Shown piece after piece: positions 1 to 64,000 of a stretch of 64,000 nt of DNA. The stretch's first letter is position 1, and each line of letters begins with the position of its first letter. The stretch is from Microbacterium hydrocarbonoxydans (GTDB lineage Bacteria; Actinomycetota; Actinomycetes; Actinomycetales; Microbacteriaceae), in NCBI RefSeq assembly GCF_011752045.1, contig NZ_JAAKXW010000001.1, forward strand, positions 868,001 through 932,000, in the 5' to 3' direction. A model generated the notes under the pieces. It made no database searches, was not told the origin of the DNA, and saw only the letters and a program-made list of their open reading frames with translations. A program made the position numbers and the translations under genes.

Positions 1-154
1 CGTCGACGTCGCGCACGGCGATGCCTGCGAGTTCGAGGGACGCGCCTGCACGGTCGGCGAGCTCGTCGCCATGGCGCAGCAGAAGGGCTGCGACCTGGGA
101 GCCGACCGCCCCGGCGCCGAGCAGCGCCACCCGAAGTCGTCGGTACTCAGTCAT
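1..154 (-). CDS. hom: Homoserine dehydrogenase, N-terminal fragment (runs off window)
   Basis: Only the first 51 codons are inside the window. Homoserine dehydrogenase makes homoserine from aspartate semialdehyde with NAD(P)H, at the branch to threonine and methionine. The visible part begins MTEYRRLRVALLGAGAVGSQ, a beta strand followed by the GxGxVG dinucleotide-binding loop typical of the enzyme's N-terminus. The ATG at 154 lies 69 bp after the lysA stop on the same strand, the lysA-hom order usual in actinobacteria, so co-transcription is likely. Another Rossmann oxidoreductase cannot be excluded from 51 residues, but the lysA context makes Hom by far the best reading. Confidence 0.85.
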   Translation of the reverse strand, partial: MTEYRRLRVALLGAGAVGSQVAALLLRHGDELADRAGASLELAGIAVRDVD

Positions 155-223
155 TCGCCGCTCCTACGTCGCTGGGGGTCATCGGTTCTCCTTCGGAGGT
201 GGTTCATGGATGCCGGCGCCGGA

Positions 224-1681
224 TCAGCGGTCACCGTCGTCGGCGGGCGCAGGCTCGATGCCGGCATCCCTCGACAGCACGTCCGCGATGGTCTCGCCGC
301 GGACGATGACCCCGGCCCTGCCGTCGCGGACCGCGACGATGGGAGGACGGGGCACGTGGTTGTAGTTGCTCGACAGCGAGGCGCAGTAGGCGCCGGTCGC
401 CGGGACGGCGAGCAGGTCGCCGGGCACGAGGTCGTCCGGCAGGTACTCGTGGTCGACGACGATGTCGCCGGACTCGCAGTGCTTGCCGACGACCCGGCTG
501 AGCTGCGGCGCGCCGATGCCCGTGCGGGATGCGAGCCGCGCCGAGAACTGCGCTCCGTAGAGGGCGGGGCGGGCGTTGTCGCTCATGCCGCCGTCGACGC
601 TGATGTAGCGGCGGACGACGCCGGCGTCGAGGAGCACATCCTTCGTGGTGCCGACCTCGTAGAGGGTGACCCCTGCGGTGCCGACGATCGCGCGCCCTGG
701 CTCGAAGGAGAGCGCGGGGACCGGGATGCCGCGGGCGGCGCAGCCCTCTGCGACGGCGGCGACGATCTCGGCGGCGAGCGTCTCGATCGGGGTCGGGTCG
801 TCGACGCGCGTGTAGGCGATGCCGAACCCGCCGCCGAGGTTGAGCTGCGGGACCGGTCCGTCCTCGAGGAGCGCGGCGTGGAGTTCGAGCACGCGTTCCG
901 CGGACTCCCGGAAGCCGGCGACGCCGAAGATCTGCGAGCCGATGTGGCAGTGCAGACCGGCGAACTCGAGACCGGGGAGCTCCCTGATGCGCGCGACGGC
1001 GGCCTCGGCATCCGGCAGCGGGAAGCCGAACTTCTGGTCCTCGTGCGCCGTCGCGAGAAAGTCGTGGGTCTCCGCGTGCACGCCGCTGATGACGCGGACC
1101 AGCACGCGCTGCGTCGCGCCGGTGCGAGCGGTGATCGCGGCGAGCCGCTCGATCTCGATGGCGCTGTCGACGATGATCGTGCCGACGCCGACCTCGACGG
1201 CGCGCTCGAGCTCGGCGACCGACTTGTTGTTGCCGTGGAAGCCGATGGATGCCGGCGCCACGCCCGCGGCGAGGGCGACCTCGAGCTCTCCGCCCGTGCA
1301 CACATCCACACGGAGGCCCTCGTCGACCACCCAGCGGGCGACCGTCGTGCACAGGAACGCCTTGCCGGCGTAGTAGACCTGGGCGGTGGTGCCGTTGTCT
1401 CCTGCTGCGGCGTCGAAGGCGAGGCGGAAGGCGCGGGCGCGCGAGCGCACCTCGTCCTCATCGATCACGAGGAGCGGCGTGCCGTAGCTCTGGGCGAGAG
1501 CGGTGGCGCGGATGCCGCCGAGCACGAGTCCTCCGTCGGCATCGCGCGAGGCGGATGCCGGCCACACGGCCGCCGCGAGGTCGTTCGCGTCGTCGGGCAC
1601 GACGAGCCATTCCGGGGCGATCGAGTCGTCAGGGGAAAGCAAGGAGAACCAATCGTGGGGCAGCGGCGCGGGATCGCGCAC
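224..1681 (-). CDS. lysA: Diaminopimelate decarboxylase
   Basis: Cytosolic PLP enzyme of the alanine-racemase fold (type III) that decarboxylates meso-diaminopimelate to L-lysine. The 485-residue product has the PLP lysine motif YYAGKAF (Lys107), HIGSQ, the phosphate-binding GGGFG, EPGR, and the catalytic cysteine motif GKHCESGD contributed across the dimer; SSNYN near the C-terminus also fits. It starts with GTG at 1681; a -10-like TAGAAT lies about 15 nt upstream on the same strand with a GGGGGAA purine run between. An N-terminal stretch of roughly 50 residues precedes the conserved core, as in other actinobacterial LysA proteins. hom follows on the same strand. Confidence 0.96.
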   Translation of the reverse strand: MRDPAPLPHDWFSLLSPDDSIAPEWLVVPDDANDLAAAVWPASASRDADGGLVLGGIRATALAQSYGTPLLVIDEDEVRSRARAFRLAFDAAAGDNGTTAQVYYAGKAFLCTTVARWVVDEGLRVDVCTGGELEVALAAGVAPASIGFHGNNKSVAELERAVEVGVGTIIVDSAIEIERLAAITARTGATQRVLVRVISGVHAETHDFLATAHEDQKFGFPLPDAEAAVARIRELPGLEFAGLHCHIGSQIFGVAGFRESAERVLELHAALLEDGPVPQLNLGGGFGIAYTRVDDPTPIETLAAEIVAAVAEGCAARGIPVPALSFEPGRAIVGTAGVTLYEVGTTKDVLLDAGVVRRYISVDGGMSDNARPALYGAQFSARLASRTGIGAPQLSRVVGKHCESGDIVVDHEYLPDDLVPGDLLAVPATGAYCASLSSNYNHVPRPPIVAVRDGRAGVIVRGETIADVLSRDAGIEPAPADDGDR

Positions 1682-1696
1682 TCGAGGATTCCCCCG

Positions 1697-1702
1697 ATTC
1701 TA
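1697..1702 (-). promoter_or_regulatory. Candidate -10 box of lysA
   Basis: TAGAAT reads on the minus strand 15 nt before the lysA GTG. No convincing -35 is visible. It faces the divergent promoter of the YihY gene about 75 bp away. Confidence 0.4.
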
Positions 1703-1777
1703 TGGCACCTGCACCGCGACGCCTGCCACGGTGACAGGGCCGATTCAAGGCCTTGTGCGGCGTCCGCGATGCCCGCA

Positions 1778-1783
1778 TAGGCT
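1778..1783 (+). promoter_or_regulatory. -10 box giving a leaderless YihY transcript
   Basis: TAGGCT is followed after exactly 7 nt by the ATG at 1791, with no Shine-Dalgarno possible between them. This spacing is the usual signature of leaderless transcription in actinobacteria. A weak -35 candidate, TTGTGC, starts at 1753 with 19 bp spacing. Confidence 0.55.
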
Positions 1784-1790
1784 GGGCGCG

Positions 1791-2828
1791 ATGAACGCCG
1801 AATCCGATGCCGACGCTCCCGCCCGCCAGGCCCCGGTCCCCCGCGCCATCGCGGCGGCGACCCGGTGGGCGCTGGTCCGCAAGCCGGTGCGCGCCGTGCT
1901 CCTGTACGTCGAGCGGCGGGGTCCGATGCTCGCGGACAGCGTGACCTACCGCGCCCTGTTCAGCGTGTTCGCCGGGGTGCTGCTCGGGTTCTCGATCGCG
2001 GCGCTCTGGCTCGCGGGGAACCCGGTGGCGTGGAAGGCGATCATCGGCGCCGTCCAGTCGGTGATCCCGGGTCTGATCGGCGAGGGCGGCGTCGTGAGGC
2101 CTTCGGATCTGCGGGAGCCCGTGTCGCTCTCGATCGCGGGCGCGGTCTCGGTCGTGGCCCTCACGGCGTCGGCGCTCGGGGCGATCGGATCGCTGCGCAC
2201 CGCGGTGCGCGTGCTGGCCGCGACGGCGCAGGCGGACGTGCTCTGGATCTGGGTGATCCTGCGGAACCTCCTCCTCGCCCTCGGGATCGGTGCCTCCTTC
2301 GTGCTCGCCGCGGCGGTCACCTTCGCCGCACGCCTCGGCGTCGACTGGCTGAGCGACGCCATGGGGCTGCCCGAGGACTCGGTGGCGTCGACGGTGACCA
2401 TCCGAGGGCTGTCGCTCGTCGTCGTGTTCGCCCTGGATGCCGCGCTGATCGCCGGCGTCTTCCTGGTGCTGTCGGGCGTGCGGCCGTCACCGCGCTCGCT
2501 CTGGAGCGGTGCGCTGCTCGGTGCGGCCGGTCTCCTCGTGCTGCAGGAGCTGTCGGGCCTCTTCGTCGGCGGCGCGACCAGCAACCCGCTGCTGGCATCG
2601 TTCGCCTCGCTGCTCGCACTGCTGATCTGGCTCAACCTGTCCACGCAGGTCATCCTGATCGCCTGCGCGTACATCGTCACCGGCGAGGACGAGCGCCGCG
2701 ACCGTGTGCGCGCGCGGTTCGGCGCGACCACGTTCGCCGAGCGTCGGGCGCGCAGGGCCGAAGAGGAGGTCGCGGTCGCGACGGCCGAGCTGCGCGCGGC
2801 CCGGAAGGCCCTGCGCGACGAGTCCTGA
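1791..2828 (+). CDS. YihY/BrkB-family membrane protein
   Basis: A 345-residue integral membrane protein of the YihY/virulence factor BrkB family. The family signature is visible near the start: a basic segment, then RRGPMLADSVTYRALFSVFAG leading into the first membrane helix, followed by about five more hydrophobic segments and a charged, Arg/Glu-rich cytoplasmic tail (about residues 300-345). The family has no agreed biochemical function; older annotations as ribonuclease BN are wrong. The ATG at 1791 is chosen because it sits 7 nt after a TAGGCT -10 box and the frame upstream overlaps the lysA promoter. It runs opposite to lysA, DUF2993 and argS and so splits an otherwise co-oriented cluster. 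Confidence 0.85.
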   Translation: MNAESDADAPARQAPVPRAIAAATRWALVRKPVRAVLLYVERRGPMLADSVTYRALFSVFAGVLLGFSIAALWLAGNPVAWKAIIGAVQSVIPGLIGEGGVVRPSDLREPVSLSIAGAVSVVALTASALGAIGSLRTAVRVLAATAQADVLWIWVILRNLLLALGIGASFVLAAAVTFAARLGVDWLSDAMGLPEDSVASTVTIRGLSLVVVFALDAALIAGVFLVLSGVRPSPRSLWSGALLGAAGLLVLQELSGLFVGGATSNPLLASFASLLALLIWLNLSTQVILIACAYIVTGEDERRDRVRARFGATTFAERRARRAEEEVAVATAELRAARKALRDES

Positions 2829-2830
2829 CA

Positions 2831-3679
2831 TCAGGCCCGCGGGCAGACGCCCTTCTCGAGGAGGCTCGGGTCGGTGGCGATGGCCCCGTGCACGTCGATG
2901 TCGATGACGGCCCGACCGCCGTCGATCGCGAGCCCCGTGAGGGTGAGGCCAGCGGGGAGCTGATCGGCGATGCAGATCCGCTGCGGCTGCGTGAGCCGCT
3001 CCCCCAGCGGGCCGAGCAGGTCGGCCACCCGATCGGCCTGCACCTCGGCGCCGGCGATCGTCAGCGACACCGGGGTGAGCTCGAGCTCGCCGTCCACCGC
3101 TCCGGGTGTCAGGGTGAGCGCCAGCGGTATCGTCGCGCCGAGCAGCGGGACGGATCCGCTCACCGTCGCGTTCGGCGCCTCGAACGCGACCTCGTCGACG
3201 GGCAGGTCGGTGCCGGCGAGGAGGCTCGTGAACTCCGCCTGGTCGATCCGGATCGTCCCCGACGCACCGGCGAGCTCGCCGCCCTGCAGCGGGATGCCGG
3301 TCGCGGTCACGTCGGCCGCGCCGGTGACCCCCTCGAGGGTGACGGCGTCGGTGGACAGGTGCAGGCTGTCCAGTTCGCCGGCGATGAGCTGCGGCAGCAG
3401 GATGCCGTCCGCCTGCACGTCGAGCTGCTGATCTGCCGGCAGGCCGAGCTGGTCGATCACGATCCCCCGGACGATTCCGGGCAGCACGGCGCGGGCGACG
3501 AACTCCGCAGCGACGACGAGGGCGCCGAGCACCAGCAGGAGGACGAGCAGCACCCAGGGCCAGCGCCGCCGGCGACGCCGCGCGGGGGCGACGGCATCCG
3601 TCCCCCGGCCCGGGATGACGAGCGTCGGATGCTCGACGGACGCGTCCGGGTACGGGAGGGTGCTGTTGTCGTCGCTCAT
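2831..3679 (-). CDS. DUF2993 (LmeA-like) membrane-anchored lipid-binding protein
   Basis: A 282-residue protein: an acidic, disordered N-terminus, an Arg run (residues 34-39), one membrane helix (about 40-62), then a beta-rich extracytoplasmic DUF2993 domain to the end. In mycobacteria the DUF2993 protein LmeA binds phospholipids and affects lipomannan length; transferring that role here is inference. The ATG at 3679 lies 14 bp after the argS stop on the same strand, so it is probably the second gene of an argS operon. Its end meets the convergent YihY gene with only a couple of bases between the stops. Confidence 0.8.
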   Translation of the reverse strand: MSDDNSTLPYPDASVEHPTLVIPGRGTDAVAPARRRRRRWPWVLLVLLLVLGALVVAAEFVARAVLPGIVRGIVIDQLGLPADQQLDVQADGILLPQLIAGELDSLHLSTDAVTLEGVTGAADVTATGIPLQGGELAGASGTIRIDQAEFTSLLAGTDLPVDEVAFEAPNATVSGSVPLLGATIPLALTLTPGAVDGELELTPVSLTIAGAEVQADRVADLLGPLGERLTQPQRICIADQLPAGLTLTGLAIDGGRAVIDIDVHGAIATDPSLLEKGVCPRA

Positions 3680-3693
3680 GCGGCCCCGTGAAC

Positions 3694-5358
3694 CTACATC
3701 CGCTCCGGGGCGGACACGCCGAGGAGCTCGAGGCCGTTGCGGAACACCTGACCGGCGGCGTCGTTCAGCCACAGGCGGGTGCGGTGCACGCTCTCGATCG
3801 GGTCGTCGCCCTGAGGGATGACCCGGCAGTTGTCGTACCAGCGGTGGTAGAGGCCGGCGAGTTCCTCGAGATAGCGGGCGATGCGGTGCGGCTCGCGCAT
3901 CTCGGCGGAGAAGGCCACGATGCGCGGGAACTCCTGCAGAGCGCCCAGGAGCGCGGCCTCGGTCTCGTGCGTGAGCGTCTCGGGCGCGAACTCGGAGCGC
4001 TCCACCCCGGAGTCGGCCGCGTTGCGCGCCACGTTGTGCGTGCGCGCGTGCGCGTACTGCACGTAGAAGACGGGGTTGTCGTTGGTGCGCTTCTGCAGCA
4101 GCTCGGGGTCCAGGGCCAGCGGCGAGTCGGCTGGCGAGCGCTCCAGCGAGTAGCGCAGTGCGTCGGTGCCGAGCCACTCGCGGAGGTCGTCCATCTCGAT
4201 GATGTTGCCTGCGCGCTTGCTGAGGCGGGCTCCGCCGACCGAGACCAGCTGGCCGATGAGCACCTCGACGTCCTTCTCCGGGTCGTCGCCGGCCGCGCCC
4301 GCGAGGGCCTTGAGGCGGTGCACATAGCCGTGGTGGTCGGCTCCGAGCAGGTAGATCTTGTGCTCGAAGCCCCGGTCGCCCTTGTTCAGGTAGTAGGCGG
4401 CGTCCGCGGCGAAATAGGTGTACTCGCCGTTGGAGCGGCGGATGACGCGGTCCTTGTCGTCGCCGAAGTCCGTGGTGCGCACCCACACCGCGTCGTCCTG
4501 GTCGAACACGTGCCCCTGCTCGCGCAGCCGGTCGACGGCCTGGTCGACGAGGCTGGCCCCGTCGTCGTTCTTGGCGTGCAGGATCCGCTCGGAGAACCAC
4601 ACGTCGAAGTCGACGTTGAACTTCGACAGCGACTGCTGCTGCTCGGCGAGCTGGTACTCGTAGCCGAGCTCGCGCGCGACGAGCTGCTGCTCGTCCGCGG
4701 GGAGCTCCAGGAAGTCGGGATGCGCCGCGATCACGCGCGCCGCGAGATCGCCGATGTAGCTGCCCGCATAGCCGCCTTCGGGAGTCGGCTGCCCGTTCGC
4801 GGCGGCGACGATCGACGCGGCGAAGCGCTCCATCTGCGCACCGGCGTCGTTGATGTAGAACTCGCGCGCCACGTTCGCGCCCGAGGCGGCGAGCACGCGC
4901 GCGATGGCGTCGCCGAGCGCCGCCCAGCGGGTGTGGCCGATGTGCAGCGGACCGGTGGGGTTGGCGCTGACGAACTCGATGTTGATCGAGCGACCGGCCT
5001 GGGTGTCGTTGTGCCCGTACGCGTCACCCGCGTCGACGATCGTCTTCGCGAGCGCGCCGGCGGCCGCCGCGTCGAGACGGATGTTGATGAACCCGGGTCC
5101 GGCCACCTCAGCGCTCGCGACGCCGTCCACCGCGGCGAGGCCGTCGGCGATCTGCTGGGCGAGCTCGCGCGGGTTCGTCCCCATCTGCTTGGCCAGTCGC
5201 ATCGCGATGTTCGACGCCCAGTCGCCATGGTCCCGGTTGCGGGGGCGCTCGAAGACGATGTCGGATGCGGCGAGCGCGAGCTGCTCGCCGGGACGTCGTT
5301 CCTCGGCGATCGGTGCGAGGACGGCGAGGAGGGCTTCGGCGAGCGTTTCAGGGTTCAT
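3694..5358 (-). CDS. argS: Arginyl-tRNA synthetase
   Basis: Class I synthetase charging tRNA-Arg in the cytosol. The 554-residue protein has the N-terminal additional domain (about 1-110) with FERPRNRDHGDWASN, the ATP-binding HIGH motif at residues 139-142 (ANPTGPLHIGHTRW), a KMSK-equivalent loop ARLSKRAGN, and the C-terminal anticodon-binding helical domain ending in the conserved GLxLLGVxxPxxM. The start is the ATG at 5358, 9 nt after a TAGACT -10 box, leaving a leader of only a few bases. In many actinobacteria argS is directly followed by lysA; here DUF2993 follows instead and lysA is 2 kb away. A tRNA-Arg(CCG) gene lies 900 bp off on the other strand. Confidence 0.97.
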   Translation of the reverse strand: MNPETLAEALLAVLAPIAEERRPGEQLALAASDIVFERPRNRDHGDWASNIAMRLAKQMGTNPRELAQQIADGLAAVDGVASAEVAGPGFINIRLDAAAAGALAKTIVDAGDAYGHNDTQAGRSINIEFVSANPTGPLHIGHTRWAALGDAIARVLAASGANVAREFYINDAGAQMERFAASIVAAANGQPTPEGGYAGSYIGDLAARVIAAHPDFLELPADEQQLVARELGYEYQLAEQQQSLSKFNVDFDVWFSERILHAKNDDGASLVDQAVDRLREQGHVFDQDDAVWVRTTDFGDDKDRVIRRSNGEYTYFAADAAYYLNKGDRGFEHKIYLLGADHHGYVHRLKALAGAAGDDPEKDVEVLIGQLVSVGGARLSKRAGNIIEMDDLREWLGTDALRYSLERSPADSPLALDPELLQKRTNDNPVFYVQYAHARTHNVARNAADSGVERSEFAPETLTHETEAALLGALQEFPRIVAFSAEMREPHRIARYLEELAGLYHRWYDNCRVIPQGDDPIESVHRTRLWLNDAAGQVFRNGLELLGVSAPERM

Positions 5359-5367
5359 AGACTTCCC

Positions 5368-5373
5368 AGTCTA
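5368..5373 (-). promoter_or_regulatory. Candidate -10 box of argS
   Basis: TAGACT on the minus strand, 9 nt before the argS ATG. It lies back to back with the SGNH hydrolase promoter: the two -35 regions meet around 5391-5401. Confidence 0.5.
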
Positions 5374-5395
5374 CGGCGCGTCGCGAGCCCCGAAT

Positions 5396-5423
5396 TTGCG
5401 TGCGGGCGGACGTGATCTACAGT
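5396..5423 (+). promoter_or_regulatory. Promoter giving a leaderless SGNH hydrolase transcript
   Basis: TTGCGT (5396-5401), a 16 bp spacer and TACAGT (5418-5423) are followed after 6 nt by the ATG at 5430. No ribosome-binding site is present, consistent with leaderless translation. Confidence 0.5.
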
Positions 5424-5429
5424 CATGCC

Positions 5430-6239
5430 ATGAACGCCGCCGTGGGATCCCGCCGCCTGCGCATCACGGGCGCCGGGATCGCCGTCGCCCTCGCCCTCGC
5501 CGCCGTCGTGCTCGGCGTGTGGCGGCCCTGGATCCCGCCCGTCACCGCGGCGCCGGCGAGCGCTCCGATCGCCGCCGACGAGGAGTCCGTCACCGTCGCC
5601 CCGCAGCCGCTCGTACTGCCGGAGCACCCGACGGTGCTCGTGTTCGGCGACTCCTGGACCTACGGTTCGGCGGCCACCGAGCCGACCCTCGGCTACGCCT
5701 ATCTGCTCGCGGATCTCCTGGACGGCGAGACCATCGTGAACGGCGTCCGGGGCAGCGGCTATCTCAAGCCGGGTGCGGACGGCCCGGCCTTCGGCGAGCG
5801 CATCGCCGCTCTCGACCCCGCACTGGCCCCCGACCTGATCCTCATCCAGGGCTCCATCAACGACCGCGCCCAGGGCGAAGCCGGGTACCGAGAGGCGGTG
5901 ACCGCGGCGTGGGATGCGCTCGCGGCCAAGTATCCGGAGGCAGGCATCGTGGTGCTCGGACCGGCCCCGCACGAGCTTCCGGTCGGCGCCGGCACCGCGC
6001 GCATCGACCGGGATCTCTCCGAGCTCGCCGCCGCCCGCGGCTGGTGGTACATCTCCCCCATCGCCGAGGACTGGATCACCGAGCAGAACTATCTCGACGT
6101 CATCGACGTCGAGATCGGACGCAGGCATCCGTCCACCGATGGGCATCGCTACCTCGCCGAGAAGGTGGCCGCCGCGCTGTCCGGACTGGGCGACGCGCCC
6201 GTGACCGTCGCCGGGTCGGAGACACCCCCCGAGCAGTGA
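5430..6239 (+). CDS. Exported or membrane-anchored SGNH/GDSL hydrolase
   Basis: A 269-residue protein with an N-terminal hydrophobic helix (about residues 10-32), so secreted or anchored, then an SGNH-fold esterase/lipase domain. Block I is VLVFGDSWTYGSAA with the nucleophile Ser, block II the GVRGSGY glycine region, block III GSINDR, and block V DGHRY with the catalytic Asp-x-His. The substrate is unknown; acyl esters of cell-wall glycans or lipids are typical for exported relatives. A GTG 30 bp upstream in the same frame is possible, but the ATG at 5430 sits 6 nt behind a TACAGT -10 box and gives a better signal peptide. Confidence 0.85.
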   Translation: MNAAVGSRRLRITGAGIAVALALAAVVLGVWRPWIPPVTAAPASAPIAADEESVTVAPQPLVLPEHPTVLVFGDSWTYGSAATEPTLGYAYLLADLLDGETIVNGVRGSGYLKPGADGPAFGERIAALDPALAPDLILIQGSINDRAQGEAGYREAVTAAWDALAAKYPEAGIVVLGPAPHELPVGAGTARIDRDLSELAAARGWWYISPIAEDWITEQNYLDVIDVEIGRRHPSTDGHRYLAEKVAAALSGLGDAPVTVAGSETPPEQ

Positions 6240-6255
6240 TATCGTCTTTCGGTAC

Positions 6256-6328
6256 GCCTCCGTAGCTCAGGGGATAGAGCGCCGGTTTCCGGTACCGTAG
6301 GTCGGGGGTTCGAATCCCTCCGGGGGCA
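6256..6328 (+). tRNA. tRNA-Arg, anticodon CCG
   Basis: A 73-nt cloverleaf: acceptor GCCTCCG/CGGGGGC with discriminator A, D-arm GCTC/GAGC, anticodon loop TTCCGGT with anticodon CCG at 6289-6291 (reads CGG), and T-arm GGGGG-TTCGAAT-CCCTC. The outermost anticodon-stem pair is C/T and looks unpaired. The 3' CCA is not encoded. CGG is a common Arg codon in a genome this GC-rich. Confidence 0.95.
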
Positions 6329-6340
6329 CACACATGTGCG

Positions 6341-6369
6341 AAAGGTCCGCCCAGCTGGGCGGACCTTTT
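6341..6369 (+). terminator. Rho-independent terminator after tRNA-Arg
   Basis: Perfect 12-bp stem (6341-6352 with 6357-6368) around an AGCT loop, ending in TTTT, 12 nt after the tRNA. It also faces the end of the convergent DUF2510 gene. Confidence 0.85.
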
Positions 6370-6392
6370 CACGTTCTCCTGGCGCTCTCCCG

Positions 6393-6644
6393 TCAGCCGC
6401 CCCGGACGTCCGGCTGAGGCGGCGCGGCATCCGCGTGCCCGGTCCATCGCGTGCCGTCCCAGTACCGCTGCGCGTCTCGACCCGATGGATCCGGATACCA
6501 GCCGGCCACGGCGAGCGCACCCGTTTCGCGCCGCCGCCGTGACAGCGCCACGATGACGATCCCGCCTCCAGCGACGATCGCCGCGAAGATCAGCGCGACC
6601 GCCAGGACGATGAGCACGTGCCATCCGACCATTCCTGCGAGCAT
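6393..6644 (-). CDS. Small DUF2510 membrane protein
   Basis: An 83-residue protein with one N-terminal membrane helix (about residues 8-32), a basic SRRRR stop-transfer patch, and a C-terminal DUF2510 module GWYPDPSGRDAQRYWDGTRW, a short Trp/Pro motif common in actinobacterial membrane proteins and of unknown function. The ATG at 6644 follows a strong GGGAGGGGG ribosome-binding run at 5-nt spacing. It is divergent from the OhrR-like regulator, and the palindrome at 6712-6730 lies between them, so shared control is possible but unproven. Confidence 0.75.
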   Translation of the reverse strand: MLAGMVGWHVLIVLAVALIFAAIVAGGGIVIVALSRRRRETGALAVAGWYPDPSGRDAQRYWDGTRWTGHADAAPPQPDVRGG

Positions 6645-6711
6645 CCGGTCCCCCTCCCGTCCTGGACCGATTCGACCATGTCCGTTCCCCGGATGCGACG
6701 CATTCAGGTTG

Positions 6712-6730
6712 TGCACAATTGAATTGTGCA
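6712..6730. promoter_or_regulatory. OhrR-type operator, perfect palindrome
   Basis: TGCACAATTGAATTGTGCA: two perfect 9-bp half-sites around one central base. The core ACAATTnAATTGT equals the published Bacillus OhrR operator core. It ends 11 bp before the start codon of the OhrR-like gene, where a bound repressor would block its promoter, so autoregulation of the regulator-reductase pair is the simplest reading. Confidence 0.85.
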
Positions 6731-6741
6731 ATACTCATCAC

Positions 6742-7179
6742 ATGCCCGTGACCGATGAGATGGTGTGCTTCTCCCTCTACGCCGCAGCCCGTGCGACCAC
6801 CCAGGCCTACCGGACGCTGCTCGCGCCGTGGGGCCTGACCTACCCGCAGTACCTCGTGCTCGCGGTGCTCTGGATCGACGGAGAGCAGACGATCGGCTCC
6901 CTCGGAGAGGCCATGCAGCTCGACTCCGGCACCCTCTCCCCGCTCGTGCGCCGCCTCGAGCAGGCGGGACTCGTGACGAAGGAGCGCAGTGCCGAGGACG
7001 AGCGGGTCGTGACGGTGAGGCTCACGGCGAAGGGGCAGTCCCTCCGCGCCGAGGTCGCCCCCATCCACCACCGGATCACCGAGATCGCCGGCATCCGAGA
7101 CGAAGGGCGGGTCCGCGAGCTGATCACGGAGCTGCAGGACATCACCGCCCGGCTTCAGCAGACCACCCCCGGCGCCTGA
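6742..7179 (+). CDS. MarR-family regulator of the OhrR type
   Basis: A 145-residue winged-helix repressor. It aligns by eye along its length with OhrR, the organic-hydroperoxide sensor: reactive-cysteine region MVCFSLYAAARATTQAYR (Cys9, equivalent to Cys15 of the Bacillus protein), then LTYPQYLVLAVLW, the recognition region LDSGTLSPLVRRLEQAGL and wing SAEDERVVTVRLT. The tyrosines that hydrogen-bond the cysteine in OhrR also appear present (Tyr23 and Tyr34/37). No second cysteine is seen, so a one-Cys sensing mechanism is expected. The downstream partner is an MDR reductase and not the usual ohr peroxidase. ATG at 6742 is chosen because the palindromic operator lies just upstream. Confidence 0.9.
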   Translation: MPVTDEMVCFSLYAAARATTQAYRTLLAPWGLTYPQYLVLAVLWIDGEQTIGSLGEAMQLDSGTLSPLVRRLEQAGLVTKERSAEDERVVTVRLTAKGQSLRAEVAPIHHRITEIAGIRDEGRVRELITELQDITARLQQTTPGA

Positions 7180-7218
7180 GGCGCCCATCCCCTCACTCCC
7201 ACAAGGAACGGAAAAACC

Positions 7219-8196
7219 ATGCGCGCACTCATCCACCCCGTGTTCGGCGAGCCCGAGGACGTCCTGAGCCTCGAGGAGCGTCCGCTCCCGGAGCCCGGCC
7301 CCGGTCAGGTGCGTCTGCGCACCCTGCTCTCCCCGATCCACAACCACGACCTGTGGACGATCCGCGGCACCTACGGATTCAAGCCCGAGCTCCCCGCGGC
7401 CTCCGGCACCGAGGCCGTCGGCATCGTCGACGCGCTCGGCGATGGCGTCGAGAACCTCGTCGTCGGCCAGCGCGTCGCCACCGGCGGCACGTTCGGCGCG
7501 TGGGCCGAGTACGTGGTGGCCGGGGCGTCAGGGCTCATCCCCGTCCCCGACGCGCTGTCCGACGAGAGCGCCGCCCAGCTCGTCTCCATGCCGTTCAGCA
7601 CGATCAGCCTGCTGCACTCCCTCGAGGTGCACGAGGGCGACTGGATCGTGCAGAACGCCGCCAACGGCGCGGTGGGACGGATGCTCGCGCAGCTGGGCGC
7701 CGCACGCGGCATCGACGTGCTCGGCCTGGTACGCCGCTCCGCCGGCGTCGACGAGCTCCGCACGCAGGGGGTCGCGAACGTCGTGGCCACCGATCAGGAC
7801 GACTGGCGCGAGCAGGTGGCCGCCCTCACCGGCGGCGCGCCGATCGTCGCCGGCGTCGACTCCGTCGGCGGATCGGCGGCCGGCGATGTGCTCTCCCTCC
7901 TCGCCGAGAACGGCACGCTCGTCGCGTTCGGGGCCATGCAGTCCCCGATCATGGAGATCGCCTCGGGCGACGTCATCTTCAAGCAGGCCACCGTCAAGGG
8001 GTTCTGGGGCAGCAAGGTCATCCAGACGATGGATGCCGCCACCCGCGGGACCCTGTTCGCGGAACTCGTGCAGCGCGTGCTCGACGGCACCCTCACCCTG
8101 CCCGTGGCCGGCGTGTTCGATGCGGCGGATGCAACCGACGCCGTGCGCGCCAGCGCCGAGCCCGGCCGCGTGGGCAAGGTGCTGCTGAAGTTCTGA
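7219..8196 (+). CDS. MDR-family NADPH reductase (quinone/enoyl reductase-like)
   Basis: A 325-residue zinc-independent medium-chain dehydrogenase/reductase. The N-terminal GroES-like domain (1-120) lacks the Cys ligands of zinc alcohol dehydrogenases; the Rossmann domain carries NAANGAVGRMLAQL, resembling the NxAxSxVG signature of mitochondrial-type enoyl reductases and quinone reductases. Likely role: NAD(P)H-dependent reduction of electrophilic quinones or enals. It follows the OhrR-like gene by 39 bp, with the ribosome-binding site AAGGAA before the ATG, and is presumably induced with it on oxidant exposure. The exact substrate cannot be read from sequence. Confidence 0.85.
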   Translation: MRALIHPVFGEPEDVLSLEERPLPEPGPGQVRLRTLLSPIHNHDLWTIRGTYGFKPELPAASGTEAVGIVDALGDGVENLVVGQRVATGGTFGAWAEYVVAGASGLIPVPDALSDESAAQLVSMPFSTISLLHSLEVHEGDWIVQNAANGAVGRMLAQLGAARGIDVLGLVRRSAGVDELRTQGVANVVATDQDDWREQVAALTGGAPIVAGVDSVGGSAAGDVLSLLAENGTLVAFGAMQSPIMEIASGDVIFKQATVKGFWGSKVIQTMDAATRGTLFAELVQRVLDGTLTLPVAGVFDAADATDAVRASAEPGRVGKVLLKF

Positions 8197-8213
8197 GCAC
8201 GCACGTCGCGCAC

Positions 8214-8247
8214 GAGGGCCACCGGCATCGCGATGTCGGTGGCCCTC
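8214..8247 (+). terminator. Hairpin after the MDR reductase gene
   Basis: Perfect 11-bp stem GAGGGCCACCG/CGGTGGCCCTC with a 12-nt loop, 17 bp after the stop. It has no T-run, so it may be a weak terminator or a processing hairpin. Confidence 0.5.
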
Positions 8248-8261
8248 CGCATGCTGGGGCC

Positions 8262-8663
8262 ATGGACATCACACTCACGCAGCCTGCAGGGCTCGTCGTC
8301 AGCCCCGCGTTCAGCCACGTCGCGGTCGTCCCGCCGGGCGCCACCACCATCTACGTCGGCGGTCAGAACGGCGTCGACGAGAGCGGCGCCGTGGTCTCGG
8401 CGGATGCCGGCGAGCAGTCGCTCCGCGCCCTCGAGAACGCCCGCATCGCACTGGAGTCGGCCGGCGCAGGCCTGGACGACGTGATCAGCTGGACGGTGCT
8501 CATCCACCAGCAGGCCGATCTGCGCGCGGCCTACGGCGCTGTCGCGTCGAAGCTGGCGCGCGACGGCGCACCTCCCCTGGTCACCGCCGCCGTCGTCGCG
8601 GGCCTCGGCGTCCCCGGCGCGCTCATCGAGATCAGCGCGGTCGCCGCCGTCATCCGCGACTGA
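8262..8663 (+). CDS. RidA-family (YjgF/YER057c/UK114) protein
   Basis: A 133-residue protein of the RidA superfamily, small homotrimers of which the archetype hydrolyses reactive enamine/imine intermediates from PLP enzymes. The fold pattern is clear: IYVGGQNGVDESG, the central SLRALENARIALESAGAGLDDVISWTVLIHQQADLRAAY, and the C-terminal PPLVTAAVVAGLGVPGALIEISAVA. The Arg that RidA uses to bind the substrate carboxylate (normally before the final strand, in an R-x-AVE-type motif) is not evident, so this may be a non-deaminase subfamily. The ATG at 8262 begins just after the preceding hairpin. It ends 8 bp from the convergent dinB stop. Confidence 0.85.
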   Translation: MDITLTQPAGLVVSPAFSHVAVVPPGATTIYVGGQNGVDESGAVVSADAGEQSLRALENARIALESAGAGLDDVISWTVLIHQQADLRAAYGAVASKLARDGAPPLVTAAVVAGLGVPGALIEISAVAAVIRD

Positions 8664-8671
8664 GCCAACGC

Positions 8672-9748
8672 TCAGATCCTGCCGCGCACCGGCGTCCGCT
8701 CGACCGGATCGCCGTCGTCGGGCATCGTCATCTCCGCACGCACGCCGAGCAGGCGCACCTCGCGGTCGCGGTCGAGCGTCTTCCCCAGCTCGACCGCGGC
8801 CGCGATGACCTCGTCGCGATCGGTCGTCGGCGCGGGCAACTTCCGGCCGAAGGTCTTCGTCTCGAACGGCGCGTAGCGCACCTTGAGATGCACCCGCATC
8901 ACGGGGCGGCTCTCCGCTGCACAGTCGTCGAAGGCATGCCCGGCGAGCTCGCGCAGCGCCTCTTCGACCTCAGCTTCCGTCGTGAGGTTCTGCTGGAAGG
9001 TGGTCTCCCTGCTGTGGCTGCGCGCCACCCAGGGCGTGTCGTCCACGACAGCGGGACCCCGCCCCTCACCCAGCTCGCCGTACCAGACGCCCATCCTCGG
9101 GCCGAACTCCCCGACGAGCATCTCCCGATCGGCCTCGGCGAGCCGGCGCACGGTGTCGATGCCATGCTCCGCCAATCGCCTGCTGATCTTCGGGCCGACG
9201 CCCCACAGGTCACGGGTCGGCTTGTCCCCCATCACCTCGAACCAGTTCTCCGCGGTGAGGCGGAACACGCCGCGAGGCTTGCCGAACTCGGTCGCGATCT
9301 TGGCGCGCACCTTGTTGTCCCCGATGCCGACGGAGCAGTGCAGGCCGGTCGCTTCGAGCACGGCTGCCTGGGCGCTCCGCGCCACCGCCTCGGGATCGTC
9401 GACGCTGACGCCGAGGAAGCACTCGTCCCAGCCGATGACCTCGAGCACGACGCCGGGGAGGGCACGCAGCGTCGACATCACCTCATGCGATGCCGCCTCG
9501 TAGGCATCATGATCCACCGGCAGGAACACCGCGTCCTCCGGTGCCTTGCGCGCGGCGATCTTCAACGGCATCCCCGACCCGATCCCGAACGCCCGCGCCT
9601 CGTACGACGCGGTCGACACGACGGCGCGCTCGGTCGGATCCCCGCGGCCGCCCACGATCACCGGCCGCCCGGCGAGCTCCGGCCGCCGCAGCACCTCGAC
9701 GGCCGCGATGAACTGATCCATGTCCACGTGCAGCACCCAGTCGGCCAT
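8672..9748 (-). CDS. Y-family DNA polymerase IV, DinB2 type
   Basis: A 358-residue Y-family polymerase (palm/fingers, thumb, little finger). Catalytic motif HVDMDQF places Asp9 and Asp11; the second acidic site is GWDECFLG (Asp108, Glu109). SVGIGDNKVRAKIATEFGKPRG and WGVGPKISRRLAEHGIDTVRRLA mark the palm end and the HhH thumb. By eye it matches mycobacterial DinB2 (IGWDE instead of the usual SxDE). The steric-gate position, Phe/Tyr in most DinBs, is Ile14 here; mycobacterial DinB2 has Leu there and readily uses ribonucleotides. No canonical C-terminal beta-clamp-binding peptide is obvious. Cytosolic, for translesion or gap-filling synthesis. Confidence 0.92.
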   Translation of the reverse strand: MADWVLHVDMDQFIAAVEVLRRPELAGRPVIVGGRGDPTERAVVSTASYEARAFGIGSGMPLKIAARKAPEDAVFLPVDHDAYEAASHEVMSTLRALPGVVLEVIGWDECFLGVSVDDPEAVARSAQAAVLEATGLHCSVGIGDNKVRAKIATEFGKPRGVFRLTAENWFEVMGDKPTRDLWGVGPKISRRLAEHGIDTVRRLAEADREMLVGEFGPRMGVWYGELGEGRGPAVVDDTPWVARSHSRETTFQQNLTTEAEVEEALRELAGHAFDDCAAESRPVMRVHLKVRYAPFETKTFGRKLPAPTTDRDEVIAAAVELGKTLDRDREVRLLGVRAEMTMPDDGDPVERTPVRGRI

Positions 9749-9802
9749 GGACCGAGTCTGACCGCTGCGGCGCCGGATGTCACCCCGTCGCCACCGGGGC
9801 GA

Positions 9803-10195
9803 TCAGCCGAGGGAGATGCCGACCGCCGTCGCGACGACCGCCAGCAGCGGCAACGTGCCCTGCATCGCCGCCGCCCGCACCTTGGTGCGATCGGACAGCA
9901 CAAGCACGAGCGCCGCGGCCAGCATCATTCCGGTGCCGGCGAGGACGAGCGTCACGCCCACCGTGGTCGCACCCACGATCACCAGGCCGACGCCGATCAG
10001 CGCCGTGAGCGCGAGGAACAGGTTGTAGAAGCCCTGGTTGAAGGCAAGCTGCTTCATGGTGACGGCATCCGCCTCGCTGGCGACGCCGAAGATCCTCCTC
10101 GTCTCCGGCTCCGTCCACTTGAGCGACTCCAGCGCGAAGATGAAGACATGGAAGGCCGCAGCGGCGGCGGCGAGGACGAGTCCGGCGATGAGCAT
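9803..10195 (-). CDS. DUF1304 small membrane protein
   Basis: A 130-residue, four-helix integral membrane protein matching the DUF1304 pattern: an N-terminal helix with FHVFIFALESLKW, a conserved soluble loop (TRRIFGVASEADAVTMKQLAFNQG), then GFYNLFLALTALIGVGLV and two further hydrophobic helices. Function unknown; relatives are small inner-membrane proteins of Gram-positive and proteobacterial genomes. The ATG at 10195 gives the family's usual length; the open frame upstream overlaps the CPBP gene and is rejected. It follows the CPBP gene by 29 bp on the same strand and may be co-transcribed with trmB and CPBP. Confidence 0.8.
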   Translation of the reverse strand: MLIAGLVLAAAAAAFHVFIFALESLKWTEPETRRIFGVASEADAVTMKQLAFNQGFYNLFLALTALIGVGLVIVGATTVGVTLVLAGTGMMLAAALVLVLSDRTKVRAAAMQGTLPLLAVVATAVGISLG

Positions 10196-10224
10196 GACTC
10201 GATTCTCGCATCCGCGGGCGGCCC

Positions 10225-11058
10225 TCAGACCAGGAAGATCGGCAGCAGGCCCGGGTTGTGCGCGTGCACGAGCACCCCGAACACGACGGCGTCGAACAGC
10301 AGGTGCACCGTGACCACGTACGCGAGCGAATGCGTGCGGAGGAAGATGAAGCCCTGCAGCAGCGCGAACGGGATCGTCAGCACCGGCCCCCAGGCCCGAT
10401 AGCCCAGCTCCCACAGGAAGGAGACGAACACGATCGCCTGCAGCGCGTTCGCGACGCCGTCGGGGAGGTGACGTCGCAGCAGTGCGAACACCGTGCAGAT
10501 GAAGAACAGCTCGTCCCAGATGCCCACCGCCCCCACACCGACGAACAGGCGCGCGATCAGCTCGGGCGTGTCGACGACGGGCCAGTTCTGGTACACGCCG
10601 CTGGTGATGAAATAGAACGGCAGGATCAGCCAGCCCAGCACGAGCACGGCGACCAGCCAGCCCCACTGCAGCCGCCCCCAGCGGCGGTGCGCCCGCCATG
10701 GGAACGAGATCCCGCGGTCCTTGTAGAGGAAGCGCGACACCAGGTACGGCACCGCCACGGCGCCGCCGAGGGCGAGCGTGAACCGGAGCATGGCCAGATC
10801 GTCGAGCTCGGCGGCCAGCGGGATCGCGCTGACGATCAGCATGCCGAGCGCGATCAGCGACAGGTCGCGGGTCAGCGACGGAGCGGATGCCGTCACCCGG
10901 CCGCGCTCGAGCCACCACGCGGCGCCCACGCCCAGGGCGATCAGCGCCCAGCCGATCCAGGGCACCTGCAGGACGAAGAACGCCGGTGCCGCCGCGCACA
11001 CGATCAGCGCCGGCGCGATCGCCGCGCCTGTCGTGAGGCGGTGTCCGGCTTCGGTCAC
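10225..11058 (-). CDS. CPBP-family intramembrane protease (divergent motif 1)
   Basis: A 277-residue multi-pass membrane protein of the CPBP/CAAX-prenyl-protease-like family (MEROPS M79 type), which cleaves or binds partners within the membrane. Motif 1, usually EExxxR, reads GIWDELFFICTVF here, with Asp-Glu replacing Glu-Glu. Motif 2 fits FIFLRTHSLAYV (FxxxxxH) and motif 3 VHLLFDAVVF (HxxxD). The start is a GTG whose GTGA overlaps the trmB stop, giving translational coupling. Whether the altered motif still binds zinc cannot be decided from sequence. Substrate unknown; the trmB link is conserved operon structure at most. Confidence 0.8.
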   Translation of the reverse strand: MTEAGHRLTTGAAIAPALIVCAAAPAFFVLQVPWIGWALIALGVGAAWWLERGRVTASAPSLTRDLSLIALGMLIVSAIPLAAELDDLAMLRFTLALGGAVAVPYLVSRFLYKDRGISFPWRAHRRWGRLQWGWLVAVLVLGWLILPFYFITSGVYQNWPVVDTPELIARLFVGVGAVGIWDELFFICTVFALLRRHLPDGVANALQAIVFVSFLWELGYRAWGPVLTIPFALLQGFIFLRTHSLAYVVTVHLLFDAVVFGVLVHAHNPGLLPIFLV

Positions 11059-11780
11059 GCTCGCGGCTTCCGCCGGTACACCAGGTCCCGGATGTCGCGG
11101 CCCTTGGCGATGCCCTTCCGCTCGAAGGCGGTCATCACCCGGCCCTCGAAGCGCTCGGCCCACTCGCCGTCGAAGGCGCGCTCGAAGAGCGGCTCGGCGT
11201 CGAGGACCTCGCGCATCTGCAGCGCATAGTCCTCCCAGTCGGTGGCGAGCCGCAGCAGACCGCCGTCACGGAGCGCCCGTGCGGCCGTGTCGCCGAAGCC
11301 GGGACGCACGAGCCGGCGCTTGGTGTGCTTCTTCTTGTGCCAGGGGTCGGGGAAGAAGATCCAGACCTCGGCCGCTGCGCGCTCCGGCAGGTACGAGGAA
11401 AGAACCTCGGGTGCGTTCGCCTCCACCACCCGGAGATTCCGCGCCCCCGCACGGTCGGCGTCGAGCATCGTCCGCGCGAGGCCTGCCCGGAACACCTCCA
11501 CGGCGAGGAAGTCGACGTCGGGCCGCGTGGAGGCCGCCGCGACGATCGCGTGCCCCTGCCCGGAGCCGATCTCGACGATCAGGTCCGCCGCCCGGCCGTA
11601 CTCGGCCACCGGGTCGAGCCGCGCCTCCGGGTGCACGGAGGTCCAGGCCACGTCGCGGGGCACGTCCAGCAGGTAATGCGGCGCGAGCTCGGCGAAGGCG
11701 CGCTCCTGCGCGTCGGACATCCGGCCGCTGCGGCGCACGAAGGACACCGGCTCGTCACGGAAGGTGCGGGGTTCGGGCAT
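11055..11780 (-). CDS. trmB: tRNA (guanine-N7-)-methyltransferase
   Basis: SAM-dependent enzyme forming m7G46 in the variable loop of tRNAs. The 241-residue protein shows the TrmB features: FVRRSGRMSDAQERA near the N-terminus, the SAM loop VEIGSGQGHAI, FLAVEVFRAGLA, EVWIFFPDPWHKKKHTKRRLV (the diagnostic FPDPWxKxxHxKRR stretch), and a T-rich MTAFERKG near the end. The ATG at 11780 is chosen on family length. Its stop overlaps the GTG of the CPBP gene (GTGA). Confidence 0.95.
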   Translation of the reverse strand: MPEPRTFRDEPVSFVRRSGRMSDAQERAFAELAPHYLLDVPRDVAWTSVHPEARLDPVAEYGRAADLIVEIGSGQGHAIVAAASTRPDVDFLAVEVFRAGLARTMLDADRAGARNLRVVEANAPEVLSSYLPERAAAEVWIFFPDPWHKKKHTKRRLVRPGFGDTAARALRDGGLLRLATDWEDYALQMREVLDAEPLFERAFDGEWAERFEGRVMTAFERKGIAKGRDIRDLVYRRKPRA

Positions 11781-11842
11781 GATCCCAGGGTAGTCGGCGG
11801 CGACCGGCTCCCTCAGCGCCGCAGGCGTCGGCGGTGCGGAGG

Positions 11843-12679
11843 TCAGGCCGGTGCGGTCACGAAGTCGATGAGCTCCTCGACCCGTCCCAGCAGCGCCGGC
11901 TCGAGGTCGCGGTACGTGCGCACCTTGGAGAGGATGTGCTGCCAGGCGCGCGCCGTGTCGGCCTGGGTCTCGTGCGGCCACCCGAAGGCCCGGCAGATCC
12001 CGGTCTTCCAGTCGGTGCCGCGCGGGATCTCCGGCCACTTGGCGATCCCCAGCGCGCGCGGCGTCACGCACTGCCACACGTCGACGAACGGATGCCCGAC
12101 GATGCGCACGTGCCGTCCGTGCGGGCCCCGCGCCACGGCATCCGCGATCCGGGACTCCTTGGAGCCCGGCACGAGATGGTCGACGAGCACCCCATAGCGA
12201 CGGGTGGCGCTCGGCGGCTCCTCGGCGAGGAGATCGTCGAGGAGGTCGACGCCCTGCAGGAACTCCACGACCACGCCCTCCACGCGGAGGTCGGCGCCCC
12301 ACACCTTCTCGACGAGCTCGGCGTCGTGCTTCCCCTCCACGAGGATGCGGCTGGGCAGGGCGATGCGGGCACGCTGATCGGCGACCGCGAACGAGCCGGA
12401 GGCCGTGCGCCGCGGACCCTGCGCCTTCGGCTTCGGCGGTCCCAGGCGCACCGGGCGGCCCTCGATCAGGAAGCCGCCGCCGAGGGGGAAGCGCCTCCGG
12501 CGGCCCTTCCAGTCCTCGAGCTCGACCATGCCGGCCTCGACGGCCGTGACGGCACCGCAGAAGCCGTCGGAGGCGACCTCGACGACGAGATCGAGCTCCG
12601 CGTGCACATCCGCGGACCTGATCGTACCGCGGTCGCGCCACCCCGCGGCGAGCACGTCGGAACCGTACCTGTCGTCCAT
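11843..12679 (-). CDS. DUF3097 protein with a Toprim-like core
   Basis: A 278-residue actinobacterial DUF3097 protein of unknown function. An N-terminal beta-rich part (1-105) is followed by RILVEGKHDAELVEKVWG (Glu115, Asp119) and GVLVDHLVPGSKESRI (Asp167, Lys174). These resemble the EGxxD and DxD/K elements of Toprim nuclease or primase domains; that comparison is my inference from pattern only. The C-terminal half, rich in Trp, contains VRIVGHPFVDVWQCV and a helical tail. It lies 62 bp upstream of trmB on the same strand, and the tRNA-modification neighbour hints at a nucleic-acid role. The gene starts at the ATG at 12679, close to the ORF-free divergent promoter region of the TPM gene. Confidence 0.8.
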   Translation of the reverse strand: MDDRYGSDVLAAGWRDRGTIRSADVHAELDLVVEVASDGFCGAVTAVEAGMVELEDWKGRRRRFPLGGGFLIEGRPVRLGPPKPKAQGPRRTASGSFAVADQRARIALPSRILVEGKHDAELVEKVWGADLRVEGVVVEFLQGVDLLDDLLAEEPPSATRRYGVLVDHLVPGSKESRIADAVARGPHGRHVRIVGHPFVDVWQCVTPRALGIAKWPEIPRGTDWKTGICRAFGWPHETQADTARAWQHILSKVRTYRDLEPALLGRVEELIDFVTAPA

Positions 12680-12747
12680 GCCCTCCAGCGTATGCGCCTC
12701 CGCTCAGGGCGAACGGCCGGATGCTGTCGCGTGTCGATCTCTGTGCA

Positions 12748-12753
12748 TAGACT
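12748..12753 (+). promoter_or_regulatory. Candidate -10 box of the TPM-pspA operon
   Basis: TAGACT about 41 nt before the ATG at 12795, leaving a short leader that holds the GGAGGG ribosome-binding site. The -35 region is weak. Confidence 0.4.
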
Positions 12754-12794
12754 CGTGGCATTGGGGGCGCCCGCTGTCGGTCGGAGGGATCTGT

Positions 12795-14840
12795 ATGAGG
12801 AATCGGTGGCTGACGGTGGCCGCGCTGGCACTGGCCGCGGTCGCAGGGGCGCTCTCCGCGAGCACGGCATCCGCGACCGACCCGGTGACGCTCGACCCTG
12901 GCTACGTGACCGATGACGCCGGAGTGCTCAGCGGGTCGGAGAAGGCCGCCGTCGAAACCAGGCTGGAGACTCTCACCGAGAACTCCTCGGCCGACCTCTT
13001 CGTGGTGCTCGTCGACGAGTTCACCTCCCCCTCGGACTACGTCCAGTGGGCCGACACCGTGGCCGATAACAACGGACTCGGACCGGAGCAGTACCTGCTC
13101 GCCATCGCGGTCGAGGGACGCAACTACTACATCTCCGCCGCCGCCGGCGGCCCGCTGAGCGACGGCAAGCTCACCGATGTGGAGGAGAAGATCCAGCCGC
13201 TCCTCGCCCAGGAGGACTGGGACGGCGCCATCATCCTGGCCGCCGACGAGATCCAGGGCGACGGCGGCGCCGGCGCCATGCGCAACCTCCTCGTGATCGT
13301 CGGGATCGTCGTCCTCGGCCTCTTGATCTGGCTCGCGGTGGCCCTCATCCGCCGCGCCCGCCGCAATGCGGAGATCCGCCGACGCGGAGCGATGCCGGAG
13401 GTCCCCGACCCGAACGATCCCTTCTCGACCCTCACCGATGAGCAGGTGCAGTCCCAGGCGGGGGTGGCGCTCGTGCGGGCCGACGACGCGATCACCTCCA
13501 GCAAGGAGGAGCTCGGCTTCGCGGTCGCGCAGTTCGGCGAGGCCGCCACCGCCGAGTTCAGCGGCGCGGTGGAGACCGCGCAGGCGAAGATGTCCGAGGC
13601 CTTCGACCTCAAGCAGAAGCTCGACGACGAGGTCGAGGACACGGTCCACGACCGCCGTGCCTGGCACATCCGCATCATCCGGCTGTGCGATGAGGTCGAC
13701 GACGTGCTCGACGCCAACACCGAGGCCTTCGACGCGCTGCGCCGGCTGGAGCAGAACGCTCCGCAGGAGCTGGAGCGGGTCAGGGGAGAGCGCGCCGCCC
13801 TCCAGCCGGTCCTCGCGTCGGCCGGCACGGCCCTGGCCGCGCTGTCCGCGACCTACGACGCGGCCGCTCTGGCCACCGTCGCGGACAACCCCGCTCAGGC
13901 ACAGGAGCGCGCGGCCCTCGCAGACCGCTCGATCGATGCCGCCGGGAAGGCGATCGCGGAGGGCCGCAGCGGCGAGGCCGCGTTCGCGATCCGCACCGCC
14001 GAGCAGTCCGTCGCGCAGGCGGCCCAGCTCGTGCAGGCGATCACCGCGCTCGGCGGCGAGCTCTCCGCGCTGGAGGCGCAGGCACAGGCGCTGATCGCCG
14101 AGCTGCAGAGCGATGTCGCCGCCGCTCAGCAGCTCCCGGACCCGACCGGCGCGCTCGCCGCCGCGGCATCCGCCACCGCCGGACAGCTTCAGCAGGCGCA
14201 GGCTGGCCTGAGCGGCAGCCCCCGCAGCCCGCAGCGGGTGTTCGAGGCTCTCACCGCGGCGAACACGCAGATCGACGCCGCGATCTCCCAGGGCAGGGAG
14301 GTCGTGGAGACGGCGCGCCGTGAGCAGCGGATGCTCGAGCAGACGATCGGCCAGGCGAACTCGGAGATCCGCGCCGCGCGCGAATACATCGAGACACGTC
14401 GAGGCACCATCGGCTCGACGGCGAGGACCCGGCTCTCGCAGGCCGAGACGAGTCTCAGCCAGGCGCTGGCGCTCCAGGCCTCGGATCCGCGCGGGGCGCT
14501 CGCCTCCGCCCGGTACGCGCTCGAGCTCGCCCAGCAGGCGACCTCCTCCGCTCGCGCCGACGTGGAGGCCATGAACCCGGCGCGCTACGAGAACGACGAC
14601 TGGAGCGGAAGCATCTTCGGGGGCTCCTCGCGCTCGAACGACTCGGGTCTCGGCGGCGACATCCTCGGCGGAATCATCGGCGGCCTGCTCTCCGGCGGCG
14701 GCGGAGGCGGCGGTGGCGGCTCCTCGCGGGGCGGCTGGCGCTCCAGCGGCGGAGGCGGCTTCCGCAGCTCCGGTTTCGGCGGAGGCGGCGGCAGCCGTTC
14801 GAGCGGCCGCAGCGGCCGTTCGGGAGGTGGGCGCTTCTGA
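12795..14840 (+). CDS. Secreted/anchored TPM-domain protein with coiled coil and Gly/Ser tail
   Basis: A 681-residue envelope protein: signal peptide (about 1-27, ending ASTASA), a TPM (YgcG) domain at about 30-155 with YVTDDAGVLSGSEKAAVETRL and YLLAIAVEGRNYYISAAAG, one membrane helix (about 165-187, LLVIVGIVVLGLLIWLAVALI) with a basic flank, a long Ala/Glu-rich helical region (about 210-590), and a Gly/Ser/Arg-rich low-complexity tail (about 600-681). TPM domains occur in photosystem II repair protein TLP18.3 and many bacterial envelope proteins. A pspA homologue follows 49 bp downstream, so a joint role in membrane maintenance is likely. GGAGGG precedes the ATG. Confidence 0.88.
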   Translation: MRNRWLTVAALALAAVAGALSASTASATDPVTLDPGYVTDDAGVLSGSEKAAVETRLETLTENSSADLFVVLVDEFTSPSDYVQWADTVADNNGLGPEQYLLAIAVEGRNYYISAAAGGPLSDGKLTDVEEKIQPLLAQEDWDGAIILAADEIQGDGGAGAMRNLLVIVGIVVLGLLIWLAVALIRRARRNAEIRRRGAMPEVPDPNDPFSTLTDEQVQSQAGVALVRADDAITSSKEELGFAVAQFGEAATAEFSGAVETAQAKMSEAFDLKQKLDDEVEDTVHDRRAWHIRIIRLCDEVDDVLDANTEAFDALRRLEQNAPQELERVRGERAALQPVLASAGTALAALSATYDAAALATVADNPAQAQERAALADRSIDAAGKAIAEGRSGEAAFAIRTAEQSVAQAAQLVQAITALGGELSALEAQAQALIAELQSDVAAAQQLPDPTGALAAAASATAGQLQQAQAGLSGSPRSPQRVFEALTAANTQIDAAISQGREVVETARREQRMLEQTIGQANSEIRAAREYIETRRGTIGSTARTRLSQAETSLSQALALQASDPRGALASARYALELAQQATSSARADVEAMNPARYENDDWSGSIFGGSSRSNDSGLGGDILGGIIGGLLSGGGGGGGGGSSRGGWRSSGGGGFRSSGFGGGGGSRSSGRSGRSGGGRF

Positions 14841-14889
14841 ACCGCACCGACGCACAGACCTCGACTACGACCCTCTGAAAGGAAAACGC

Positions 14890-15633
14890 ATGACCAAGCA
14901 GTCCATCTTCGGACGTATCTCGACCCTCGTCCGCGCGAACATCAACGCCCTCCTGGACTCTGCGGAGGACCCGCAGAAGATGATCGACCAGCTCGTCCGC
15001 GACTACACGAACAACATCGCGGATGCCGAGTCGGCGATCGCCGAGACCATCGGCAACCTCCGTCTCCTCGAGCGCGACCACGAAGAGGACGTCCAGGCCG
15101 CCACCGAGTGGGGCAACAAGGCCCTCGCCGCCAGCCGCAAGGCCGACGAGATGCGCGCCGCGGGCAGCACGGCCGACGCCGACAAGTTCGACAGCCTCGC
15201 CAAGATCGCGCTGCAGCGACAGATCAGCGCCGAGCGCGAGGCCTCGAGCGCAGAGCCGCAGATCGCCGCGCAGACCGAGATCGTCGACAAGCTCAAGGCC
15301 GGCCTGAACGGCATGAAGGAGAAGCTCGGCGAGCTGAAGAACAAGCGCAGCGAGCTCCTCGCCCGCGCCAAGGTCGCCGAGGCCCAGACCAAGGTCCAGG
15401 ACGCGGTCTCCTCGATCAACGTGCTCGACCCCACCAGCGAGCTGGGACGTTTCGAGGACAAGGTCCGCCGCCAGGAGGCCCTCGCGCAGGGCAAGGCCGA
15501 GCTCGCGGCGTCCAGCCTCGACGCCCAGTTCGAGAGCCTCGAGGACCTCGGCGAGCTCACCGAGGTCGAGGCCCGCCTCGCCGAGCTCAAGGCCGGCGGC
15601 TCCGCTCCCCGTCAGGCGATCGAAGGGTCCTGA
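14890..15633 (+). CDS. pspA: PspA/IM30-family membrane-stress protein
   Basis: A 247-residue, almost wholly helical protein of the PspA/Vipp1 (ESCRT-III-like) family, which polymerises on stressed membranes. The N-terminal amphipathic helix MTKQSIFGRISTLVRANINAL is followed by the family signature LLDSAEDPQKMIDQLVRDYTNNIADAESAIAETIGNLRLLER and long heptad coiled coils to about residue 215. GAAAGGAAA stands just before the ATG. It follows the TPM gene on the same strand and is closed by a strong hairpin, making a two-gene operon. No PspB/C or PspF homologue is nearby; in actinobacteria other partners control PspA. Confidence 0.93.
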   Translation: MTKQSIFGRISTLVRANINALLDSAEDPQKMIDQLVRDYTNNIADAESAIAETIGNLRLLERDHEEDVQAATEWGNKALAASRKADEMRAAGSTADADKFDSLAKIALQRQISAEREASSAEPQIAAQTEIVDKLKAGLNGMKEKLGELKNKRSELLARAKVAEAQTKVQDAVSSINVLDPTSELGRFEDKVRRQEALAQGKAELAASSLDAQFESLEDLGELTEVEARLAELKAGGSAPRQAIEGS

Positions 15634-15639
15634 CACCCC

Positions 15640-15675
15640 GGCGGGGCCCCGGACCTGCACGTCCGGGGCCCCGCC
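15640..15675 (+). terminator. Terminator hairpin after pspA
   Basis: A perfect 15-bp stem, GGCGGGGCCCCGGAC with its complement, around a CTGCAC loop, starting 7 bp after the stop. The T-run is only pyrimidine-rich (CTCTCCTC). Confidence 0.75.
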
Positions 15676-15699
15676 CTCTCCTCACCCCTGGAGGCACCC

Positions 15700-16503
15700 A
15701 TGGTGCGATTCCTCGTCGTCCCGCAGTGGCAGGGCTCCCCCGCCGCACGGGCGATGCTCCTCGTCGACGGCGCCACGGCGATCGCCGGCGACCTTCCGCG
15801 CGCCGCCACGACGGTGCTGGACGTCCCGGTGGAGGCCGGCGAATCCCTCGGCACCGGCGTCCGCCGGCTCAGCTCTCTGCTGCGGACCCGCGAGGAGGTC
15901 GCACAGCACATGACGAACGACACGGTCGTCATCGGCGGCGACTGCAGCGTCACCGTCGCGGCCCTCGCCGCGCTTCCGGGCGGCACCGAGGACCTCGCGG
16001 TGGTCTGGTTCGACGCCCACCCTGACATGCACACCCCCGAGACGTCGCCCTCCGGCGCCTTCTCCGGCATGGCGCTCCGCGCCGTCCTCGGCGAGGGCGA
16101 GCCGCAGCTCGCGCTCTCCCCCGGCATACCGCGGGAGCGGGTCGTAGCGGTCGGGATGCGCAATCTCGACGACGCCGAGGTCGCGCAGCTCGACGACCTC
16201 TCCCGGCTCTCCGTCTCCGATCTCGACCGCGCGGAGGCCCTCGCAGAGGCGGTGGTCGCCACCGGGGCGAAGCGGGTCTGGGTCCACATCGACGTCGACG
16301 TGCTCGACCCTGCCGAGCTGGCGGGGGTGTCGAACCCGGCTCCGTTCGGCCTGGCGCCGGCTGCGCTGAGCGCCGCCGTCCGCCTGCTCCGGGAGCGGCT
16401 GCCGTTCGCCGGAGCCACCCTGGCCGGGTTCGCTCCGCGATCCCCGGCCGATGCCGTGGACGATCTGGGGGCGCTGCTCCGCCTCGTCGGCGCGGTCGCG
16501 TGA
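15700..16503 (+). CDS. Arginase/ureohydrolase-family protein with altered metal motif
   Basis: A 267-residue cytosolic protein of the arginase/agmatinase/formiminoglutamase fold. Three metal-site motifs are visible: GGDCS (80-83), WFDAHPDMHTP (Asp105, His107, Asp109) and WVHIDVDVLDP (Asp198, Asp200). In classical family members the first motif is GGDHS, whose His binds one Mn2+; here it is Cys82. The protein is slightly shorter than typical arginases (around 300). Substrate class (a guanidine or formimino compound) cannot be fixed. The start is the ATG at 15700. Its stop overlaps the GTG of the next gene (GTGA), so the two are translationally coupled. Confidence 0.8.
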   Translation: MVRFLVVPQWQGSPAARAMLLVDGATAIAGDLPRAATTVLDVPVEAGESLGTGVRRLSSLLRTREEVAQHMTNDTVVIGGDCSVTVAALAALPGGTEDLAVVWFDAHPDMHTPETSPSGAFSGMALRAVLGEGEPQLALSPGIPRERVVAVGMRNLDDAEVAQLDDLSRLSVSDLDRAEALAEAVVATGAKRVWVHIDVDVLDPAELAGVSNPAPFGLAPAALSAAVRLLRERLPFAGATLAGFAPRSPADAVDDLGALLRLVGAVA

Positions 16504-16934
16504 CGGAGGACTGGCGGGCCGCGGCCGAGCGCGCCGTCGATCGCGGTCGCCGCCTGGACCGCCGCATCCCCGCCTTCCTGCTGCGCTCGCCGATCAGCAG
16601 GATCGGCTACTGGTGGGGCACGGCCGTGGGCTGGATCTGGGGATCGCTGTGGAGCACGGGGCCGGTGGAGCGCCGCGCCGGACTGTGGGTGTTCCAGGGG
16701 ATGCCGGCCTGGACGTTCAACCGAGGCGGCGTCTGCGTCGGCGGATGCTTCCTCACCGGCGACGCCCGTCCGAGTGACGCCATCCTCCGGCACGAGGCCG
16801 TGCACAAGGCGCAGTGGCTCCGGTACGGCTTCCTGATGCCGGTGCTGTACCTGCTGGCGGGACGCGACCCGCTCCGGAACAGATTCGAGATCGAGGCCGG
16901 CCTGGAGGACGGCAACTACGTCCGCCGCCGCTGA
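16500..16934 (+). CDS. Small HExxH-motif protein, function unknown
   Basis: A 144-residue protein I do not recognise as a named family. It has an amphipathic/hydrophobic stretch rich in Trp (about 36-52), a Gly-rich GGVCVGGCF segment, then RHEAVHKAQWLRYG with a zincin-like HExxH at His98-Glu99-His102, a hydrophobic helix (about 108-120) and acidic residues downstream (Glu130, Glu132) that could be the third ligand. Similar actinobacterial proteins are often mislabelled Fe-S oxidoreductase. The GTG start overlaps the arginase-family stop (GTGA), so expression is coupled. A membrane-associated metalloprotease-like role is possible but unproven. Confidence 0.6.
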   Translation: MTEDWRAAAERAVDRGRRLDRRIPAFLLRSPISRIGYWWGTAVGWIWGSLWSTGPVERRAGLWVFQGMPAWTFNRGGVCVGGCFLTGDARPSDAILRHEAVHKAQWLRYGFLMPVLYLLAGRDPLRNRFEIEAGLEDGNYVRRR

Positions 16935-16953
16935 CTGATGGGCGGCCCGCGGG

Positions 16954-17424
16954 TCAGCGGTCGGAGGGAAGCAGCCCGAAGCGCTCGGGGGTGCGGATGC
17001 GCGCAGGCTCCACGTCGAGCTTCGTCGTCAGGTGCTCGACGATGTCGGCGGTGCCGAGGTAGCCGCCCAGCAGCGTGACGGTCGTCTCCAGGCCCTCGTC
17101 GCAGAGCATCTCGTCCGCCCAGGCGCAGGTCGCGCGGGTCAGCGCCTGACCGGAGGCGCAGGCGCGTCCGGTGCCGGGGGCGCCGGTGCGGGCGCTGCGA
17201 GCGAGCCACGTGACGGTCATCCGCCCCGGAGCGACGATGTGCCCGATGTCCGACGGCTCGGGAACCTCGATGAAGATGCGACCGGAGGCGCACAGCGGCA
17301 GCGTCGACAGGAACGTCTCGAGCTCGACCAGCGAGTTCTCGTCGGCCGTCACGAGGTGATGGGCGCGACGACGCTCGGCGCGCCGTGCGGCGCGCGTGGT
17401 GCGGATGTCGAGGGAGGTGTTCAT
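16954..17424 (-). CDS. SIP-domain (siderophore-interacting) protein, stand-alone C-terminal type
   Basis: A 156-residue protein corresponding to the NAD(P)H-binding SIP half of siderophore-interacting ferric reductases: HHLVTADENSLVELETFLSTL, the RIFIEVPEP strand, MTVTWLARS, and the ACASGQALTRATCAWADEML region. The FAD-binding ferredoxin-reductase half found in full ViuB/SIP proteins (around 270 residues) is absent, and no such ORF adjoins. A DtxR/IdeR-like iron box overlaps its promoter region. Start: ATG at 17424 (MNTSLDIR); a GTG 7 codons upstream would lie nearer the box. Likely role: iron-responsive reductase partner or sensor; truncation versus genuine single-domain family cannot be settled by eye. 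Confidence 0.75.
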   Translation of the reverse strand: MNTSLDIRTTRAARRAERRRAHHLVTADENSLVELETFLSTLPLCASGRIFIEVPEPSDIGHIVAPGRMTVTWLARSARTGAPGTGRACASGQALTRATCAWADEMLCDEGLETTVTLLGGYLGTADIVEHLTTKLDVEPARIRTPERFGLLPSDR

Positions 17425-17447
17425 CGTCCTCTCATCGTACACCAAGT

Positions 17448-17466
17448 GAAGGGTTGCCTAACCTTC
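17448..17466. promoter_or_regulatory. DtxR/IdeR-like iron box before the SIP gene
   Basis: GAAGGGTTGCCTAACCTTC, an imperfect palindrome matching the 19-bp consensus TWAGGTTAGSCTAACCTWA at about 15 of 19 positions on the minus strand. It lies 24 bp before the SIP ATG and overlaps the stop codon of the upstream phosphatase gene. Confidence 0.65.
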
Positions 17467-18183
17467 CTCGGAGGGGGCCGACTCCACGAGGACAGCGCGG
17501 AGCGCCGCGATCTCCGCATCCGTCATCCCGTTGGCCCGCAGGTAGTCCGCCGCCGAGCCCCACCGCTCATCCACCTGCTGCAGCAGAGACCGCATCACGG
17601 GCGCCGGCGACTCGGTCGCCAGCGCGACGGCGTGCAGGGCGTCCGGATGCTGCGCCCGGAGGTACGCGGCGATGCGCCGCGACCGCTCGGGCGGCAGCTG
17701 GGACGCGGTGAGCGCGTAATCCTCGACGATCGCCTCGCGGTCGGCACCGACGGCGGCCAGCGCGAGGGCGACGGTGACACCGGTGCGGTCCTTGCCGACC
17801 GTGCAGTGGACGAGCGTCGGCTCCCCCGCCGCGATGACCCGGATGGCGGCGACCAGCCGCTCCCCGCTCTCCTCGAGCAGATGCAGGTAGAGGTCCTCGA
17901 GACTGGTGTCGGCCTCGAAGAAGGAGCGCACCGAACCGAGGAAGAGCGGGAGGTGCGTCGTCTCCGGGCCCTCGATCTCGGTGGGCTCCGCCGCGACCTC
18001 CTCGCCGTCCCTGAGGTCGACGATGTGGCGCACCACCTGTCGGAGCGCCTCCGCCCCCGCGGCGGACGCCCCGGAGAGCTGCCCGGAGCGCAGCAGGATG
18101 CCTGCGCGGATGCGCCCGCCCTCAGCCGGGATGCCTCCGACGTCGCGGACGTTGTTCACTCCGTCGATCTCGAGGACCGTCAT
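17458..18183 (-). CDS. Tyrosine-protein phosphatase (MptpB/Y_phosphatase3-like)
   Basis: A 241-residue protein with the phosphatase P-loop HCTVGKDRTG (Cys127, Arg133; CX5R) and N-terminal NVRDVGGIPAEGG, the pattern of the MptpB-like tyrosine/dual-specificity phosphatases of actinobacteria. The extra Lys-Asp in the loop (GKDR) is typical of this subgroup, which can also act on phosphoinositides. No signal peptide is seen, though some relatives are exported. It starts with an ATG whose ATGA overlaps the stop of the upstream AhpD-like gene, so the two form an operon. Substrate unknown. Confidence 0.9.
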   Translation of the reverse strand: MTVLEIDGVNNVRDVGGIPAEGGRIRAGILLRSGQLSGASAAGAEALRQVVRHIVDLRDGEEVAAEPTEIEGPETTHLPLFLGSVRSFFEADTSLEDLYLHLLEESGERLVAAIRVIAAGEPTLVHCTVGKDRTGVTVALALAAVGADREAIVEDYALTASQLPPERSRRIAAYLRAQHPDALHAVALATESPAPVMRSLLQQVDERWGSAADYLRANGMTDAEIAALRAVLVESAPSEEG

Positions 18184-18650
18184 GCCTGCGGCGTCCTGGG
18201 CGGCACCGGATAGCGACCGGCGATCACGATGCGGTTGAAGGCGTTGATCGAGACGCAGGCCCAGCTCAGGGCGGCGTACTCCTTCTCAGTGAACACCCCG
18301 CCGACGAGATCGTAGACCTCGTCGGAGATTCCCTCCTCGGCGATGAAGGTGAACGCCTCGGCGAGCTCGAGCGCCGCGCGCTCGCGGTCGGAGAACACGT
18401 GGCTCTCGCGCCAGGTGGCGATCTGCATGAGCGTGTCGGTGTCGATCCCCGCCTTCACGGCGCGGTCGACGTGCACACGCGTGCAGTAGCTGCATCCGTT
18501 GAGCTGGGAGCAGTGGATCATGACGATCTCCTTGAGGCGATCGTCGATGCCGTTCGCGGCGCAGATGTCGCCGACGGTGTGAGCGAAGGCATCCAGGGCC
18601 TGGTACGCGGTGGGCTCGGTCTTGGACAGGTGCACGCGCTTCTCGCTCAT
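18180..18650 (-). CDS. AhpD-like carboxymuconolactone-decarboxylase-family protein
   Basis: A 156-residue, helical protein of the CMD/AhpD superfamily with the redox/proton-relay motif NGCSYCTRVH (Cys53, Cys56, His60), the peroxidase-type CxxC-x3-H arrangement. Likely an alkylhydroperoxidase-related thiol protein. The start is the ATG at 18650 (MSEKRVHLSKTEP); the open frame upstream has no conserved residues. Its stop overlaps the phosphatase start. A 171-bp intergenic region separates it from the divergent hydrolase gene. Confidence 0.88.
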   Translation of the reverse strand: MSEKRVHLSKTEPTAYQALDAFAHTVGDICAANGIDDRLKEIVMIHCSQLNGCSYCTRVHVDRAVKAGIDTDTLMQIATWRESHVFSDRERAALELAEAFTFIAEEGISDEVYDLVGGVFTEKEYAALSWACVSINAFNRIVIAGRYPVPPRTPQA

Positions 18651-18760
18651 GACTCCAGCATATGCGCGTCGCGAGGGACCGCGCCCGACCACTCCTGCGC
18701 CGCTGCGGATCAGAATGCGAATCATGGAATGACCGCAAGTTGAGATCTGTTACCCAAGAT

Positions 18761-18788
18761 CGCGAGAAAAGTTGTCATATTGCTCGCG
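18761..18788. promoter_or_regulatory. Inverted repeat CGCGAG-N16-CTCGCG in divergent promoter region
   Basis: Two 6-bp arms (18761-18766 and 18783-18788) flank an unusually AT-rich spacer (AAAAGTTGTCATATTG) between the divergent AhpD-like and alpha/beta hydrolase genes. It could be an operator; no regulator lies beside it. Confidence 0.35.
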
Positions 18789-18821
18789 CGTTTCGTGAGC
18801 ACCTCATGACGGGAGCAGAAT

Positions 18822-19748
18822 ATGGACGTGGCGACCGACAACAGCGAGTTCAGCTATCTTCCCGCACAGGCCGAGGCCCTGGGCGTTCCGCTGCCGACGG
18901 TCGAGAGGATGAGCCTCGCACTCCCCGACGGCCGCACGCTCAGCGCCCTGCGGTTCGGCGCCGAGACGCCCCGGGTCACGCTCCTGCACGGAGCGGGACT
19001 CAATGCGCACACCTGGGACACGACGGCTCTCGCACTCCGGCATCCGCTGCTCGCGATCGATCTCGCAGGACATGGCGACTCCTCCTGGAGAGAGGACCTC
19101 GACTACACGCCGCGCACCCTCGCCGTCGACGTCGCGGCCGCTCTCGACGCGTGGACCGACGCGCCCCAGCTCGTGGTCGGGCAGTCCCTCGGCGGGCTCA
19201 CCGGCGCGGCCCTCGCGGCCGCGCGCCCTGACCTCGTCGCCGAGCTGATCGTCGTCGACATCACCCCGGGCATCGACGTCTCCGCCGGTCCCTCGGCGCT
19301 GCGGGAGTTCTACGCCGGCCCCACCGACTTCGCGACGCGCGACGAGCTGGTCGCCCGTGCGATCGCCTTCGGCTTCGGCGGCACCCGACCGGAGACCGAG
19401 CGCGGCGTCTTCCTGAACACCCGGGTGCGCCCTGACGGCCGGGTCGAGTGGAAGCACCACTTCGCACACCTCGCGGCCCAGGCCCTCGCATCTCACGACG
19501 CCGGCGCTCCGGCTTCCCCCTCGGCGCTCCATGAGGCGGGGTGGGCGGACCTCGCCGGCGCCACCACGCCGATCACGCTCGTGCGAGCGACCCGGGGCTT
19601 CGTCACGGAGGCGGATGCGGATGAGCTCGCCCGACGGCTGCCTGATGCCCGGATCGTCGCGATCGACGCGACCCACAACGTCCAGGAGACCGCGCCGAAG
19701 GAGCTCGCCGCGCTGATCGCGTCCGCAGTCCCGGCGGCGGGTTTGTGA
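18822..19748 (+). CDS. Alpha/beta-fold hydrolase
   Basis: A 308-residue cytosolic alpha/beta hydrolase: oxyanion motif LLHGAGLNAHTWD, LAIDLAGHGDSSW, nucleophile elbow VVGQSLGGLTG (Ser122), and a late THNVQETAPKELAALI holding the catalytic His. The acid is probably in the GFVTEADADELARRLPDARI region. Substrate unknown. The start ATG at 18822 follows a weak GGGAGCAG. It stands 89 bp before the peptide ABC operon on the same strand but a TAGGCT -10 box lies between, so it is likely a separate transcription unit. Confidence 0.85.
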   Translation: MDVATDNSEFSYLPAQAEALGVPLPTVERMSLALPDGRTLSALRFGAETPRVTLLHGAGLNAHTWDTTALALRHPLLAIDLAGHGDSSWREDLDYTPRTLAVDVAAALDAWTDAPQLVVGQSLGGLTGAALAAARPDLVAELIVVDITPGIDVSAGPSALREFYAGPTDFATRDELVARAIAFGFGGTRPETERGVFLNTRVRPDGRVEWKHHFAHLAAQALASHDAGAPASPSALHEAGWADLAGATTPITLVRATRGFVTEADADELARRLPDARIVAIDATHNVQETAPKELAALIASAVPAAGL

Positions 19749-19789
19749 CACTTCGTTCCGCCTCCGCCCCTCCCCCTCCGATCAATCCC

Positions 19790-19795
19790 TAGGCT
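19790..19795 (+). promoter_or_regulatory. Candidate -10 box of the first peptide ABC operon
   Basis: TAGGCT, 42 bp before the substrate-binding protein ATG, with GAGAGGAAG as ribosome-binding site further down. No good -35 seen. Confidence 0.4.
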
Positions 19796-19837
19796 CGTTC
19801 CACCGGCTGACCCGGCCGCACCGAGAGGAAGCAACAC

Positions 19838-21355
19838 ATGTTCCGACGCACGCGACGCCACGCGCTGATCGCCTCGCTCGCGGCCACGGCCGTGATCCTC
19901 AGCGCCTGCACGACCGCCCCCGAGCCCGCCGCGACGCCCACCGGAGAGCCCGACCCGGACGCCACGCTCCAGGTCGGCCTCGTCCTCGAGCCGACGAACC
20001 TCGACATCCGCCGCACCAGCGGCGCCGCCCTCGAGCAGATCCTCATCGACAACATCTACGAGGGACTGGTCAGCCGCACGCAGGAGAACGAGATCGTCCC
20101 GCGGCTCGCATCCGACTACGAGGTCTCCGACGACGGCCTGACGTACACGTTCACCCTCAACGAGGGCGTCGTCTTCCACAGCGGCACGGCGCTGACCTCG
20201 GCCGACGTCGTGTCGTCCTTCGAGGCGGTCCGCACGGACGCGACGCTGCAGGGGAACGCCGACTTCGCCTCCGTCGCCTCGATCACCGCACCGGACGCGA
20301 GCACCGTCGTGATCACGCTCACGGAGCCGAACCAGAACTTCCTCTTCACCCTCACGGGCCCCGCCGGGCTCGTCTTCCAGACCGGCGACACCACCGATCT
20401 CAAGACGGCCGAGAACGGCACCGGCCCGTTCACGCTGGCCCGCTGGAGCAAGGGCAGCGCCATCACGTTCACGCGCAACGACGCCTACTGGGGCGATCCG
20501 GCGGGCGTCGCCGAGGTCGAGTTCCAGTACATCCCCGACTTCACGGCCGGTGTGAACACCGCACTCGACGGCGGCGTGCAGGTGCTCACGGCCGTCGACC
20601 CGAACCTCGCGCCGCAGCTTGAGGACTCCGGCGACTTCACCCTGACCACGGGGCGCACGACCGACAAGGCCACCCTCGCGTTCAACAACGCGAAGGCCCC
20701 GCTCGACGACATCCGCGTCCGAGAGGCGCTGCGCCTGGCCATCGACCACGAGGCGCTCGTCGAGGCGGTCGGCGCCGGTTCGACGCTGTACGGCCCGATC
20801 CCGGAGCTCGACCCGGGTTACGAGGATCTCTCCGACGTCGTCTCCTACGACCCGGAGAAGGCGAAGAAGCTCCTCGCGGAAGCCGGCCACGAGGAGCTCG
20901 AGCTCACGCTCACCATCCCGTCGTTCTACGGCACGACGGTTCCGAAGGTGCTCATCTCCGACTTCGCGAAGGTCGGCGTCACTCTCGAGGTCGACTCGGT
21001 CGAGTTCCCGGCCTGGCTCGAGGACGTCTACAGCAACCACGACTACGACCTCAGCTTCGTGCTGCACGTCGAGCCGCGCGACTTCGGCAACTTCGCGAAC
21101 CCGGACTACTACTTCGGCTACGACAACGCCGAGGTGCAGGGTCTGTACGCCGATGCGCTGGCGGAAGTCGATCCCGACAGGTCCGCCGAACTGCTCGCCG
21201 AAGCGGCACGCATCGTCTCCGAGGACCACGCCGCCGACTGGCTCTACAACGGCGCCACGATCACCGCGGTGAGCCCGCTGGTCTCCGGCTTCCCGCAGGA
21301 TTCGATCAACTCGCGCATCGACCTCGCCGGCGTCACCGTCGCCACCGAGAAGTGA
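19838..21355 (+). CDS. ABC transporter substrate-binding lipoprotein (peptide/nickel type)
   Basis: A 505-residue lipoprotein of the SBP_bac_5 (DppA/OppA) family. A twin-Arg-like basic N-terminus precedes a hydrophobic core and the lipobox LSAC with Cys24 as the lipidation site. The mature domain carries the signature DNIYEGLVSRTQENEIVPRLASDYEVSDDGLTYTF and continues through the usual three-lobe fold to a C-terminal NSRIDLAGV. It captures oligopeptides or another extracellular ligand for the downstream permeases. First gene of a five-gene importer operon (19838-24767) with ATGA overlaps throughout the later genes. Ligand cannot be told from sequence. Confidence 0.93.
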   Translation: MFRRTRRHALIASLAATAVILSACTTAPEPAATPTGEPDPDATLQVGLVLEPTNLDIRRTSGAALEQILIDNIYEGLVSRTQENEIVPRLASDYEVSDDGLTYTFTLNEGVVFHSGTALTSADVVSSFEAVRTDATLQGNADFASVASITAPDASTVVITLTEPNQNFLFTLTGPAGLVFQTGDTTDLKTAENGTGPFTLARWSKGSAITFTRNDAYWGDPAGVAEVEFQYIPDFTAGVNTALDGGVQVLTAVDPNLAPQLEDSGDFTLTTGRTTDKATLAFNNAKAPLDDIRVREALRLAIDHEALVEAVGAGSTLYGPIPELDPGYEDLSDVVSYDPEKAKKLLAEAGHEELELTLTIPSFYGTTVPKVLISDFAKVGVTLEVDSVEFPAWLEDVYSNHDYDLSFVLHVEPRDFGNFANPDYYFGYDNAEVQGLYADALAEVDPDRSAELLAEAARIVSEDHAADWLYNGATITAVSPLVSGFPQDSINSRIDLAGVTVATEK

Positions 21356-21371
21356 CGGCGGCCGCCGCTTC

Positions 21372-22322
21372 GTGATCCGCTACGCGCTCGTCCGGGGAGC
21401 CCTGCTCATCGCAGGGCTCCTCGTGTCGAGCGCGCTCATCTTCCTCACGCTCCGGGTGTTCCCCGGCGACGTCGCCCAGCTCATCGCCGGGACCCAGGCG
21501 TCGCCCGCCGAGGTCGAGGCGCTGCGCGAATCCCTCGGACTCAACCGCCCGCTTCCGGCGCAGTACGCGGAATGGATCGGCGGGATCCTCCGCGGCGACC
21601 TCGGCACCTCGCTGCTGTCCGGCGCCTCCGTGGGCGAGGAGCTTCTCGAGAAGGCCCAGGTGACGGTGCCGCTCGGCATCCTCTCCCTGCTCATCGCGAT
21701 CCTCATCGCCGTGCCCTTCGGGATCCTCGCCGCTCTGCGGCGCGGATCCCGCGGCGGAGCCGCGCTCAGCTTCGGCGCCCAGGCCCTCGCGGCCGTCCCC
21801 GTGGTCTGGGCGGGCATGATGCTCATCGTCGTGTTCTCCGTCTGGCTGGGCTGGCTGCCCCCGCAGGGCTTCCCTCGCACCGGCTGGTCGACTCCGGGCA
21901 GGGCGCTCGAATCGCTGCTGCTGCCCGCGCTCACGATCGGCATCGTCGAGGGCGCCATGCTCATGCGCTTCGTGCGCAGTGCGACGCTCCAGGCCGCGAG
22001 TCAGGACTTCGTCCGCACGGCCGCGGCGAAGGGCCTCACCCGCACGCGGGCGCTGATCCAGCACGGCATCCCCGCCGTCGGCCTGTCGATCGTCACCGTG
22101 CTGGGCCTGCAGGTGGCGGGGATCATCGTCGGCTCGGTGGTGATCGAGCAGCTCTTCACGCTGCCCGGGATCGGGCGGATGCTCGTCGCCGATGTGGGCA
22201 CGCGCGATCTGATCAAGGTCCAGAGCGAGCTGCTCGTGCTCACCGGCTTCGTCCTCGCCGTCGGCTTCCTCGTCGACCTGATCCACCGGGCGATCGACCC
22301 GCGGCAGAGGGAGGCGGCATGA
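21372..22322 (+). CDS. ABC importer permease (DppB type)
   Basis: A 316-residue inner-membrane permease, the first of the heterodimer. It has about six helices with the N-terminal RVFPGDVAQLI and the EAA-type coupling loop SQDFVRTAAAKGLTRTRALIQHGI, then the VIEQLFTLPGIGRML segment typical of DppB/OppB. It starts with GTG at 21372, 16 bp after the binding-protein stop. Its stop overlaps the start of the next permease (ATGA). Confidence 0.93.
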   Translation: MIRYALVRGALLIAGLLVSSALIFLTLRVFPGDVAQLIAGTQASPAEVEALRESLGLNRPLPAQYAEWIGGILRGDLGTSLLSGASVGEELLEKAQVTVPLGILSLLIAILIAVPFGILAALRRGSRGGAALSFGAQALAAVPVVWAGMMLIVVFSVWLGWLPPQGFPRTGWSTPGRALESLLLPALTIGIVEGAMLMRFVRSATLQAASQDFVRTAAAKGLTRTRALIQHGIPAVGLSIVTVLGLQVAGIIVGSVVIEQLFTLPGIGRMLVADVGTRDLIKVQSELLVLTGFVLAVGFLVDLIHRAIDPRQREAA

Positions 22323-23188
22323 CCCCGGCATGGCTGCGCGTCCTGTGGCGCACCCCGGCAGGGAGCTTCGGGCTCGTCGTGGTGTCGGTCGTCGCTCTGC
22401 TGGCGCTCGTGGCGGTGTTCTGGACGCCGTTCGATCCGCAGGAGTCGAACGTCCGCGACCGCTGGGGCGTACCCGGCTGGCCGCATCTGCTCGGCACGGA
22501 CGACACCGGACGAGACATCCTCAGCCTCATCATGGCGGGAGCGCGCACGACGGTGTTCGTCAGCGTCGGCGCCGGCGTCATCGCCACGCTCGTCGGGATC
22601 GCCCTGGCCGCGCTCGGTGCGCTCACCGCGCGGTGGATGCGCGAGACGGTCGCCGTGCTCGTCGACATCCTCATCGCCTTCCCCGTGCTCCTCATCGCGA
22701 TGATGATCTCCTCGGTCTGGGGCGGTTCGCTGTGGGTGGTGATCTGGTCCGTCGGCATCGGATTCGGCGTGAACATCGCCCGGGTGACGCGCCCGGAGCT
22801 GCGCCGCGTGCAGCAGAGCGACTTCGTCCTCGCCGCCCGGGCCTCCGGGCTGACCGCCGGGCAGAGCCTCGCCCGGCATCTGCTGCCGAACGTCGCCCCC
22901 GTGTTCATCGTGCAGCTGTCCTGGTCGATGGCGGTCGCCGTGCTCGCCGAGGCCGGCCTCTCCTACCTCGGCTTCGGAGCCTCTGTCGTCGAACCCAGCT
23001 GGGGACTGCTGCTCGCCGACCTGCAGCGCTACATCGGCGTCCATCCGCTCTCCGTGATCTGGCCGGGTCTCGCGATCACCTTCACCGTGCTCGCCCTGAA
23101 CCTCCTCGGCGACGCCCTCCGCGAAGCCACCGATCCGACGCTGCGCCACCGCGCGGCCGAGGTGCACACCCCGGCGGTGATCGCATGA
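22319..23188 (+). CDS. ABC importer permease (DppC type)
   Basis: A 289-residue partner permease. HLLGTDDTGRDILSLIMAGARTTVFVSV is the DppC/OppC hallmark, and the coupling loop is SDFVLAARASGLTAGQSLARHLLPNV; the C-terminal part contains EAGLSYLGFGASVVEPSWGLLL. The ATG at 22319 overlaps the preceding stop, and its own stop overlaps the next ATG, so expression is tightly coupled. Confidence 0.93.
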   Translation: MTPAWLRVLWRTPAGSFGLVVVSVVALLALVAVFWTPFDPQESNVRDRWGVPGWPHLLGTDDTGRDILSLIMAGARTTVFVSVGAGVIATLVGIALAALGALTARWMRETVAVLVDILIAFPVLLIAMMISSVWGGSLWVVIWSVGIGFGVNIARVTRPELRRVQQSDFVLAARASGLTAGQSLARHLLPNVAPVFIVQLSWSMAVAVLAEAGLSYLGFGASVVEPSWGLLLADLQRYIGVHPLSVIWPGLAITFTVLALNLLGDALREATDPTLRHRAAEVHTPAVIA

Positions 23189-23976
23189 GCCTCGTGGTGC
23201 AGGACCTCGTGATCGAGATCGGCGGGCGGCGGGTCGTCGACGGGGTCTCCTTCGAGGTTCCGGACGGAGCCCGCCTCGGCCTGATCGGCGAATCGGGGTC
23301 GGGCAAGTCGCTCACCGCCCTCGCACTGCTCGGGCTGCTCCCCGACGGCGCGACGGCGAGCGGGAGCATCCGCTGGAACGGCACCGAGCTGATCGGGATG
23401 CCGGACCGCGAGCTCGCCGAGATCCGCGGCGACGAGATCGGCATCGTCTTCCAGGAGCCGCGCACCGCCCTCAACCCGATCCGCACGGTCGGGCGGCAGA
23501 TCGCCGAGGCCGTCCGGATCCACGAGGGGCTGGGACGGCGCGAGGCGAGGGTGCGTGCGATCGCAGAGGCCGCCCGCGTGCGGCTCCCCGACCCTGAGTC
23601 CCTCGTCGACCGGTATCCGCACCAGATCTCCGGCGGCCAGCGCCAGCGTGTCGCCATCGCCATGGCGCTCGCCTGCCGGCCGCGCCTGCTCATCGCCGAC
23701 GAGCCCACGACGGCGCTCGACGTGACGATCCAGGCCGAGATCCTCGCCCTGCTGCTCGGCCTGGTCGAGGAGGAGGGCATGTCCCTGGTGTTCATCACGC
23801 ACGACCTCGCGGTGCTCGCCCAGGTCGCGACGCACGGAGTCGTCCTCGAGCACGGGCGGGTGGTCGAATCGGCCCCTGTCTCCACGCTGCTGAGCGCGCC
23901 GGCCTCGCCGATCACGCAGGGGCTGCTCCGCGACGCCACCGCGACGCTGTGGCGTCCGGACGGAGGTGGCGCATGA
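23185..23976 (+). CDS. ABC importer ATP-binding protein (DppD type)
   Basis: A 263-residue ATPase: Walker A GESGSGKS, Q-loop FQEPRTALNP, signature ISGGQRQR, Walker B LLIADEPTTALD and switch His in ITHDLAVLAQ. The peptide-importer C-terminal extension is short; no iron-sulfur CxxC cluster motif of some OppD/DppD proteins is seen. ATGA overlaps on both sides. Confidence 0.93.
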   Translation: MSLVVQDLVIEIGGRRVVDGVSFEVPDGARLGLIGESGSGKSLTALALLGLLPDGATASGSIRWNGTELIGMPDRELAEIRGDEIGIVFQEPRTALNPIRTVGRQIAEAVRIHEGLGRREARVRAIAEAARVRLPDPESLVDRYPHQISGGQRQRVAIAMALACRPRLLIADEPTTALDVTIQAEILALLLGLVEEEGMSLVFITHDLAVLAQVATHGVVLEHGRVVESAPVSTLLSAPASPITQGLLRDATATLWRPDGGGA

Positions 23977-24767
23977 GCCTCATCGAGGCCCGCGGACTGC
24001 GGCGCGACTTCGTGGTGCCGAAGCGCTCCGCGTTCGAGCGCACGCGCCGGCACACCGCGCTGGCCCCCACCGACCTCGATGTCCCGGCCGGCACCTCGCT
24101 CGGCATCATCGGCGAGTCCGGCTCCGGGAAGTCGACGCTCGTCCGTCTGCTGCTCGGTCTCGATCGCCCCACCTCCGGCACGGTCGCCGTCGACGGCCGG
24201 AACGTCGACGCCACGGCATCCGCCAGGTCGCTGCACTGGCTGCGTCGCGCGACCGGACTCGTGTTCCAGGACCCGTATGCGTCCCTGGACCCGCGGATGA
24301 CGGCGGCGCAGATCATCGGCGAGCCGCTGTGGGCGCTGCAGCTCCCGGGAGACCACGCCGCGCGGATCCGCGAGGTGCTGCTCCAGGTCGGGCTCGAACC
24401 GGAGATGGCCGGCCGCTACCCGCACGAGTTCTCCGGCGGCCAGCGTCAGAGGATCGCGCTCGCCAGGGCGATCGTGCACCGGCCGCGCATCCTCGTGGGC
24501 GACGAGCCGCTCTCCGCGCTCGACGTCACCGTCCGGGCGCAGATCCTCGAGCTGCTGATCGAGCTGCGCGAGACGACCGATCTGACGCTGCTGCTGGTGT
24601 CGCACGACATCGGCGTCGTGCAGAACCTCTGCGATAGCGTGATCGTCACGAAGGACGGCCGCATCGTCGAGCGGGGAGCCACGAAGGACGTGCTGCTGCG
24701 CCCGCAGGACGACTACACCAAGGCGCTGCTCGCGGCGATCCCGGTGATCCCGGGGTCAGCCGCCTGA
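23973..24767 (+). CDS. ABC importer ATP-binding protein (DppF type)
   Basis: A 264-residue ATPase completing the importer: Walker A GESGSGKST, Q-loop FQDPYASLDP, signature FSGGQRQR, Walker B ILVGDEPLSALD (Gly where Ala is usual), and switch His in VSHDIGVVQ. The ATG at 23973 overlaps the preceding stop; an upstream in-frame GTG would lengthen the overlap and is less likely. The end overlaps the convergent GNAT gene by 12 bp, with no terminator visible. Confidence 0.93.
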   Translation: MSLIEARGLRRDFVVPKRSAFERTRRHTALAPTDLDVPAGTSLGIIGESGSGKSTLVRLLLGLDRPTSGTVAVDGRNVDATASARSLHWLRRATGLVFQDPYASLDPRMTAAQIIGEPLWALQLPGDHAARIREVLLQVGLEPEMAGRYPHEFSGGQRQRIALARAIVHRPRILVGDEPLSALDVTVRAQILELLIELRETTDLTLLLVSHDIGVVQNLCDSVIVTKDGRIVERGATKDVLLRPQDDYTKALLAAIPVIPGSAA

Positions 24768-25379
24768 GACCGGCCTGCGGCCGAACAGCTTCCGCCGCCC
24801 CGTGTGCTTCAGGGACTTCTTCATGTACACCGTCCCGAGGTCGCGGCCGAACTTGTGCCCGACGCGGCCCGTGCGGCCTGCCTCGACGAAGCCGAGCCTG
24901 GCGTGCAGCCGGATCGATGCCTCGGCCTTGCTGTCGCTGATCACGGCCACCATCTCGCGGATGCCGAGCTGCTCGCACGCGTCGATGAGCTCCTGCAGAA
25001 GGGCGGCGCCGAGACCCTTCCCGCCCGCACCGGGGCCGAGGTAGATGGAGTCCTCGACGGTGTAGCGGTACGCGTTGCGCCCCGCCCACGGCTGAGCCAG
25101 CGCGTACCCGAGCACGACCCCCGCCGGCGACACGGCGACGAGGAACGGCAGGCCCAGCCTGCTCAGCAGCGCGAACTTCTCCCGCCAGTACGGGATGCTG
25201 CTGCGCCGTTCGTCCAGCGTCACCACCGAGTTGCTCACGAAGTGGTTGTAGATCTCGCGGATGTGCGGCAGATCGGCGCTGCGGGCGGGCCGGATCGCGT
25301 AGGCGAAGACCTCCGGGGCGGGCGCAGGGCGCAGATGACGCGGCAGGACCCGACGACGGTCACCGGGTTCGAACTGCAT
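24756..25379 (-). CDS. GNAT acetyltransferase (PAT-like)
   Basis: A 207-residue GNAT-fold protein resembling phosphinothricin/methionine-sulfoximine acetyltransferases: IRPARSADLPHIREIYNHFVSNSVVTLDE, the substrate strand RYTVEDSIYLGPGAGGKGLGAALLQ (acetyl-CoA loop GAGGKGLG), VISDSKAEASIRLHARLGFVEAG, and GTVYMKK. These usually acetylate the amino group of small amino-acid analogues. About 25 extra N-terminal residues and a basic tail (HTGRRKLFGRRP) flank the core; a shorter start is possible. It overlaps the dppF-like gene tail to tail. Confidence 0.82.
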   Translation of the reverse strand: MQFEPGDRRRVLPRHLRPAPAPEVFAYAIRPARSADLPHIREIYNHFVSNSVVTLDERRSSIPYWREKFALLSRLGLPFLVAVSPAGVVLGYALAQPWAGRNAYRYTVEDSIYLGPGAGGKGLGAALLQELIDACEQLGIREMVAVISDSKAEASIRLHARLGFVEAGRTGRVGHKFGRDLGTVYMKKSLKHTGRRKLFGRRPVSGG

Positions 25380-25427
25380 GCGATCAGCATAGGTCCGATC
25401 GGCGCCGCGCGGCGGGCGGCGCCGCGA

Positions 25428-26129
25428 TCACTTCTCGCCGTCGACCCGCCAGTCGACGGGCGCGGCGCCGAGACCTTCGAGCAGGGCGTTCGACCGGGAG
25501 AACGGACGGGAGCCGAAGAACCCGCGGCTCGCCGACAGCGGCGACGGGTGCGCGGAGGCGATCACCGGCGTCGCGCCGAGGAGCGGCTGCAGGTTCGCGG
25601 CATCCCTCCCCCACAGCACCGCCACGAGCGGCGCATCACGGGCTACCAGGGCGCGGATCGCGAGCTCGGTGACCTTCTCCCAGCCCCAGCCGCGGTGAGA
25701 GGCCGCGGCCCCCGGCTGCACGGTGAGCACCCTGTTCAGCAGCAGGACGCCCTGATCGCTCCACGCCGTGAGATCGCCATGGGGTGCGGGCGGGATGCCG
25801 AGATCGCTCTCGCGCTCCTTGTAGATGTTGCCCAGGCTCCGCGGCAGCGGACGCACGTCGCGGTCGACCGCGAAGGAGAGCCCGATCGGATGCCCCGGCG
25901 TCGGATAGGGGTCCTGTCCGGTGATCAGCACCCGCACGTCGGCGAGCGGACGCTGGAAGGCCCGCAGCACGTTCGCACCGGCCGGAAGGTAGCCGCGCCC
26001 GGCCGCCTGCTCGGCGCGCAGCCGCTCCCCCAGCGCGGAGATGATCTCCTGCGCCGGGGCGAGCGCCTCCGCCCAGCCGGGATCCACGAGCCCGTCGCCG
26101 GCGAGCTCTGCGAGGCTGCGCGGCGGCAT
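25428..26129 (-). CDS. ung: Uracil-DNA glycosylase, family 1
   Basis: Removes uracil from DNA in base-excision repair. The 233-residue protein carries the catalytic water-activating loop [16 protein letters not shown] (Asp73), the uracil-specificity strand [11 protein letters not shown], and the minor-groove loop [11 protein letters not shown] (His194). The N-terminus is typical. The ATG at 26129 shares one base with the stop of the upstream SDR gene (TGATG), so it is probably translated by reinitiation. Confidence 0.96.
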
Positions 26130-26911
26130 CAGTCGTCGGCCCGCACGCGGAGCGGACCGCGGGCGAGAAGGTGATTCGCCGACTGCGCCACCGGCCGCAT
26201 CGTGATGAGGTCGAGGTTGACATGCCGTGGCGCGTCGAGAGCGTAGGCGATGACGTCGGCGACGTCGGCGGCGACGAGCGGCGCCTCCACGCCCGAGTAG
26301 ACGGCCTCCGCGGCCACGGCGTCGCCGCCGAGGCGGTTGAGGGCGAACTCCTCGGTGTGCACCATGCCCGGAGCGATCTCGGAGACGCGGATGGGCTCGC
26401 CGTTCAGCTCCAGGCGCAGGGCGTGCACGAGCATCGCCTGCGCCGCCTTCGCGGCGTTGTAGCCGCCGCCGCCGGCATACGCGACCTGCGCGGCCGTCGA
26501 CGTCACGAAGAGCGTGTCCGCGTGCCCGTCGGCATCGGCCGCCCTCCGCAGCAGCGGCAGGAACCCTGCCACGAGGCGCTGCGTGGCCAGCACGTTCGCG
26601 TCGTACATCCACTGCCAGTCGTCGATCGAGGCGTCCTCGACCCGATCGGTCCCGCGGGCGCCGCCGGCGACCTGCACCAGGGCGTGGACGGGCCCGGATG
26701 CCTCCACCGCCGCGATCATCGACGCCACGGCATCCGCGTCGGTCAGGTCGCAGGCGACGACCTGCGCTCCCGTCTCAGCGGCGAGCGCGGCCAGCCTGCC
26801 CTCGCGTCGGGCCACCCCGACCACGTCCCACCCTCGGGAGCGGAGGGCGCGAACCGTCGCCTCGCCGATCCCCGAGCTCGCACCGGTCACAACTGCACGC
26901 CTGTTCACCAT
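26129..26911 (-). CDS. Short-chain dehydrogenase/reductase
   Basis: A classical SDR of about 260 residues: cofactor motif TGASSGIG (10-17), CDLTDAD, a modified NAG site (QVAGG), and the catalytic Ser138-Tyr151-Lys155 in [21 protein letters not shown]. An Arg pair after beta-2 (ARREGR) favours NADP(H). Resembles the YdfG-like SDRs acting on 3-hydroxy acids, but the substrate is unknown. The exact start is uncertain: GTG at 26920, ATG at 26911 or GTG at 26908 all lie beside the same GGAGGG; ATG 26911 is taken. ung follows with a TGATG overlap. Confidence 0.85.
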
Positions 26912-26981
26912 GCCCTCCACCGTACGATGTTCCGCGTCCTGACGCAGGCAGGCACTGTTACGTCACATGTCCCGTCCGTTG

Positions 26982-27008
26982 TTGACAAGCGCCGAAGTTC
27001 CGTACTGT
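26982..27008 (+). promoter_or_regulatory. Candidate sigma-70 promoter of metY
   Basis: A perfect -35 TTGACA (26982-26987) and TACTGT (27003-27008) with 15 bp between, about 50 bp before the metY ATG. The spacer is short, so the -10 may be displaced by 1-2 bases. Confidence 0.5.
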
Positions 27009-27057
27009 CGCTGCAACGGCACACGGCCGACAGACCTACGAGTTCCAGGGGGAACAC

Positions 27058-28380
27058 ATGTCCGCACCCGAGACCTGGCGTTTCGAGACCAAGCAGATCC
27101 ATTCCGGCGCCGCTCCCGACCCGGTCACCAAGGCACGCGCGACGCCGATCTACCAGACCACCTCCTACGTGTTCGACAGCGCGGACCACGCGGCCAACCT
27201 GTTCGCCCTGGCCGAGTTCGGCAACATCTACACCCGCATCCAGAACCCGACGCAGGATGTCCTGGAGCAGCGCCTCGCGGCTCTCGAGGGCGGCACCGGC
27301 GCCCTCGTCCTCTCCAGCGGCCAGGCCGCGTCGACGTTCGCGATCCTGAACATCGCCGAGGCGGGCGACCACTTCGTCGCCTCGAGCTCGATCTACGGCG
27401 GCACCTACAACCTCTTCAAGTACACCCTCGCCAAGCTCGGCATCGAGGTCACCTTCGTCGAGAACCAGGACGACCCGGAGGAGTGGCGCCGCGCGGTCCG
27501 CCCGAACACCAAGCTGTTCTTCGCGGAGACCATCGGCAACCCGCAGATCAACGTCCTCGACATCCGCACCGTCGCCGACGTCGCCCACGAGAGCGGCGTG
27601 CCGCTCATCGTCGACAACACGATCGCGACCCCGTACCTGATCCGTCCGTTCGAGCACGGCGCCGACATCGTCATCCACTCCGTCACGAAGTTCCTCGGCG
27701 GACACGGCACGACCATCGGCGGCGTGATCGTCGACGGCGGCACCTTCGAGTGGTCGAAGAACGTCGAGAGGTTCCCCGGTCTGACCGTGCCCGACCCGTC
27801 CTACCACGGCGCCAGCTACACCACAGCCGTCGGCGACCCGCTCGCGTACATCATCAAGGCCCGGGTGCAGCTGCTCCGCGACCTCGGCTCCGCGATCGCC
27901 CCGCAGAGCGCCTGGAACCTCATCCAGGGCGTGGAGACCCTGTCGCTGCGCATCGAGCGTCACGTGCAGAACGCGCAGGAGATCGCCGAGTGGCTCGACA
28001 GCCGCGACGACGTCGCCGCCGTCAACTACTCCGGCCTGCCGTCCTCGCCGTGGTACGCCACCGCGAACAAGTACGCGCCCAAGGGCGTCGGCGCCGTGCT
28101 CTCCTTCGAGCTGAAGGGCGGCGTCGAGGCCGGGCGCGAGTTCGTGAACAGCCTCTCGCTGTTCAGCCACCTCGCGAACATCGGCGACGTGCGCTCGCTG
28201 GTCATCCACCCCGCCTCGACCACGCACGCGCAGCTCACTCCCGAGCAGCAGCTGACCGCCGGAGTGACGCCGGGCCTCGTGCGCCTGTCGGTCGGCATCG
28301 AGAACATCGAGGATCTCAAGGCCGACCTCGACCAGGCTCTCGCCGCGGCGCGCCGCGTGTCGGAGGCCGCTCGCGCCTGA
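27058..28380 (+). CDS. metY: O-acetylhomoserine sulfhydrylase
   Basis: PLP enzyme of the Cys/Met metabolism family (gamma-replacement) that joins O-acetylhomoserine and sulfide to homocysteine, bypassing cystathionine. The 440-residue length and sequence fit MetY: TKQIHSGAAPD at the start, FGNIYTRIQNPTQDVLEQRLAALEGG, SSIYGGTYNLFKYT, VDNTIATPYL, and the PLP-lysine motif SVTKFLGGHGTTIGG (Lys211). A short 5' leader with CCAGGGGG lies before the ATG. metX, whose product makes its substrate, follows 153 bp downstream on the same strand but behind a strong terminator, so they are probably separate units. Confidence 0.96.
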   Translation: MSAPETWRFETKQIHSGAAPDPVTKARATPIYQTTSYVFDSADHAANLFALAEFGNIYTRIQNPTQDVLEQRLAALEGGTGALVLSSGQAASTFAILNIAEAGDHFVASSSIYGGTYNLFKYTLAKLGIEVTFVENQDDPEEWRRAVRPNTKLFFAETIGNPQINVLDIRTVADVAHESGVPLIVDNTIATPYLIRPFEHGADIVIHSVTKFLGGHGTTIGGVIVDGGTFEWSKNVERFPGLTVPDPSYHGASYTTAVGDPLAYIIKARVQLLRDLGSAIAPQSAWNLIQGVETLSLRIERHVQNAQEIAEWLDSRDDVAAVNYSGLPSSPWYATANKYAPKGVGAVLSFELKGGVEAGREFVNSLSLFSHLANIGDVRSLVIHPASTTHAQLTPEQQLTAGVTPGLVRLSVGIENIEDLKADLDQALAAARRVSEAARA

Positions 28381-28396
28381 CTCTCCTCCTCAGAGA

Positions 28397-28436
28397 CGCA
28401 GAGGCGCCCCGGATCGTGGTCCGGGGCGCCTCTGCG
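28397..28436 (+). terminator. Strong terminator hairpin after metY
   Basis: A perfect 17-bp stem (28397-28413 with 28420-28436) around TCGTGG, 16 bp after the metY stop. It separates metY from metX. Confidence 0.8.
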
Positions 28437-28533
28437 CGTTCCGGGGTCCGCGTCGTGTGCCGGCCGGTTTCGAAATGAGACGCGCTGCCGTAACCTTCGC
28501 CGGCCGCCACCCCGTGCAGGCGAGAATGGAGGG

Positions 28534-29742
28534 ATGGACTGGCAGACGACCTCGGAGGACACGGTGCCGTCGGCACCGGTGACCGAGGCCGACGTCCGGC
28601 TTCTGCGCGCGCGCCCGCCGGCCACCGGCGCCTGGCGGGACGGCGATCCCGCCGGCGGACGGCGCTTCGCCTCCTTCGGCGGATTCCAGACCGAGAGCGG
28701 CTCCGAGCTGCCCGGCATCCGTCTCGCCTTCGAGACCTGGGGCGAGCTGAACGCCGCCCGCGACAACGCGATCCTCGTCCTGCATGCGCTCACCGGCGAC
28801 AGCCACGTGCGCGGCGAGGCCGGGGCCGGCCACCCCACCGCCGGCTGGTGGGAGGAGATCGTCGGGCCCGGCGCGCCGCTGGACACCGACCGCTGGTTCG
28901 TGATCGCGCCGAACATGCTCGGCGGCTGCCAGGGGTCCACGGGTCCTGCGAGTGTCGCCCCGGACGGCTACGAGTGGGCCTCGCGGTTCCCGTACCTGAC
29001 GATCCGGGACCAGGTCTCAGCCCAGGTGCGCCTGGCCGATGCGTTCGGAATCGACGCCTGGGCCGCCGTCATCGGGGGTTCCATGGGCGGCATGCACGCC
29101 CTGGAGTGGGCGATCACGCATCCGGAGCGCGTGCAGCGGCTCGCCGTGCTGTCCTCTCCCCCGGTGACGACCGCCGATCAGATCGCGCTGAACACGGTGC
29201 AGCTGGAGACGATCCGGATGGACCCGCGCTTCCAGGGCGGGGAGTACTACGACCTCGCCGACGGCGACGGCCCGCATCGCGGTCTCGCCCTGGCACGGCG
29301 GATGGCGCTGCTGAACTACCGCAGCCCGATCGAGCTCAACCAGCGCTTCCAGCGCTCCTGGCAGTCGGGGGTCTCCCCGCTCGGGCACGGCGGGCGGTTC
29401 GCGGTGGAGTCCTACCTCGACTTCCACGGCAACAAGTTCACGCGCCGTTTCGACGCGAACAGCTACATCACGCTCGTCGAGGCGATGAACTCGCACGATG
29501 TGGGGCGAGGACGCGGCGGCGTCGAGGAGGCTCTGCGCTCGGTCACCGCGACCGCGCTCGTGCTCGGCATCGACAGCGACCGGCTCTTCCCCGTCGACGG
29601 GCAGCATCGCATCGCCCGGAGCATCCCGAACACGCTCGACGGCAGCGAGGCCGTGGTGCTCGCCAGCGACTTCGGGCACGACGGCTTCCTCATCGAGACC
29701 GAGGCCGTCGGCGCGCATCTGCGCCGGCTGCTGCGCGCCTAG
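28534..29742 (+). CDS. metX: Homoserine O-acetyltransferase
   Basis: Alpha/beta-fold enzyme making O-acetylhomoserine from homoserine and acetyl-CoA. The 402-residue protein has HALTGDSHV, the NMLGGCQGSTGPAS substrate loop, nucleophile elbow GGSMGGMHALEW (Ser183), and the C-terminal Asp and His in GIDSDRLFP and GHDGFLIE. About 40 extra residues precede the conserved core. The ATG at 28534 directly abuts GGAGGG; a GAGAAT -10-like box 6 nt upstream suggests a leaderless transcript instead. Supplies the substrate for MetY, upstream. Confidence 0.95.
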   Translation: MDWQTTSEDTVPSAPVTEADVRLLRARPPATGAWRDGDPAGGRRFASFGGFQTESGSELPGIRLAFETWGELNAARDNAILVLHALTGDSHVRGEAGAGHPTAGWWEEIVGPGAPLDTDRWFVIAPNMLGGCQGSTGPASVAPDGYEWASRFPYLTIRDQVSAQVRLADAFGIDAWAAVIGGSMGGMHALEWAITHPERVQRLAVLSSPPVTTADQIALNTVQLETIRMDPRFQGGEYYDLADGDGPHRGLALARRMALLNYRSPIELNQRFQRSWQSGVSPLGHGGRFAVESYLDFHGNKFTRRFDANSYITLVEAMNSHDVGRGRGGVEEALRSVTATALVLGIDSDRLFPVDGQHRIARSIPNTLDGSEAVVLASDFGHDGFLIETEAVGAHLRRLLRA

Positions 29743-29764
29743 CCGGGAGCCGACCCGCGTCCAC

Positions 29765-29805
29765 GCGGAAGGGTCCAGGACTCGAGCGAGTCCCGGACCC
29801 TCCGC
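29765..29805. terminator. Bidirectional terminator between metX and the phosphoesterase gene
   Basis: A long stem (29765-29784 with 29787-29805, one or two interruptions) between two converging genes, 23 bp after the metX stop and 15 bp before the other stop. Confidence 0.7.
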
Positions 29806-29819
29806 GCGTCAGCGGCCGA

Positions 29820-32800
29820 TCACTTCCTGCCGGCGACCTTCGCGGTCTTCGGCGAGGTGCTGACGGCGGTCGTGAAGCCGTCGGACTCGCCGGTGACGAT
29901 CACCTGGATCCGCTTGTTGCGGTCCGACGGGGCGACCGTGTAGGTCGCGTCGTCGGCGCCGCGGATCGGCTTGCCGTCGCGCAGCCACTGATAGGTGAAG
30001 CGCTCGGCGACGGGCACCCAGGCGCCGGTGTCGGCCGTGAGCGTGGCCCCGACCTTCGCGGCGCCGTCGATCTCCACCGCCGTGGCGAGGAACTCGCGAG
30101 GGATGTCCGCGTCGATCGCGTCGATCCGCACGTCGTCGATCGCCCACCACCAGTTGTTGCCGGCGACGTAGCGGAACTTCACGGTCGCCGTCGTGGCGCC
30201 CTCCGGGACGTCGACGGCCTCATCACGGTGGCTGTTGATGTCGTCCTTCTCCGGCGAGCCGGCGCCCCAGGCTGCGAGCGTGACGCGCTCCCCCGTGTCG
30301 AACTCGACGTACGCCTCCGCCGTCTGGTCGTCCTCCTGGCGGTAGCTGTTGTCCCACTGCACCCGCACCTGCACGCTGCCCTCGGGGAGCGTCAGCGCCG
30401 GGGCGTTCAGCGTCGTGTCGATCCGGCCTGCGCCCGGGGCGTCGTTCCACTCGTCGCCGTCGGCCACGGCGATCACGCCGGTGCCCTTGGTGAAGCGGTC
30501 GCGCTCCTGGTTCTCGGCGAGCCAGAACTCGGGCGTCGCGAACGTCCAGCCGCGCAGATCCTGCATCCCGCCCGTGCCCATGCCGTCGGCGTTGGTGACC
30601 GACCAGCCGTCAGGGCCCTGCTGGGTCCAGCCGACGACACCGGGGTTGTGCTGGATGCCGGGCTTCAGAGCATCCTTCAGACCGTCGAAGGACTCGTCGG
30701 TCAGCGAGACCGTGAGGTCCTGCCACTGCGCATAGAGGGTGATCGTGGCACGGGCCTCGGCGATCCCGGTGACCTCGGCGCCGTCGGCATAGTAGGTCCC
30801 CGATCCGTCGGGCTCCGTGTTCCAGGCGATGAACCGCTGGTGGGCGCGCTCGAACCCGTTCTCCGTCAGCGTGCCCGTGCCGTCGGCCGGGAGCTCGCTC
30901 GGCGCGGTGGATCCGCCGGTGGCGCCGTTGCCGTCGTAGACGACGCCGTAGTGACCGGGGAGGCCGAACACGCCCGTGACGGTGACGTCGCGCTCGGGCA
31001 TCTCGAAGGCGCCCTCGGCGATCTCGATCGCGCCGGCGGGCACGTCGATGCCGTCGACGGCGATCTCCCAGGCCCACAGCTCGTCGCCGGCGGCGGGACT
31101 GCTCGTCATGCGCACCGTCTGACCGGCCGGAGCCGATGCGGGGTCCGCGGCGACCGTGCCGTCTCCGCGGACGGCCGTGGTGACGGTGTGCGGCTCGGCC
31201 GAACCAGAGGAGCCGGTGAACACGGCCTCGACGGAGACTGCACCGGCCGGCATGGTGAACGTGCCGTCGGCGATCTCGAGGTCGCCGTCGACGACGTCCC
31301 ACCCGAGGAACGTCTCTCCCTGGGCGGGTGTCGCCGACAGGGTGACCTTCGCTCCGGGGAGCGCCTCCGTCACGTCCGCCGAGGCCGTGCCGGCGCCCGC
31401 GACGGTGACCGCGACGTCGTAGCCGCTCGTGGTGAAGGCGGTGCGCAGCTGCTCGCCCTCCTTGCCCCAGGTGTTGATGGGCGTGATGCGCGCCTCGTAC
31501 TCGCGTCCGGGCTCCAGGTTCCACACGATGTGCCTGAGGGTCTCCGGCATCGGGATGAAGTAGAAGCCGGACCACTGCGTGAACGTGTTCACGACCTTCT
31601 GGGTGGCGGTGTCGACCACTTCGTAGCGGTACTTGTGGACGATGTCGCCGACCTCGTTGGGTGCGACCTCGGCCTGGTCGAACGTGATCATCGCCTGGGT
31701 CGGCTCGATCTCGGATGCCGTCACCGCGGCCCCCGCGGGCCAGATCGGCGCACCCGTGCGCTCAGCGCGGGCGTCGCCGAGCGGGAAGCGCTGCTCGAAG
31801 GCGAGCGTCTCGTCGACGCTGTCGGCGATGTCCCACGTCCAGACCTGGTCCTCCCAGGCCTTCGCTCGGAGATCGTAGGTCTTGATGGTCACCTGCGAGC
31901 CCTCGACCTGGACGATCGCGGTCTCGCGGTTGTTTCCGCCGTCGTCGGGCGTGCTGTCGCTCGTGACCTTGCTGTACGGGTCGGTGCTGACGACGCCGCG
32001 CTCGAACTCGTAGTAGTCCAGCGGCGGGGCGTTCACCGTGGTGAAGCCGCCTGCCCCCTCGGCGCCCTGCCAGATCGAGGAGGAGATGTGGTTCGGGGTG
32101 TGGATGTGGCCGCCCCAGACCACCGCCTGCGGGTAGTCCTCGAACAGCGACTCGAAGGAGTCGCCGCATCCGGTGGCGAGCCCGGAGCCGTACCACTCGT
32201 TCGACACGTAGTGCGTGCAGCGCAGCGGGGCGTGCACGAGCACGAAGATCGGCTGCGTCGGGTTCTCCGCGACGGCCGCGGCCAGGCGGGTGCGCAGCCA
32301 GTCGGCCGCGTAGGCGTAGTCGTTGCTCGCGCCGGCGGTCGGGTGGCCGGTGCTCTCGTCGAGCTGACCGGATCCCGGGCTGACCGTGATGAAGTGGTAG
32401 CCGTTCATGACGTGGTCGGCGTTCGGAGCCTGGCCGAGCGTGGATTCGAAGAGCTTGTAGCCGGACAGGTTCGAGCCGACGTCGTGATTGCCGAGGGACG
32501 CGATGACGGGAAGGTCGCCCTGGCTGCGGTCGAGGGTGTCGCGCAGCCCCTGGTACTCCGCCGAGGTGGCGTTGTTGGTGAGGTCGCCGACGAACAGCGC
32601 GGCGTCCATCCCCTGCTCCTTCCAGAAGCCGAACGCCTCGTCGAGGTCCGACCACCGGTTGTGGATGTCGCCGATCGCGGCGAAGGAGACGCTTCCCGGC
32701 TCGCCCGAGGGCAGCTCGGCCGCGGCCCGGGCCGGGCTCGTCTCGGTCCCGGCGAGCGGGGCGGGAGCCGAGACGGCGAGGTCGTACGTCTGCGTGGCGA

Positions 32801-33233
32801 GGTTGCCGGCCGCGTCCATGGCGGCGTAGGTGACGACATACGCGCCGGGCGCCTGCGGCGTCAGCGGGAAGTCGCCCTCGGAGTTCTCGTACAGGCGCGC
32901 ATCGACGCCGTCCGGTCCGGTCGCGGTCACGACGAGCGCGATCTCCTCGCCGGAGTCGTCGGTCACCTTCGCCGCGGGGAGCACGAGCTGCTCGTCGACG
33001 GCGGCGCTGTCAGGGATCTCGACGGCGGACAGCACCGGGGCGGTGGTGTCGGCTGCCGGTGCGGCCGCGGGTGTCGCGGAGGCGGGAGCGGTGGCGGAAT
33101 CGGCGGGCGGCGCCGGCGCGTCATCGGCAACGGCCGGCGGCATCGCCAGTGCTCCGGCCATCGCCGACGCAGCGACGGCGGCCAGAGCCCGGCCGGACCA
33201 TGCGCGCACCCGGGACGGGTGGTGTGTGGACAC
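29820..33233 (-). CDS. Large secreted calcineurin-like phosphoesterase with repeat domains
   Basis: A 1,137-residue exported protein. A signal peptide (about 1-36, ending AVADD) is followed by an Ala/Pro-rich linker, an Ig-like domain (about 65-155), and a metallophosphatase domain with GDIHN (188-192), GDL (216-218), GNHD (248-251), LVHAPLR and GGHIHT, the full dinuclear metal set. After it come a fibronectin-III-like segment, two Gly/Val-rich bacterial repeat domains (AGAGTASAD and RGDGTVAAD types), a Listeria-Bacteroides repeat (YDGNGATGG to ITLYAQW), a jelly-roll-like module and a C-terminal Ig-like domain. There is no LPxTG anchor. The GTG at 33233 with AAGGAGAACACA-like upstream (GGAGAA) gives the best signal peptide. 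Likely acts on extracellular phosphoesters. Confidence 0.85.
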   Translation of the reverse strand: MSTHHPSRVRAWSGRALAAVAASAMAGALAMPPAVADDAPAPPADSATAPASATPAAAPAADTTAPVLSAVEIPDSAAVDEQLVLPAAKVTDDSGEEIALVVTATGPDGVDARLYENSEGDFPLTPQAPGAYVVTYAAMDAAGNLATQTYDLAVSAPAPLAGTETSPARAAAELPSGEPGSVSFAAIGDIHNRWSDLDEAFGFWKEQGMDAALFVGDLTNNATSAEYQGLRDTLDRSQGDLPVIASLGNHDVGSNLSGYKLFESTLGQAPNADHVMNGYHFITVSPGSGQLDESTGHPTAGASNDYAYAADWLRTRLAAAVAENPTQPIFVLVHAPLRCTHYVSNEWYGSGLATGCGDSFESLFEDYPQAVVWGGHIHTPNHISSSIWQGAEGAGGFTTVNAPPLDYYEFERGVVSTDPYSKVTSDSTPDDGGNNRETAIVQVEGSQVTIKTYDLRAKAWEDQVWTWDIADSVDETLAFEQRFPLGDARAERTGAPIWPAGAAVTASEIEPTQAMITFDQAEVAPNEVGDIVHKYRYEVVDTATQKVVNTFTQWSGFYFIPMPETLRHIVWNLEPGREYEARITPINTWGKEGEQLRTAFTTSGYDVAVTVAGAGTASADVTEALPGAKVTLSATPAQGETFLGWDVVDGDLEIADGTFTMPAGAVSVEAVFTGSSGSAEPHTVTTAVRGDGTVAADPASAPAGQTVRMTSSPAAGDELWAWEIAVDGIDVPAGAIEIAEGAFEMPERDVTVTGVFGLPGHYGVVYDGNGATGGSTAPSELPADGTGTLTENGFERAHQRFIAWNTEPDGSGTYYADGAEVTGIAEARATITLYAQWQDLTVSLTDESFDGLKDALKPGIQHNPGVVGWTQQGPDGWSVTNADGMGTGGMQDLRGWTFATPEFWLAENQERDRFTKGTGVIAVADGDEWNDAPGAGRIDTTLNAPALTLPEGSVQVRVQWDNSYRQEDDQTAEAYVEFDTGERVTLAAWGAGSPEKDDINSHRDEAVDVPEGATTATVKFRYVAGNNWWWAIDDVRIDAIDADIPREFLATAVEIDGAAKVGATLTADTGAWVPVAERFTYQWLRDGKPIRGADDATYTVAPSDRNKRIQVIVTGESDGFTTAVSTSPKTAKVAGRK

Positions 33234-33377
33234 TGTGTTCTCCAAGGATCGAGTGGGAGGGGTCGACTCCACGGCACCAGCGCGAGATGACCATCCGATG
33301 AACGGCGTGTGACGCGATCCGGATGCCGTCGCGCCGGGCCTCGGATCTCCGCGCCCGCTGTGCACAATGGGCGGCTG

Positions 33378-34124
33378 TTAGCCCTCGGCTGTCGCCTCGA
33401 AGGCGAACTCCCCCGGAAGGTAGCGGTCCTCGCCGAACTCCACCGCGCGTCCGTCGCGGGAGTAGGTCGACCGCTGGATGGCGAGCAGCGGGCTGGACCG
33501 GCGCACCCCGAGCAGGCGGGCGTCGCAGCTCGAGGCGGGGGTGGCGAAGATGCGGTGCGTGCCGAGCGCGAGGTGGATGCCTGCCGCCTCCAGGTCGGCG
33601 GTCGTCGAGACGACGTCATCCGGCATCGCCTCGACGATGGGCATCACCCACGGCGCCCATGTCGAGCGCTCGACCATGACGACGCGCGCATCCAGCGTGC
33701 GCACGCGTGAGAAGCGGAGCACCCTGGTGCCCGGCGGGACGCGCAGCAGGCGGGCCTCCCGTACCGTGGCGGCGCCATGGTCGCGTTCGACGATCCGTCC
33801 GCCGGGGCGCACGCCACGGCTCTGCGCCCATTGGGCGAAGGAGCGCATGCGGTTGAAGCTCTGCACCTGATCGACGAGCCGGACGTACCACCCGGCGCCG
33901 CGGCGCGACTCGATCAGGCCACGCCGCGCCACCGCGGCGAGCGCGGTGCGGATCGTGGCACGCGAGACCTCGTACTCCTCGGCGAGCGCCTGCTCGCTGG
34001 GCAGGCGGGTGCCGGTGACGAACTCGCCGTCGAAGATCCTGCGGCGCAGGTCGTCGGCGATCCCCCGTGCGGCGGTGCGCGACATCTCGGCCGGAGCGAC
34101 GATCGACACGGTCATGGCGGTCAT
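33378..34124 (-). CDS. GntR-family (HutC-type) transcriptional regulator
   Basis: A 248-residue regulator: N-terminal winged helix (about 20-85) with IFDGEFVTGTRLPSEQALAEEYEVSRATIRTALAAVARRGLIESRRGAGWYV, then a UTRA ligand-binding domain. Effector and targets are unknown. It is 8 bp downstream of the HupE-like gene on the same strand, suggesting co-transcription, and lies upstream of the large phosphoesterase gene, separated by 144 bp. The start is ATG 34124; ATG 34115 is an equally possible alternative three codons in. Confidence 0.88.
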   Translation of the reverse strand: MTAMTVSIVAPAEMSRTAARGIADDLRRRIFDGEFVTGTRLPSEQALAEEYEVSRATIRTALAAVARRGLIESRRGAGWYVRLVDQVQSFNRMRSFAQWAQSRGVRPGGRIVERDHGAATVREARLLRVPPGTRVLRFSRVRTLDARVVMVERSTWAPWVMPIVEAMPDDVVSTTADLEAAGIHLALGTHRIFATPASSCDARLLGVRRSSPLLAIQRSTYSRDGRAVEFGEDRYLPGEFAFEATAEG

Positions 34125-34132
34125 CCGGCGGT

Positions 34133-35467
34133 TCAGGCGCCCGCGACGAGTCGCTCGATGAACCAGTACAGGCCGGTGAACGCCACGGTCGCGGAGACGA
34201 CGATCCCCGTCCACAGGCCGGCTGCCGGGATCCGCCGGCGCAGGAGCAGCAGTGCGGGGAAGACGATCACGATGATCGCGACCTGGACGGCTTCGATGCC
34301 GAGGTTGAACACCAGCAGCGCGCCGAGAAGCCCCCAGGACATCGGCTCGTCGATGCCGAGCGCCCCGGCGAACCCGATGCCGTGGATGAGGCCGAAGACG
34401 AAGACCACCGCGATGCGGATCGCGTCGGCGCGGCTGAGCCCGCGCGTGCGCCCCGTGTCGCCGACTTCCGTCACGATCGCCGAGCGCTCCCGCACCGCCA
34501 CGGCTCCCCGTCCGACGGCCGTGGCCTGCGCCGCGGGGGCGGACGTCGAGGCCGCGGACGCGACGGCGTCCGCTCGCCGGGACTGCGCGACGCCCCAGAG
34601 ATACCAGAGAGCGACGACCGCGATGGAGAGGGCGATCACCGGCTCCACGATCACGGCGGGGACGCTGACGATCCCCAGCGCCGCGAGGATGAACGTCACC
34701 GAGTGCGCGACCGTGAACGCGGTGGCGGCGAGGAGGATGTCCCGGAGCCGGCGCGAGCCCACGATCAGGGCGAGCAGGAACAGGATGTGGTCGAGCCCGA
34801 AGAGCAGGTGCTCCCCGCCGAGGACGAAGAACTCCCACATCCTCGAACCCCAGTCCTGGTCCGTCGTCATCGTCGGGGCCGTGTCGGTGTCGAGGTTCGC
34901 GACGCCGGAACCGGAGCGGAGGTCGTACGCGACCACGGTCGTCGTCCTGCCGCCCGGCTCGGTTCCCGGGAACAGCGACGTCGTGATGCGATACGCCGGA
35001 GCCGCGGCGGCCTCGACGTCGCGGCAGTCCGACTCGATGACGATCCGCGCGTGCGGCACATTCTCGATCAGCACGATCTCGAACGGTGCGGCGAGGGAGT
35101 TCGTGCACGCCACGGGTTCGCCCTCTTCGTGTCCGGATGCGGGCGTGACGGTCCACCGCGGCAGCACGTAACCGGACACCGTGTCGGCGTGCGCGTCGAT
35201 GACGCGGGTGGTCAGCCTCGCCGGATCCTGGCCCGACGCCTGGACGTCGGCGAACGCCTCCTGCTCGAAGTCCGCCGCGCCCATCGCCCGGGCCCCGTCG
35301 ACGGCGAGGAGCACGTATTCCAGGTCGAGCACCGTGCGCACGATCCCGGGTTCCGGTTCGGTCACCTCCGCGTAGACGGTCGCCGCATAGTCGTGGGCGG
35401 CGACGGGCAGTGCCGGCACGAGCAGGGCGAGCGAGAGGAGGATGACGGCGAGGATGCGGCGGAGCAC
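34133..35467 (-). CDS. HupE/UreJ-type membrane protein with large exported domain
   Basis: A 444-residue protein: signal peptide (about 1-22), an extracytoplasmic beta-rich region (about 23-200), then some seven membrane helices of the HupE/UreJ_2 family, including GLDHILFLLALIVG, TAFTVAHSVTFILAALG and FGLIHGIGFAGALG. The His-rich helix motifs (LDHILF, AHSVTF, IHGIGF) resemble the metal-handling motifs of HupE nickel permeases; metal transport here is inference. A 65-residue Ala/Arg cytoplasmic loop (about 310-350) is inserted. GTG at 35467 follows GAAGGGA. The GntR gene is 8 bp downstream. Confidence 0.8.
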   Translation of the reverse strand: MLRRILAVILLSLALLVPALPVAAHDYAATVYAEVTEPEPGIVRTVLDLEYVLLAVDGARAMGAADFEQEAFADVQASGQDPARLTTRVIDAHADTVSGYVLPRWTVTPASGHEEGEPVACTNSLAAPFEIVLIENVPHARIVIESDCRDVEAAAAPAYRITTSLFPGTEPGGRTTTVVAYDLRSGSGVANLDTDTAPTMTTDQDWGSRMWEFFVLGGEHLLFGLDHILFLLALIVGSRRLRDILLAATAFTVAHSVTFILAALGIVSVPAVIVEPVIALSIAVVALWYLWGVAQSRRADAVASAASTSAPAAQATAVGRGAVAVRERSAIVTEVGDTGRTRGLSRADAIRIAVVFVFGLIHGIGFAGALGIDEPMSWGLLGALLVFNLGIEAVQVAIIVIVFPALLLLRRRIPAAGLWTGIVVSATVAFTGLYWFIERLVAGA

Positions 35468-35550
35468 GGGGGTCCCTTCGGAAGCGAACGCCTGACCTTG
35501 CCAGTCCCGTATGAACGCAGGGTTGCCGTCGCGCGAATTCGTCCGTTCGA

Positions 35551-36171
35551 TCAGGTGCGTCCGGTGGTGAACCGCCAGGGAAGCGTCCCGGTCTCCAGCC
35601 GGTCCTCTCCCCATCGGAACTCCCGCCCCGCGGGGGTCTCGACGATCCTGGTGCGGAACAGCCGGGTCGCCCCGGCAGCCGCCAGCGCGGAGTCCACGTC
35701 GCCGAAGGCCGAGAGCCGATGCAGGGAGACCCACGTCGGCGGGAACAGGGTCCACTCCCCCGCCCCGTGTCGAGCCAGGCCCTCCGCGGGGCTCACCCAT
35801 TCGGCGCTCACGACCTCGTCGGGAGCCGGATGCAGTTCCCCTCCCGGGTCGCGTGCGAGGAAGAACCACGTGCGGATGCGCACCGGCACCTCGGCGGGCG
35901 GATGCCACTGCGACCAGGGCACCAGTCCGTCGATCGCCAGCCCGGTCTCCTCGAGCGTCTCGCGGATGCCGGCGCGACGCGCGTCGTCCGCCTCCGAGGC
36001 GCCGGGAAGTCGGTCGCCGCCCTCCACCTTGCCACCGGGGAACACCCAGGCCCCGGGGAAGGAGCCCCGGTCGGGCCGGCGGATCAGGAGCACCTGGAAC
36101 CCTGTGGACGCCGGTCGCAGCAGCACGACGGTGCCCGCGACGGGGAGGTCCTCGGGTTCGGTCACACCCAC
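35551..36171 (-). CDS. Nudix hydrolase
   Basis: A 206-residue Nudix protein. The Nudix box is split by an insertion: GGKVEGGD (46-53), then about 16 residues, then RETLEETGL (70-78). This arrangement resembles NUDT19/NUDT7-like hydrolases acting on CoA derivatives, though NDP-linked substrates remain possible. WVFPGGKVEGG and an extended C-terminal part (to ETGTLPWRF) fit the NUDT19-type layout. It is 3 bp from the MFS transporter stop on the same strand. Confidence 0.85.
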   Translation of the reverse strand: MGVTEPEDLPVAGTVVLLRPASTGFQVLLIRRPDRGSFPGAWVFPGGKVEGGDRLPGASEADDARRAGIRETLEETGLAIDGLVPWSQWHPPAEVPVRIRTWFFLARDPGGELHPAPDEVVSAEWVSPAEGLARHGAGEWTLFPPTWVSLHRLSAFGDVDSALAAAGATRLFRTRIVETPAGREFRWGEDRLETGTLPWRFTTGRT

Positions 36172-36174
36172 ACT

Positions 36175-37395
36175 CTACGGGCGGGCGGTCACCGGACGGC
36201 GCGCCTCCAGGCGGTACGACAGCAGCGCGATGCCGAGGCCGGCGACGGCGAGCACCGCGCCCGTCCACGACGGCGCGGTGAAACCCCAGCCGATCGCGAT
36301 GACGACGCCGCCGAGGAACGCGCCCAGGCTGTTCCCGATGTTCAGGGCGGAGTGGTTCAGCGCCGCGGCGATGGACTGGTTGTCCTCCGCGACATCCATC
36401 AGCCGGGTCTGGATGCTCGGGCTGAGCACCGAGGACACGAAGCCGACGAGGACGACGAGCAGGCTCAGCGTGACGATCCAGAACGCCAGCAGCGCCAGGA
36501 GGGAGAAGACCACCGCCATCGCGGCGAGTCCGGCGAGCAGGGTGCGCCGGAGGTCGATGTCGGCGAGATGACCGCCGACGAGGTTGCCCGCGGTCATGCC
36601 GACGCCCATGAGCACGAGCACGATCGGCACCGCCCATTCCGGGGAGCCGGCGATGTCGGTCACGACCGGGGCGATGTAGCTGTACACCGCGAAGAAGCCG
36701 CCGAATCCGATCGCTCCCACGCCGAGGGTGAGCCACACCTGCGGGATGCGGAACACGCCGAGCTCCGCGCGCATGGTCCGCCCCGGCTCGCCGGCGTGCT
36801 CCGGCACGAAGAAGACGATGCAGACGGCGGCGAGCGCGAACACCAGGGCGACGACGGCGAAGGCCGCCCGCCAGCCCCACTGCTGCCCGAGGAAGGTGCC
36901 CAGTGGCACGCCGACGACGTTCGCGACGGTGAGGCCGGTGAGGATGAACGCCACGCCCTTGGCGCGGTTCCCCGGCCCCATCACGTCGGCAGCCACGAGG
37001 GCGCCGATCCCGAAGTAGGCGCCATGCGGGAGGCCGGCGAGAAACCGCGACATCCCGACCAGCTCGAAGGTCGGGAGCACGACGGTCAGCGCGTTGAACA
37101 GCGTGAGCGCGAGGGCGAGGCAGATCATCACCCGATGCCGGGGGAAGCGCGCGACGAACCCGGCGATCGTCGGGGCGCCGACGACGACCCCCAGCGCGTA
37201 GAGCGAGATCAGCCAGCCGGCCTGGCTCAGCGCGTCCTCGGGGCTCGTCGCCCACAGCGCGGGCAGGAGGTCGCCGGCGATGTCGGGCAGAAGCCCCATC
37301 ACGACGAACTCGGTCATGCCGATGCCGAAGCTGCCGATGGCGAGAGAGAGGAGCGCCCTCTTCGCCGCACCCCTCGAGCGGGTCGAGGGAGTCAT
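36175..37395 (-). CDS. MFS efflux transporter (DHA1/AraJ-like)
   Basis: A 406-residue, 12-helix major facilitator. The first helix has the DHA1 drug-efflux signature GSFGIGMTEFVVMGLLPDIA, followed by GLPHGAYFGIGALVAA and the D-x-x-x-N... motif region TVANVVGVPLGTFLG. It resembles AraJ/SotB-type sugar or drug exporters; the substrate is not predictable. The Nudix gene follows by 3 bp, so they are likely co-transcribed. Confidence 0.88.
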   Translation of the reverse strand: MTPSTRSRGAAKRALLSLAIGSFGIGMTEFVVMGLLPDIAGDLLPALWATSPEDALSQAGWLISLYALGVVVGAPTIAGFVARFPRHRVMICLALALTLFNALTVVLPTFELVGMSRFLAGLPHGAYFGIGALVAADVMGPGNRAKGVAFILTGLTVANVVGVPLGTFLGQQWGWRAAFAVVALVFALAAVCIVFFVPEHAGEPGRTMRAELGVFRIPQVWLTLGVGAIGFGGFFAVYSYIAPVVTDIAGSPEWAVPIVLVLMGVGMTAGNLVGGHLADIDLRRTLLAGLAAMAVVFSLLALLAFWIVTLSLLVVLVGFVSSVLSPSIQTRLMDVAEDNQSIAAALNHSALNIGNSLGAFLGGVVIAIGWGFTAPSWTGAVLAVAGLGIALLSYRLEARRPVTARP

Positions 37396-37404
37396 CCGTC
37401 CATG

Positions 37405-37752
37405 CTACCGGGCGTCGGAGTCCTCGATCGCCGTCTCCAGGCGCTCGATCTTCGCGTCGAGCTCACCCGAGTAGCCGGGACGGATGTCGGCCTTGAGCAC
37501 GAGCGAGACGCGAGACCCGAACGGCATCACCGCCTCGGTGGCGCGCTTGACGACGCCCATCACCGTGTCCCAGTCCGGGCCCTCGATCTCCGTGAACATG
37601 CTGGTGGTGCGGTGCGGCAGACCGGACTCGCGGACGACGCGCACTGCCGCGGCGACGGCGTCATGGACGGACGCGTCTGCACGGTCCGCGCCGTCGGCGG
37701 GGGTGCCACCCTGAGGGATTCCGCTGGGGGCGACGGAGAAGGCGATGAGCAT
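37405..37752 (-). CDS. MTH1187-family thiamine-binding protein
   Basis: A 115-residue ferredoxin-like fold protein of the MTH1187/YkoF-like family: MLIAFSVAPSGIPQGG, then VHDAVAAAVRVVRESGLPHRTTSMFTEIEG and ADIRPGYSGELDAKIERLE. Relatives bind thiamine or hydroxymethylpyrimidine and are thought to serve thiamine transport. No thiamine-transport gene or TPP riboswitch is visible nearby. It lies 9 bp upstream of the MFS gene on the same strand. Confidence 0.85.
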   Translation of the reverse strand: MLIAFSVAPSGIPQGGTPADGADRADASVHDAVAAAVRVVRESGLPHRTTSMFTEIEGPDWDTVMGVVKRATEAVMPFGSRVSLVLKADIRPGYSGELDAKIERLETAIEDSDAR

Positions 37753-37756
37753 GATC

Positions 37757-39010
37757 TCACTTCCTGTTCTTCAGATGGTGGGCGTTCTTCGGATGGTGGG
37801 CAGGCACCCGCACCAGGGCGCGGATGCCGACGGCGAGGAGGACGATGAGCAGCGCGTTGCGCGCGGTCAGGATCAGCACCGGCACGAGCTCGCCCCGCAG
37901 CAGCGCGTCGTAGCTGAGCGGGTACACGAGGCAGGTGAGGGCGCACAGCGCCAGCACGAGCACCGCCGGCACGCGTGCCCTGGTGCGGTCGAGGACGGTC
38001 CAGAGGATCACGGGCGCGAACAGCCAGGTCTGGAACTGCGGGGAGCCCACCTTGTTGACCACGATGAGCGCGGCCACGAGCGACAGCGCGAGCGGCGGGA
38101 ACAGCCGGGGGAACGAGGAGCCGCGCACCGCCTTCACCGCGCCGATCACGCCGAGCACGATGACGAGCAGGACCATCAGCGGCGTGAGCACGGCGCCGAC
38201 GGCATCCGCTCCCGCCGCGCCGATCTGAAAGGTGAGGATCTCGAAGCTGTACTCGATGCGCGCGGCGCCGGCCACGGCGAGCCAGAGGAACGGGGTCGCC
38301 GCCACCGCCTCGATCTGCAGTCCGCGTCCGGTCTGCGCGGTGAGGAAGCCGAAGAGCTCGGTATCCGCGCCGAGCAGGAACAACACGGCCACGACGCCGG
38401 CCGTCACCGCCGCGGCGGCGAAGAGGATCCGCACCCTGGCACGGAACGCGATGACGGCAGCGAGAACCAGGGCGCCCGGCCAGATCTTGATCCACGCACC
38501 GATCGCGAGCAGGGCGGCGGCGATGGTGGGGCGATGCGTGAGCCACAGCCCCGCGATGACGGCGAGCGGCACGACGATCGCGTCGATCCGGTACATCGCG
38601 ATCGGACCGAGCAGCAGCAGTGCACCGCACCAGAACCAGGCGGCGATCCGGCGGGGCTGCGCGGGGGACGGACCGACCAGCACGCCGAAGGCGACCGCGT
38701 CCAGCGCCGTGACCAGCACCGCCCAGGCCACGAGATAGGCGCCCGAGACGCCCATGGCCGCCACCAGCGGAGCGGAGAGCGCCTTGGCGAGCAGCATCGG
38801 CAGCAGGGCGAGCTGCGGGTAGACCCAGGTCTCCGTGACGCCCACGACCGAGCCGCCGCTCAGAGCGGCTGCCGACCACGGCTCGTAGACGAGCACGACG
38901 TCGCCCATCGGCTGGCTCGGATAGATCCAGCCGACGACGGCGACGAGGCCGTGCACGAGCAGGAAGGCGACCCAGAGCACGGCGAGGCGGCCGGCTCGTG
39001 CGCGGCTCAC
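37757..39010 (-). CDS. DUF2029 / GT87-type polyprenol-linked mannosyltransferase
   Basis: A 417-residue membrane protein with 10-11 helices, of the glycosyltransferase 87 (DUF2029) family: actinobacterial arabinofuranosyl/mannosyltransferases using polyprenyl-phosphate sugars. The first extracytoplasmic loop carries YPSQPMGDVVLVYEPWSAA with the acidic catalytic residue region, and ARIEYSFE lies mid-protein. GTG at 39010 overlaps the NnrD-like stop (GTGA). The donor and acceptor are unknown; cell-wall glycan assembly is likely. A stop 4 bp before the thiamine-binding gene puts all genes to 36175 in one operon. Confidence 0.82.
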   Translation of the reverse strand: MSRARAGRLAVLWVAFLLVHGLVAVVGWIYPSQPMGDVVLVYEPWSAAALSGGSVVGVTETWVYPQLALLPMLLAKALSAPLVAAMGVSGAYLVAWAVLVTALDAVAFGVLVGPSPAQPRRIAAWFWCGALLLLGPIAMYRIDAIVVPLAVIAGLWLTHRPTIAAALLAIGAWIKIWPGALVLAAVIAFRARVRILFAAAAVTAGVVAVLFLLGADTELFGFLTAQTGRGLQIEAVAATPFLWLAVAGAARIEYSFEILTFQIGAAGADAVGAVLTPLMVLLVIVLGVIGAVKAVRGSSFPRLFPPLALSLVAALIVVNKVGSPQFQTWLFAPVILWTVLDRTRARVPAVLVLALCALTCLVYPLSYDALLRGELVPVLILTARNALLIVLLAVGIRALVRVPAHHPKNAHHLKNRK

Positions 39011-39837
39011 GGGAGCAGTTCCGCGATCGCGTGCGGCAGGGCCTCGGCCACGTCGAGGGCGACGATCGGATGCCCGGGGGCGCCGTCGACGGCGCCGGCC
39101 GCGAGCCGGGCGGCGCTGCCATGCAGCCACGCGCCCGAGGCCGCCACCTCGGCGAGGGGAGCATCCGGATTCGCCGCGACGAGCGCCCCGAGGATGCCGG
39201 CGAGCACGTCTCCGGTGCCGGCCGTCGCCAGCCAGCCGGTGCCGGCCGCGACCTCGATGACCCCGCCCGCCGGTGCGGCGATCAGGGTCCGCGCGCCCTT
39301 CAGCAGCACGGTCGCACCGAGTTCGGCGGCCGCCCGCTCGGCGTCGGCGGCGCGGTCCCCGGTCGCCGGCAGCTCCAGGAGCTCGCGCAGGCGCGCGAAC
39401 TCCCCCGCATGCGGCGTCAGCAGCAGCGGGGCGGTCGCGCCGGGCGCCAGATCGAGGGCGCCCGCGTCCACGACGACCGGCGTCGTCCCCGCCAGGATCT
39501 CGCGCAGCGCCGCCGCCTCCACGGTCGAGCGGTGCATGGCGTCCGTCCCCGATCCGATCACCCAGGCTCCGATCCGGGAGCGACCGGTGTCGGGTCCGGC
39601 GACGGTCTCCGGCCGGCGCGCGAGCACGGCGTCCGCCGCCCTCCCCTCGCCGACGTAGCGGACGAAGCCGGCGCCCGCGCGCCACGCCGCCTCGACGCCG
39701 AGCACGGCCGCCCCCGGATACGCGGGCGAGCCGGTACGCAGCGCCACCACCCCGCGGGAGTACTTGTCGTCGGCCTCCCCGGGGACGCGCAGGAATCGTG
39801 CGGCATCCGCGCGGGACCATTCCCGGATATCGACCAT
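39007..39837 (-). CDS. nnrD: ADP/ATP-dependent NAD(P)H-hydrate dehydratase
   Basis: Repairs S-NAD(P)HX, the hydrated, inactive form of NAD(P)H. The 276-residue carbohydrate-kinase-fold protein has KYSRGVVALRTGSPAYPGAAVLG, LLTPHAGEFARL, and the AGTGDVLAGILGALVAA phosphate loop diagnostic of NnrD/YjeF C-terminal domains. The NnrE epimerase domain is absent from this ORF and not found next to it. ATG at 39837; GTGA overlap with the GT87 gene. Confidence 0.93.
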   Translation of the reverse strand: MVDIREWSRADAARFLRVPGEADDKYSRGVVALRTGSPAYPGAAVLGVEAAWRAGAGFVRYVGEGRAADAVLARRPETVAGPDTGRSRIGAWVIGSGTDAMHRSTVEAAALREILAGTTPVVVDAGALDLAPGATAPLLLTPHAGEFARLRELLELPATGDRAADAERAAAELGATVLLKGARTLIAAPAGGVIEVAAGTGWLATAGTGDVLAGILGALVAANPDAPLAEVAASGAWLHGSAARLAAGAVDGAPGHPIVALDVAEALPHAIAELLP

Positions 39838-39880
39838 GACTCCACGTTAGTGCGACGACCCTCCCCCGCTCCCCAGCCGA

Positions 39881-39886
39881 TAGCGT
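39881..39886 (+). promoter_or_regulatory. -10 box giving a leaderless OYE transcript
   Basis: TAGCGT is followed after 6 nt by the GTG at 39893 with no ribosome-binding site, the leaderless arrangement seen elsewhere in this window. Confidence 0.45.
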
Positions 39887-39892
39887 CGTACG

Positions 39893-40960
39893 GTGAGCAT
39901 CCTCTTCTCTCCGCTGAGCATCCGTTCCGTCACGTTCCGCAATCGGCTGTGGGTCTCTCCCATGTGCATGTACAGCGCCGTCGACGGCCTCGTCCAGGAA
40001 TGGCATCACGGCCATCTCACCCAGTTCGCCTCCGGCGGGGCGGGGCTCGTCGTCGCCGAGGCCACCGCCGTCGTGCCCGAGGGACGGATCTCCCCGCGCG
40101 ACGCCGGCATCTGGAACGACGAGCAGCGCGACGCCTGGGCGCCCGTCGTGCAGGCGATCCACGACCGCGGCGCCCTCGCCGGCATCCAGCTGGCCCACGC
40201 CGGACGCAAGGCCTCGACCTGGTGGCCGTGGGCGGAGCAGCGCGGTTCGGTGCCGGTCGCCGACGGCGGCTGGACCACGGTCGCGCCCTCGGCCGTCGCC
40301 TTCGAGGGCTTCGCCGAGCCGGTCGCCCTCGATGCGGCCGGGATCGACGCGGTCGTCGACGCGTTCGCCGTGTCGGCCCGGCGCGCGCTCGACGCCGGCT
40401 TCGACGTGCTCGAGCTGCATGGGGCCCACGGGTACCTGCTGCACCAGTTCCTCTCACCCCTGTCGAACCGGCGGGACGACGAGTACGGCGGCTCCCTGGA
40501 GAACCGCGCACGGCTGCTGCTCCGCGTCGTCGACGCCGTGCGCGCGGAGGCCGGCCAGGATGTGCCGCTGTTCGTCCGCATCTCCGCGACCGACCACGCC
40601 GAAGGCGGGTTCACGGCCGACGAGGCGACGATCGTCGGCGGCTGGGCCTCCGATCGGGGCGCGGACCTCATCGACGTCTCCAGCGGCGGGCTCGTGGCCC
40701 ATCAGCAGATCAGCGTCTTCCCCGGATATCAGGTCTCCCTCGCGGAGACGGTGCGGCAGGGCGGGCGCATCCCGGTGTCCGCCGTCGGCCTGATCACCGC
40801 GTCGGCACAGGCTGAGCAGGTCCTCGTCGACGGCGCCGCCGATGCGATCTTCGCCGGCCGGGAGTGGCTGCGCGACCCGCACTTCGGCCTCCGCGCCGCG
40901 CACGAGCTCGGTGCGGAGGTCGCCTGGCCGCCGCAGTACGAGCGCGCGCGCTGGCGCTGA
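39893..40960 (+). CDS. Old Yellow Enzyme family NADPH flavin reductase (YqjM-like)
   Basis: A 355-residue FMN TIM-barrel reductase of enones and electrophiles. VSPMCMYSAVDGLVQEWH has the regulatory Cys position of YqjM-type OYEs; HAGRKAS and HGAHGYLLHQFLSPLSNRRDDEYGG include the substrate-binding His pair and FMN loops; ISATD and VSSGG follow. The start is GTG at 39893 because of the leaderless -10 box. It ends at a strong bidirectional hairpin shared with the convergent CNNM gene. Likely detoxifies reactive carbonyls. Confidence 0.95.
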   Translation: MSILFSPLSIRSVTFRNRLWVSPMCMYSAVDGLVQEWHHGHLTQFASGGAGLVVAEATAVVPEGRISPRDAGIWNDEQRDAWAPVVQAIHDRGALAGIQLAHAGRKASTWWPWAEQRGSVPVADGGWTTVAPSAVAFEGFAEPVALDAAGIDAVVDAFAVSARRALDAGFDVLELHGAHGYLLHQFLSPLSNRRDDEYGGSLENRARLLLRVVDAVRAEAGQDVPLFVRISATDHAEGGFTADEATIVGGWASDRGADLIDVSSGGLVAHQQISVFPGYQVSLAETVRQGGRIPVSAVGLITASAQAEQVLVDGAADAIFAGREWLRDPHFGLRAAHELGAEVAWPPQYERARWR

Positions 40961-40971
40961 CACCCGCGACG

Positions 40972-41008
40972 ACGAAGGCCGCCGCCCCGTACGGGCGGCG
41001 GCCTTCGT
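40972..41008. terminator. Bidirectional terminator, OYE / CNNM
   Basis: A perfect 16-bp stem (40972-40987 with 40993-41008) around CGTAC, between converging stops. On the minus side it is followed by TCGTCG, with no real T-run. Confidence 0.75.
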
Positions 41009-41023
41009 GCGTGCGGGAGCCGG

Positions 41024-42085
41024 TCAGTGCCCGCGGACGCGACGGGTCGCGTCCTGGACCTCCCCGACCAGCTCCTCGAGGATGTCCTCCAGGAAGAGCA
41101 CCGCGGTCGTGCGACCATCGGCGTCGCGCACCCTGGCGAGATGCAGGCCGGCCCGTCGCATCACGGCGAGCGCATCCTCCAGGTCCGTGTCCTCCTGCAC
41201 CGGAACCAGGTGGTGGATCCGCTTCGCCGGGATCGGCACGGCCATCTTCGCCTCGGCGTCCGCTCCGTCGGCGGCGCGGAGGATGTCCTTCAGATGCACG
41301 TAGCCGACCGGGGCGCCCTCGTCGTCGACGATCACGTACCGGGAGAACCCGTACCGCGCGACCGCCTTCTCGATCTCGTCCGGAGTGGTCGTCGGCGGCA
41401 GCGTCACCAGGTCGTGCAGCGGCACCGCGATGTCGCGCGCCTTCTTGTCCGTGAACTCCACGGCGGCGGCGACCGCCCCGGCGGCATCGGCGAGCACGCC
41501 CTCGCGGCGCGACTGATCGACGATGGTCGCGACCTCCTCGAGCGTGAACGTGGACGCCGCCTCGTTCTTCGGCTCGACCCGGAACAGGCGCAGCACCGCG
41601 TTGGCCGAGGCGTTCAGCAGCCAGATCACCGGCATGAACACCTTCGACACCCACACCAGCGGCGGGGCGAGGAACAGCACGGCGCGGTCGGGGATCGAGA
41701 ACGCGAGGTTCTTCGGCACCATCTCGCCGAACACCACGTGCAGGAACGACACGATCAGCAGCGCGATCGTGAACGACACCGTGTCGACGACGGCATCCGA
41801 CCAGCCGATCGCGTGCAGCGGCGCCGCGAGCAGATGGTGGATCGCCGGCTCGGACACGTTCAGGATCAGCAGCGAGCAGATCGTGATGCCGAGCTGGGAG
41901 GTCGCGAGCATCAGCGTCGCATGCTCCATCGCGTACAGCGCGGTCTTCGCCGCGCGCGAGCCCTGCTCTGCGCGCGGCTCGATCTGGGAGCGCCGTGCGG
42001 AGATCACCGCGAACTCGGCTCCGACGAAGAAGGCGTTGGCGACGAGCAGCACCACCAGCCAGGCGATTCCGGCCCAGTCGCTCAT
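41024..42085 (-). CDS. CNNM/CBS-domain hemolysin-family protein (second of pair)
   Basis: A 353-residue membrane protein: an N-terminal CNNM domain (about 1-185, four helices, with FFVGAEFAVISARR and HVVFGEMVPKNLAF) and a CBS pair (about 200-340, with TLEEVATIVDQS and YVHLKDILRA). This CorC/CNNM class includes Mg2+ and Co2+ extruders. A typical C-terminal transporter-associated (CorC_HlyC) domain is missing, unlike its upstream neighbour. Its ATG overlaps the neighbour's stop (ATGA). The two may form a heteromeric exporter. Confidence 0.88.
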   Translation of the reverse strand: MSDWAGIAWLVVLLVANAFFVGAEFAVISARRSQIEPRAEQGSRAAKTALYAMEHATLMLATSQLGITICSLLILNVSEPAIHHLLAAPLHAIGWSDAVVDTVSFTIALLIVSFLHVVFGEMVPKNLAFSIPDRAVLFLAPPLVWVSKVFMPVIWLLNASANAVLRLFRVEPKNEAASTFTLEEVATIVDQSRREGVLADAAGAVAAAVEFTDKKARDIAVPLHDLVTLPPTTTPDEIEKAVARYGFSRYVIVDDEGAPVGYVHLKDILRAADGADAEAKMAVPIPAKRIHHLVPVQEDTDLEDALAVMRRAGLHLARVRDADGRTTAVLFLEDILEELVGEVQDATRRVRGH

Positions 42086-43398
42086 CGGGTCACCTCCTCA
42101 TCGTCGTCCGCCGGTCTCGGGACGTAGCGGATGCGGTCGACGCGACGGCCGTCCATGCGCACGACCTGCAGCGTGCCGGTGTCGATGTCGACCTCGTCGC
42201 CGACGGCCGGCACGCGCTCGAGCACGCTCATCACGTAGCCGGCCACCGTGTCGTAGACGTCGCCCTCCGGCACATCGACGCCGGCGCGGCGACGGAGCTC
42301 GTCGGGGCGCAGCTCACCGGGGAACGTGACCCCGTCACGGCCGACGATGACGCCCGCGCGGGAGCGGTCGTGCTCATCGGCCACCTCGCCGACGATCTCC
42401 TCGACGAGGTCCTCGAGCGTCACGAGCCCGGCGGTGCCGCCGTACTCGTCGACGACGACGGCGAGCTGATAGCCGCGGGCGCGGAGCTCGGCGATGAGGC
42501 CGTCGATGTGCACGGTCTCCGGCACGCGCAGCGGCTCCGTGGAGAGCGCGCCGACCGGCACGTCCGCACGGCGGTCGCGCGGCACCGAGATCGCGGCCTT
42601 CAGATGCACGACGCCGGTGATGTCGTCGAGATCGTCGTCATAGACGGGGAAGCGGCTGTGTCCGGTGCGACGGGCGAGCTTTATCACGTCGTCGGCGGAG
42701 TCGCCCGCGGCGATCGCGTGCATGCTCGGCCGCGCGGTCATCACGTCGGCCGCGGTCAGTCGGGAGAAGGTCAGGGTGCGGTCGAGGAGCGTGGCGGTGT
42801 CCTCCTCGAGGAGTCCGGCACTCGCCGAGCGGCGCACCAGGGAGGAGAGCTCCTCAGCCGTGCGGGCGCCGGAGAGCTCCTCCTTCGGTTCGATGCCCAT
42901 GCCGCGCAGCACGCCGTTCGCGCTGCCGTTCAGGACGACCACCGCGGGCTTGAACACCGTGGTGAACGCGACCTGGAACGGCACGACGAGCTTGGCGGTC
43001 GCCAGCGGGAGCGCGAGGGCGAAGTTCTTCGGCACGAGCTCGCCCAGGATCATCGACAGCGCGGTGGCCACGAGCATCGCCACGACGGTCGCGATCGGCG
43101 CGATGGCCGCCTCCGGGATGCTCCAGGCGCGGAGTGTCGGGCTCAGCAGGTTCGACAGCGCCGGCTCCATCGTGTAACCCGTGAGCAGCGTGGTCAGCGT
43201 GATGCCGAGCTGCGCCGCCGACAGGTGCGTCGAGGTGTGCCGCAGCGCGCTGATGGTCAGGGAGAGCCGGGATTCGCCGCGCGCCTGGCGAGCTTCGAGG
43301 TCGGCGCGGTCGAGATTGACCAGCGCGAACTCGCTCGCGACGAACAGGCCGGTCCCGACCGTGAGCAGGAGCCCCACGCCCAGCAGGATGAGATCCAT
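42082..43398 (-). CDS. CNNM/CBS/CorC_HlyC protein (first of pair)
   Basis: A 438-residue membrane protein: CNNM helices (1-195, with LFVASEFALVNLDRADLE and LGELVPKNFALALP), a CBS pair (about 205-340, with HSRFPVYDDDLDDITGVVHLK and AVVVDEYGGTAGLVTLEDLVEEIVGE), and a C-terminal CorC_HlyC domain (about 350-425) with DEVDIDTGTLQVVRMDGRRVDRI. Gly-Gly-Thr and Glu-Glu in the CBS-2 motif are standard. It is the promoter-proximal gene of the pair. The 422 bp upstream hold a tandem repeat array and no recognised magnesium riboswitch. Confidence 0.9.
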   Translation of the reverse strand: MDLILLGVGLLLTVGTGLFVASEFALVNLDRADLEARQARGESRLSLTISALRHTSTHLSAAQLGITLTTLLTGYTMEPALSNLLSPTLRAWSIPEAAIAPIATVVAMLVATALSMILGELVPKNFALALPLATAKLVVPFQVAFTTVFKPAVVVLNGSANGVLRGMGIEPKEELSGARTAEELSSLVRRSASAGLLEEDTATLLDRTLTFSRLTAADVMTARPSMHAIAAGDSADDVIKLARRTGHSRFPVYDDDLDDITGVVHLKAAISVPRDRRADVPVGALSTEPLRVPETVHIDGLIAELRARGYQLAVVVDEYGGTAGLVTLEDLVEEIVGEVADEHDRSRAGVIVGRDGVTFPGELRPDELRRRAGVDVPEGDVYDTVAGYVMSVLERVPAVGDEVDIDTGTLQVVRMDGRRVDRIRYVPRPADDDEEVTR

Positions 43399-43820
43399 CA
43401 GAGGTTCCTCTCAGTCTCGAGAGGCGGGCGGTGGGGCGATGTACTGCAACTGGGAGGGTCGTCCATAGTGGTCCCGATTGTACAGAAGGCCGCTGTGGGC
43501 GCGGCGGGGCCGCGCCTCGCCCACCGACTCCCGCGGTCACGCGGTCCGTCCCTGCTCGCGCGGTCCTTCCCTGCTCGCGCGGTCTCTCCCTGCTCGCGCG
43601 GTCTCTGCCTGCTCGCGCGGTCTCTCCCTGCTCGCGCGGTCTCTGCCTGCTCGCGCGGTCTCTCCCTGCTCGCGCGCTCGAAGCTTCAGCCGCGTGTGCA
43701 GGGAACAGCAGCGTGAGCGGGATGGAGACGCGCGCGGCCCAGATGAAAGTGGCGCGTCAGCAGGAATGAGCCGCGTGGAGGCGGGGCTGGAGCTGGGGAC
43801 GGCCTGAGGCGTCTGCCGTG
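43399..43820. other. Gene-free region carrying the first repeat array
   Basis: 422 bp between the CNNM pair and the AbiEi/DUF559-like gene, both on the minus strand. It holds the CNNM promoter region, a degenerate prefix, the 19-bp tandem array (43551-43683) and about 140 bp of GC-rich sequence without a supported gene. The ORFs across it are by-products of the repeat. Confidence 0.7.
43551..43683. repeat. 19-bp tandem repeat array, about 7 copies
   Basis: Unit CCTGCTCGCGCGGTCTCTS starts at 43551, 43570, 43589, 43608, 43627, 43646 and 43665. Copy 1 differs by two bases, copies 2-6 are identical save for the last base, which alternates C, G, C, G, C (a 38-bp higher-order unit); copy 7 is truncated after its first 12 bases. 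A partial unit precedes it at 43541-43550. A period of 19 rules out a coding repeat. Confidence 0.95.
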
Positions 43821-44819
43821 TCAGCGACGCGATCGAGGCCGCGGGAGGCGGGAGGGAAGTCCGTCAGCGGTCAGGATGTCGTAGAGCTCGACAGGATTCC
43901 GGTGCGCGGGCGTGCGCCATCTCGACAGCGCAGCCACCGTGCGCCGGAGCGCGTCGGCACGATCCTTCTCCTCCAGCAGCGCCTGTTCCGGGGTTCGGCC
44001 GGCGAGGATGTCGGGATCGAAGTACTTTCCCATACCGTCGAACTCCGCCGCGTGGTCGAAGTCCTCGAAGTAGTAATCCGGACGGACGGTGCGTCCGCCC
44101 GGGATGACGAACTCCCTCTGCAGCACCGGTTCGGGGAACCCCAGCCGGTCGATCAGCACGCGTCCCTCCGACTCCCGCACGGAGTCGGACAGGTGCGTGC
44201 TGAACTCGACCGCTCTCGGCACGCGGCCGAATCCGCGCCGCCAGCTCGCATCCATCAGTCGGCGGAGGCCGTGGATATCGGCCAGCGCGCCGCCGGTTCG
44301 CCGCGCCCACAGGGCCTGGTCGAGGGCGATCACCCCCGCAAGGAAGTCGGATGCCGCGGCGATGTCCAGCGCCGTCTGTGCCGCCGACGTGACCAGATGG
44401 CCACGCCACTCGACGAGCTCGACGCCGTCGAATCCGAGTGCGCGGCGTCGCACGGCACCGGACGACCGTCCCCCCGTGGCCCGCGCGACGCGGACGTCGA
44501 CGAGCTCGGGCCAGGGTCCGATCCGGTCGATCCCGTGCACCGCGGCGGCGGAGGAGTGCGTGATCACGATCGGCGAGCGCGCACGGTCGGCGACCTCGAG
44601 CACACGCACCAGATGCCGATTCATCGGAGTGAGCCTGTTCCAGTCGTCCACCCTCACATAGCTGCCTGCAACCACCCGTCTGACCGTGCCTCCGGCCACG
44701 AGCCGACGCAACCGCCGGTCGTCGGCGGGGCCTGGGTCTGTCTCGCGGCGTCGATGGACGACGATCGGATGCTCTGTGCGCGGATTCACATCGGAACGCT
44801 CGCACGTCGGCCTCGGCAT
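43821..44819 (-). CDS. AbiEi-antitoxin-like winged helix fused to a DUF559-like nuclease domain
   Basis: A 332-residue protein. The first 75 residues look like the winged-helix start of type IV AbiEi antitoxins (DDRRLRRLVAGGTVRRVVAGSYV), followed by HSSAAAVHGI and a helical middle. The C-terminal 120 residues resemble DUF559/Vsr-type PD-(D/E)xK proteins: SEGRVLIDRLGFPEPVLQREF, then RPDYYFEDFDHAAEFDGMGKY with Asp248, Glu259 and Lys265. No AbiEii-type toxin partner lies beside it. Start uncertain (ATG 44819 chosen). The gene sits between two related short tandem arrays. Nuclease activity and any defence or toxin-antitoxin role are inference. Confidence 0.7.
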   Translation of the reverse strand: MPRPTCERSDVNPRTEHPIVVHRRRETDPGPADDRRLRRLVAGGTVRRVVAGSYVRVDDWNRLTPMNRHLVRVLEVADRARSPIVITHSSAAAVHGIDRIGPWPELVDVRVARATGGRSSGAVRRRALGFDGVELVEWRGHLVTSAAQTALDIAAASDFLAGVIALDQALWARRTGGALADIHGLRRLMDASWRRGFGRVPRAVEFSTHLSDSVRESEGRVLIDRLGFPEPVLQREFVIPGGRTVRPDYYFEDFDHAAEFDGMGKYFDPDILAGRTPEQALLEEKDRADALRRTVAALSRWRTPAHRNPVELYDILTADGLPSRLPRPRSRR

Positions 44820-44890
44820 CCGCTCGTTCCTCACAACGCAGGATCGAGATCTCCCCCTCGAACCGGATGTGCAGAAGAGGTGATCCGCAG

Positions 44891-44958
44891 CCGCTCGCGC
44901 TGCCTCCCCCGCTCGCGCCGACTCCCCCGCTCGCGCCGCCTCCCCCGCTCGCGCTGTC
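44891..44958. repeat. 18-bp tandem array, about 4 copies, related to the 19-bp array
   Basis: Unit CCGCTCGCGCYGMCTCCC starts at 44891, 44909, 44927 and 44945, the last decaying after 11 bases. It shares the GCTCGCGC core and a following G-x-CTC with the 19-bp unit on the other side of the AbiEi/DUF559-like gene. Confidence 0.9.
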
Positions 44959-44961
44959 AAT

Positions 44962-45001
44962 CGCTGCATGCGCGGCCGAAGTTTCGCCCGCGCATGCAGC
45001 G
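44962..45001. repeat. 14-bp inverted repeat (hairpin or cruciform)
   Basis: CGCTGCATGCGCGG (44962-44975) and its exact complement (44988-45001), with a self-complementary CGAA/TTCG core between. It could terminate GuaB1 transcription on the minus strand, but lacks a T-run. Confidence 0.75.
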
Positions 45002-45072
45002 AAGAGCCGCGCGACCCGCGAGAACAGCCGCACGTGCAGCGAAGAGCCGCGCGATCAGCGAACAGCCGCGCG
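44995..45072. repeat. Two-copy direct repeat overlapping the hairpin
   Basis: TGCAGCGAAGAGCCGCGCGA occurs identically at 44995-45014 and 45035-45054; the following bases (CGA/AACAGCCGC) also match with a small gap. The first copy overlaps the right arm of the inverted repeat. Confidence 0.85.
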
Positions 45073-45099
45073 CGGAACGGACCCGGAACCCGATCCGCT

Positions 45100-46554
45100 C
45101 TACCAGCTGACCGGCAGCGCCTTGCCCTCCTCGTATCCGGCCGCGGACTGGAGGCCGACCAGGGCGCGGTCGTGGAACTCCGGCACGGTCGACGCTCCCG
45201 CATAGGTGAAGGAGGAGCGCACGCCCGAGGTGATCATGTCGAGCAGGTCCTCGACGCCGGGACGGAGCGGGTCGAGGTAGATCTTCGACGAGGAGATGCC
45301 CTCCGCGAACAGCTCCTTGCGGGCGCGCTCGTACGCGTCGAGACGACCGAAGCGGGCCTGCACGGCCTTGGTCGACGCCATCCCCCACGACTCCTTGAAG
45401 ATGCGCCCGTCGGCGTCGCGCTGAAGCTCCCCCGGGGCCTCGATCGTGCCGGCGAACCACGAGCCCACCATGACGGATGCCGCCCCGGCGGCGAGCGCGA
45501 GGGCGACGTCGCGCGGGTACCGCACGCCGCCGTCGGCCCAGACGTGCGCGCCGGCCGCCCTGGCCGCTTCGGCGGTCTCCAGCACGGCGGAGAACTGCGG
45601 ACGCCCGACGGCGGTCATCATGCGGGTGGTGCACATGGCACCGGGGCCGACGCCGACCTTGAGGATGGTCGCGCCGGCGTCGACGAGGTCGTTCACCCCG
45701 TCGGCGGTGACGATGTTGCCGGCCACGATCGGCAGGCCGAGTCCCAACTCGGAGACCGCGCGGAGCGCGCGCAGCATCCCCTCCTGATGTCCGTGCGCCG
45801 TGTCCACGACGAGCACGTCGACGCCGGCGCCGGCGAGCGCCCTCGCCTTGGCGGCCACGTCGCCGTTGATGCCGACGGCCGCGGCGACGGCCAGACGCCC
45901 GTCGCCGTCGAGCGCCGGGCGGTAGAGCGTCGACCGCAGCGCGCTGCGCGCGCTCAGCGTGCCGACCAGATGTCCGTGCCGCACGACCGTGACCATCTCC
46001 GCCCCGGCCTCGGTGATGACGTCGAAGGCGTGACGCTCGGAGCCGATGTCGTCGGCGTCGATCGCCGGGCTGCCGCCGTGCACGAGATCGCCGAGCTGCG
46101 CGTCCGGCAGCGCGGTGGCCAGCCGCACGGCGGGCAGGATGCCGAGCACGCGGCCGATCTCGTACGGCGCAGCCCCCGTCGCCACGACGATGCCGTGCCC
46201 CGGTGTCGGCGGCAGGAGCCGGAGCGCGTCGGCGACCGAGGCGGAGGACGGGAGCACGATCGGCGTGTCCCAGAGCACCGGCTGCGCCTTGACGTCGCGG
46301 ATCGCGGCGTCGAGATCCTGCAGCGGCATGTCCTGCGGCAGCACGCCGAGACCGCCGCGCCGGGCGAGCACGGCTGCGAGTCGCGGTCCCGTCACCGAGT
46401 TCATGTTCGACGCGACCAGCGGCAGCGTCGCCGGCGTCCCGTCCTGGGGTGCGAGATCGACCTGAAGACGGCTGGTGACCGCCGAACGGCGTGGCACCAG
46501 GAAGACGTCCGAATAGGTCAGGTCGACGGCCGGCTGCTCTCCTGCGAACTCCAT
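45100..46554 (-). CDS. guaB1: GuaB1-type IMPDH/GMP-reductase-family protein
   Basis: A 484-residue TIM-barrel protein with inserted CBS pair (about 90-205), like GuaB1 of mycobacteria, which was shown to be a GMP reductase (GMP to IMP) and not IMP dehydrogenase. Barrel motifs: VASNMNSVTG, VVDTAHGHQEGML, IVAGNIVTADG, GVGPGAMCTTRMMTAVGRPQ (Cys308 nucleophile), ADGGVRYPRDVALALAAGA and the YLDPLRPGVEDLLDMITSG end. The IMPDH flap motif with Arg-Tyr (RYRGMGS) is replaced by FKESWGMAS, favouring GMP reductase. ATG at 46554; divergent from kgd with 162 bp between. Confidence 0.88.
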   Translation of the reverse strand: MEFAGEQPAVDLTYSDVFLVPRRSAVTSRLQVDLAPQDGTPATLPLVASNMNSVTGPRLAAVLARRGGLGVLPQDMPLQDLDAAIRDVKAQPVLWDTPIVLPSSASVADALRLLPPTPGHGIVVATGAAPYEIGRVLGILPAVRLATALPDAQLGDLVHGGSPAIDADDIGSERHAFDVITEAGAEMVTVVRHGHLVGTLSARSALRSTLYRPALDGDGRLAVAAAVGINGDVAAKARALAGAGVDVLVVDTAHGHQEGMLRALRAVSELGLGLPIVAGNIVTADGVNDLVDAGATILKVGVGPGAMCTTRMMTAVGRPQFSAVLETAEAARAAGAHVWADGGVRYPRDVALALAAGAASVMVGSWFAGTIEAPGELQRDADGRIFKESWGMASTKAVQARFGRLDAYERARKELFAEGISSSKIYLDPLRPGVEDLLDMITSGVRSSFTYAGASTVPEFHDRALVGLQSAAGYEEGKALPVSW

Positions 46555-46623
46555 GCCTCCACGGTACTCAGAACACGCCGCTCCGGGGTGGATGCGCGCG
46601 ACGATTCCCGGTGGGAAACACGT

Positions 46624-46629
46624 TAGGCT
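46624..46629 (+). promoter_or_regulatory. Candidate -10 box of kgd
   Basis: TAGGCT about 87 bp before the kgd GTG. The leader contains AAAGAGGG, the probable ribosome-binding site (46700-46707). Confidence 0.4.
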
Positions 46630-46716
46630 TGTGGGTCGAGAGTGTGCGGACCCCGACGCATCCTGCGCCGCCGTCCGTCCACGTTGAGATTCAGCGATGA
46701 AAGAGGGCGATCGAGC

Positions 46717-49700
46717 GTGTCGAACCAGGTGACCGGCGTCGGGGGCGACGGGGGGTTCGGAGCCAATTCCTGGCTCGTCGAAGAGCTCTACGAGCAGTTC
46801 AAGGTGAACCGCGACTCCGTCGACAAGGAGTGGTGGCCGATCCTGGAGAAGTACGAGTCGGAGGCGTCCGGCGCCGCCGCGCCCGCCGCTCCCGCCGATC
46901 AGGTCGCGCACCCCGTCACCGCTCCCATCCCGGTGATCGGCCAGCAGCCGGTCGCGCGCACGACGACGAAGCCCGCCGCCGCCGCTCCGATCCCGGCGCA
47001 GGCCCCGAAGCCCGAGGCGAAGGAGGTCGAGCCGTCCGAGGAGGACAAGGTCACCCCGCTCCGCGGCCTGCCCAAGACCCTCGCCGCGAACATGGACGAG
47101 TCGCTGACCGTCCCCACCGCCACCAGCGTGCGCACCGTCCCCGCGAAGCTGATGATCGATAACCGCATCGTCATCAACAACCACATGGCCCGCACCCGCG
47201 GCGGCAAGATCAGCTTCACCCACCTCATCGGCTGGGCGCTCATCCGCACCCTCGACGAGTTCCGCAGCCAGAACGTGTTCTACGCGGAGATCGACGGCAA
47301 GCCGTCGGTCGTCGCCCCCGCCCACGTCAACCTCGGCATCGCGATCGACCTGCCGAAGCCCGACGGCACGCGCGCCCTCATGGTCCCGAGCATCAAGCGC
47401 GCCGAGACGATGACCTTCGGCGAGTATCTCGCCGCGTACGAGGACCTCGTCACCCGCGCCCGCGCCAACAAGCTCACCGCCGCCGACTTCCAGGGCACCA
47501 CGGTCTCGCTGACCAACCCGGGCGGCATCGGCACCGTGCACTCCGTGCCGCGCCTGATGAAGGGCCAGGGCTGCATCATCGGCGCCGGCGCCCTCGAGTA
47601 CCCGGCCGAGTTCCAGGGCGCGAGCGAGAAGACGCTCAACGAGCTCGCGATCGGCAAGACGATCACCCTGACCAGCACCTATGACCACCGCGTCATCCAG
47701 GGCGCGGGATCGGGCGAGTTCCTCAAGAAGGTGCACGAGCTGCTCATCGGTCAGCGCGGCTTCTACGACGACATCTTCGCCGCTCTGCGCATCCCCTATG
47801 CCCCGATCCGCTGGAACCCCGACATCGCGGTCGACCTCGCCGAGCGCGTCGACAAGCAGTCCCGCGTGCAGGAGCTCATCAACTCCTTCCGCGTCCGCGG
47901 TCACCTGATGGCCGACATCGACCCGCTGGAGTACGTGCAGCGCTCGCACCCGGACCTCGAGATCGAGAGCCACGGCCTCACCTTCTGGGACCTCGACCGC
48001 GAGTTCGTCACCGGCGGCTTCGGCGGCCGCCGCCTCGCCAAGCTCCGCGACATCCTCGGTGTCCTGCGCGACTCGTACTGCCGCACCCTCGGCATCGAGT
48101 ACATGCACATCCAGGACCCGGAGCAGCGCCGCTGGTTCCAGGAGAAGGTCGAGGTCAAGTACCAGAAGCCCGGCCACGACGAGCAGCTGCGGGTGCTCCG
48201 CAAGCTCAACGAGGCCGAGGCGTTCGAGACCTTCCTGCAGACGAAGTTCGTCGGGCAGAAGCGGTTCTCCCTCGAGGGCGGCGAGTCGCTGATCCCGCTG
48301 CTCGACGAGATCCTTCAGGGCGCGGCCGCGGCCGGCCTCGAAGGCGCCGCGATCGGCATGGCCCACCGCGGCCGTCTCAACGTGCTCACGAACATCGCGG
48401 GCAAGACCTACGGCCAGGTGTTCCGCGAGTTCGAGGGCACTCAGATGCCGGGCAACCAGCGCGGCTCGGGCGACGTGAAGTACCACCTGGGCACCGAGGG
48501 CACGTTCATCTCCGATGACGGCTCCGAGCTGCCGGTCTACCTGGCTGCGAACCCCTCCCACCTGGAGACCGTCGACGGCGTGCTGGAGGGCATCGTCCGC
48601 GCGAAGCAGGACCGCAAGCCGATCGGCACCTTCACCTGGCTGCCGATCCTCGTCCACGGCGACGCGGCCTTCGCCGGTCAGGGCGTCGTCGTCGAGACGC
48701 TGCAGATGTCGCAGCTGCGCGGATACCGCACCGGCGGCACGATCCACGTCGTCGTCAACAACCAGGTCGGCTTCACCACGACCCCGAACGACGGCCGCAC
48801 CTCGGTCTACTCGACCGACGTCGCCAAGACGATCCAGGCGCCGGTGTTCCACGTGAACGGCGACGACCCCGAGGCCGTCATCCACGTCGCCCAGCTCGCG
48901 TTCGAGTACCGCGAGCGCTTCCACCGCGACGTCGTGATCGACCTCGTGTGCTACCGCCGCCGCGGTCACAACGAGGGCGACGACCCGTCGATGACCCAGC
49001 CGCTGATGACCGACCTCATCCAGGCGAAGCGCTCGGTCCGCAAGCTGTACACCGAGTCGCTCGTCGGCCGTGGCGACATCACCGAGGAGGAGTACGACGA
49101 GGCGAAGGCGGACTTCCAGAACCGTCTGGAGATCGCCTTCGCGGAGACCCACGCCGCAGAGACGGGCGCGACCCCGATCGCCCCCGACCTGCCCGCGGTC
49201 GACGACCAGGTCGGCGCCCCGGAGATCACCGGCGTCGCGAACGAGGTCATCCAGCTCATCGGCGACGCGTTCGTGAACAAGCCCGAGGGCTTCACGGTGC
49301 ACCCGAAGATCCAGCAGCTGCTCGACAAGCGTCTCGACATGAGCCGCAACGGCAACATCGACTGGGGCTTCGGCGAGCTGCTCGCCTTCGGCTCCCTCCT
49401 CGTCGAGGGCACCCCGGTCCGCCTCGCCGGCCAGGACTCGCGCCGCGGCACGTTCGTGCAGCGCCACGCGACGCTCCACGACCGCGCGAACGGCCAGGAG
49501 TGGCTGCCGCTGTCGAACCTCTCCGAGTCGCAGGGCCGCTTCTTCGTCTACGACTCGCTGCTCAGCGAGTACGCGGCGCTCGGCTTCGAGTACGGCTACT
49601 CGGTGGAGGCCCCGGAGGCCCTGGTGCTCTGGGAGGCGCAGTTCGGCGACTTCGTCAACGGCGCCCAGTCCGTCATCGACGAGTACATCTCGGCCGCCGA

Positions 49701-50382
49701 GCAGAAGTGGGGTCAGCAGTCCAGCGTGACCCTGCTCCTCCCCCACGGCTACGAGGGCCAGGGGCCAGATCACTCCTCCGCGCGCATGGAGCGGTTCCTG
49801 CAGCTCTGCGCGCAGGACAACATGATCGTGGCGCGCCCGTCGACCCCTGCTTCCCACTTCCACCTGCTGCGCCGTCAGGCCTACGCCCGCCCCCGCAAGC
49901 CGCTGATCGTGTTCACCCCGAAGGCGATGCTGCGTCTGCGCGGTGCGACCAGCCCCGTGGAGGCCTTCACCAGCGGCCGCTTCGAGCCGGTGCTCGACGA
50001 TGATCGCGGTCTCGACCGGAACGCCGTGAAGCGCGTCCTCGTGCACTCGGGCAAGGTGCACTGGGATCTGCGCGCCGAGCTCGAGAAGAACCCGAACCCG
50101 GAGATCGCGCTGGTCCGCCTGGAGCAGCTGTACCCGACGCCGATCGAGGAGCTGAAGGCGATCACCGACTCCTACCCGAACGCCGAGCTGGTGTGGGTGC
50201 AGGAGGAGCCGGAGAACCAGGGCGCCTGGCCGTTCCTCGCGCTCGCCTTCGCGGACGTCCCCGGCGACCGCACGTTCCACCCCGTGGCGCGCCCCGCCTC
50301 GGCATCGCCGGCGACCGGCTCGTCGAAGGTGCACGCCGTCGAGCAGGCGAAGCTCCTGCGCGACGCGCTCACGATCGGCTGA
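46717..50382 (+). CDS. kgd: Multifunctional 2-oxoglutarate decarboxylase/dehydrogenase (Kgd/OdhA)
   Basis: A 1,221-residue single chain carrying E2-like and E1 functions of the oxoglutarate dehydrogenase complex, as in mycobacteria and corynebacteria. An N-terminal segment FGANSWLVEELYEQFKVNRDSVDKEWW is followed by an Ala/Pro/Lys linker, a succinyltransferase-like domain (about 110-360, with TYDHRVIQGAGSGEF, His324), and the ThDP-dependent E1 domain (about 400-1210; GMAHRGRLNVL, HLGTEG, GHNEGDDPSMTQPLM, LPHGYEGQGPDHSSAR). The usual N-terminal lipoyl domain of E2 is absent. Related proteins are inhibited by unphosphorylated GarA/OdhI. GTG start follows AGAGGG; a strong bidirectional hairpin ends it. 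Confidence 0.96.
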   Translation: MSNQVTGVGGDGGFGANSWLVEELYEQFKVNRDSVDKEWWPILEKYESEASGAAAPAAPADQVAHPVTAPIPVIGQQPVARTTTKPAAAAPIPAQAPKPEAKEVEPSEEDKVTPLRGLPKTLAANMDESLTVPTATSVRTVPAKLMIDNRIVINNHMARTRGGKISFTHLIGWALIRTLDEFRSQNVFYAEIDGKPSVVAPAHVNLGIAIDLPKPDGTRALMVPSIKRAETMTFGEYLAAYEDLVTRARANKLTAADFQGTTVSLTNPGGIGTVHSVPRLMKGQGCIIGAGALEYPAEFQGASEKTLNELAIGKTITLTSTYDHRVIQGAGSGEFLKKVHELLIGQRGFYDDIFAALRIPYAPIRWNPDIAVDLAERVDKQSRVQELINSFRVRGHLMADIDPLEYVQRSHPDLEIESHGLTFWDLDREFVTGGFGGRRLAKLRDILGVLRDSYCRTLGIEYMHIQDPEQRRWFQEKVEVKYQKPGHDEQLRVLRKLNEAEAFETFLQTKFVGQKRFSLEGGESLIPLLDEILQGAAAAGLEGAAIGMAHRGRLNVLTNIAGKTYGQVFREFEGTQMPGNQRGSGDVKYHLGTEGTFISDDGSELPVYLAANPSHLETVDGVLEGIVRAKQDRKPIGTFTWLPILVHGDAAFAGQGVVVETLQMSQLRGYRTGGTIHVVVNNQVGFTTTPNDGRTSVYSTDVAKTIQAPVFHVNGDDPEAVIHVAQLAFEYRERFHRDVVIDLVCYRRRGHNEGDDPSMTQPLMTDLIQAKRSVRKLYTESLVGRGDITEEEYDEAKADFQNRLEIAFAETHAAETGATPIAPDLPAVDDQVGAPEITGVANEVIQLIGDAFVNKPEGFTVHPKIQQLLDKRLDMSRNGNIDWGFGELLAFGSLLVEGTPVRLAGQDSRRGTFVQRHATLHDRANGQEWLPLSNLSESQGRFFVYDSLLSEYAALGFEYGYSVEAPEALVLWEAQFGDFVNGAQSVIDEYISAAEQKWGQQSSVTLLLPHGYEGQGPDHSSARMERFLQLCAQDNMIVARPSTPASHFHLLRRQAYARPRKPLIVFTPKAMLRLRGATSPVEAFTSGRFEPVLDDDRGLDRNAVKRVLVHSGKVHWDLRAELEKNPNPEIALVRLEQLYPTPIEELKAITDSYPNAELVWVQEEPENQGAWPFLALAFADVPGDRTFHPVARPASASPATGSSKVHAVEQAKLLRDALTIG

Positions 50383-50390
50383 CACGCCAT

Positions 50391-50432
50391 ACGAGAAGGG
50401 CGCCCCGGCCTGTGCCGGGGCGCCCTTCTCGT
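50391..50432. terminator. Bidirectional terminator after kgd
   Basis: A perfect 19-bp stem (50391-50409 with 50414-50432) around a CTGT loop, 8 bp after the kgd stop and 11 bp before the converging BadF-type kinase stop. Confidence 0.85.
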
Positions 50433-50443
50433 GTGTCCGGGGT

Positions 50444-51466
50444 TCAGCGCGCGGTGAGCGGCACCGGCGATGAGAAGCGGAGGTCGGAGGCCAGCGCCTC
50501 CTCCGCACGCCGGACCGCCGCATCCGCCGCTCCGGCATCCGCCAGCGCCAGCAGCGCGGCGCCGCGCACCGGCGGCGCGTCGACGATCTCGAGCCGCGCG
50601 TCCGGCACGTGCTCCTCGAGCCCTCTCGTGATCCCGTGCAGGAGCAGCGGGTCGCGGGCGCGGGCGACGCCTCCTCCGAACACGACCGGGATGCTCGTGC
50701 GCTGCAGGCCGAGCCCCGTCACGCACGCGCGGGCGTAGGCGACCACCTCCTCCGCCTGCCGCTGCACGACGGCACGGGCGATCGCGTCCCCCGCGTGCGC
50801 GGCCTCGAACACCAGTGGCGCGAGGGTCGCGAAGCCGTCGTCGGCGCGGCGCCCGAGGTGCACGTCCTCGATGAGGGCGTTGACGCTCGGTGCGCCCACG
50901 GTCTCGAGCAGCAGCGAGCGCAGCGCCGTCTCCGGTCCCCGTCCGTCCTCCGCTCGCGCCGCGTGCCAGACGACGGCGCCGCCGAGCTCGGTGCCGCCGC
51001 CCCAGTCGCCGGAGAGCGGGCCGAGGGCGGGGAACCTCGCGACCGCGCCGTCGCCGCGAACCCCGATCGCGTTCATCCCGGTGCCGCAGATGACCGCGAC
51101 CGCATCGGGGGCGTCGGTGCCGGCGCGGAGCAGCGCATGCAGGTCGTTCTCGGCGACGTGCGGCCCCTGCGCCCACGGCATGCCGGCGATCGCGGTGCGG
51201 AAGGCGTCGATCTCCTCGGCGAGGTCGAGACCGGAGAGGTACAGACCCGCCTGCGCGAGCCGCGCAGGGTCACGATCGCCGAGCGCCGCGCGGACGAGCG
51301 CGTCGATGATGCGCACCGACTCCGCCAGCCCTTCGAGCTGCGGACTCGACCCCGGTCCCCGCTCCCAGGCGAGCACGGCGCCCGCGGTGTCCAGCAGCAC
51401 GACGTCGGTCTTGGATCCGCCGCCGTCGACGGCGAGGACGAGATCGGATGCCGCGGTCACGCCCAC
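50444..51466 (-). CDS. BadF/BcrA/NagK-type sugar kinase
   Basis: A 340-residue ASKHA-fold kinase of the BadF/BadG/BcrA/BcrD class, which includes N-acetylglucosamine kinases. Phosphate-1 loop VDGGGSKTDVVLLD (about 13-26), phosphate-2 motif AVICGTGMNAIGV, and LSGDWGGGTELGG and FGGGVARARD complete the site. Its likely substrate is an amino sugar or hexose from the GH4 reaction, or the imported sugar itself. Last gene of the operon starting at 59314. The GTG at 51466 overlaps the GH4 stop by 10 bp; other GTG starts a few codons downstream are possible. Confidence 0.87.
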   Translation of the reverse strand: MGVTAASDLVLAVDGGGSKTDVVLLDTAGAVLAWERGPGSSPQLEGLAESVRIIDALVRAALGDRDPARLAQAGLYLSGLDLAEEIDAFRTAIAGMPWAQGPHVAENDLHALLRAGTDAPDAVAVICGTGMNAIGVRGDGAVARFPALGPLSGDWGGGTELGGAVVWHAARAEDGRGPETALRSLLLETVGAPSVNALIEDVHLGRRADDGFATLAPLVFEAAHAGDAIARAVVQRQAEEVVAYARACVTGLGLQRTSIPVVFGGGVARARDPLLLHGITRGLEEHVPDARLEIVDAPPVRGAALLALADAGAADAAVRRAEEALASDLRFSSPVPLTAR

Positions 51467-52713
51467 TCCAGGAAGCGGGAGTTGGCGGCGAGGAGCAGGT
51501 CTGTGAGCTTCTCGGCCCTGTCGTGCTGGAGCACGAGGGGATGCGCGCGCATGGCGCGGAGCACGCGGTCGCGGCCTCCGTGGAGCGCGGCGTCGAGCGC
51601 CAGCCTCTCGTAGCCGGCGACCGCGCCGATCAGGCCGGCGATGTCGTCCGGCAGCTGGGCGACGGGCTCCGCGACGAAGCGGCCGTCCACGTGGCGGGCG
51701 GGCACCTCGATGACGTGGTCATCGGGGAGGAACGGCAGCACGCCGTCGTTGCGCAGGTTGACGACCCGCGGGGCGTCGGAGACCCCGCGGATCGCGCCGA
51801 GCAGCTCGATCGCGGCCTCGGAATAGAAGGCCCCGCCGCGCCTCTCCAGGATCTCGGGCTTCGTGTCGACGCTCTCGTCCGCGTAGATCCCGAGGAGCTC
51901 CTGCTCGATCGCACGAACCTCCTGGGCGCGGGTGGCTGCGTGCCGCTGCTCGTGCAGGACCTCGTCGTGTGCGTAGTAGTAGCGCAGGTAGTAGGAGGGG
52001 ATGACGCCGAGCTGCGCGAGCAGCGCCGGTGCGAGGTCGACGTCCGCGGCGAGATCTCCGAGACGTGTCTCCAGGGCTCGGGGCAGGATGTCCTCGCCGT
52101 CGACGAACACCCCGCGCTCCCACGTCAGGTGATTGAGGCCGACGTGCGCGAGGGCCACGCGTTCCGGCGCGACGCCCGCCTCGGCGGCGAAGCGGCGCTG
52201 GAAGCCGATCGCGACGTTGCAGAGCCCGACGGCGCGATGACCGGCCTGCAGCAGCGCACGGGTGACGATGCCGACGGGATTGGTGAAGTCGACGATCCAC
52301 GCATCCGGCCTCGCGTGACGGCGCACCGCCTCGGCGATGCGCAGCACCACCGGCACGGTGCGCAGCGCCTTGGCCAGTCCGCCGGGGCCCGTGGTCTCCT
52401 GACCGATGCAGTCGGCATCGTGCGGCCAGCTCTCGTCCTGCTCCCGCGCGTCCTGACCTCCCACGCGGAGCTGGACGAGCACCGCGTCCGCGTCCGCCAC
52501 CCCGGCGACCAGGTCGTCGGTCGTGATCAGCCTCGCCGGATGCCCGCCGCGCGCCAGCATCCGGCGGGACATGCCGCCGACGAGCTCGAGGCGGGACCGG
52601 TCGGCGTCCACGAGGACGATCTCCTCGATCGGCAGCTCGTCCCGGAGCCGGATGAAGCCGTCGATCAGCTCCGGGGTGTACGTCGATCCGCCGCCGACGA
52701 TGGTCAGTCTCAT
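51457..52713 (-). CDS. GH4-family 6-phospho-beta-glucosidase-like enzyme
   Basis: A 418-residue GH4 glycosidase, the NAD+/Mn2+-dependent class that opens glycosides by oxidation-elimination. Dinucleotide loop VGGGSTYTPELIDG at the N-terminus, substrate/metal region LCNVAIGFQRRF (Cys165, Asn166), VGLNHLTW (His195), and YYLRYYYAHDEV. Closest in pattern to 6-phospho-beta-glucosidases, whose substrates normally come from PTS import. Here the import system is an ABC transporter and no PTS gene is nearby. The ATG at 52713 follows AAGGAGAG-like bases at proper spacing. Confidence 0.88.
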   Translation of the reverse strand: MRLTIVGGGSTYTPELIDGFIRLRDELPIEEIVLVDADRSRLELVGGMSRRMLARGGHPARLITTDDLVAGVADADAVLVQLRVGGQDAREQDESWPHDADCIGQETTGPGGLAKALRTVPVVLRIAEAVRRHARPDAWIVDFTNPVGIVTRALLQAGHRAVGLCNVAIGFQRRFAAEAGVAPERVALAHVGLNHLTWERGVFVDGEDILPRALETRLGDLAADVDLAPALLAQLGVIPSYYLRYYYAHDEVLHEQRHAATRAQEVRAIEQELLGIYADESVDTKPEILERRGGAFYSEAAIELLGAIRGVSDAPRVVNLRNDGVLPFLPDDHVIEVPARHVDGRFVAEPVAQLPDDIAGLIGAVAGYERLALDAALHGGRDRVLRAMRAHPLVLQHDRAEKLTDLLLAANSRFLEWA

Positions 52714-52750
52714 CTGCTCTCCTTGTGCTTTCGGTCTGCGCCCCGCGGGG

Positions 52751-53884
52751 TCACTGGGTGGGGATCCGGTCCTCGAGCCGGGAGCGGATCTGCTCGACGA
52801 GAAGGCTCCGCGCGCCGGCGAGCACCGCGCTGTGCCCTGTGCCGCTCAGGCGCACCTCGGCCGCGGGCCGTTCGGCGCCCCCGATCCGCGCGCCGACGAG
52901 TTCGGCGAGCGCGCCGCCGGCTGCGAGCGCGGTGGGTCCGCCGAGGACGACGAGGTCGGGGTCGAGCACGGCGAGGACGGGCTCCAGGGTCAGCGCGACG
53001 CGATCCGCCAGCACTCCCAGCACGGCGGCGTCCGCGTCGAGTCCGTCGAGGTCCGCGGGATGGCGGTCGTCGCCCGAGAGCGAGACGACGGCATCGGCGC
53101 CGAGCAGGGCGGTCGTCACGGCGGCGGGGACGCCGGCGCCGGCGGCGACGGCGAGATAGCCGATCTCGCCGGCCCCGCCGTGCGCGCCGCGGTGGATGAC
53201 GCCGCCGATGTCCACACCGACGCCGAGGCCGACGCCGAGCCACAGCAGCGCGAAGCAGTCGGCGTCCTGTGCGACGCCGAACGCGCGCTCGGCCATCGTC
53301 GCCAGGTTCACGTCGTTCTCCAGGGTCGCCGTCACGCCCAGCGCGGACTCGATGCGGGCACGGGCGCCGGTCGACGGCCAGCCCGGAAGAGAGTCGGTGA
53401 GGGAGAGCAGATCGTGCGCTCCGCTCACCGCAGCCTGGACTCCGACGGTCACCGCCTCCACCCTGCGGCGGTCCTCCCCGGCTGCTGCGCAGGCCGCCTC
53501 GATCGCACGGCGGACGTCGCCCTCCGGCGAGCGCAGGCCGGGAGCAGCCAGCTCGACGATCGGATGCTCGGTGCCGACGGCATCCACGAGGACGGCCTGG
53601 AGGCCGTCGTCTGTCATGCTCACGGCCACGCCGGTGACACGATCTCCGCGGACGCCCCAGGTAACCGCGCTCGGCCCTCGACTGCCGGACGCCTCGCCGA
53701 CGGGCGCCACCAGCTCGGCCTTCTCCAGGCGGGCGAGCATCTGCGTCGCGGTCGGCTTGGACATCCCGGAGAGCTCGCCGAGGCGCGTGCGGGTGAGCGG
53801 TCCGTGCTCGAGGAGGAGCCGGAGCGCCTCGCGGTCGTTCCTGGTGCGCAACCAGGACGACGTTCCGGGGTCGATCTGAGACAT
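52751..53884 (-). CDS. ROK-family transcriptional regulator
   Basis: A 377-residue regulator: N-terminal winged helix (about 15-75; EALRLLLEHGPLTRTRLGELSGMSKPTATQMLARLEKAELV) and a ROK sugar-binding domain with GVQAAVSG, LENDVNLATMAERAFG and GVDIGGVIHRGAHGGAGEIGYLAV. The ROK zinc-binding triad (CxCG-x-x-GC-x-E) after GEIG is absent (GHL-type Cys residues not seen), so it is a metal-free sensor. It lies inside the operon and is the natural candidate to bind the AAAG/CTTT palindromes upstream of 59314. ATG at 53884 after AAGGAGGAG. Confidence 0.9.
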   Translation of the reverse strand: MSQIDPGTSSWLRTRNDREALRLLLEHGPLTRTRLGELSGMSKPTATQMLARLEKAELVAPVGEASGSRGPSAVTWGVRGDRVTGVAVSMTDDGLQAVLVDAVGTEHPIVELAAPGLRSPEGDVRRAIEAACAAAGEDRRRVEAVTVGVQAAVSGAHDLLSLTDSLPGWPSTGARARIESALGVTATLENDVNLATMAERAFGVAQDADCFALLWLGVGLGVGVDIGGVIHRGAHGGAGEIGYLAVAAGAGVPAAVTTALLGADAVVSLSGDDRHPADLDGLDADAAVLGVLADRVALTLEPVLAVLDPDLVVLGGPTALAAGGALAELVGARIGGAERPAAEVRLSGTGHSAVLAGARSLLVEQIRSRLEDRIPTQ

Positions 53885-53930
53885 GGCTCCTCCTTCCGAG
53901 GCGCGGTGGCTGGCGGCGCGGGCCGCGGGT

Positions 53931-54767
53931 TCAGCGGATCGCGAGCTCGGCGCGGACCTCATCGCGGAGGCGGCCGAGGTTCTCGGGCTCGGGGGCGGCG
54001 CCGAGGAGCGTCCTCGTGTACTCGTGCCGCGGATGGAGGATGACGTCGTCCGCGGGTCCGCGTTCGACGACGTCGCCCCGGTAGAGCACCATGATCTCGT
54101 CGGAGAAGTGCCGCGCGGTGGCGAGGTCGTGCGTGATGTAGAGCACGCCGAGGTCGTCCTCGCGCTGCAGGTCCGCGAGGAGGTTGAGCACGCCGAGCCT
54201 GATCGACACGTCCAGCATCGACACCGGCTCGTCGGCCACGATGAACCGCGCTCCGGGTGCCAGCGCCCTGGCGATCGCGACACGCTGCCGCTGCCCTCCG
54301 GACAGCTCGTGAGGACGGCGCTCCGCGAAGTCCTCCGCCGGACACAGGCGCACGCGCTCGAGGAGCTCGAGGACGCGCGCGCGCACCGCGGCGGCGCCGA
54401 GTCGAGGGTGATGCAGGCGGATCGGCCGCTCGAGGTGATGCCCGACGGTGTGGAACGGGTTCAGCGAAGCGAACGGGTCCTGGAACACCATCTGCACGTC
54501 ACCACGGTAGGCGGCCAGCGGACGGCCTCTGTCCGCCGCCGGTCTGCCGTCCAGCAGGATCTGCCCGCTGGTGGGGTGCTCCAGTCGCATCAGCATCCGT
54601 GCGATCGTCGACTTCCCGCTTCCGGACTCGCCGACCAGCGCGATCGTCCTCCCCGCCTCCAGTGTGAAGGACACGTCCTTCACCGCGTGCACGACGGTGG
54701 TGCGCAACCCGGAGCGCAGGGTGAAGTCCTTGACCAGGCTGCGAGCCTCGAGGGTGGGGGCGCTCAT
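53931..54767 (-). CDS. ABC importer ATP-binding protein (OppF type)
   Basis: A 278-residue ATPase: Walker A GESGSGKST, Q-loop FQDPFASLNP, signature LSGGQRQR, Walker B FIVADEPVSMLD and switch His ITHDLATARH. Partner of the OppD-type subunit, with which it shares an ATGA overlap at 54764-54767. Confidence 0.92.
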   Translation of the reverse strand: MSAPTLEARSLVKDFTLRSGLRTTVVHAVKDVSFTLEAGRTIALVGESGSGKSTIARMLMRLEHPTSGQILLDGRPAADRGRPLAAYRGDVQMVFQDPFASLNPFHTVGHHLERPIRLHHPRLGAAAVRARVLELLERVRLCPAEDFAERRPHELSGGQRQRVAIARALAPGARFIVADEPVSMLDVSIRLGVLNLLADLQREDDLGVLYITHDLATARHFSDEIMVLYRGDVVERGPADDVILHPRHEYTRTLLGAAPEPENLGRLRDEVRAELAIR

Positions 54768-55621
54768 CGCACGGCCTCCGTTCCGGGCTGCGCACCGGTG
54801 CGCACGAAGTCGCCCCGCTCTCCGCGCAGCGAGGGGAAGCTCGAGAGCAGCTTCTTCGTGTAGTCGTGCTGCGGGTTCCGGTAGATCTCCTCCGCCGTGC
54901 CCTCCTCCACGATCCGCCCCTGCAGCATCACGGCGATGCGATCGCTGATCTCGATGAGCATGGGCAGGTCGTGCGTGATGAAGATCACTGCGAAGCCCAG
55001 CCGCTCGCGGAGCCGCATGATCTCGCGGATGATGCCGCGCTGCACCACGACGTCCAGCGCCGTCGTCGGCTCGTCCATGATCATCACCTGCGGGTCCAGC
55101 GCGAGGGCCATCGCGATCATCATCCGCTGCCGCATCCCGCCGGAGAGCTCATGCGGGAACGACGTCAGGCGGGTCGGCTCGACGCCGACCAGCGTGAGCA
55201 GCTCCTCCGCCCGCGCCTGCCTGTCGCGCCGCGACATGCCGGGGCGGTGGGTGTCGAAGATGTCGAAGATCTGCGCGCGCACCGGGATGACCGGGTTGAG
55301 CGAGTTCATCGCTCCCTGGAACACCATGGAGATCTTGTCCCAGCGGAACGCGCGCAGCCCCTCGCCGTCCAAGCCGACCACGTCGATGTCCGAGCCGTCG
55401 CGATCGTGGAACAGGATCTCGCCGCCTGTCATCAGCGCCGGCGCCTTCAGCAGCCGGTTCATGCCGTAGGCGAGGGTCGTCTTCCCGCAGCCGGACTCCC
55501 CGGCCAGCCCCAGGATCTCGCCCCGGTTGAGGGTGAGGGACACGTCCCGCACCGCCTTCACCGGCGGATCCACCTCGTACTCGATCGACACGTTCCGTGC
55601 CGTGAGAACCGCCTCGCTCAT
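54764..55621 (-). CDS. ABC importer ATP-binding protein (OppD type)
   Basis: A 285-residue ATPase: Walker A GESGCGKTT, Q-loop FQGAMNSLNPVIPVRAQI (Gly-Ala replacing the usual Asp/Glu-Pro), signature LSGGMRQR, Walker B VMIMDEPTTALD, switch His ITHDLPMLIE. The ATG at 55621 overlaps the permease stop (ATGA). Confidence 0.92.
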   Translation of the reverse strand: MSEAVLTARNVSIEYEVDPPVKAVRDVSLTLNRGEILGLAGESGCGKTTLAYGMNRLLKAPALMTGGEILFHDRDGSDIDVVGLDGEGLRAFRWDKISMVFQGAMNSLNPVIPVRAQIFDIFDTHRPGMSRRDRQARAEELLTLVGVEPTRLTSFPHELSGGMRQRMMIAMALALDPQVMIMDEPTTALDVVVQRGIIREIMRLRERLGFAVIFITHDLPMLIEISDRIAVMLQGRIVEEGTAEEIYRNPQHDYTKKLLSSFPSLRGERGDFVRTGAQPGTEAVR

Positions 55622-56613
55622 GCGATGGCCCCCTCTCCGCCGACCCCGCGGCCGGAGCGTCGCGCGAGCCGCTGCCGGCGTGCCGCCATCGGCGCCAGGC
55701 GCAGCTTCGGGTTCACGATCTCGTCGATCGCGAAGTTGATCAGGGAGAGGCCGGTTCCGATGAGGGCGATGATGGCACCGGGAGGGACGAACCACCACCA
55801 CGCCCCGCTGCCGACCGCCTGCCCGGTCTGGGCGTCGTTGAGGACGGTGCCGAGGGTGATCGAGCCCGTCGGTCCGAGGCCCAGGTAGGAGAGTCCGGCC
55901 TCGCCGAGCACCGCGAAGATCACGCCGAAGATCAGCTGCGCCGCGAGCAGCGGCACGAGGTTCGGCAGGATCTCCACGAAGATGACCCGCAGCGGCCGCT
56001 CCCCCGCCACCACGGCCGCGGCCACGTAGTCCCGGGTCCGCAGCGACCGCGCGGTGCCCCGCAGCACCACCGCGGAGCCTGCCCAGCCGGTGATCCCCAG
56101 GACGAGGGCGACGAGCAGGGAGCTCCGTGCGAGGGCGCCGAGTCCCTCCGTGTGCTGCACGTACGCGGCGATCACCATCACGAGCGGTAGACCGGGGATG
56201 ACGAGCATGATGTTCGTCATCAGCATCAGGACCTCGTCGAGCACGCCGCCGAAGTACCCGGCGAGGACCCCGAAGAGCAGCGCGAGCGCGAGGGCGACGG
56301 AACCGGCGACCACGCCGACGAAGAGCGACCCCTGCGTGCCGGTCGCGATCTGGGCGAGCACGTCGTGGCCGAGCTTGGTCGTCCCGAGCGGATGCTCGGC
56401 GCTCGGCGGCAGCAGCGCCTCGAACCCGGCGTCCCGCGGATCTCCGACGAGCAGCGGACCGATGAGTCCGAACAGGGTGATCGCCGCGATCAGCAGGATG
56501 CCGACGAGGAGCTTGCCGGACAGGTGCGGCAGCACGCGGCGACGCCGCTCGGCGCGGGACACGGCCACGGCGTGCGTGGATTCGGCGAGGGGCGCCGTGA
56601 TCAGATCAGCCAT
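55618..56613 (-). CDS. ABC importer permease (OppC type)
   Basis: A 331-residue permease with six helices. HPLGTTKLGHDVLAQIATGTQGSLFVGV corresponds to the OppC/DppC signature, and EAGLSYLGLGPTGSITLG follows the coupling loop RTRDYVAAAVVAGERPLRVIFVEILPN. It overlaps the OppB-type gene by 8 bp. Confidence 0.92.
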   Translation of the reverse strand: MADLITAPLAESTHAVAVSRAERRRRVLPHLSGKLLVGILLIAAITLFGLIGPLLVGDPRDAGFEALLPPSAEHPLGTTKLGHDVLAQIATGTQGSLFVGVVAGSVALALALLFGVLAGYFGGVLDEVLMLMTNIMLVIPGLPLVMVIAAYVQHTEGLGALARSSLLVALVLGITGWAGSAVVLRGTARSLRTRDYVAAAVVAGERPLRVIFVEILPNLVPLLAAQLIFGVIFAVLGEAGLSYLGLGPTGSITLGTVLNDAQTGQAVGSGAWWWFVPPGAIIALIGTGLSLINFAIDEIVNPKLRLAPMAARRQRLARRSGRGVGGEGAIA

Positions 56614-57610
56614 TGCGGCGCACTCTCGGGTCGATGAAGCCGTACAGGAGGTCGATGAGGAGGTTGGCCGCGAGCACGGTGAGCGTGATGACCAGGAAGA
56701 CCCCCTGCATGAGCGCGTAGTCCAGCCCCTGCACCGCCTGGATCATCAGCTTCCCGATGCCGGGATAGCTGAACACCTGCTCCGTCACGATGGAGCCCGC
56801 CACCACGAACCCGAGCGCGATGCCGAACCCGGCGAGACTCGGGATCGACGCGTTCCGGGCCGCGTACGCCCCGCGGATGCGCGAGGGGCGCAGCCCCTTC
56901 GCCTCCGCCGTGAGGACGTAGTCTTCCGCCATGGTCTGCACCATCATGTTCCGCATCCCGAGCAGCCAGCCGCCGACCGAGGAGATCACGATCGTGACGG
57001 CGGGCAGGAGGGCGTGCACGAATGCGCTGCCGATGAATGCGGGGCTCCATTCCGGACCCGCCGGGTAGGCGAACACGTCGTAGCCGCCGATGATCGGCAG
57101 CAGGCCGAGCTGCACGGAGAACACGGCCACGAGGACCAGAGCCAGCCAGAAATAGGGGACGGACTGGAGGAATGTGGTCACCGGGACGAGCTGGTCGACC
57201 CAGGTGCCGCGCTTCCAGCCTGCCCAGGCTCCGGCGACGATCCCGAGCACGAAGGAGATGACGGTGGCCGCGCCGACGAGCGTCACGGTCCACGGCAGCG
57301 CCGCGGCGATGAGCTCGCCCACCGGGGCCGGATACCGGGTCGAGGAGATCCCCAGGTCGCCCTGCAGCATCCGGCCCCAGTACGCGAGGTACTGGTCCCA
57401 CAGGGTCGAGCCCTTCTCCGCCCCGAGGATGGAGGTGATCGCGCTGATCGTCTCCTCCGACAGCGGACGGTTTCCGTTCGCCCTCCGGAGCTTGCCCAGC
57501 ATGATCGCCGCCGGATCGCCCGGCAGCATCCGCGGGAGCAGGAAGTTGAGGGAGATGGCGGCCCAGAGCGTGACGATGTAGAACACGATGCGACGGATCC
57601 AGAAGGTCAT
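56606..57610 (-). CDS. ABC importer permease (OppB type)
   Basis: A 334-residue permease: RIVFYIVTLWAAISLNFLLPRMLPGDPA at the first helix, the coupling loop MAEDYVLTAEAKGLRPSRIRGAYAARNA, and VTEQVFSYPGIGKLMIQAVQGLDYALMQG. It follows the binding-protein stop by 42 bp. Confidence 0.92.
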   Translation of the reverse strand: MTFWIRRIVFYIVTLWAAISLNFLLPRMLPGDPAAIMLGKLRRANGNRPLSEETISAITSILGAEKGSTLWDQYLAYWGRMLQGDLGISSTRYPAPVGELIAAALPWTVTLVGAATVISFVLGIVAGAWAGWKRGTWVDQLVPVTTFLQSVPYFWLALVLVAVFSVQLGLLPIIGGYDVFAYPAGPEWSPAFIGSAFVHALLPAVTIVISSVGGWLLGMRNMMVQTMAEDYVLTAEAKGLRPSRIRGAYAARNASIPSLAGFGIALGFVVAGSIVTEQVFSYPGIGKLMIQAVQGLDYALMQGVFLVITLTVLAANLLIDLLYGFIDPRVRRNG

Positions 57611-57652
57611 GCCATCCTCCTCTCGGCGGCTCGAACCATGGGCGCGGTCCCC

Positions 57653-59314
57653 CTACTTCGCGGGACGCAGATGCGTCAGGATGACCGCGGAGGCGGTGGA
57701 CAGGTACGGCAGCGGGGCCGCGTACATGTCGTCCTCGGTGGGCCAGCCGGTGAAGTCCGCGGTGTTGAAGAACGACTGGGATGCGTTCAGCACGACGGGG
57801 ATGTAGGGCAGATCGCGGGCGATCTCGCCCTGGATGGTCGCGTAGGCGTCCTTCTTGATCGCCTCGTCCTGCGTGGCGCCGGCGGCCGCGACCGCCTCGT
57901 CGACCACCGGATTCGTGTACCGGGCGTAGTTCTGTCCGCTGCTGGGCATCTCGCCCACCTTCGCCGTCGCGGCCGTCGCGAAGTACTGGTCGTAGTTCGA
58001 GAACGGATCGGCGACGAGGGACTGCGTGAGGCCGTAGAGGGCCAGCTGGAACTCGCCGTTCGAGACCGGCGTCCAGTACTCGGCCTCGGACACGGTGCGG
58101 GCGTTCACGCGGATGCCGGCCTCCGCGGCCTGGGCGCTGATGAGCTTCGCCGCATCGTTGTAGTCGGTCCATCCGTCGGGCGAGAACAGGTCGAGCTCGA
58201 TGGCGACGCCGTCCTTTCCGTAGAAGCCCTCGCCGTCCTTCGTGTAGCCCGCGGCCTCGAGGACCGCGGCCGCCGCCTCGGCATCCGCCTCCTGCGGGCT
58301 CGTCGCGAGTTCCGGATCCGCCAGCCACTTCTCGTCGCGCGGCAGGAGCGCGAAGCTCGGCGACGCCTCGCCGGAGAGACCGGCGAAGGCCTTGTCGCTG
58401 ATCGCGCCGCGGTCGATGGCGAGGTTGAGGGCCTGCCGCACCGCCGGATCCGTCTGCGCTCCCTCGCAGCCGAGAGTCGCATCGGCGCAGGTCATGATGA
58501 CCGTCGGGTCCTGCTGCTGGTTCATCGTGCTGATCCGGCCGTTCGCGGTGACGCCGTCCGGGTTGGCGATGAACTGGCCGACCCAGTCGAGCTTGCCTGT
58601 CTTCAGCAGGTCCTCGGAGGACTGGTTCGAGTCGATGCCGACGTCCTGGACCTCCTTGACGTCCGGCTCGCCCTCGCGGAACAGCGGGTTCGCCTCGAGG
58701 GTGTACGCGGCGTCGGTGAACGCCTTGAGCTTGTAAGGACCGGAGCCGACCGGGTTCGGGTTCGTCTCCGACATGTAGTCCTCGATCCCCTCCCAGACGT
58801 GCTCGGGCACGATCCAGGTCGACCCGAGGATGAGCGACGCTGCGGTGAACTTGGGGGTCGAGTAGGTGACGACGACGGTGGTGGCGTCGGTCGCCTCCGC
58901 CGACAGCATGTCAGGATCGAGGTTCGATCCGTAGCCGAGGCTGAACGCGACGTCCTCGGCGGTGAGGTCCTTGTCGTCGCTCCATTTGAGGTCCGGCTTG
59001 ATCCTGATGGTGAGGACGGTGCCGTCCTCGCTGAACTCGTAGGCGTCGCCGATGAGTCCCACCGGCTCGTCGGACGAGAGCTGGTTGAAGAAGAACAGGG
59101 GCTCGTAGATCGCGCCGAAGGTCAGGTGTGTGGCGGTGTCGACGGCGAACGGGTTGAAGTTGTTGGCGATGGGGGTCATCGATCCCGACCAGATCCGCAG
59201 CGGGCGGTCCGCTCCGGACGCGGCGGGCGCGGGGGTGCAGCCGCCCAGGGTCAGTGCGAGCGCGGCGGCGCCGGCGACGAGAGGAAGGGCCTTCCTCCAG
59301 TGGTTGTCGTGCAT
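57653..59314 (-). CDS. ABC importer substrate-binding lipoprotein (SBP_bac_5)
   Basis: A 553-residue lipoprotein: signal peptide with lipobox LGGC (Cys26), then an SBP_bac_5 domain (ATHLTFGAIYEPLFFFNQLS, YEFSEDGTVLTIRIKPDLKWSDDKDLTAEDVAFSL). Members of this family import peptides but in actinobacteria and thermophiles also cello- and other oligosaccharides; the GH4 gene in the operon favours a sugar here. The ATG at 59314 is chosen over an open frame reaching back to 59422 because it gives the signal peptide. Three AAAG/CTTT palindromes lie 77-131 bp upstream. Confidence 0.92.
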   Translation of the reverse strand: MHDNHWRKALPLVAGAAALALTLGGCTPAPAASGADRPLRIWSGSMTPIANNFNPFAVDTATHLTFGAIYEPLFFFNQLSSDEPVGLIGDAYEFSEDGTVLTIRIKPDLKWSDDKDLTAEDVAFSLGYGSNLDPDMLSAEATDATTVVVTYSTPKFTAASLILGSTWIVPEHVWEGIEDYMSETNPNPVGSGPYKLKAFTDAAYTLEANPLFREGEPDVKEVQDVGIDSNQSSEDLLKTGKLDWVGQFIANPDGVTANGRISTMNQQQDPTVIMTCADATLGCEGAQTDPAVRQALNLAIDRGAISDKAFAGLSGEASPSFALLPRDEKWLADPELATSPQEADAEAAAAVLEAAGYTKDGEGFYGKDGVAIELDLFSPDGWTDYNDAAKLISAQAAEAGIRVNARTVSEAEYWTPVSNGEFQLALYGLTQSLVADPFSNYDQYFATAATAKVGEMPSSGQNYARYTNPVVDEAVAAAGATQDEAIKKDAYATIQGEIARDLPYIPVVLNASQSFFNTADFTGWPTEDDMYAAPLPYLSTASAVILTHLRPAK

Positions 59315-59390
59315 GGGGAACCTCGTCTCAAGGGCTTCGTTGCTTTGGTCGAGCAAGGACGGACGGGGTCCGCCTCGAAGCGAGGTTATA

Positions 59391-59445
59391 GTAAAGGTTC
59401 TTTCCGGTAAAGACCTTTCCAATTATTTTGTAAAGAATCTTTTCC
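59391..59445. promoter_or_regulatory. Three AAAG-n-CTTT palindromes, candidate ROK operators
   Basis: On the minus strand the sites read GGAAAGAACCTTTAC (59391-59405), GGAAAGGTCTTTAC (59407-59420) and GGAAAAGATTCTTTAC (59430-59445): the same GGAAAG / CTTTAC halves with 2-4 bp between. A TATAAC -10-like box follows at 59385-59390. The third site lies inside the 3' end of the APC permease gene. The AT content is far above the surroundings. Confidence 0.65.
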
Positions 59446-60721
59446 TGATACGGCGCGCGACCGTGACGAGCACGGCTGCAGCGGCGAGCAGGGCGGCGAC
59501 GAGGAGGGCGGATGCCGCGAGCAGGAGCAGCCCCGCGCAGAGGACCGCCGCCACGATGGCCGTCCACCAGCCGAGGGTGCCCCGGTCTAGGATGCGGATG
59601 GCGGCGACCATCCCGAGCGCGTAGATCGCGACCATGCTCGCCGTGTGCACGAGGATGAACGGCTGGAGGTCCATCCCGGTGAGGAACAGGACGAGGAAGT
59701 AGGCCGACGCGACGGAGGCCGTGAGCAGGAGCGCCCGGCGCGGCACCTCCCCGCTCCTCGCCCCGCGCGCGAACCACGCGGGGAGGTCGCCGGCGGCCGC
59801 GAGCGAGGCGCCGAGCTTGCCGAACGCCCCGAGGTAGACGTTGAGCACCCCGACGGCGACGATCGCCGCGACGGCGCCGATCATCGCGGGCGCAGCGCCG
59901 GGCGCCCCACGGGCGGCGAGGTCGAGCAGCACCACGTCACCTTCTCCTGCCTGCTCCCCCAGCGCCCCGACCGTGACGATCTGCAGGGCGAGATAGGCCG
60001 CCCCGGAGAGCACGAGCGTGATAGCGGTGGCGATAGGGATGACCCGCCGCGGATGCGCGAACTCGCCGGAGATGTGCGTGCCTACCTCCCAGCCTGCGAA
60101 CGCCCACACGAACATCACGACGGCGGTCCCGACACCGCCCCATCCGTACGGGAGGAACGGCGTGAAGCTGTCGATCTCCACGGCCGGGGCCGCCAGCGCG
60201 ACCACCACGACGACGACGACGACGAGCAGGAGCCCCGTGAGCACCAGCTGAAGCCACCCCGCGACGCGGACGCCGAACATGTTCACCCCGAGCGGCGCGA
60301 TGAAGAAGGCGAGGGCCAGCGCGGGCACTGCGGCTCTGGCGATGCCGAGCACGGCGGCCGTGTACTGCGCGCCGAGCATCGCGACGACCGGACCGCCGGC
60401 GGAGACGCCGAAGAGGAACCAGTAGCCGGCGGCCCTCGCCGCGGTGTCGCCGAGAGCCCTGCGGACGTAGCTCGCCACACCGCCCGCATCCGGATACCGG
60501 GCGGCGAGGATCGCGAACGTCGACGCCAGCGGGATGGCGAGCAGCGTGACCGCCGCGACGGAGACGAGGCTCGCCGGACCGGCAGCGCGCGCCGCAAGAC
60601 CGGGGAGCACCAGCAGCCCGGTGCCGAGCACGGAGGCGAGGTACAGCGCCACGCCCTGCAGCAGGCCGAGGCCCCGCACCGGCCGGGTCGTCGTCGCAGT
60701 CACCCGCTCATACTGCGGCAT
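59423..60721 (-). CDS. APC-superfamily amino-acid permease (YjeH-like)
   Basis: A 432-residue, about 12-helix transporter: first helix VALYLASVLGTGLLVLPGLAARAAGPA holds the GS/TG-L unwound motif of APC transporters, and FVWAFAGWEVGTHISGEFAHPRRVIPIA matches helix 6 (F-x-G-W-E). It resembles YjeH-type methionine/branched-chain amino-acid exporters. The last codons run into the operator region of the next operon, so transcription into the SBP gene may be regulated there. ATG at 60721. Confidence 0.87.
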   Translation of the reverse strand: MPQYERVTATTTRPVRGLGLLQGVALYLASVLGTGLLVLPGLAARAAGPASLVSVAAVTLLAIPLASTFAILAARYPDAGGVASYVRRALGDTAARAAGYWFLFGVSAGGPVVAMLGAQYTAAVLGIARAAVPALALAFFIAPLGVNMFGVRVAGWLQLVLTGLLLVVVVVVVVALAAPAVEIDSFTPFLPYGWGGVGTAVVMFVWAFAGWEVGTHISGEFAHPRRVIPIATAITLVLSGAAYLALQIVTVGALGEQAGEGDVVLLDLAARGAPGAAPAMIGAVAAIVAVGVLNVYLGAFGKLGASLAAAGDLPAWFARGARSGEVPRRALLLTASVASAYFLVLFLTGMDLQPFILVHTASMVAIYALGMVAAIRILDRGTLGWWTAIVAAVLCAGLLLLAASALLVAALLAAAAVLVTVARRIRKRFFTK

Positions 60722-60755
60722 GCCGCCGGCACCCTGTCAGGGCCCCGACCGCCAA

Positions 60756-60775
60756 TGTCCGACGCTTCTCGGACA
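60756..60775 (-). terminator. Short hairpin between the Eis-like and APC genes
   Basis: TGTCCGA (60756-60762) and TCGGACA (60769-60775) form a 7-bp stem with a 6-nt loop, 16 bp after the Eis-like stop. It may be a weak terminator or an operator. Confidence 0.4.
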
Positions 60776-60791
60776 GGTCTGCGACTGCGCG

Positions 60792-62096
60792 TCAGTACCA
60801 GATGTCGAGCGACGGGACCGGGTACGACGCGAAGGCGCGGTCGAGCGCGTCGACGGTCGCCGCATCCGCGCCGATGCGCCCGGCTGCGTGCAGCGTCGCC
60901 GCCCTGACGCCGCCCAGGTAGAGGCTGGACAGGTCGGCGACGCCGAGCAGCACGTCCGGCTCCGCACCGGTTGCCCGCTCCGCCGTCGCAGCCCCGGTGC
61001 CGTCGACACGCAGCCTCCAGTCCCCGGCCGCGAACCCCAGCGGGTCGCTCACCCGGATCACGAGATCGAGCGGCGCCGCGTAGCGGCGCGCGACGAGCGC
61101 GGCGGGCACATCGAGGATCCGGAGCCAGCCGTGGTCGTGCTCGGTCTTCGTCACGCCGCGCGGGTCGGCGACCAGCCACGGCAGCGGATCGTCGAGCGCC
61201 CGGAGCCCTGCGTCGACCTCGTCCACGAGGTCGTGCTGCAGGGCGAAGCGCCACAGAGCGGCGAGCGCGTCGGACGTCTCCGCCACCAGCATGCGGATGT
61301 GCATTCCGAATCGGAAGGTGCCGTCCTTCTCGCTGAGCGTGTAGGCGAGCGCGCCGCGGAGCTCCCCCGCCTGGTCGAGATAGCGGACGCCGCGCACCCG
61401 GTCCCGGTCGGCGTCGGACGGCGAGAGGCCGGCGAAGCCCTGCCATCTCCCCGTCCAGCCGGGAATCTGGCCCGGGCGCGTGCGCCGGACGCGCTCGTGC
61501 ACAGTGCCGAGATCGGCCGCGAGCTCCTCCTTCGCGACGAACTCGACGCGGCCGTCGGGCGACGGGCCCGACCAGCCCGCGCGACGCGTGTCGATCGCGA
61601 GACGCGTCACCGGGACGGCCGGCCCGAAGCCGTAGCGCCCGTAGATCGTGGCCTCCGAGACCGTGAGACCGGCCATCGGCACGCCCGCCTCAGCTGCCGC
61701 ACGGAGCTCACCCTCGAGGAGCGCCCGCGCGATGCCGCGACGGCGGTGGGTCGCAGCGACGGTGACCACGCTGATCGCCCACATCCCGATCTCGGCGCCG
61801 CCCGGAACGGTCAGCGGCGTGACCCAGGAGTTCGTCGTCGCCACCGGAAGGGCCTCGGCGGCCGCACCGGCCTCGTAGACGCCGACGTTGCGGCGCGCCT
61901 CGAAGGGGGCGCGACCGTGCTCCACGGCCTCCGCAGTCGGCTCAGCGCCGAGGAAGCCGCGCGACACCGCCCGCTGGAACGCCGTGGCGCGGGTCGCGTC
62001 CGCGACGTCGACGACCCGGTACTCCAGCCCGTCATCGGCGAGTCTCGTCGCGGAGGTCGGGTCGGCGGAGACATCCCTGGCATCGATGAAGGTCAT
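60792..62096 (-). CDS. Eis-like GNAT acetyltransferase
   Basis: A 434-residue protein of the Eis family (two GNAT-like domains plus a C-terminal SCP2-like domain), which acetylate multiple amines of aminoglycosides and peptides. VVTVAATHRRRGIARALLEGELRAAAEAG is the acetyl-CoA loop; EATIYGRYGFGPA contains the catalytic-Tyr region, and the chain ends in DIWY with a free aromatic C-terminus near the site of the catalytic C-terminal carboxylate of Eis. Natural substrate unknown. ATG at 62096; 58 bp from the RsrA-like stop. Confidence 0.88.
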   Translation of the reverse strand: MTFIDARDVSADPTSATRLADDGLEYRVVDVADATRATAFQRAVSRGFLGAEPTAEAVEHGRAPFEARRNVGVYEAGAAAEALPVATTNSWVTPLTVPGGAEIGMWAISVVTVAATHRRRGIARALLEGELRAAAEAGVPMAGLTVSEATIYGRYGFGPAVPVTRLAIDTRRAGWSGPSPDGRVEFVAKEELAADLGTVHERVRRTRPGQIPGWTGRWQGFAGLSPSDADRDRVRGVRYLDQAGELRGALAYTLSEKDGTFRFGMHIRMLVAETSDALAALWRFALQHDLVDEVDAGLRALDDPLPWLVADPRGVTKTEHDHGWLRILDVPAALVARRYAAPLDLVIRVSDPLGFAAGDWRLRVDGTGAATAERATGAEPDVLLGVADLSSLYLGGVRAATLHAAGRIGADAATVDALDRAFASYPVPSLDIWY

Positions 62097-62154
62097 GCCC
62101 CCACCCTAATCAGACGGCGGACGTCCCCGTGGCGCGAGCGCCCCCGCGATGTGC

Positions 62155-62400
62155 TCAGTGCTGGGCGGCCTGCACCTGGCGCAGGCGCGCGAACACCTGG
62201 TCGCGGAGCTCCTCCGGAGCCGTCTCCTTGCAGGCACGCGCGACGACCTCGGTGAGGGTCTTCGCCACGAGCGCCTCGTCACGGCACGACGGGCAGTTCT
62301 CCAGATGCTCGCGGATCTCGGTGTGCTCGGTCTTGCAGACCTCGTTGCGGAGGTATTCCTCCAGATCCTGACGGGCCTTGGCGCAGCCGCAGTCGCTCAT
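62155..62400 (-). CDS. rsrA: Zinc anti-sigma factor of the RsrA type
   Basis: An 81-residue zinc-associated anti-sigma protein: Cys4, Cys6, Cys22, then the ZAS motif HLENCPSC (His32-x3-Cys36-x2-Cys39). RsrA holds SigR under reducing conditions and releases it when thiols form disulfides, the mycothiol stress switch of actinobacteria. The start ATG overlaps the sigma gene stop (ATGA), so the pair is translationally coupled. Confidence 0.93.
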
Positions 62401-63059
62401 TTCCTGCTCCCTGGTTCTGCCGCGGCGATGCCCCGCTCGGCGGCGTAGTCTGCCAACAGCTCCCGCAGCATCCGCCTGCCACGGTGCAGGCGGCTCATCA
62501 CGGTGCCGATGGGCGTCTTCATGATGTCGGCGATCTCCTGGTAGGCGAATCCCTCGACGTCGGCGAGGTACACCGCCAGGCGGAAGTCCTCCGGAACGGC
62601 CTGCAGGGCGTCCTTCACGACGGATGCCGGCATCCGATCGATCGCCTCCGCCTCGGCCGAGCGGCTGTGCGAGGCCGTGGTCGACTCCGCGCCGCCCAGC
62701 TGCCAGTCCTCGAGCTCGTCGATCGTGCCCTGGAAGGGCTCGCGCTGCTTCTTGCGATAGATGTTGATGTAGGTGTTGGTGAGGATCCGGTAGAGCCACG
62801 CCTTGAGGTTCGTGCCCTGCGAGAACGTCGCCCAGGAGCCGTACGCCTTCACGAACGTCTCCTGCACGAGGTCCGCGGCGTCGGCAGGGTTGCGGGTCAT
62901 GCGCATGGCGGCGGCGTAGAGCTGATCCATGAACGGGATCGCCTGCTCCTCGAACTCGCGTCGAGGGTCGCTGACCGTGTCTGCGGTTACGGTGTCATCC
63001 ATCACCGGCCAGTCTAGGCCGCTGAGGTCCACAGCCTCGCGTTCCAGCGTGGCGAGCAT
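62397..63059 (-). CDS. sigR: ECF sigma factor of the SigR/SigH type
   Basis: A 220-residue group-4 sigma factor: sigma-2 (about 37-105; [62 protein letters not shown]) and sigma-4 (about 150-205; [42 protein letters not shown]). It would direct thiol-stress genes. The ATG at 63059 follows GAGGAGAG; ATG 63002 is a shorter alternative. Co-transcribed with rsrA. No GGGAAT/GTT-type SigR promoter is evident just upstream. Confidence 0.93.
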
Positions 63060-63130
63060 GCTCTCTCCTCGGGGGTGCGGCCGCGCCTTTTCGGTCGGCG
63101 GACCGCTCGTCTTTACTAAGGTGGAAACCG

Positions 63131-64000
63131 ATGAGCGTCAACAGGTATTCCCCCTCCCCTGTCCAGGGCGCCTACACCGCGCCCACCGCCTCCGGGGCCG
63201 TGCACGCCACCGTCACGATCCCCGGCTCCAAGTCGCTGACGAATCGCGAGCTCATCATCGCCGCGATCGCCGACGGCCCCGGCCGGCTGATCGCCCCGCT
63301 GCACTCCGACGATTCCCGCCGCATGGTCGACGCCCTGCGCGCCCTCGGCGTCGGCATCGAGGAGGTCGACGGCGACGGCGAGTTCGGCCCCGACCTCGTG
63401 GTGACGCCGGCGAAGCTCCTCGGCGGCACCACGGTCGACTGCGGTCAGGCCGGCACCGTGATGCGGTTCATCGCCCCGCTCGCCGGACTCTCGCAGCACG
63501 ACGTGCACCTGACCGCGCACGAGACGGCGCTGCACCGACCCATGGGCGGGCTGATCAGCGCGCTGCGTGATCTCGGCGTCGACATCGACGACGAGGGCAC
63601 CTGGGCTCTGCCGTTCACGATCCGCGGCCACGGCCGCATCCGCGGGGGCCGGATCGAGATCGACGCCTCCGCCTCCAGCCAGTTCGTCTCCGGACTCCTG
63701 CTGGCCGCCCCGCGCTTCGACGTCGGCCTGCACCTCGTGCACACGGGCACGCACCTGCCGAGCCTGCCGCACATCGACATGACCATCGAGGCGCTCAGCC
63801 GCCGCGGCATCCGCATCGAGCGCCCCGGCGTCGGCGAGTGGCTCGTCGAGGCGGGCGTGCCGCGCGCCAAGGAGATCGCGATCGAACCCGACCTCTCCAA
63901 CGCCGCGCCGTTCCTCGCCGCCGCGCTGGTCACCGGAGGCTCCGTGTCCGTCACCGGGTGGCCGGTGCACTCCACTCAGCCCGGCCACCTGCTGCCGGAG
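63131..64000 (+). CDS. aroA: EPSP synthase (3-phosphoshikimate 1-carboxyvinyltransferase), partial
   Basis: The first 290 codons of AroA, which transfers enolpyruvate from PEP to shikimate-3-phosphate. The reading frame continues without a stop to the window edge. Visible motifs: [16 protein letters not shown] (the PEP-phosphate lysine region), [16 protein letters not shown] (the GTMRF/R-x-R region), HRPMGGL, and [23 protein letters not shown] at 63131 follows AAGGTGG. Divergent from sigR with 71 bp between, a recurrent neighbourhood in actinobacteria. A TTTACTAA -10-like box lies about 15 bp upstream. Confidence 0.95.

Follow-up and report, generated by a model that had tools for sequence, protein, structure and literature searches.

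The DNA that was analyzed, referred to here as the window, is a 64,000-nucleotide stretch of the Microbacterium hydrocarbonoxydans genome. Its minus strand carries an operon encoding, in order, a substrate-binding lipoprotein of the SBP_bac_5 family (SBP5; positions 57653 to 59314), two ABC permeases (BPD_transp_1; 56606 to 57610 and 55618 to 56613), two ABC ATPases (ABC_tran and oligo_HPY; 54764 to 55621, with the start picked by eye, and 53931 to 54767), a ROK-family regulator with an N-terminal winged helix-turn-helix (HTH) (P0001; 52751 to 53884), a family 4 glycosidase (GH4) of the 6-phospho-beta-glucosidase type (51457 to 52713), and a BadF-type amino-sugar kinase resembling NagK and MurK (50444 to 51466), which scored below the NCBIfam cutoff for NagK. 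The operon is headed by a cluster of palindromes, and the next gene upstream, also on the minus strand, encodes an APC amino-acid permease (59423 to 60721). P0001 matched PF00480 (65.4 bits) and PF01047 (32.9 bits), both over the curated cutoffs, giving a winged HTH joined to a ROK domain, and is the proposed ligand of the palindromes.

When the operon proteins were compared by sequence with solved structures, the closest matches were 6-phospho-beta-glucosidases for the GH4 protein (E value of 2e-81) and an N-acetylmuramic acid/N-acetylglucosamine kinase for the kinase (2e-17). The matches of the binding protein included the Vibrio chitin-oligosaccharide binding protein (PDB 1zty, "Chitin Oligosaccharide Binding Protein"; 3e-41), which belongs to the same SBP_bac_5 family but was not the top match; the nine matches scoring above it carry general peptide- or substrate-binding names. 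The Pfam model detects no GH4 gene in the genome other than that of the operon. Because of these matches of the GH4 protein, the kinase, and the binding protein, the operon points to a beta-linked amino-sugar oligosaccharide as its substrate, which would be imported, phosphorylated, and cleaved, presumably in that order. The window operon has a GH4 glycosidase and a ROK regulator, whereas the Vibrio chitin-oligosaccharide system uses other hydrolases and other regulation.

Read directly from the plus strand, positions 59391 to 59444 consist of GTAAAGGTTCTTTCC, g, GTAAAGACCTTTCC, aattatttt, and GTAAAGAATCTTTTC. Three palindromes are thus packed into 54 bp, 37 of which are A or T in a region whose 2-kb windows have G+C contents of 0.68 to 0.74, in agreement with the initial annotation, which had described closely spaced palindromes in an AT-rich patch of GC-rich DNA. 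All three have the plus-strand form GTAAAG-N2/3-CTTTYC (59391 to 59405, 59407 to 59420, and 59430 to 59444). In the direction of transcription, on the minus strand, unit 1 (59407 to 59420; GGAAAG-GT-CTTTAC) lies 15 bp upstream of unit 2 (59391 to 59405; GGAAAG-AAC-CTTTAC), which was the third palindrome of the initial annotation. An upstream accessory site (59430 to 59444; GAAAAG-ATT-CTTTAC) overlaps the last codons of the APC permease, whose reading frame ends at 59423, so that one palindrome does lie inside the end of that coding region, as had been stated. The spacers had been given as 2, 3, and 4 bp; those measured between the AAAG and CTTT cores are 3, 2, and 3 bp. The apparent 4-bp spacer arose because GGA was paired with AAAG at the accessory site, which can be read as GAAAAG-ATT-CTTTAC on the minus strand or GTAAAG-AAT-CTTTTC on the plus strand and has a spacer of 3 bp.

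The window contains AAAGNNCTTT once and AAAGNNNCTTT twice, with a mean of 0.02 for each in shuffled sequence. A genome scan for the core, which the initial annotation had proposed, placed all three copies (with 2- or 3-bp spacers) at 59391 to 59444 and none elsewhere in 3.65 Mb, and the reversed control pattern gave 2 matches per strand across the genome in its N2 form and 0 in its N3 form. Chance palindromes were rejected on the basis of the window shuffles and these whole-genome counts. A terminator was rejected, as no terminator-like element was matched in 59200 to 59600, and an RNA element likewise, as Rfam gave no match in 59000 to 59800. Looser matching was at background level: GAAAGNNNCTTTAC with up to 2 mismatches had 31 and 44 matches by strand across the genome where the reversed control had 55 and 52, and a wider genome regulon built on such near matches was rejected. 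The one-mismatch matches in the genome were three, comprising the accessory site itself, a site at the chitosanase locus described below, and C1:1007588, which lies inside a 578-amino-acid open reading frame and was taken as chance.

The conservation of the palindromes was followed through homologs of the binding protein in related genomes; of the 111 places confirmed there, the best 80 were kept. In 34 of these best 80 loci, a homolog of the operon ROK (at least 51% identity) and a GH4 gene lie downstream, as in the window. In four more (L034, L035, L037, and L038), the contig ends before the ROK gene and the binding protein is 84 to 85% identical to that of the window. The window, the 34 ROK-linked loci, and these four make up the 39 operon loci. 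Promoters of homologous binding-protein genes without a detected linked ROK served as 42 controls, many of which are closely interrelated; five of them (L081, L094, L097, L100, and L109) lie on contigs that stop short of where the ROK gene would be, and one (L108) has a distant ROK (28%) farther away. At another locus, L117, the contig does not reach the promoter.

A weight matrix for one unit was built from 14 half-site pairs of the window, L034 to L036, L038, L040, and L043. Counted without the Microbacterium-group loci (L034 to L044), it reached a P value of <0.05 in 13 of the 27 loci belonging to other clades versus 1 of 42 controls (Fisher P = 5.6e-6), and it failed in the other 14, mostly from Agromyces. 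Its second-best site, placed without constraint, lay exactly 15 bp from the best in 25 of the 38 operon loci other than the window, a set that includes the six used in training, versus none of the 42 controls. A two-unit model admitting periods of 14 to 16 bp and trained without the clade being tested scored 15.5 to 39.3 in all 39 operon loci versus at most 13.7 in the 42 controls, a gap that is narrow at its edge, and its seeding with Microbacterium half-sites makes the hold-out unclean for that clade. Single P values of the two-unit model are weak, and 11 of 42 controls also fell below 0.05 on their own shuffles when the model was trained on all positives. The period was 15 bp in 30 operon loci, 16 bp in 8, and 14 bp in 1, and the exact core (AAAGN2-3CTTT) is present in 18 of the 39 promoters; the operon loci are related to each other, and all of these counts are of dependent events. 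Both the first and the second units were found in 39 of 39 operon loci, and only these two promoter-proximal units are broadly conserved. The proposal of the initial annotation that the operon's own ROK protein is the ligand gains support from this comparison, with the array in 34 of 34 ROK-linked loci and lower scores in the 42 controls, and the assignment of the palindromes as putative ROK operators is well supported at the level of sequence. Separately, three loci with an SBP_bac_5 gene and no linked operon ROK (L067, L070, and L071) have a different promoter palindrome, TTTGTTAGG-N7-CCTAACAAA or near it, which is perhaps the operator of another regulator.

The two conserved units coincide with a putative promoter. 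A candidate −35 hexamer on the minus strand, TTTACC (59411 to 59406), overlaps the right arm of unit 1 and matches TTGACA at 4 of 6 positions, and its position and spacing are conserved. It is separated by 17 bp from a candidate −10 hexamer, TAACCT (59388 to 59383), which fits TANNNT and overlaps TATAAC at 59385 to 59390; unit 2 sits in the spacer between them. A TANNNT sequence occurs 16 to 18 bp beyond the putative −35 in 36 of 39 operon loci; random positions within these regions have one at a frequency of 0.027. The three loci without a −10 are L055 to L057, and in L055, by eye, shifting the reading of the array upstream by one unit brings TAGTTT to 17 bp. The promoter is weak by consensus, because a standard sigma-70 promoter scan found no consensus promoter there, and it is called putative on the strength of its conservation. 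An arm of unit 1 on the −35 and unit 2 in the spacer form the layout expected for promoter occlusion. The same overlap would also arise if the palindromes were a by-product of a conserved AT-rich promoter, produced by −35/−10 constraint and base composition, and the arms do overlap the −35 and adjoin the −10. This is very improbable, however, given that unit 2 keeps its dyad in the little-constrained −35/−10 spacer, that the left arm of unit 1 lies upstream of the −35, and that homologous binding-protein promoters without a detected ROK score lower.

The unequal spacers, which the initial annotation had regarded as unusual for fixed operators, follow a pattern across the operon loci. In 15 loci (Mycetocola and the Microbacterium group, the window included), the spacer of unit 1 is 2 bp long and a 1-bp linker follows it, which keeps the 15-bp register; in 15 others, unit 1 has a 3-bp spacer and no linker, and the next left arm again begins 15 bp on. 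The remaining nine loci, with periods of 16 or 14 bp, include seven with a 4-bp spacer, one with 3 bp plus a 1-bp linker (L045), and one with 2 bp and no linker (L093). The unequal spacers are therefore a clade-conserved, mostly balanced, register-preserving shift rather than free variation. A second way to divide the array takes the divergent pair CTTTAC-(N)-GGAAAG/GATAG, which spans neighboring units, as the functional dimer site; the array is then a string of half-sites, of which the palindromes are one reading. By eye, CTTTNC followed directly by RGWTAG, or by GGAAAG after one base, recurs across the loci, as the convergent pairs do. Against this division, the accessory site is a convergent palindrome on its own, lacking any in-phase divergent partner, and the characterized CsnR box is also convergent; we consider the divergent pair an unlikely dimer site.

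The accessory site does not have the standing of the two conserved units. The initial annotation had presented three near-identical sites, but inspection by eye recognizes this one in just 5 of 12 close loci, the window among them. At its place, L034, L039, and L042, which have no APC gene there, show a related sequence, and L040 shows a degenerate one; no such sequence can be seen in the seven others of this set, and where the site is recognizable, often only one arm is present. Among the relative loci, only L040 has an APC homolog directly upstream of the SBP5 gene, as the window does; the other 37 lack one there. The site appears to predate its APC neighbor, whose reading frame now ends in it. 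The place of the APC permease gene varies among the loci, being upstream in the window and L040 and downstream of the kinase gene in L041 and L044 (at about 19.2 to 20.5 kb).

The regulators themselves were placed in a tree together with ROK proteins encoded beside GH4 genes elsewhere. For this comparison, 296 genomes drawn from the class were searched for GH4; 30 matches were made into loci, eight of which were read more widely. ROK proteins were designated csn type by gene order and box, beside GH4 and kinase genes, and none is a named CsnR sequence. The tree keeps the window ROK under its own name and leaves out ROK matches shorter than 330 amino acids as well as duplicate or fused copies (L004, L005, L006, L036, L110, L116, L117, L118, L119, L122, L152, L153, and L154). 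The 35 operon ROKs form one clade (support of 100/100), and a neighboring branch (95/72) holds 14 csn-type ROKs, a CsnR-like paralog from the window's genome, and the relative of that paralog in genome G041. The two are joined at 99/93 in a tree with long branches among the outer ROKs. The median identity of the HTH to that of the operon ROK is 0.65 for the csn-type proteins, 0.41 to 0.47 for the two paralogs, and 0.22 (median) for 27 other ROKs, and the operon, csn-type, and paralog ROKs have in common the SKPTA stretch, part of the presumed recognition helix. Repressors of the NagC/Mlc type share the winged HTH and ROK domain with P0001, but the NagC and Mlc models match it weakly, far under their cutoffs. 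They also differ in the zinc motif CxCGxxGC, which is missing from the operon ROK group; it is absent from 51 of 51 operon-ROK, csn-type, and paralog proteins and present in 14 of the 27 other ROKs.

In 7 of 34 loci, all from Agromyces, the ROK gene has a unit-like sequence of its own in front of it, as judged by a strict pattern written after these sequences had been seen. The pattern had no other match in the 80 loci, and three more Agromyces loci show a variant by eye. This placement suggests that the regulator may control its own gene in Agromyces. In L121, L122, and other loci of the Agromyces group, the ROK gene seemingly has its own promoter and a single unit such as GTAAAGATTCTTTTCAGATAG.

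The nearest characterized system is the csnREFGHK cluster of Streptomyces. The literature drawn on (PMC3048496, PMC6097792, PMC4856308, PMC4663542, PMC5635096, and PMC6520443) describes CsnR as a negative regulator whose convergent box has GGAAA/TTTCC half-sites and lies at the promoter of its own operon, in which the ROK gene comes first and is followed by transporter, GH4, and kinase genes. The effector is given there as a chitosan oligomer, with (GlcN)2 acting best (PMC6097792). Three of the csn-type loci (L149 to L151) match this published layout, with a ROK, SBP_bac_1, two CUT1-like permeases, GH4, and a kinase, and with TAGGAAANTTTCCTA before the ROK gene; in some other csn-type loci the ROK gene directly precedes GH4. 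The window operon resembles this system in the HTH of its regulator (median identity of 0.65 to the csn-type rows, with SKPTA kept), in the GGAAA/TTTCC half-sites, in having GH4 and a sugar kinase in the same operon (59 to 64% and 42 to 47% identity across eight csn-type loci), and, by the published descriptions, in carrying its sites at the promoter of its own operon. It differs in that its ROK gene is sixth rather than first, its regulator falls in the operon-ROK clade, which probably lies outside the csn-type branch, and its transporter consists of SBP_bac_5, two permeases, and two ATPases, in contrast to SBP_bac_1 and two CUT1-like permeases in L149 to L151. The sites differ as well: the CsnR half-sites are 1 bp apart, whereas those of the window are 4 to 5 bp apart and are arranged in at least two tandem units within the −35/−10 region.

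The CsnR operator AGGAAANTTTCCT, with the core GGAAANTTTCC, was found in 11 of 14 csn-type ROK promoters and in 0 of 39 operon SBP promoters, whereas AAAGN2-3CTTT occurs in 0 of the 14 and 18 of the 39. The half-site and the helix therefore look to have been kept and the layout changed. The single copy of GGAAANTTTCC in the window's genome lies beside Lrp/AsnC-like and oxygenase-like genes, judged by eye to be unrelated, and was set aside. The operon thus resembles a relative of the known Streptomyces CsnR switch in which the sites are laid out differently, and the array is ordinary in kind and new in layout relative to CsnR. A stronger statement is that two neighboring ROK clades with closely matching recognition helices and GGAAA/TTTCC half-sites use different operator grammars, one a single site with a 1-bp gap and the other a promoter array with 4- to 5-bp gaps, a preferred 15-bp register, and loss of 1 bp of spacer balanced by a 1-bp linker; this is put forward tentatively, at somewhat less than even chances. 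Literature searches covered titles and the starts of abstracts, with subscription journals mostly outside their reach; within that scope, none of the papers listed for CsnR and Microbacterium or for ROK, GH4, chitosan, and Microbacteriaceae described the operon, and a search for "tandem operator" found no work on the ROK family.

The genome of the window has a second locus with a bearing on chitosan. On contig 5, the gene for the CsnR-like ROK paralog (L114:10193-11404) stands divergently beside a family 46 (GH46) chitosanase gene; GH46 was detected in 2 of 98 relatives. The chitosanase reading frame (L114:11574-14114 of G000, the window's genome) encodes 846 amino acids comprising the GH46 domain, two discoidin (F5/8 type C) stretches, and a metallophosphoesterase domain. 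The intergenic stretch between the two genes holds GAAACCTTCTTTAC, one mismatch from a unit. About nine one-mismatch hits are expected genome-wide from base composition by our own arithmetic; GAAACCTTCTTTAC is accordingly not significant by number and is suggestive by its place. The GH46 locus supports chitosan oligomers as the substrate in this genome. GH46 was not found in G039 and G041, the other two of the 98 genomes that have a close operon ROK, and for this reason the general substrate of the operon may be chitobiose-like rather than chitosan as marked by GH46.

The paralog could itself bind the operators, alone or together with the operon ROK, in which case the operon would belong to a wider chitosan regulon. 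The identical SKPTA stretch of its recognition helix, the adjoining chitosanase gene, and GAAACCTTCTTTAC between the two genes all fit this possibility. Its distribution fits less well: among the matches listed for the 98 genomes, a second match to P0001 better than an E value of 1e-40 occurs only in G000 and G041, while the array accompanies a linked ROK in all 34 loci, and the HTH of the paralogs is only 0.41 to 0.47 identical to that of the operon ROK. Control by the paralog is accordingly considered doubtful, and the linked ROK is retained as the candidate regulator.

In the explanation that we consider probable, the operon's sixth gene encodes a ROK repressor that has the palindromes as its operators, which are embedded in the promoter that it represses and are vacated in response to a sugar. 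Without inducer, a ROK dimer would occupy the abutting units 1 and 2, covering the −35 and the 17-bp spacer and thereby excluding RNA polymerase from the promoter, and the upstream accessory site would raise occupancy. With a period of 15 bp, two dimers would lie on nearly opposite faces of the helix. The repressor would be freed by an imported sugar or its phosphate, the likeliest sugar being a chitosan- or chitobiose-type disaccharide of beta-linked amino sugars, and the genes then expressed would provide uptake by the SBP5 ABC transporter, phosphorylation by the BadF-type kinase, cleavage by GH4, and feedback through ROK. Binding, repression, the inducer, and the order of the enzymatic steps are the parts of this scheme that we infer. 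ROK regulators with both repressor and activator activities are known, and P0001 might instead activate transcription from these sites. That role is highly unlikely: sites lying over the −35 and the spacer are placed as repressor sites usually are, and the published work on CsnR describes negative regulation.

As a repression switch of this kind, the array would tie an operon of Microbacteriaceae, propionibacteria, and their relatives to the chitosan-oligosaccharide pathway of Streptomyces. It gives a regulator-site pair that can be tested and, with the CsnR box at one end and the tandem array at the other, a natural series for studying how ROK proteins read half-site spacing. If the two clades do use different operator grammars, a ROK dimer would tolerate varied separation of its half-sites, and the array would be bound as a unit by dimers on nearly opposite faces of the DNA.
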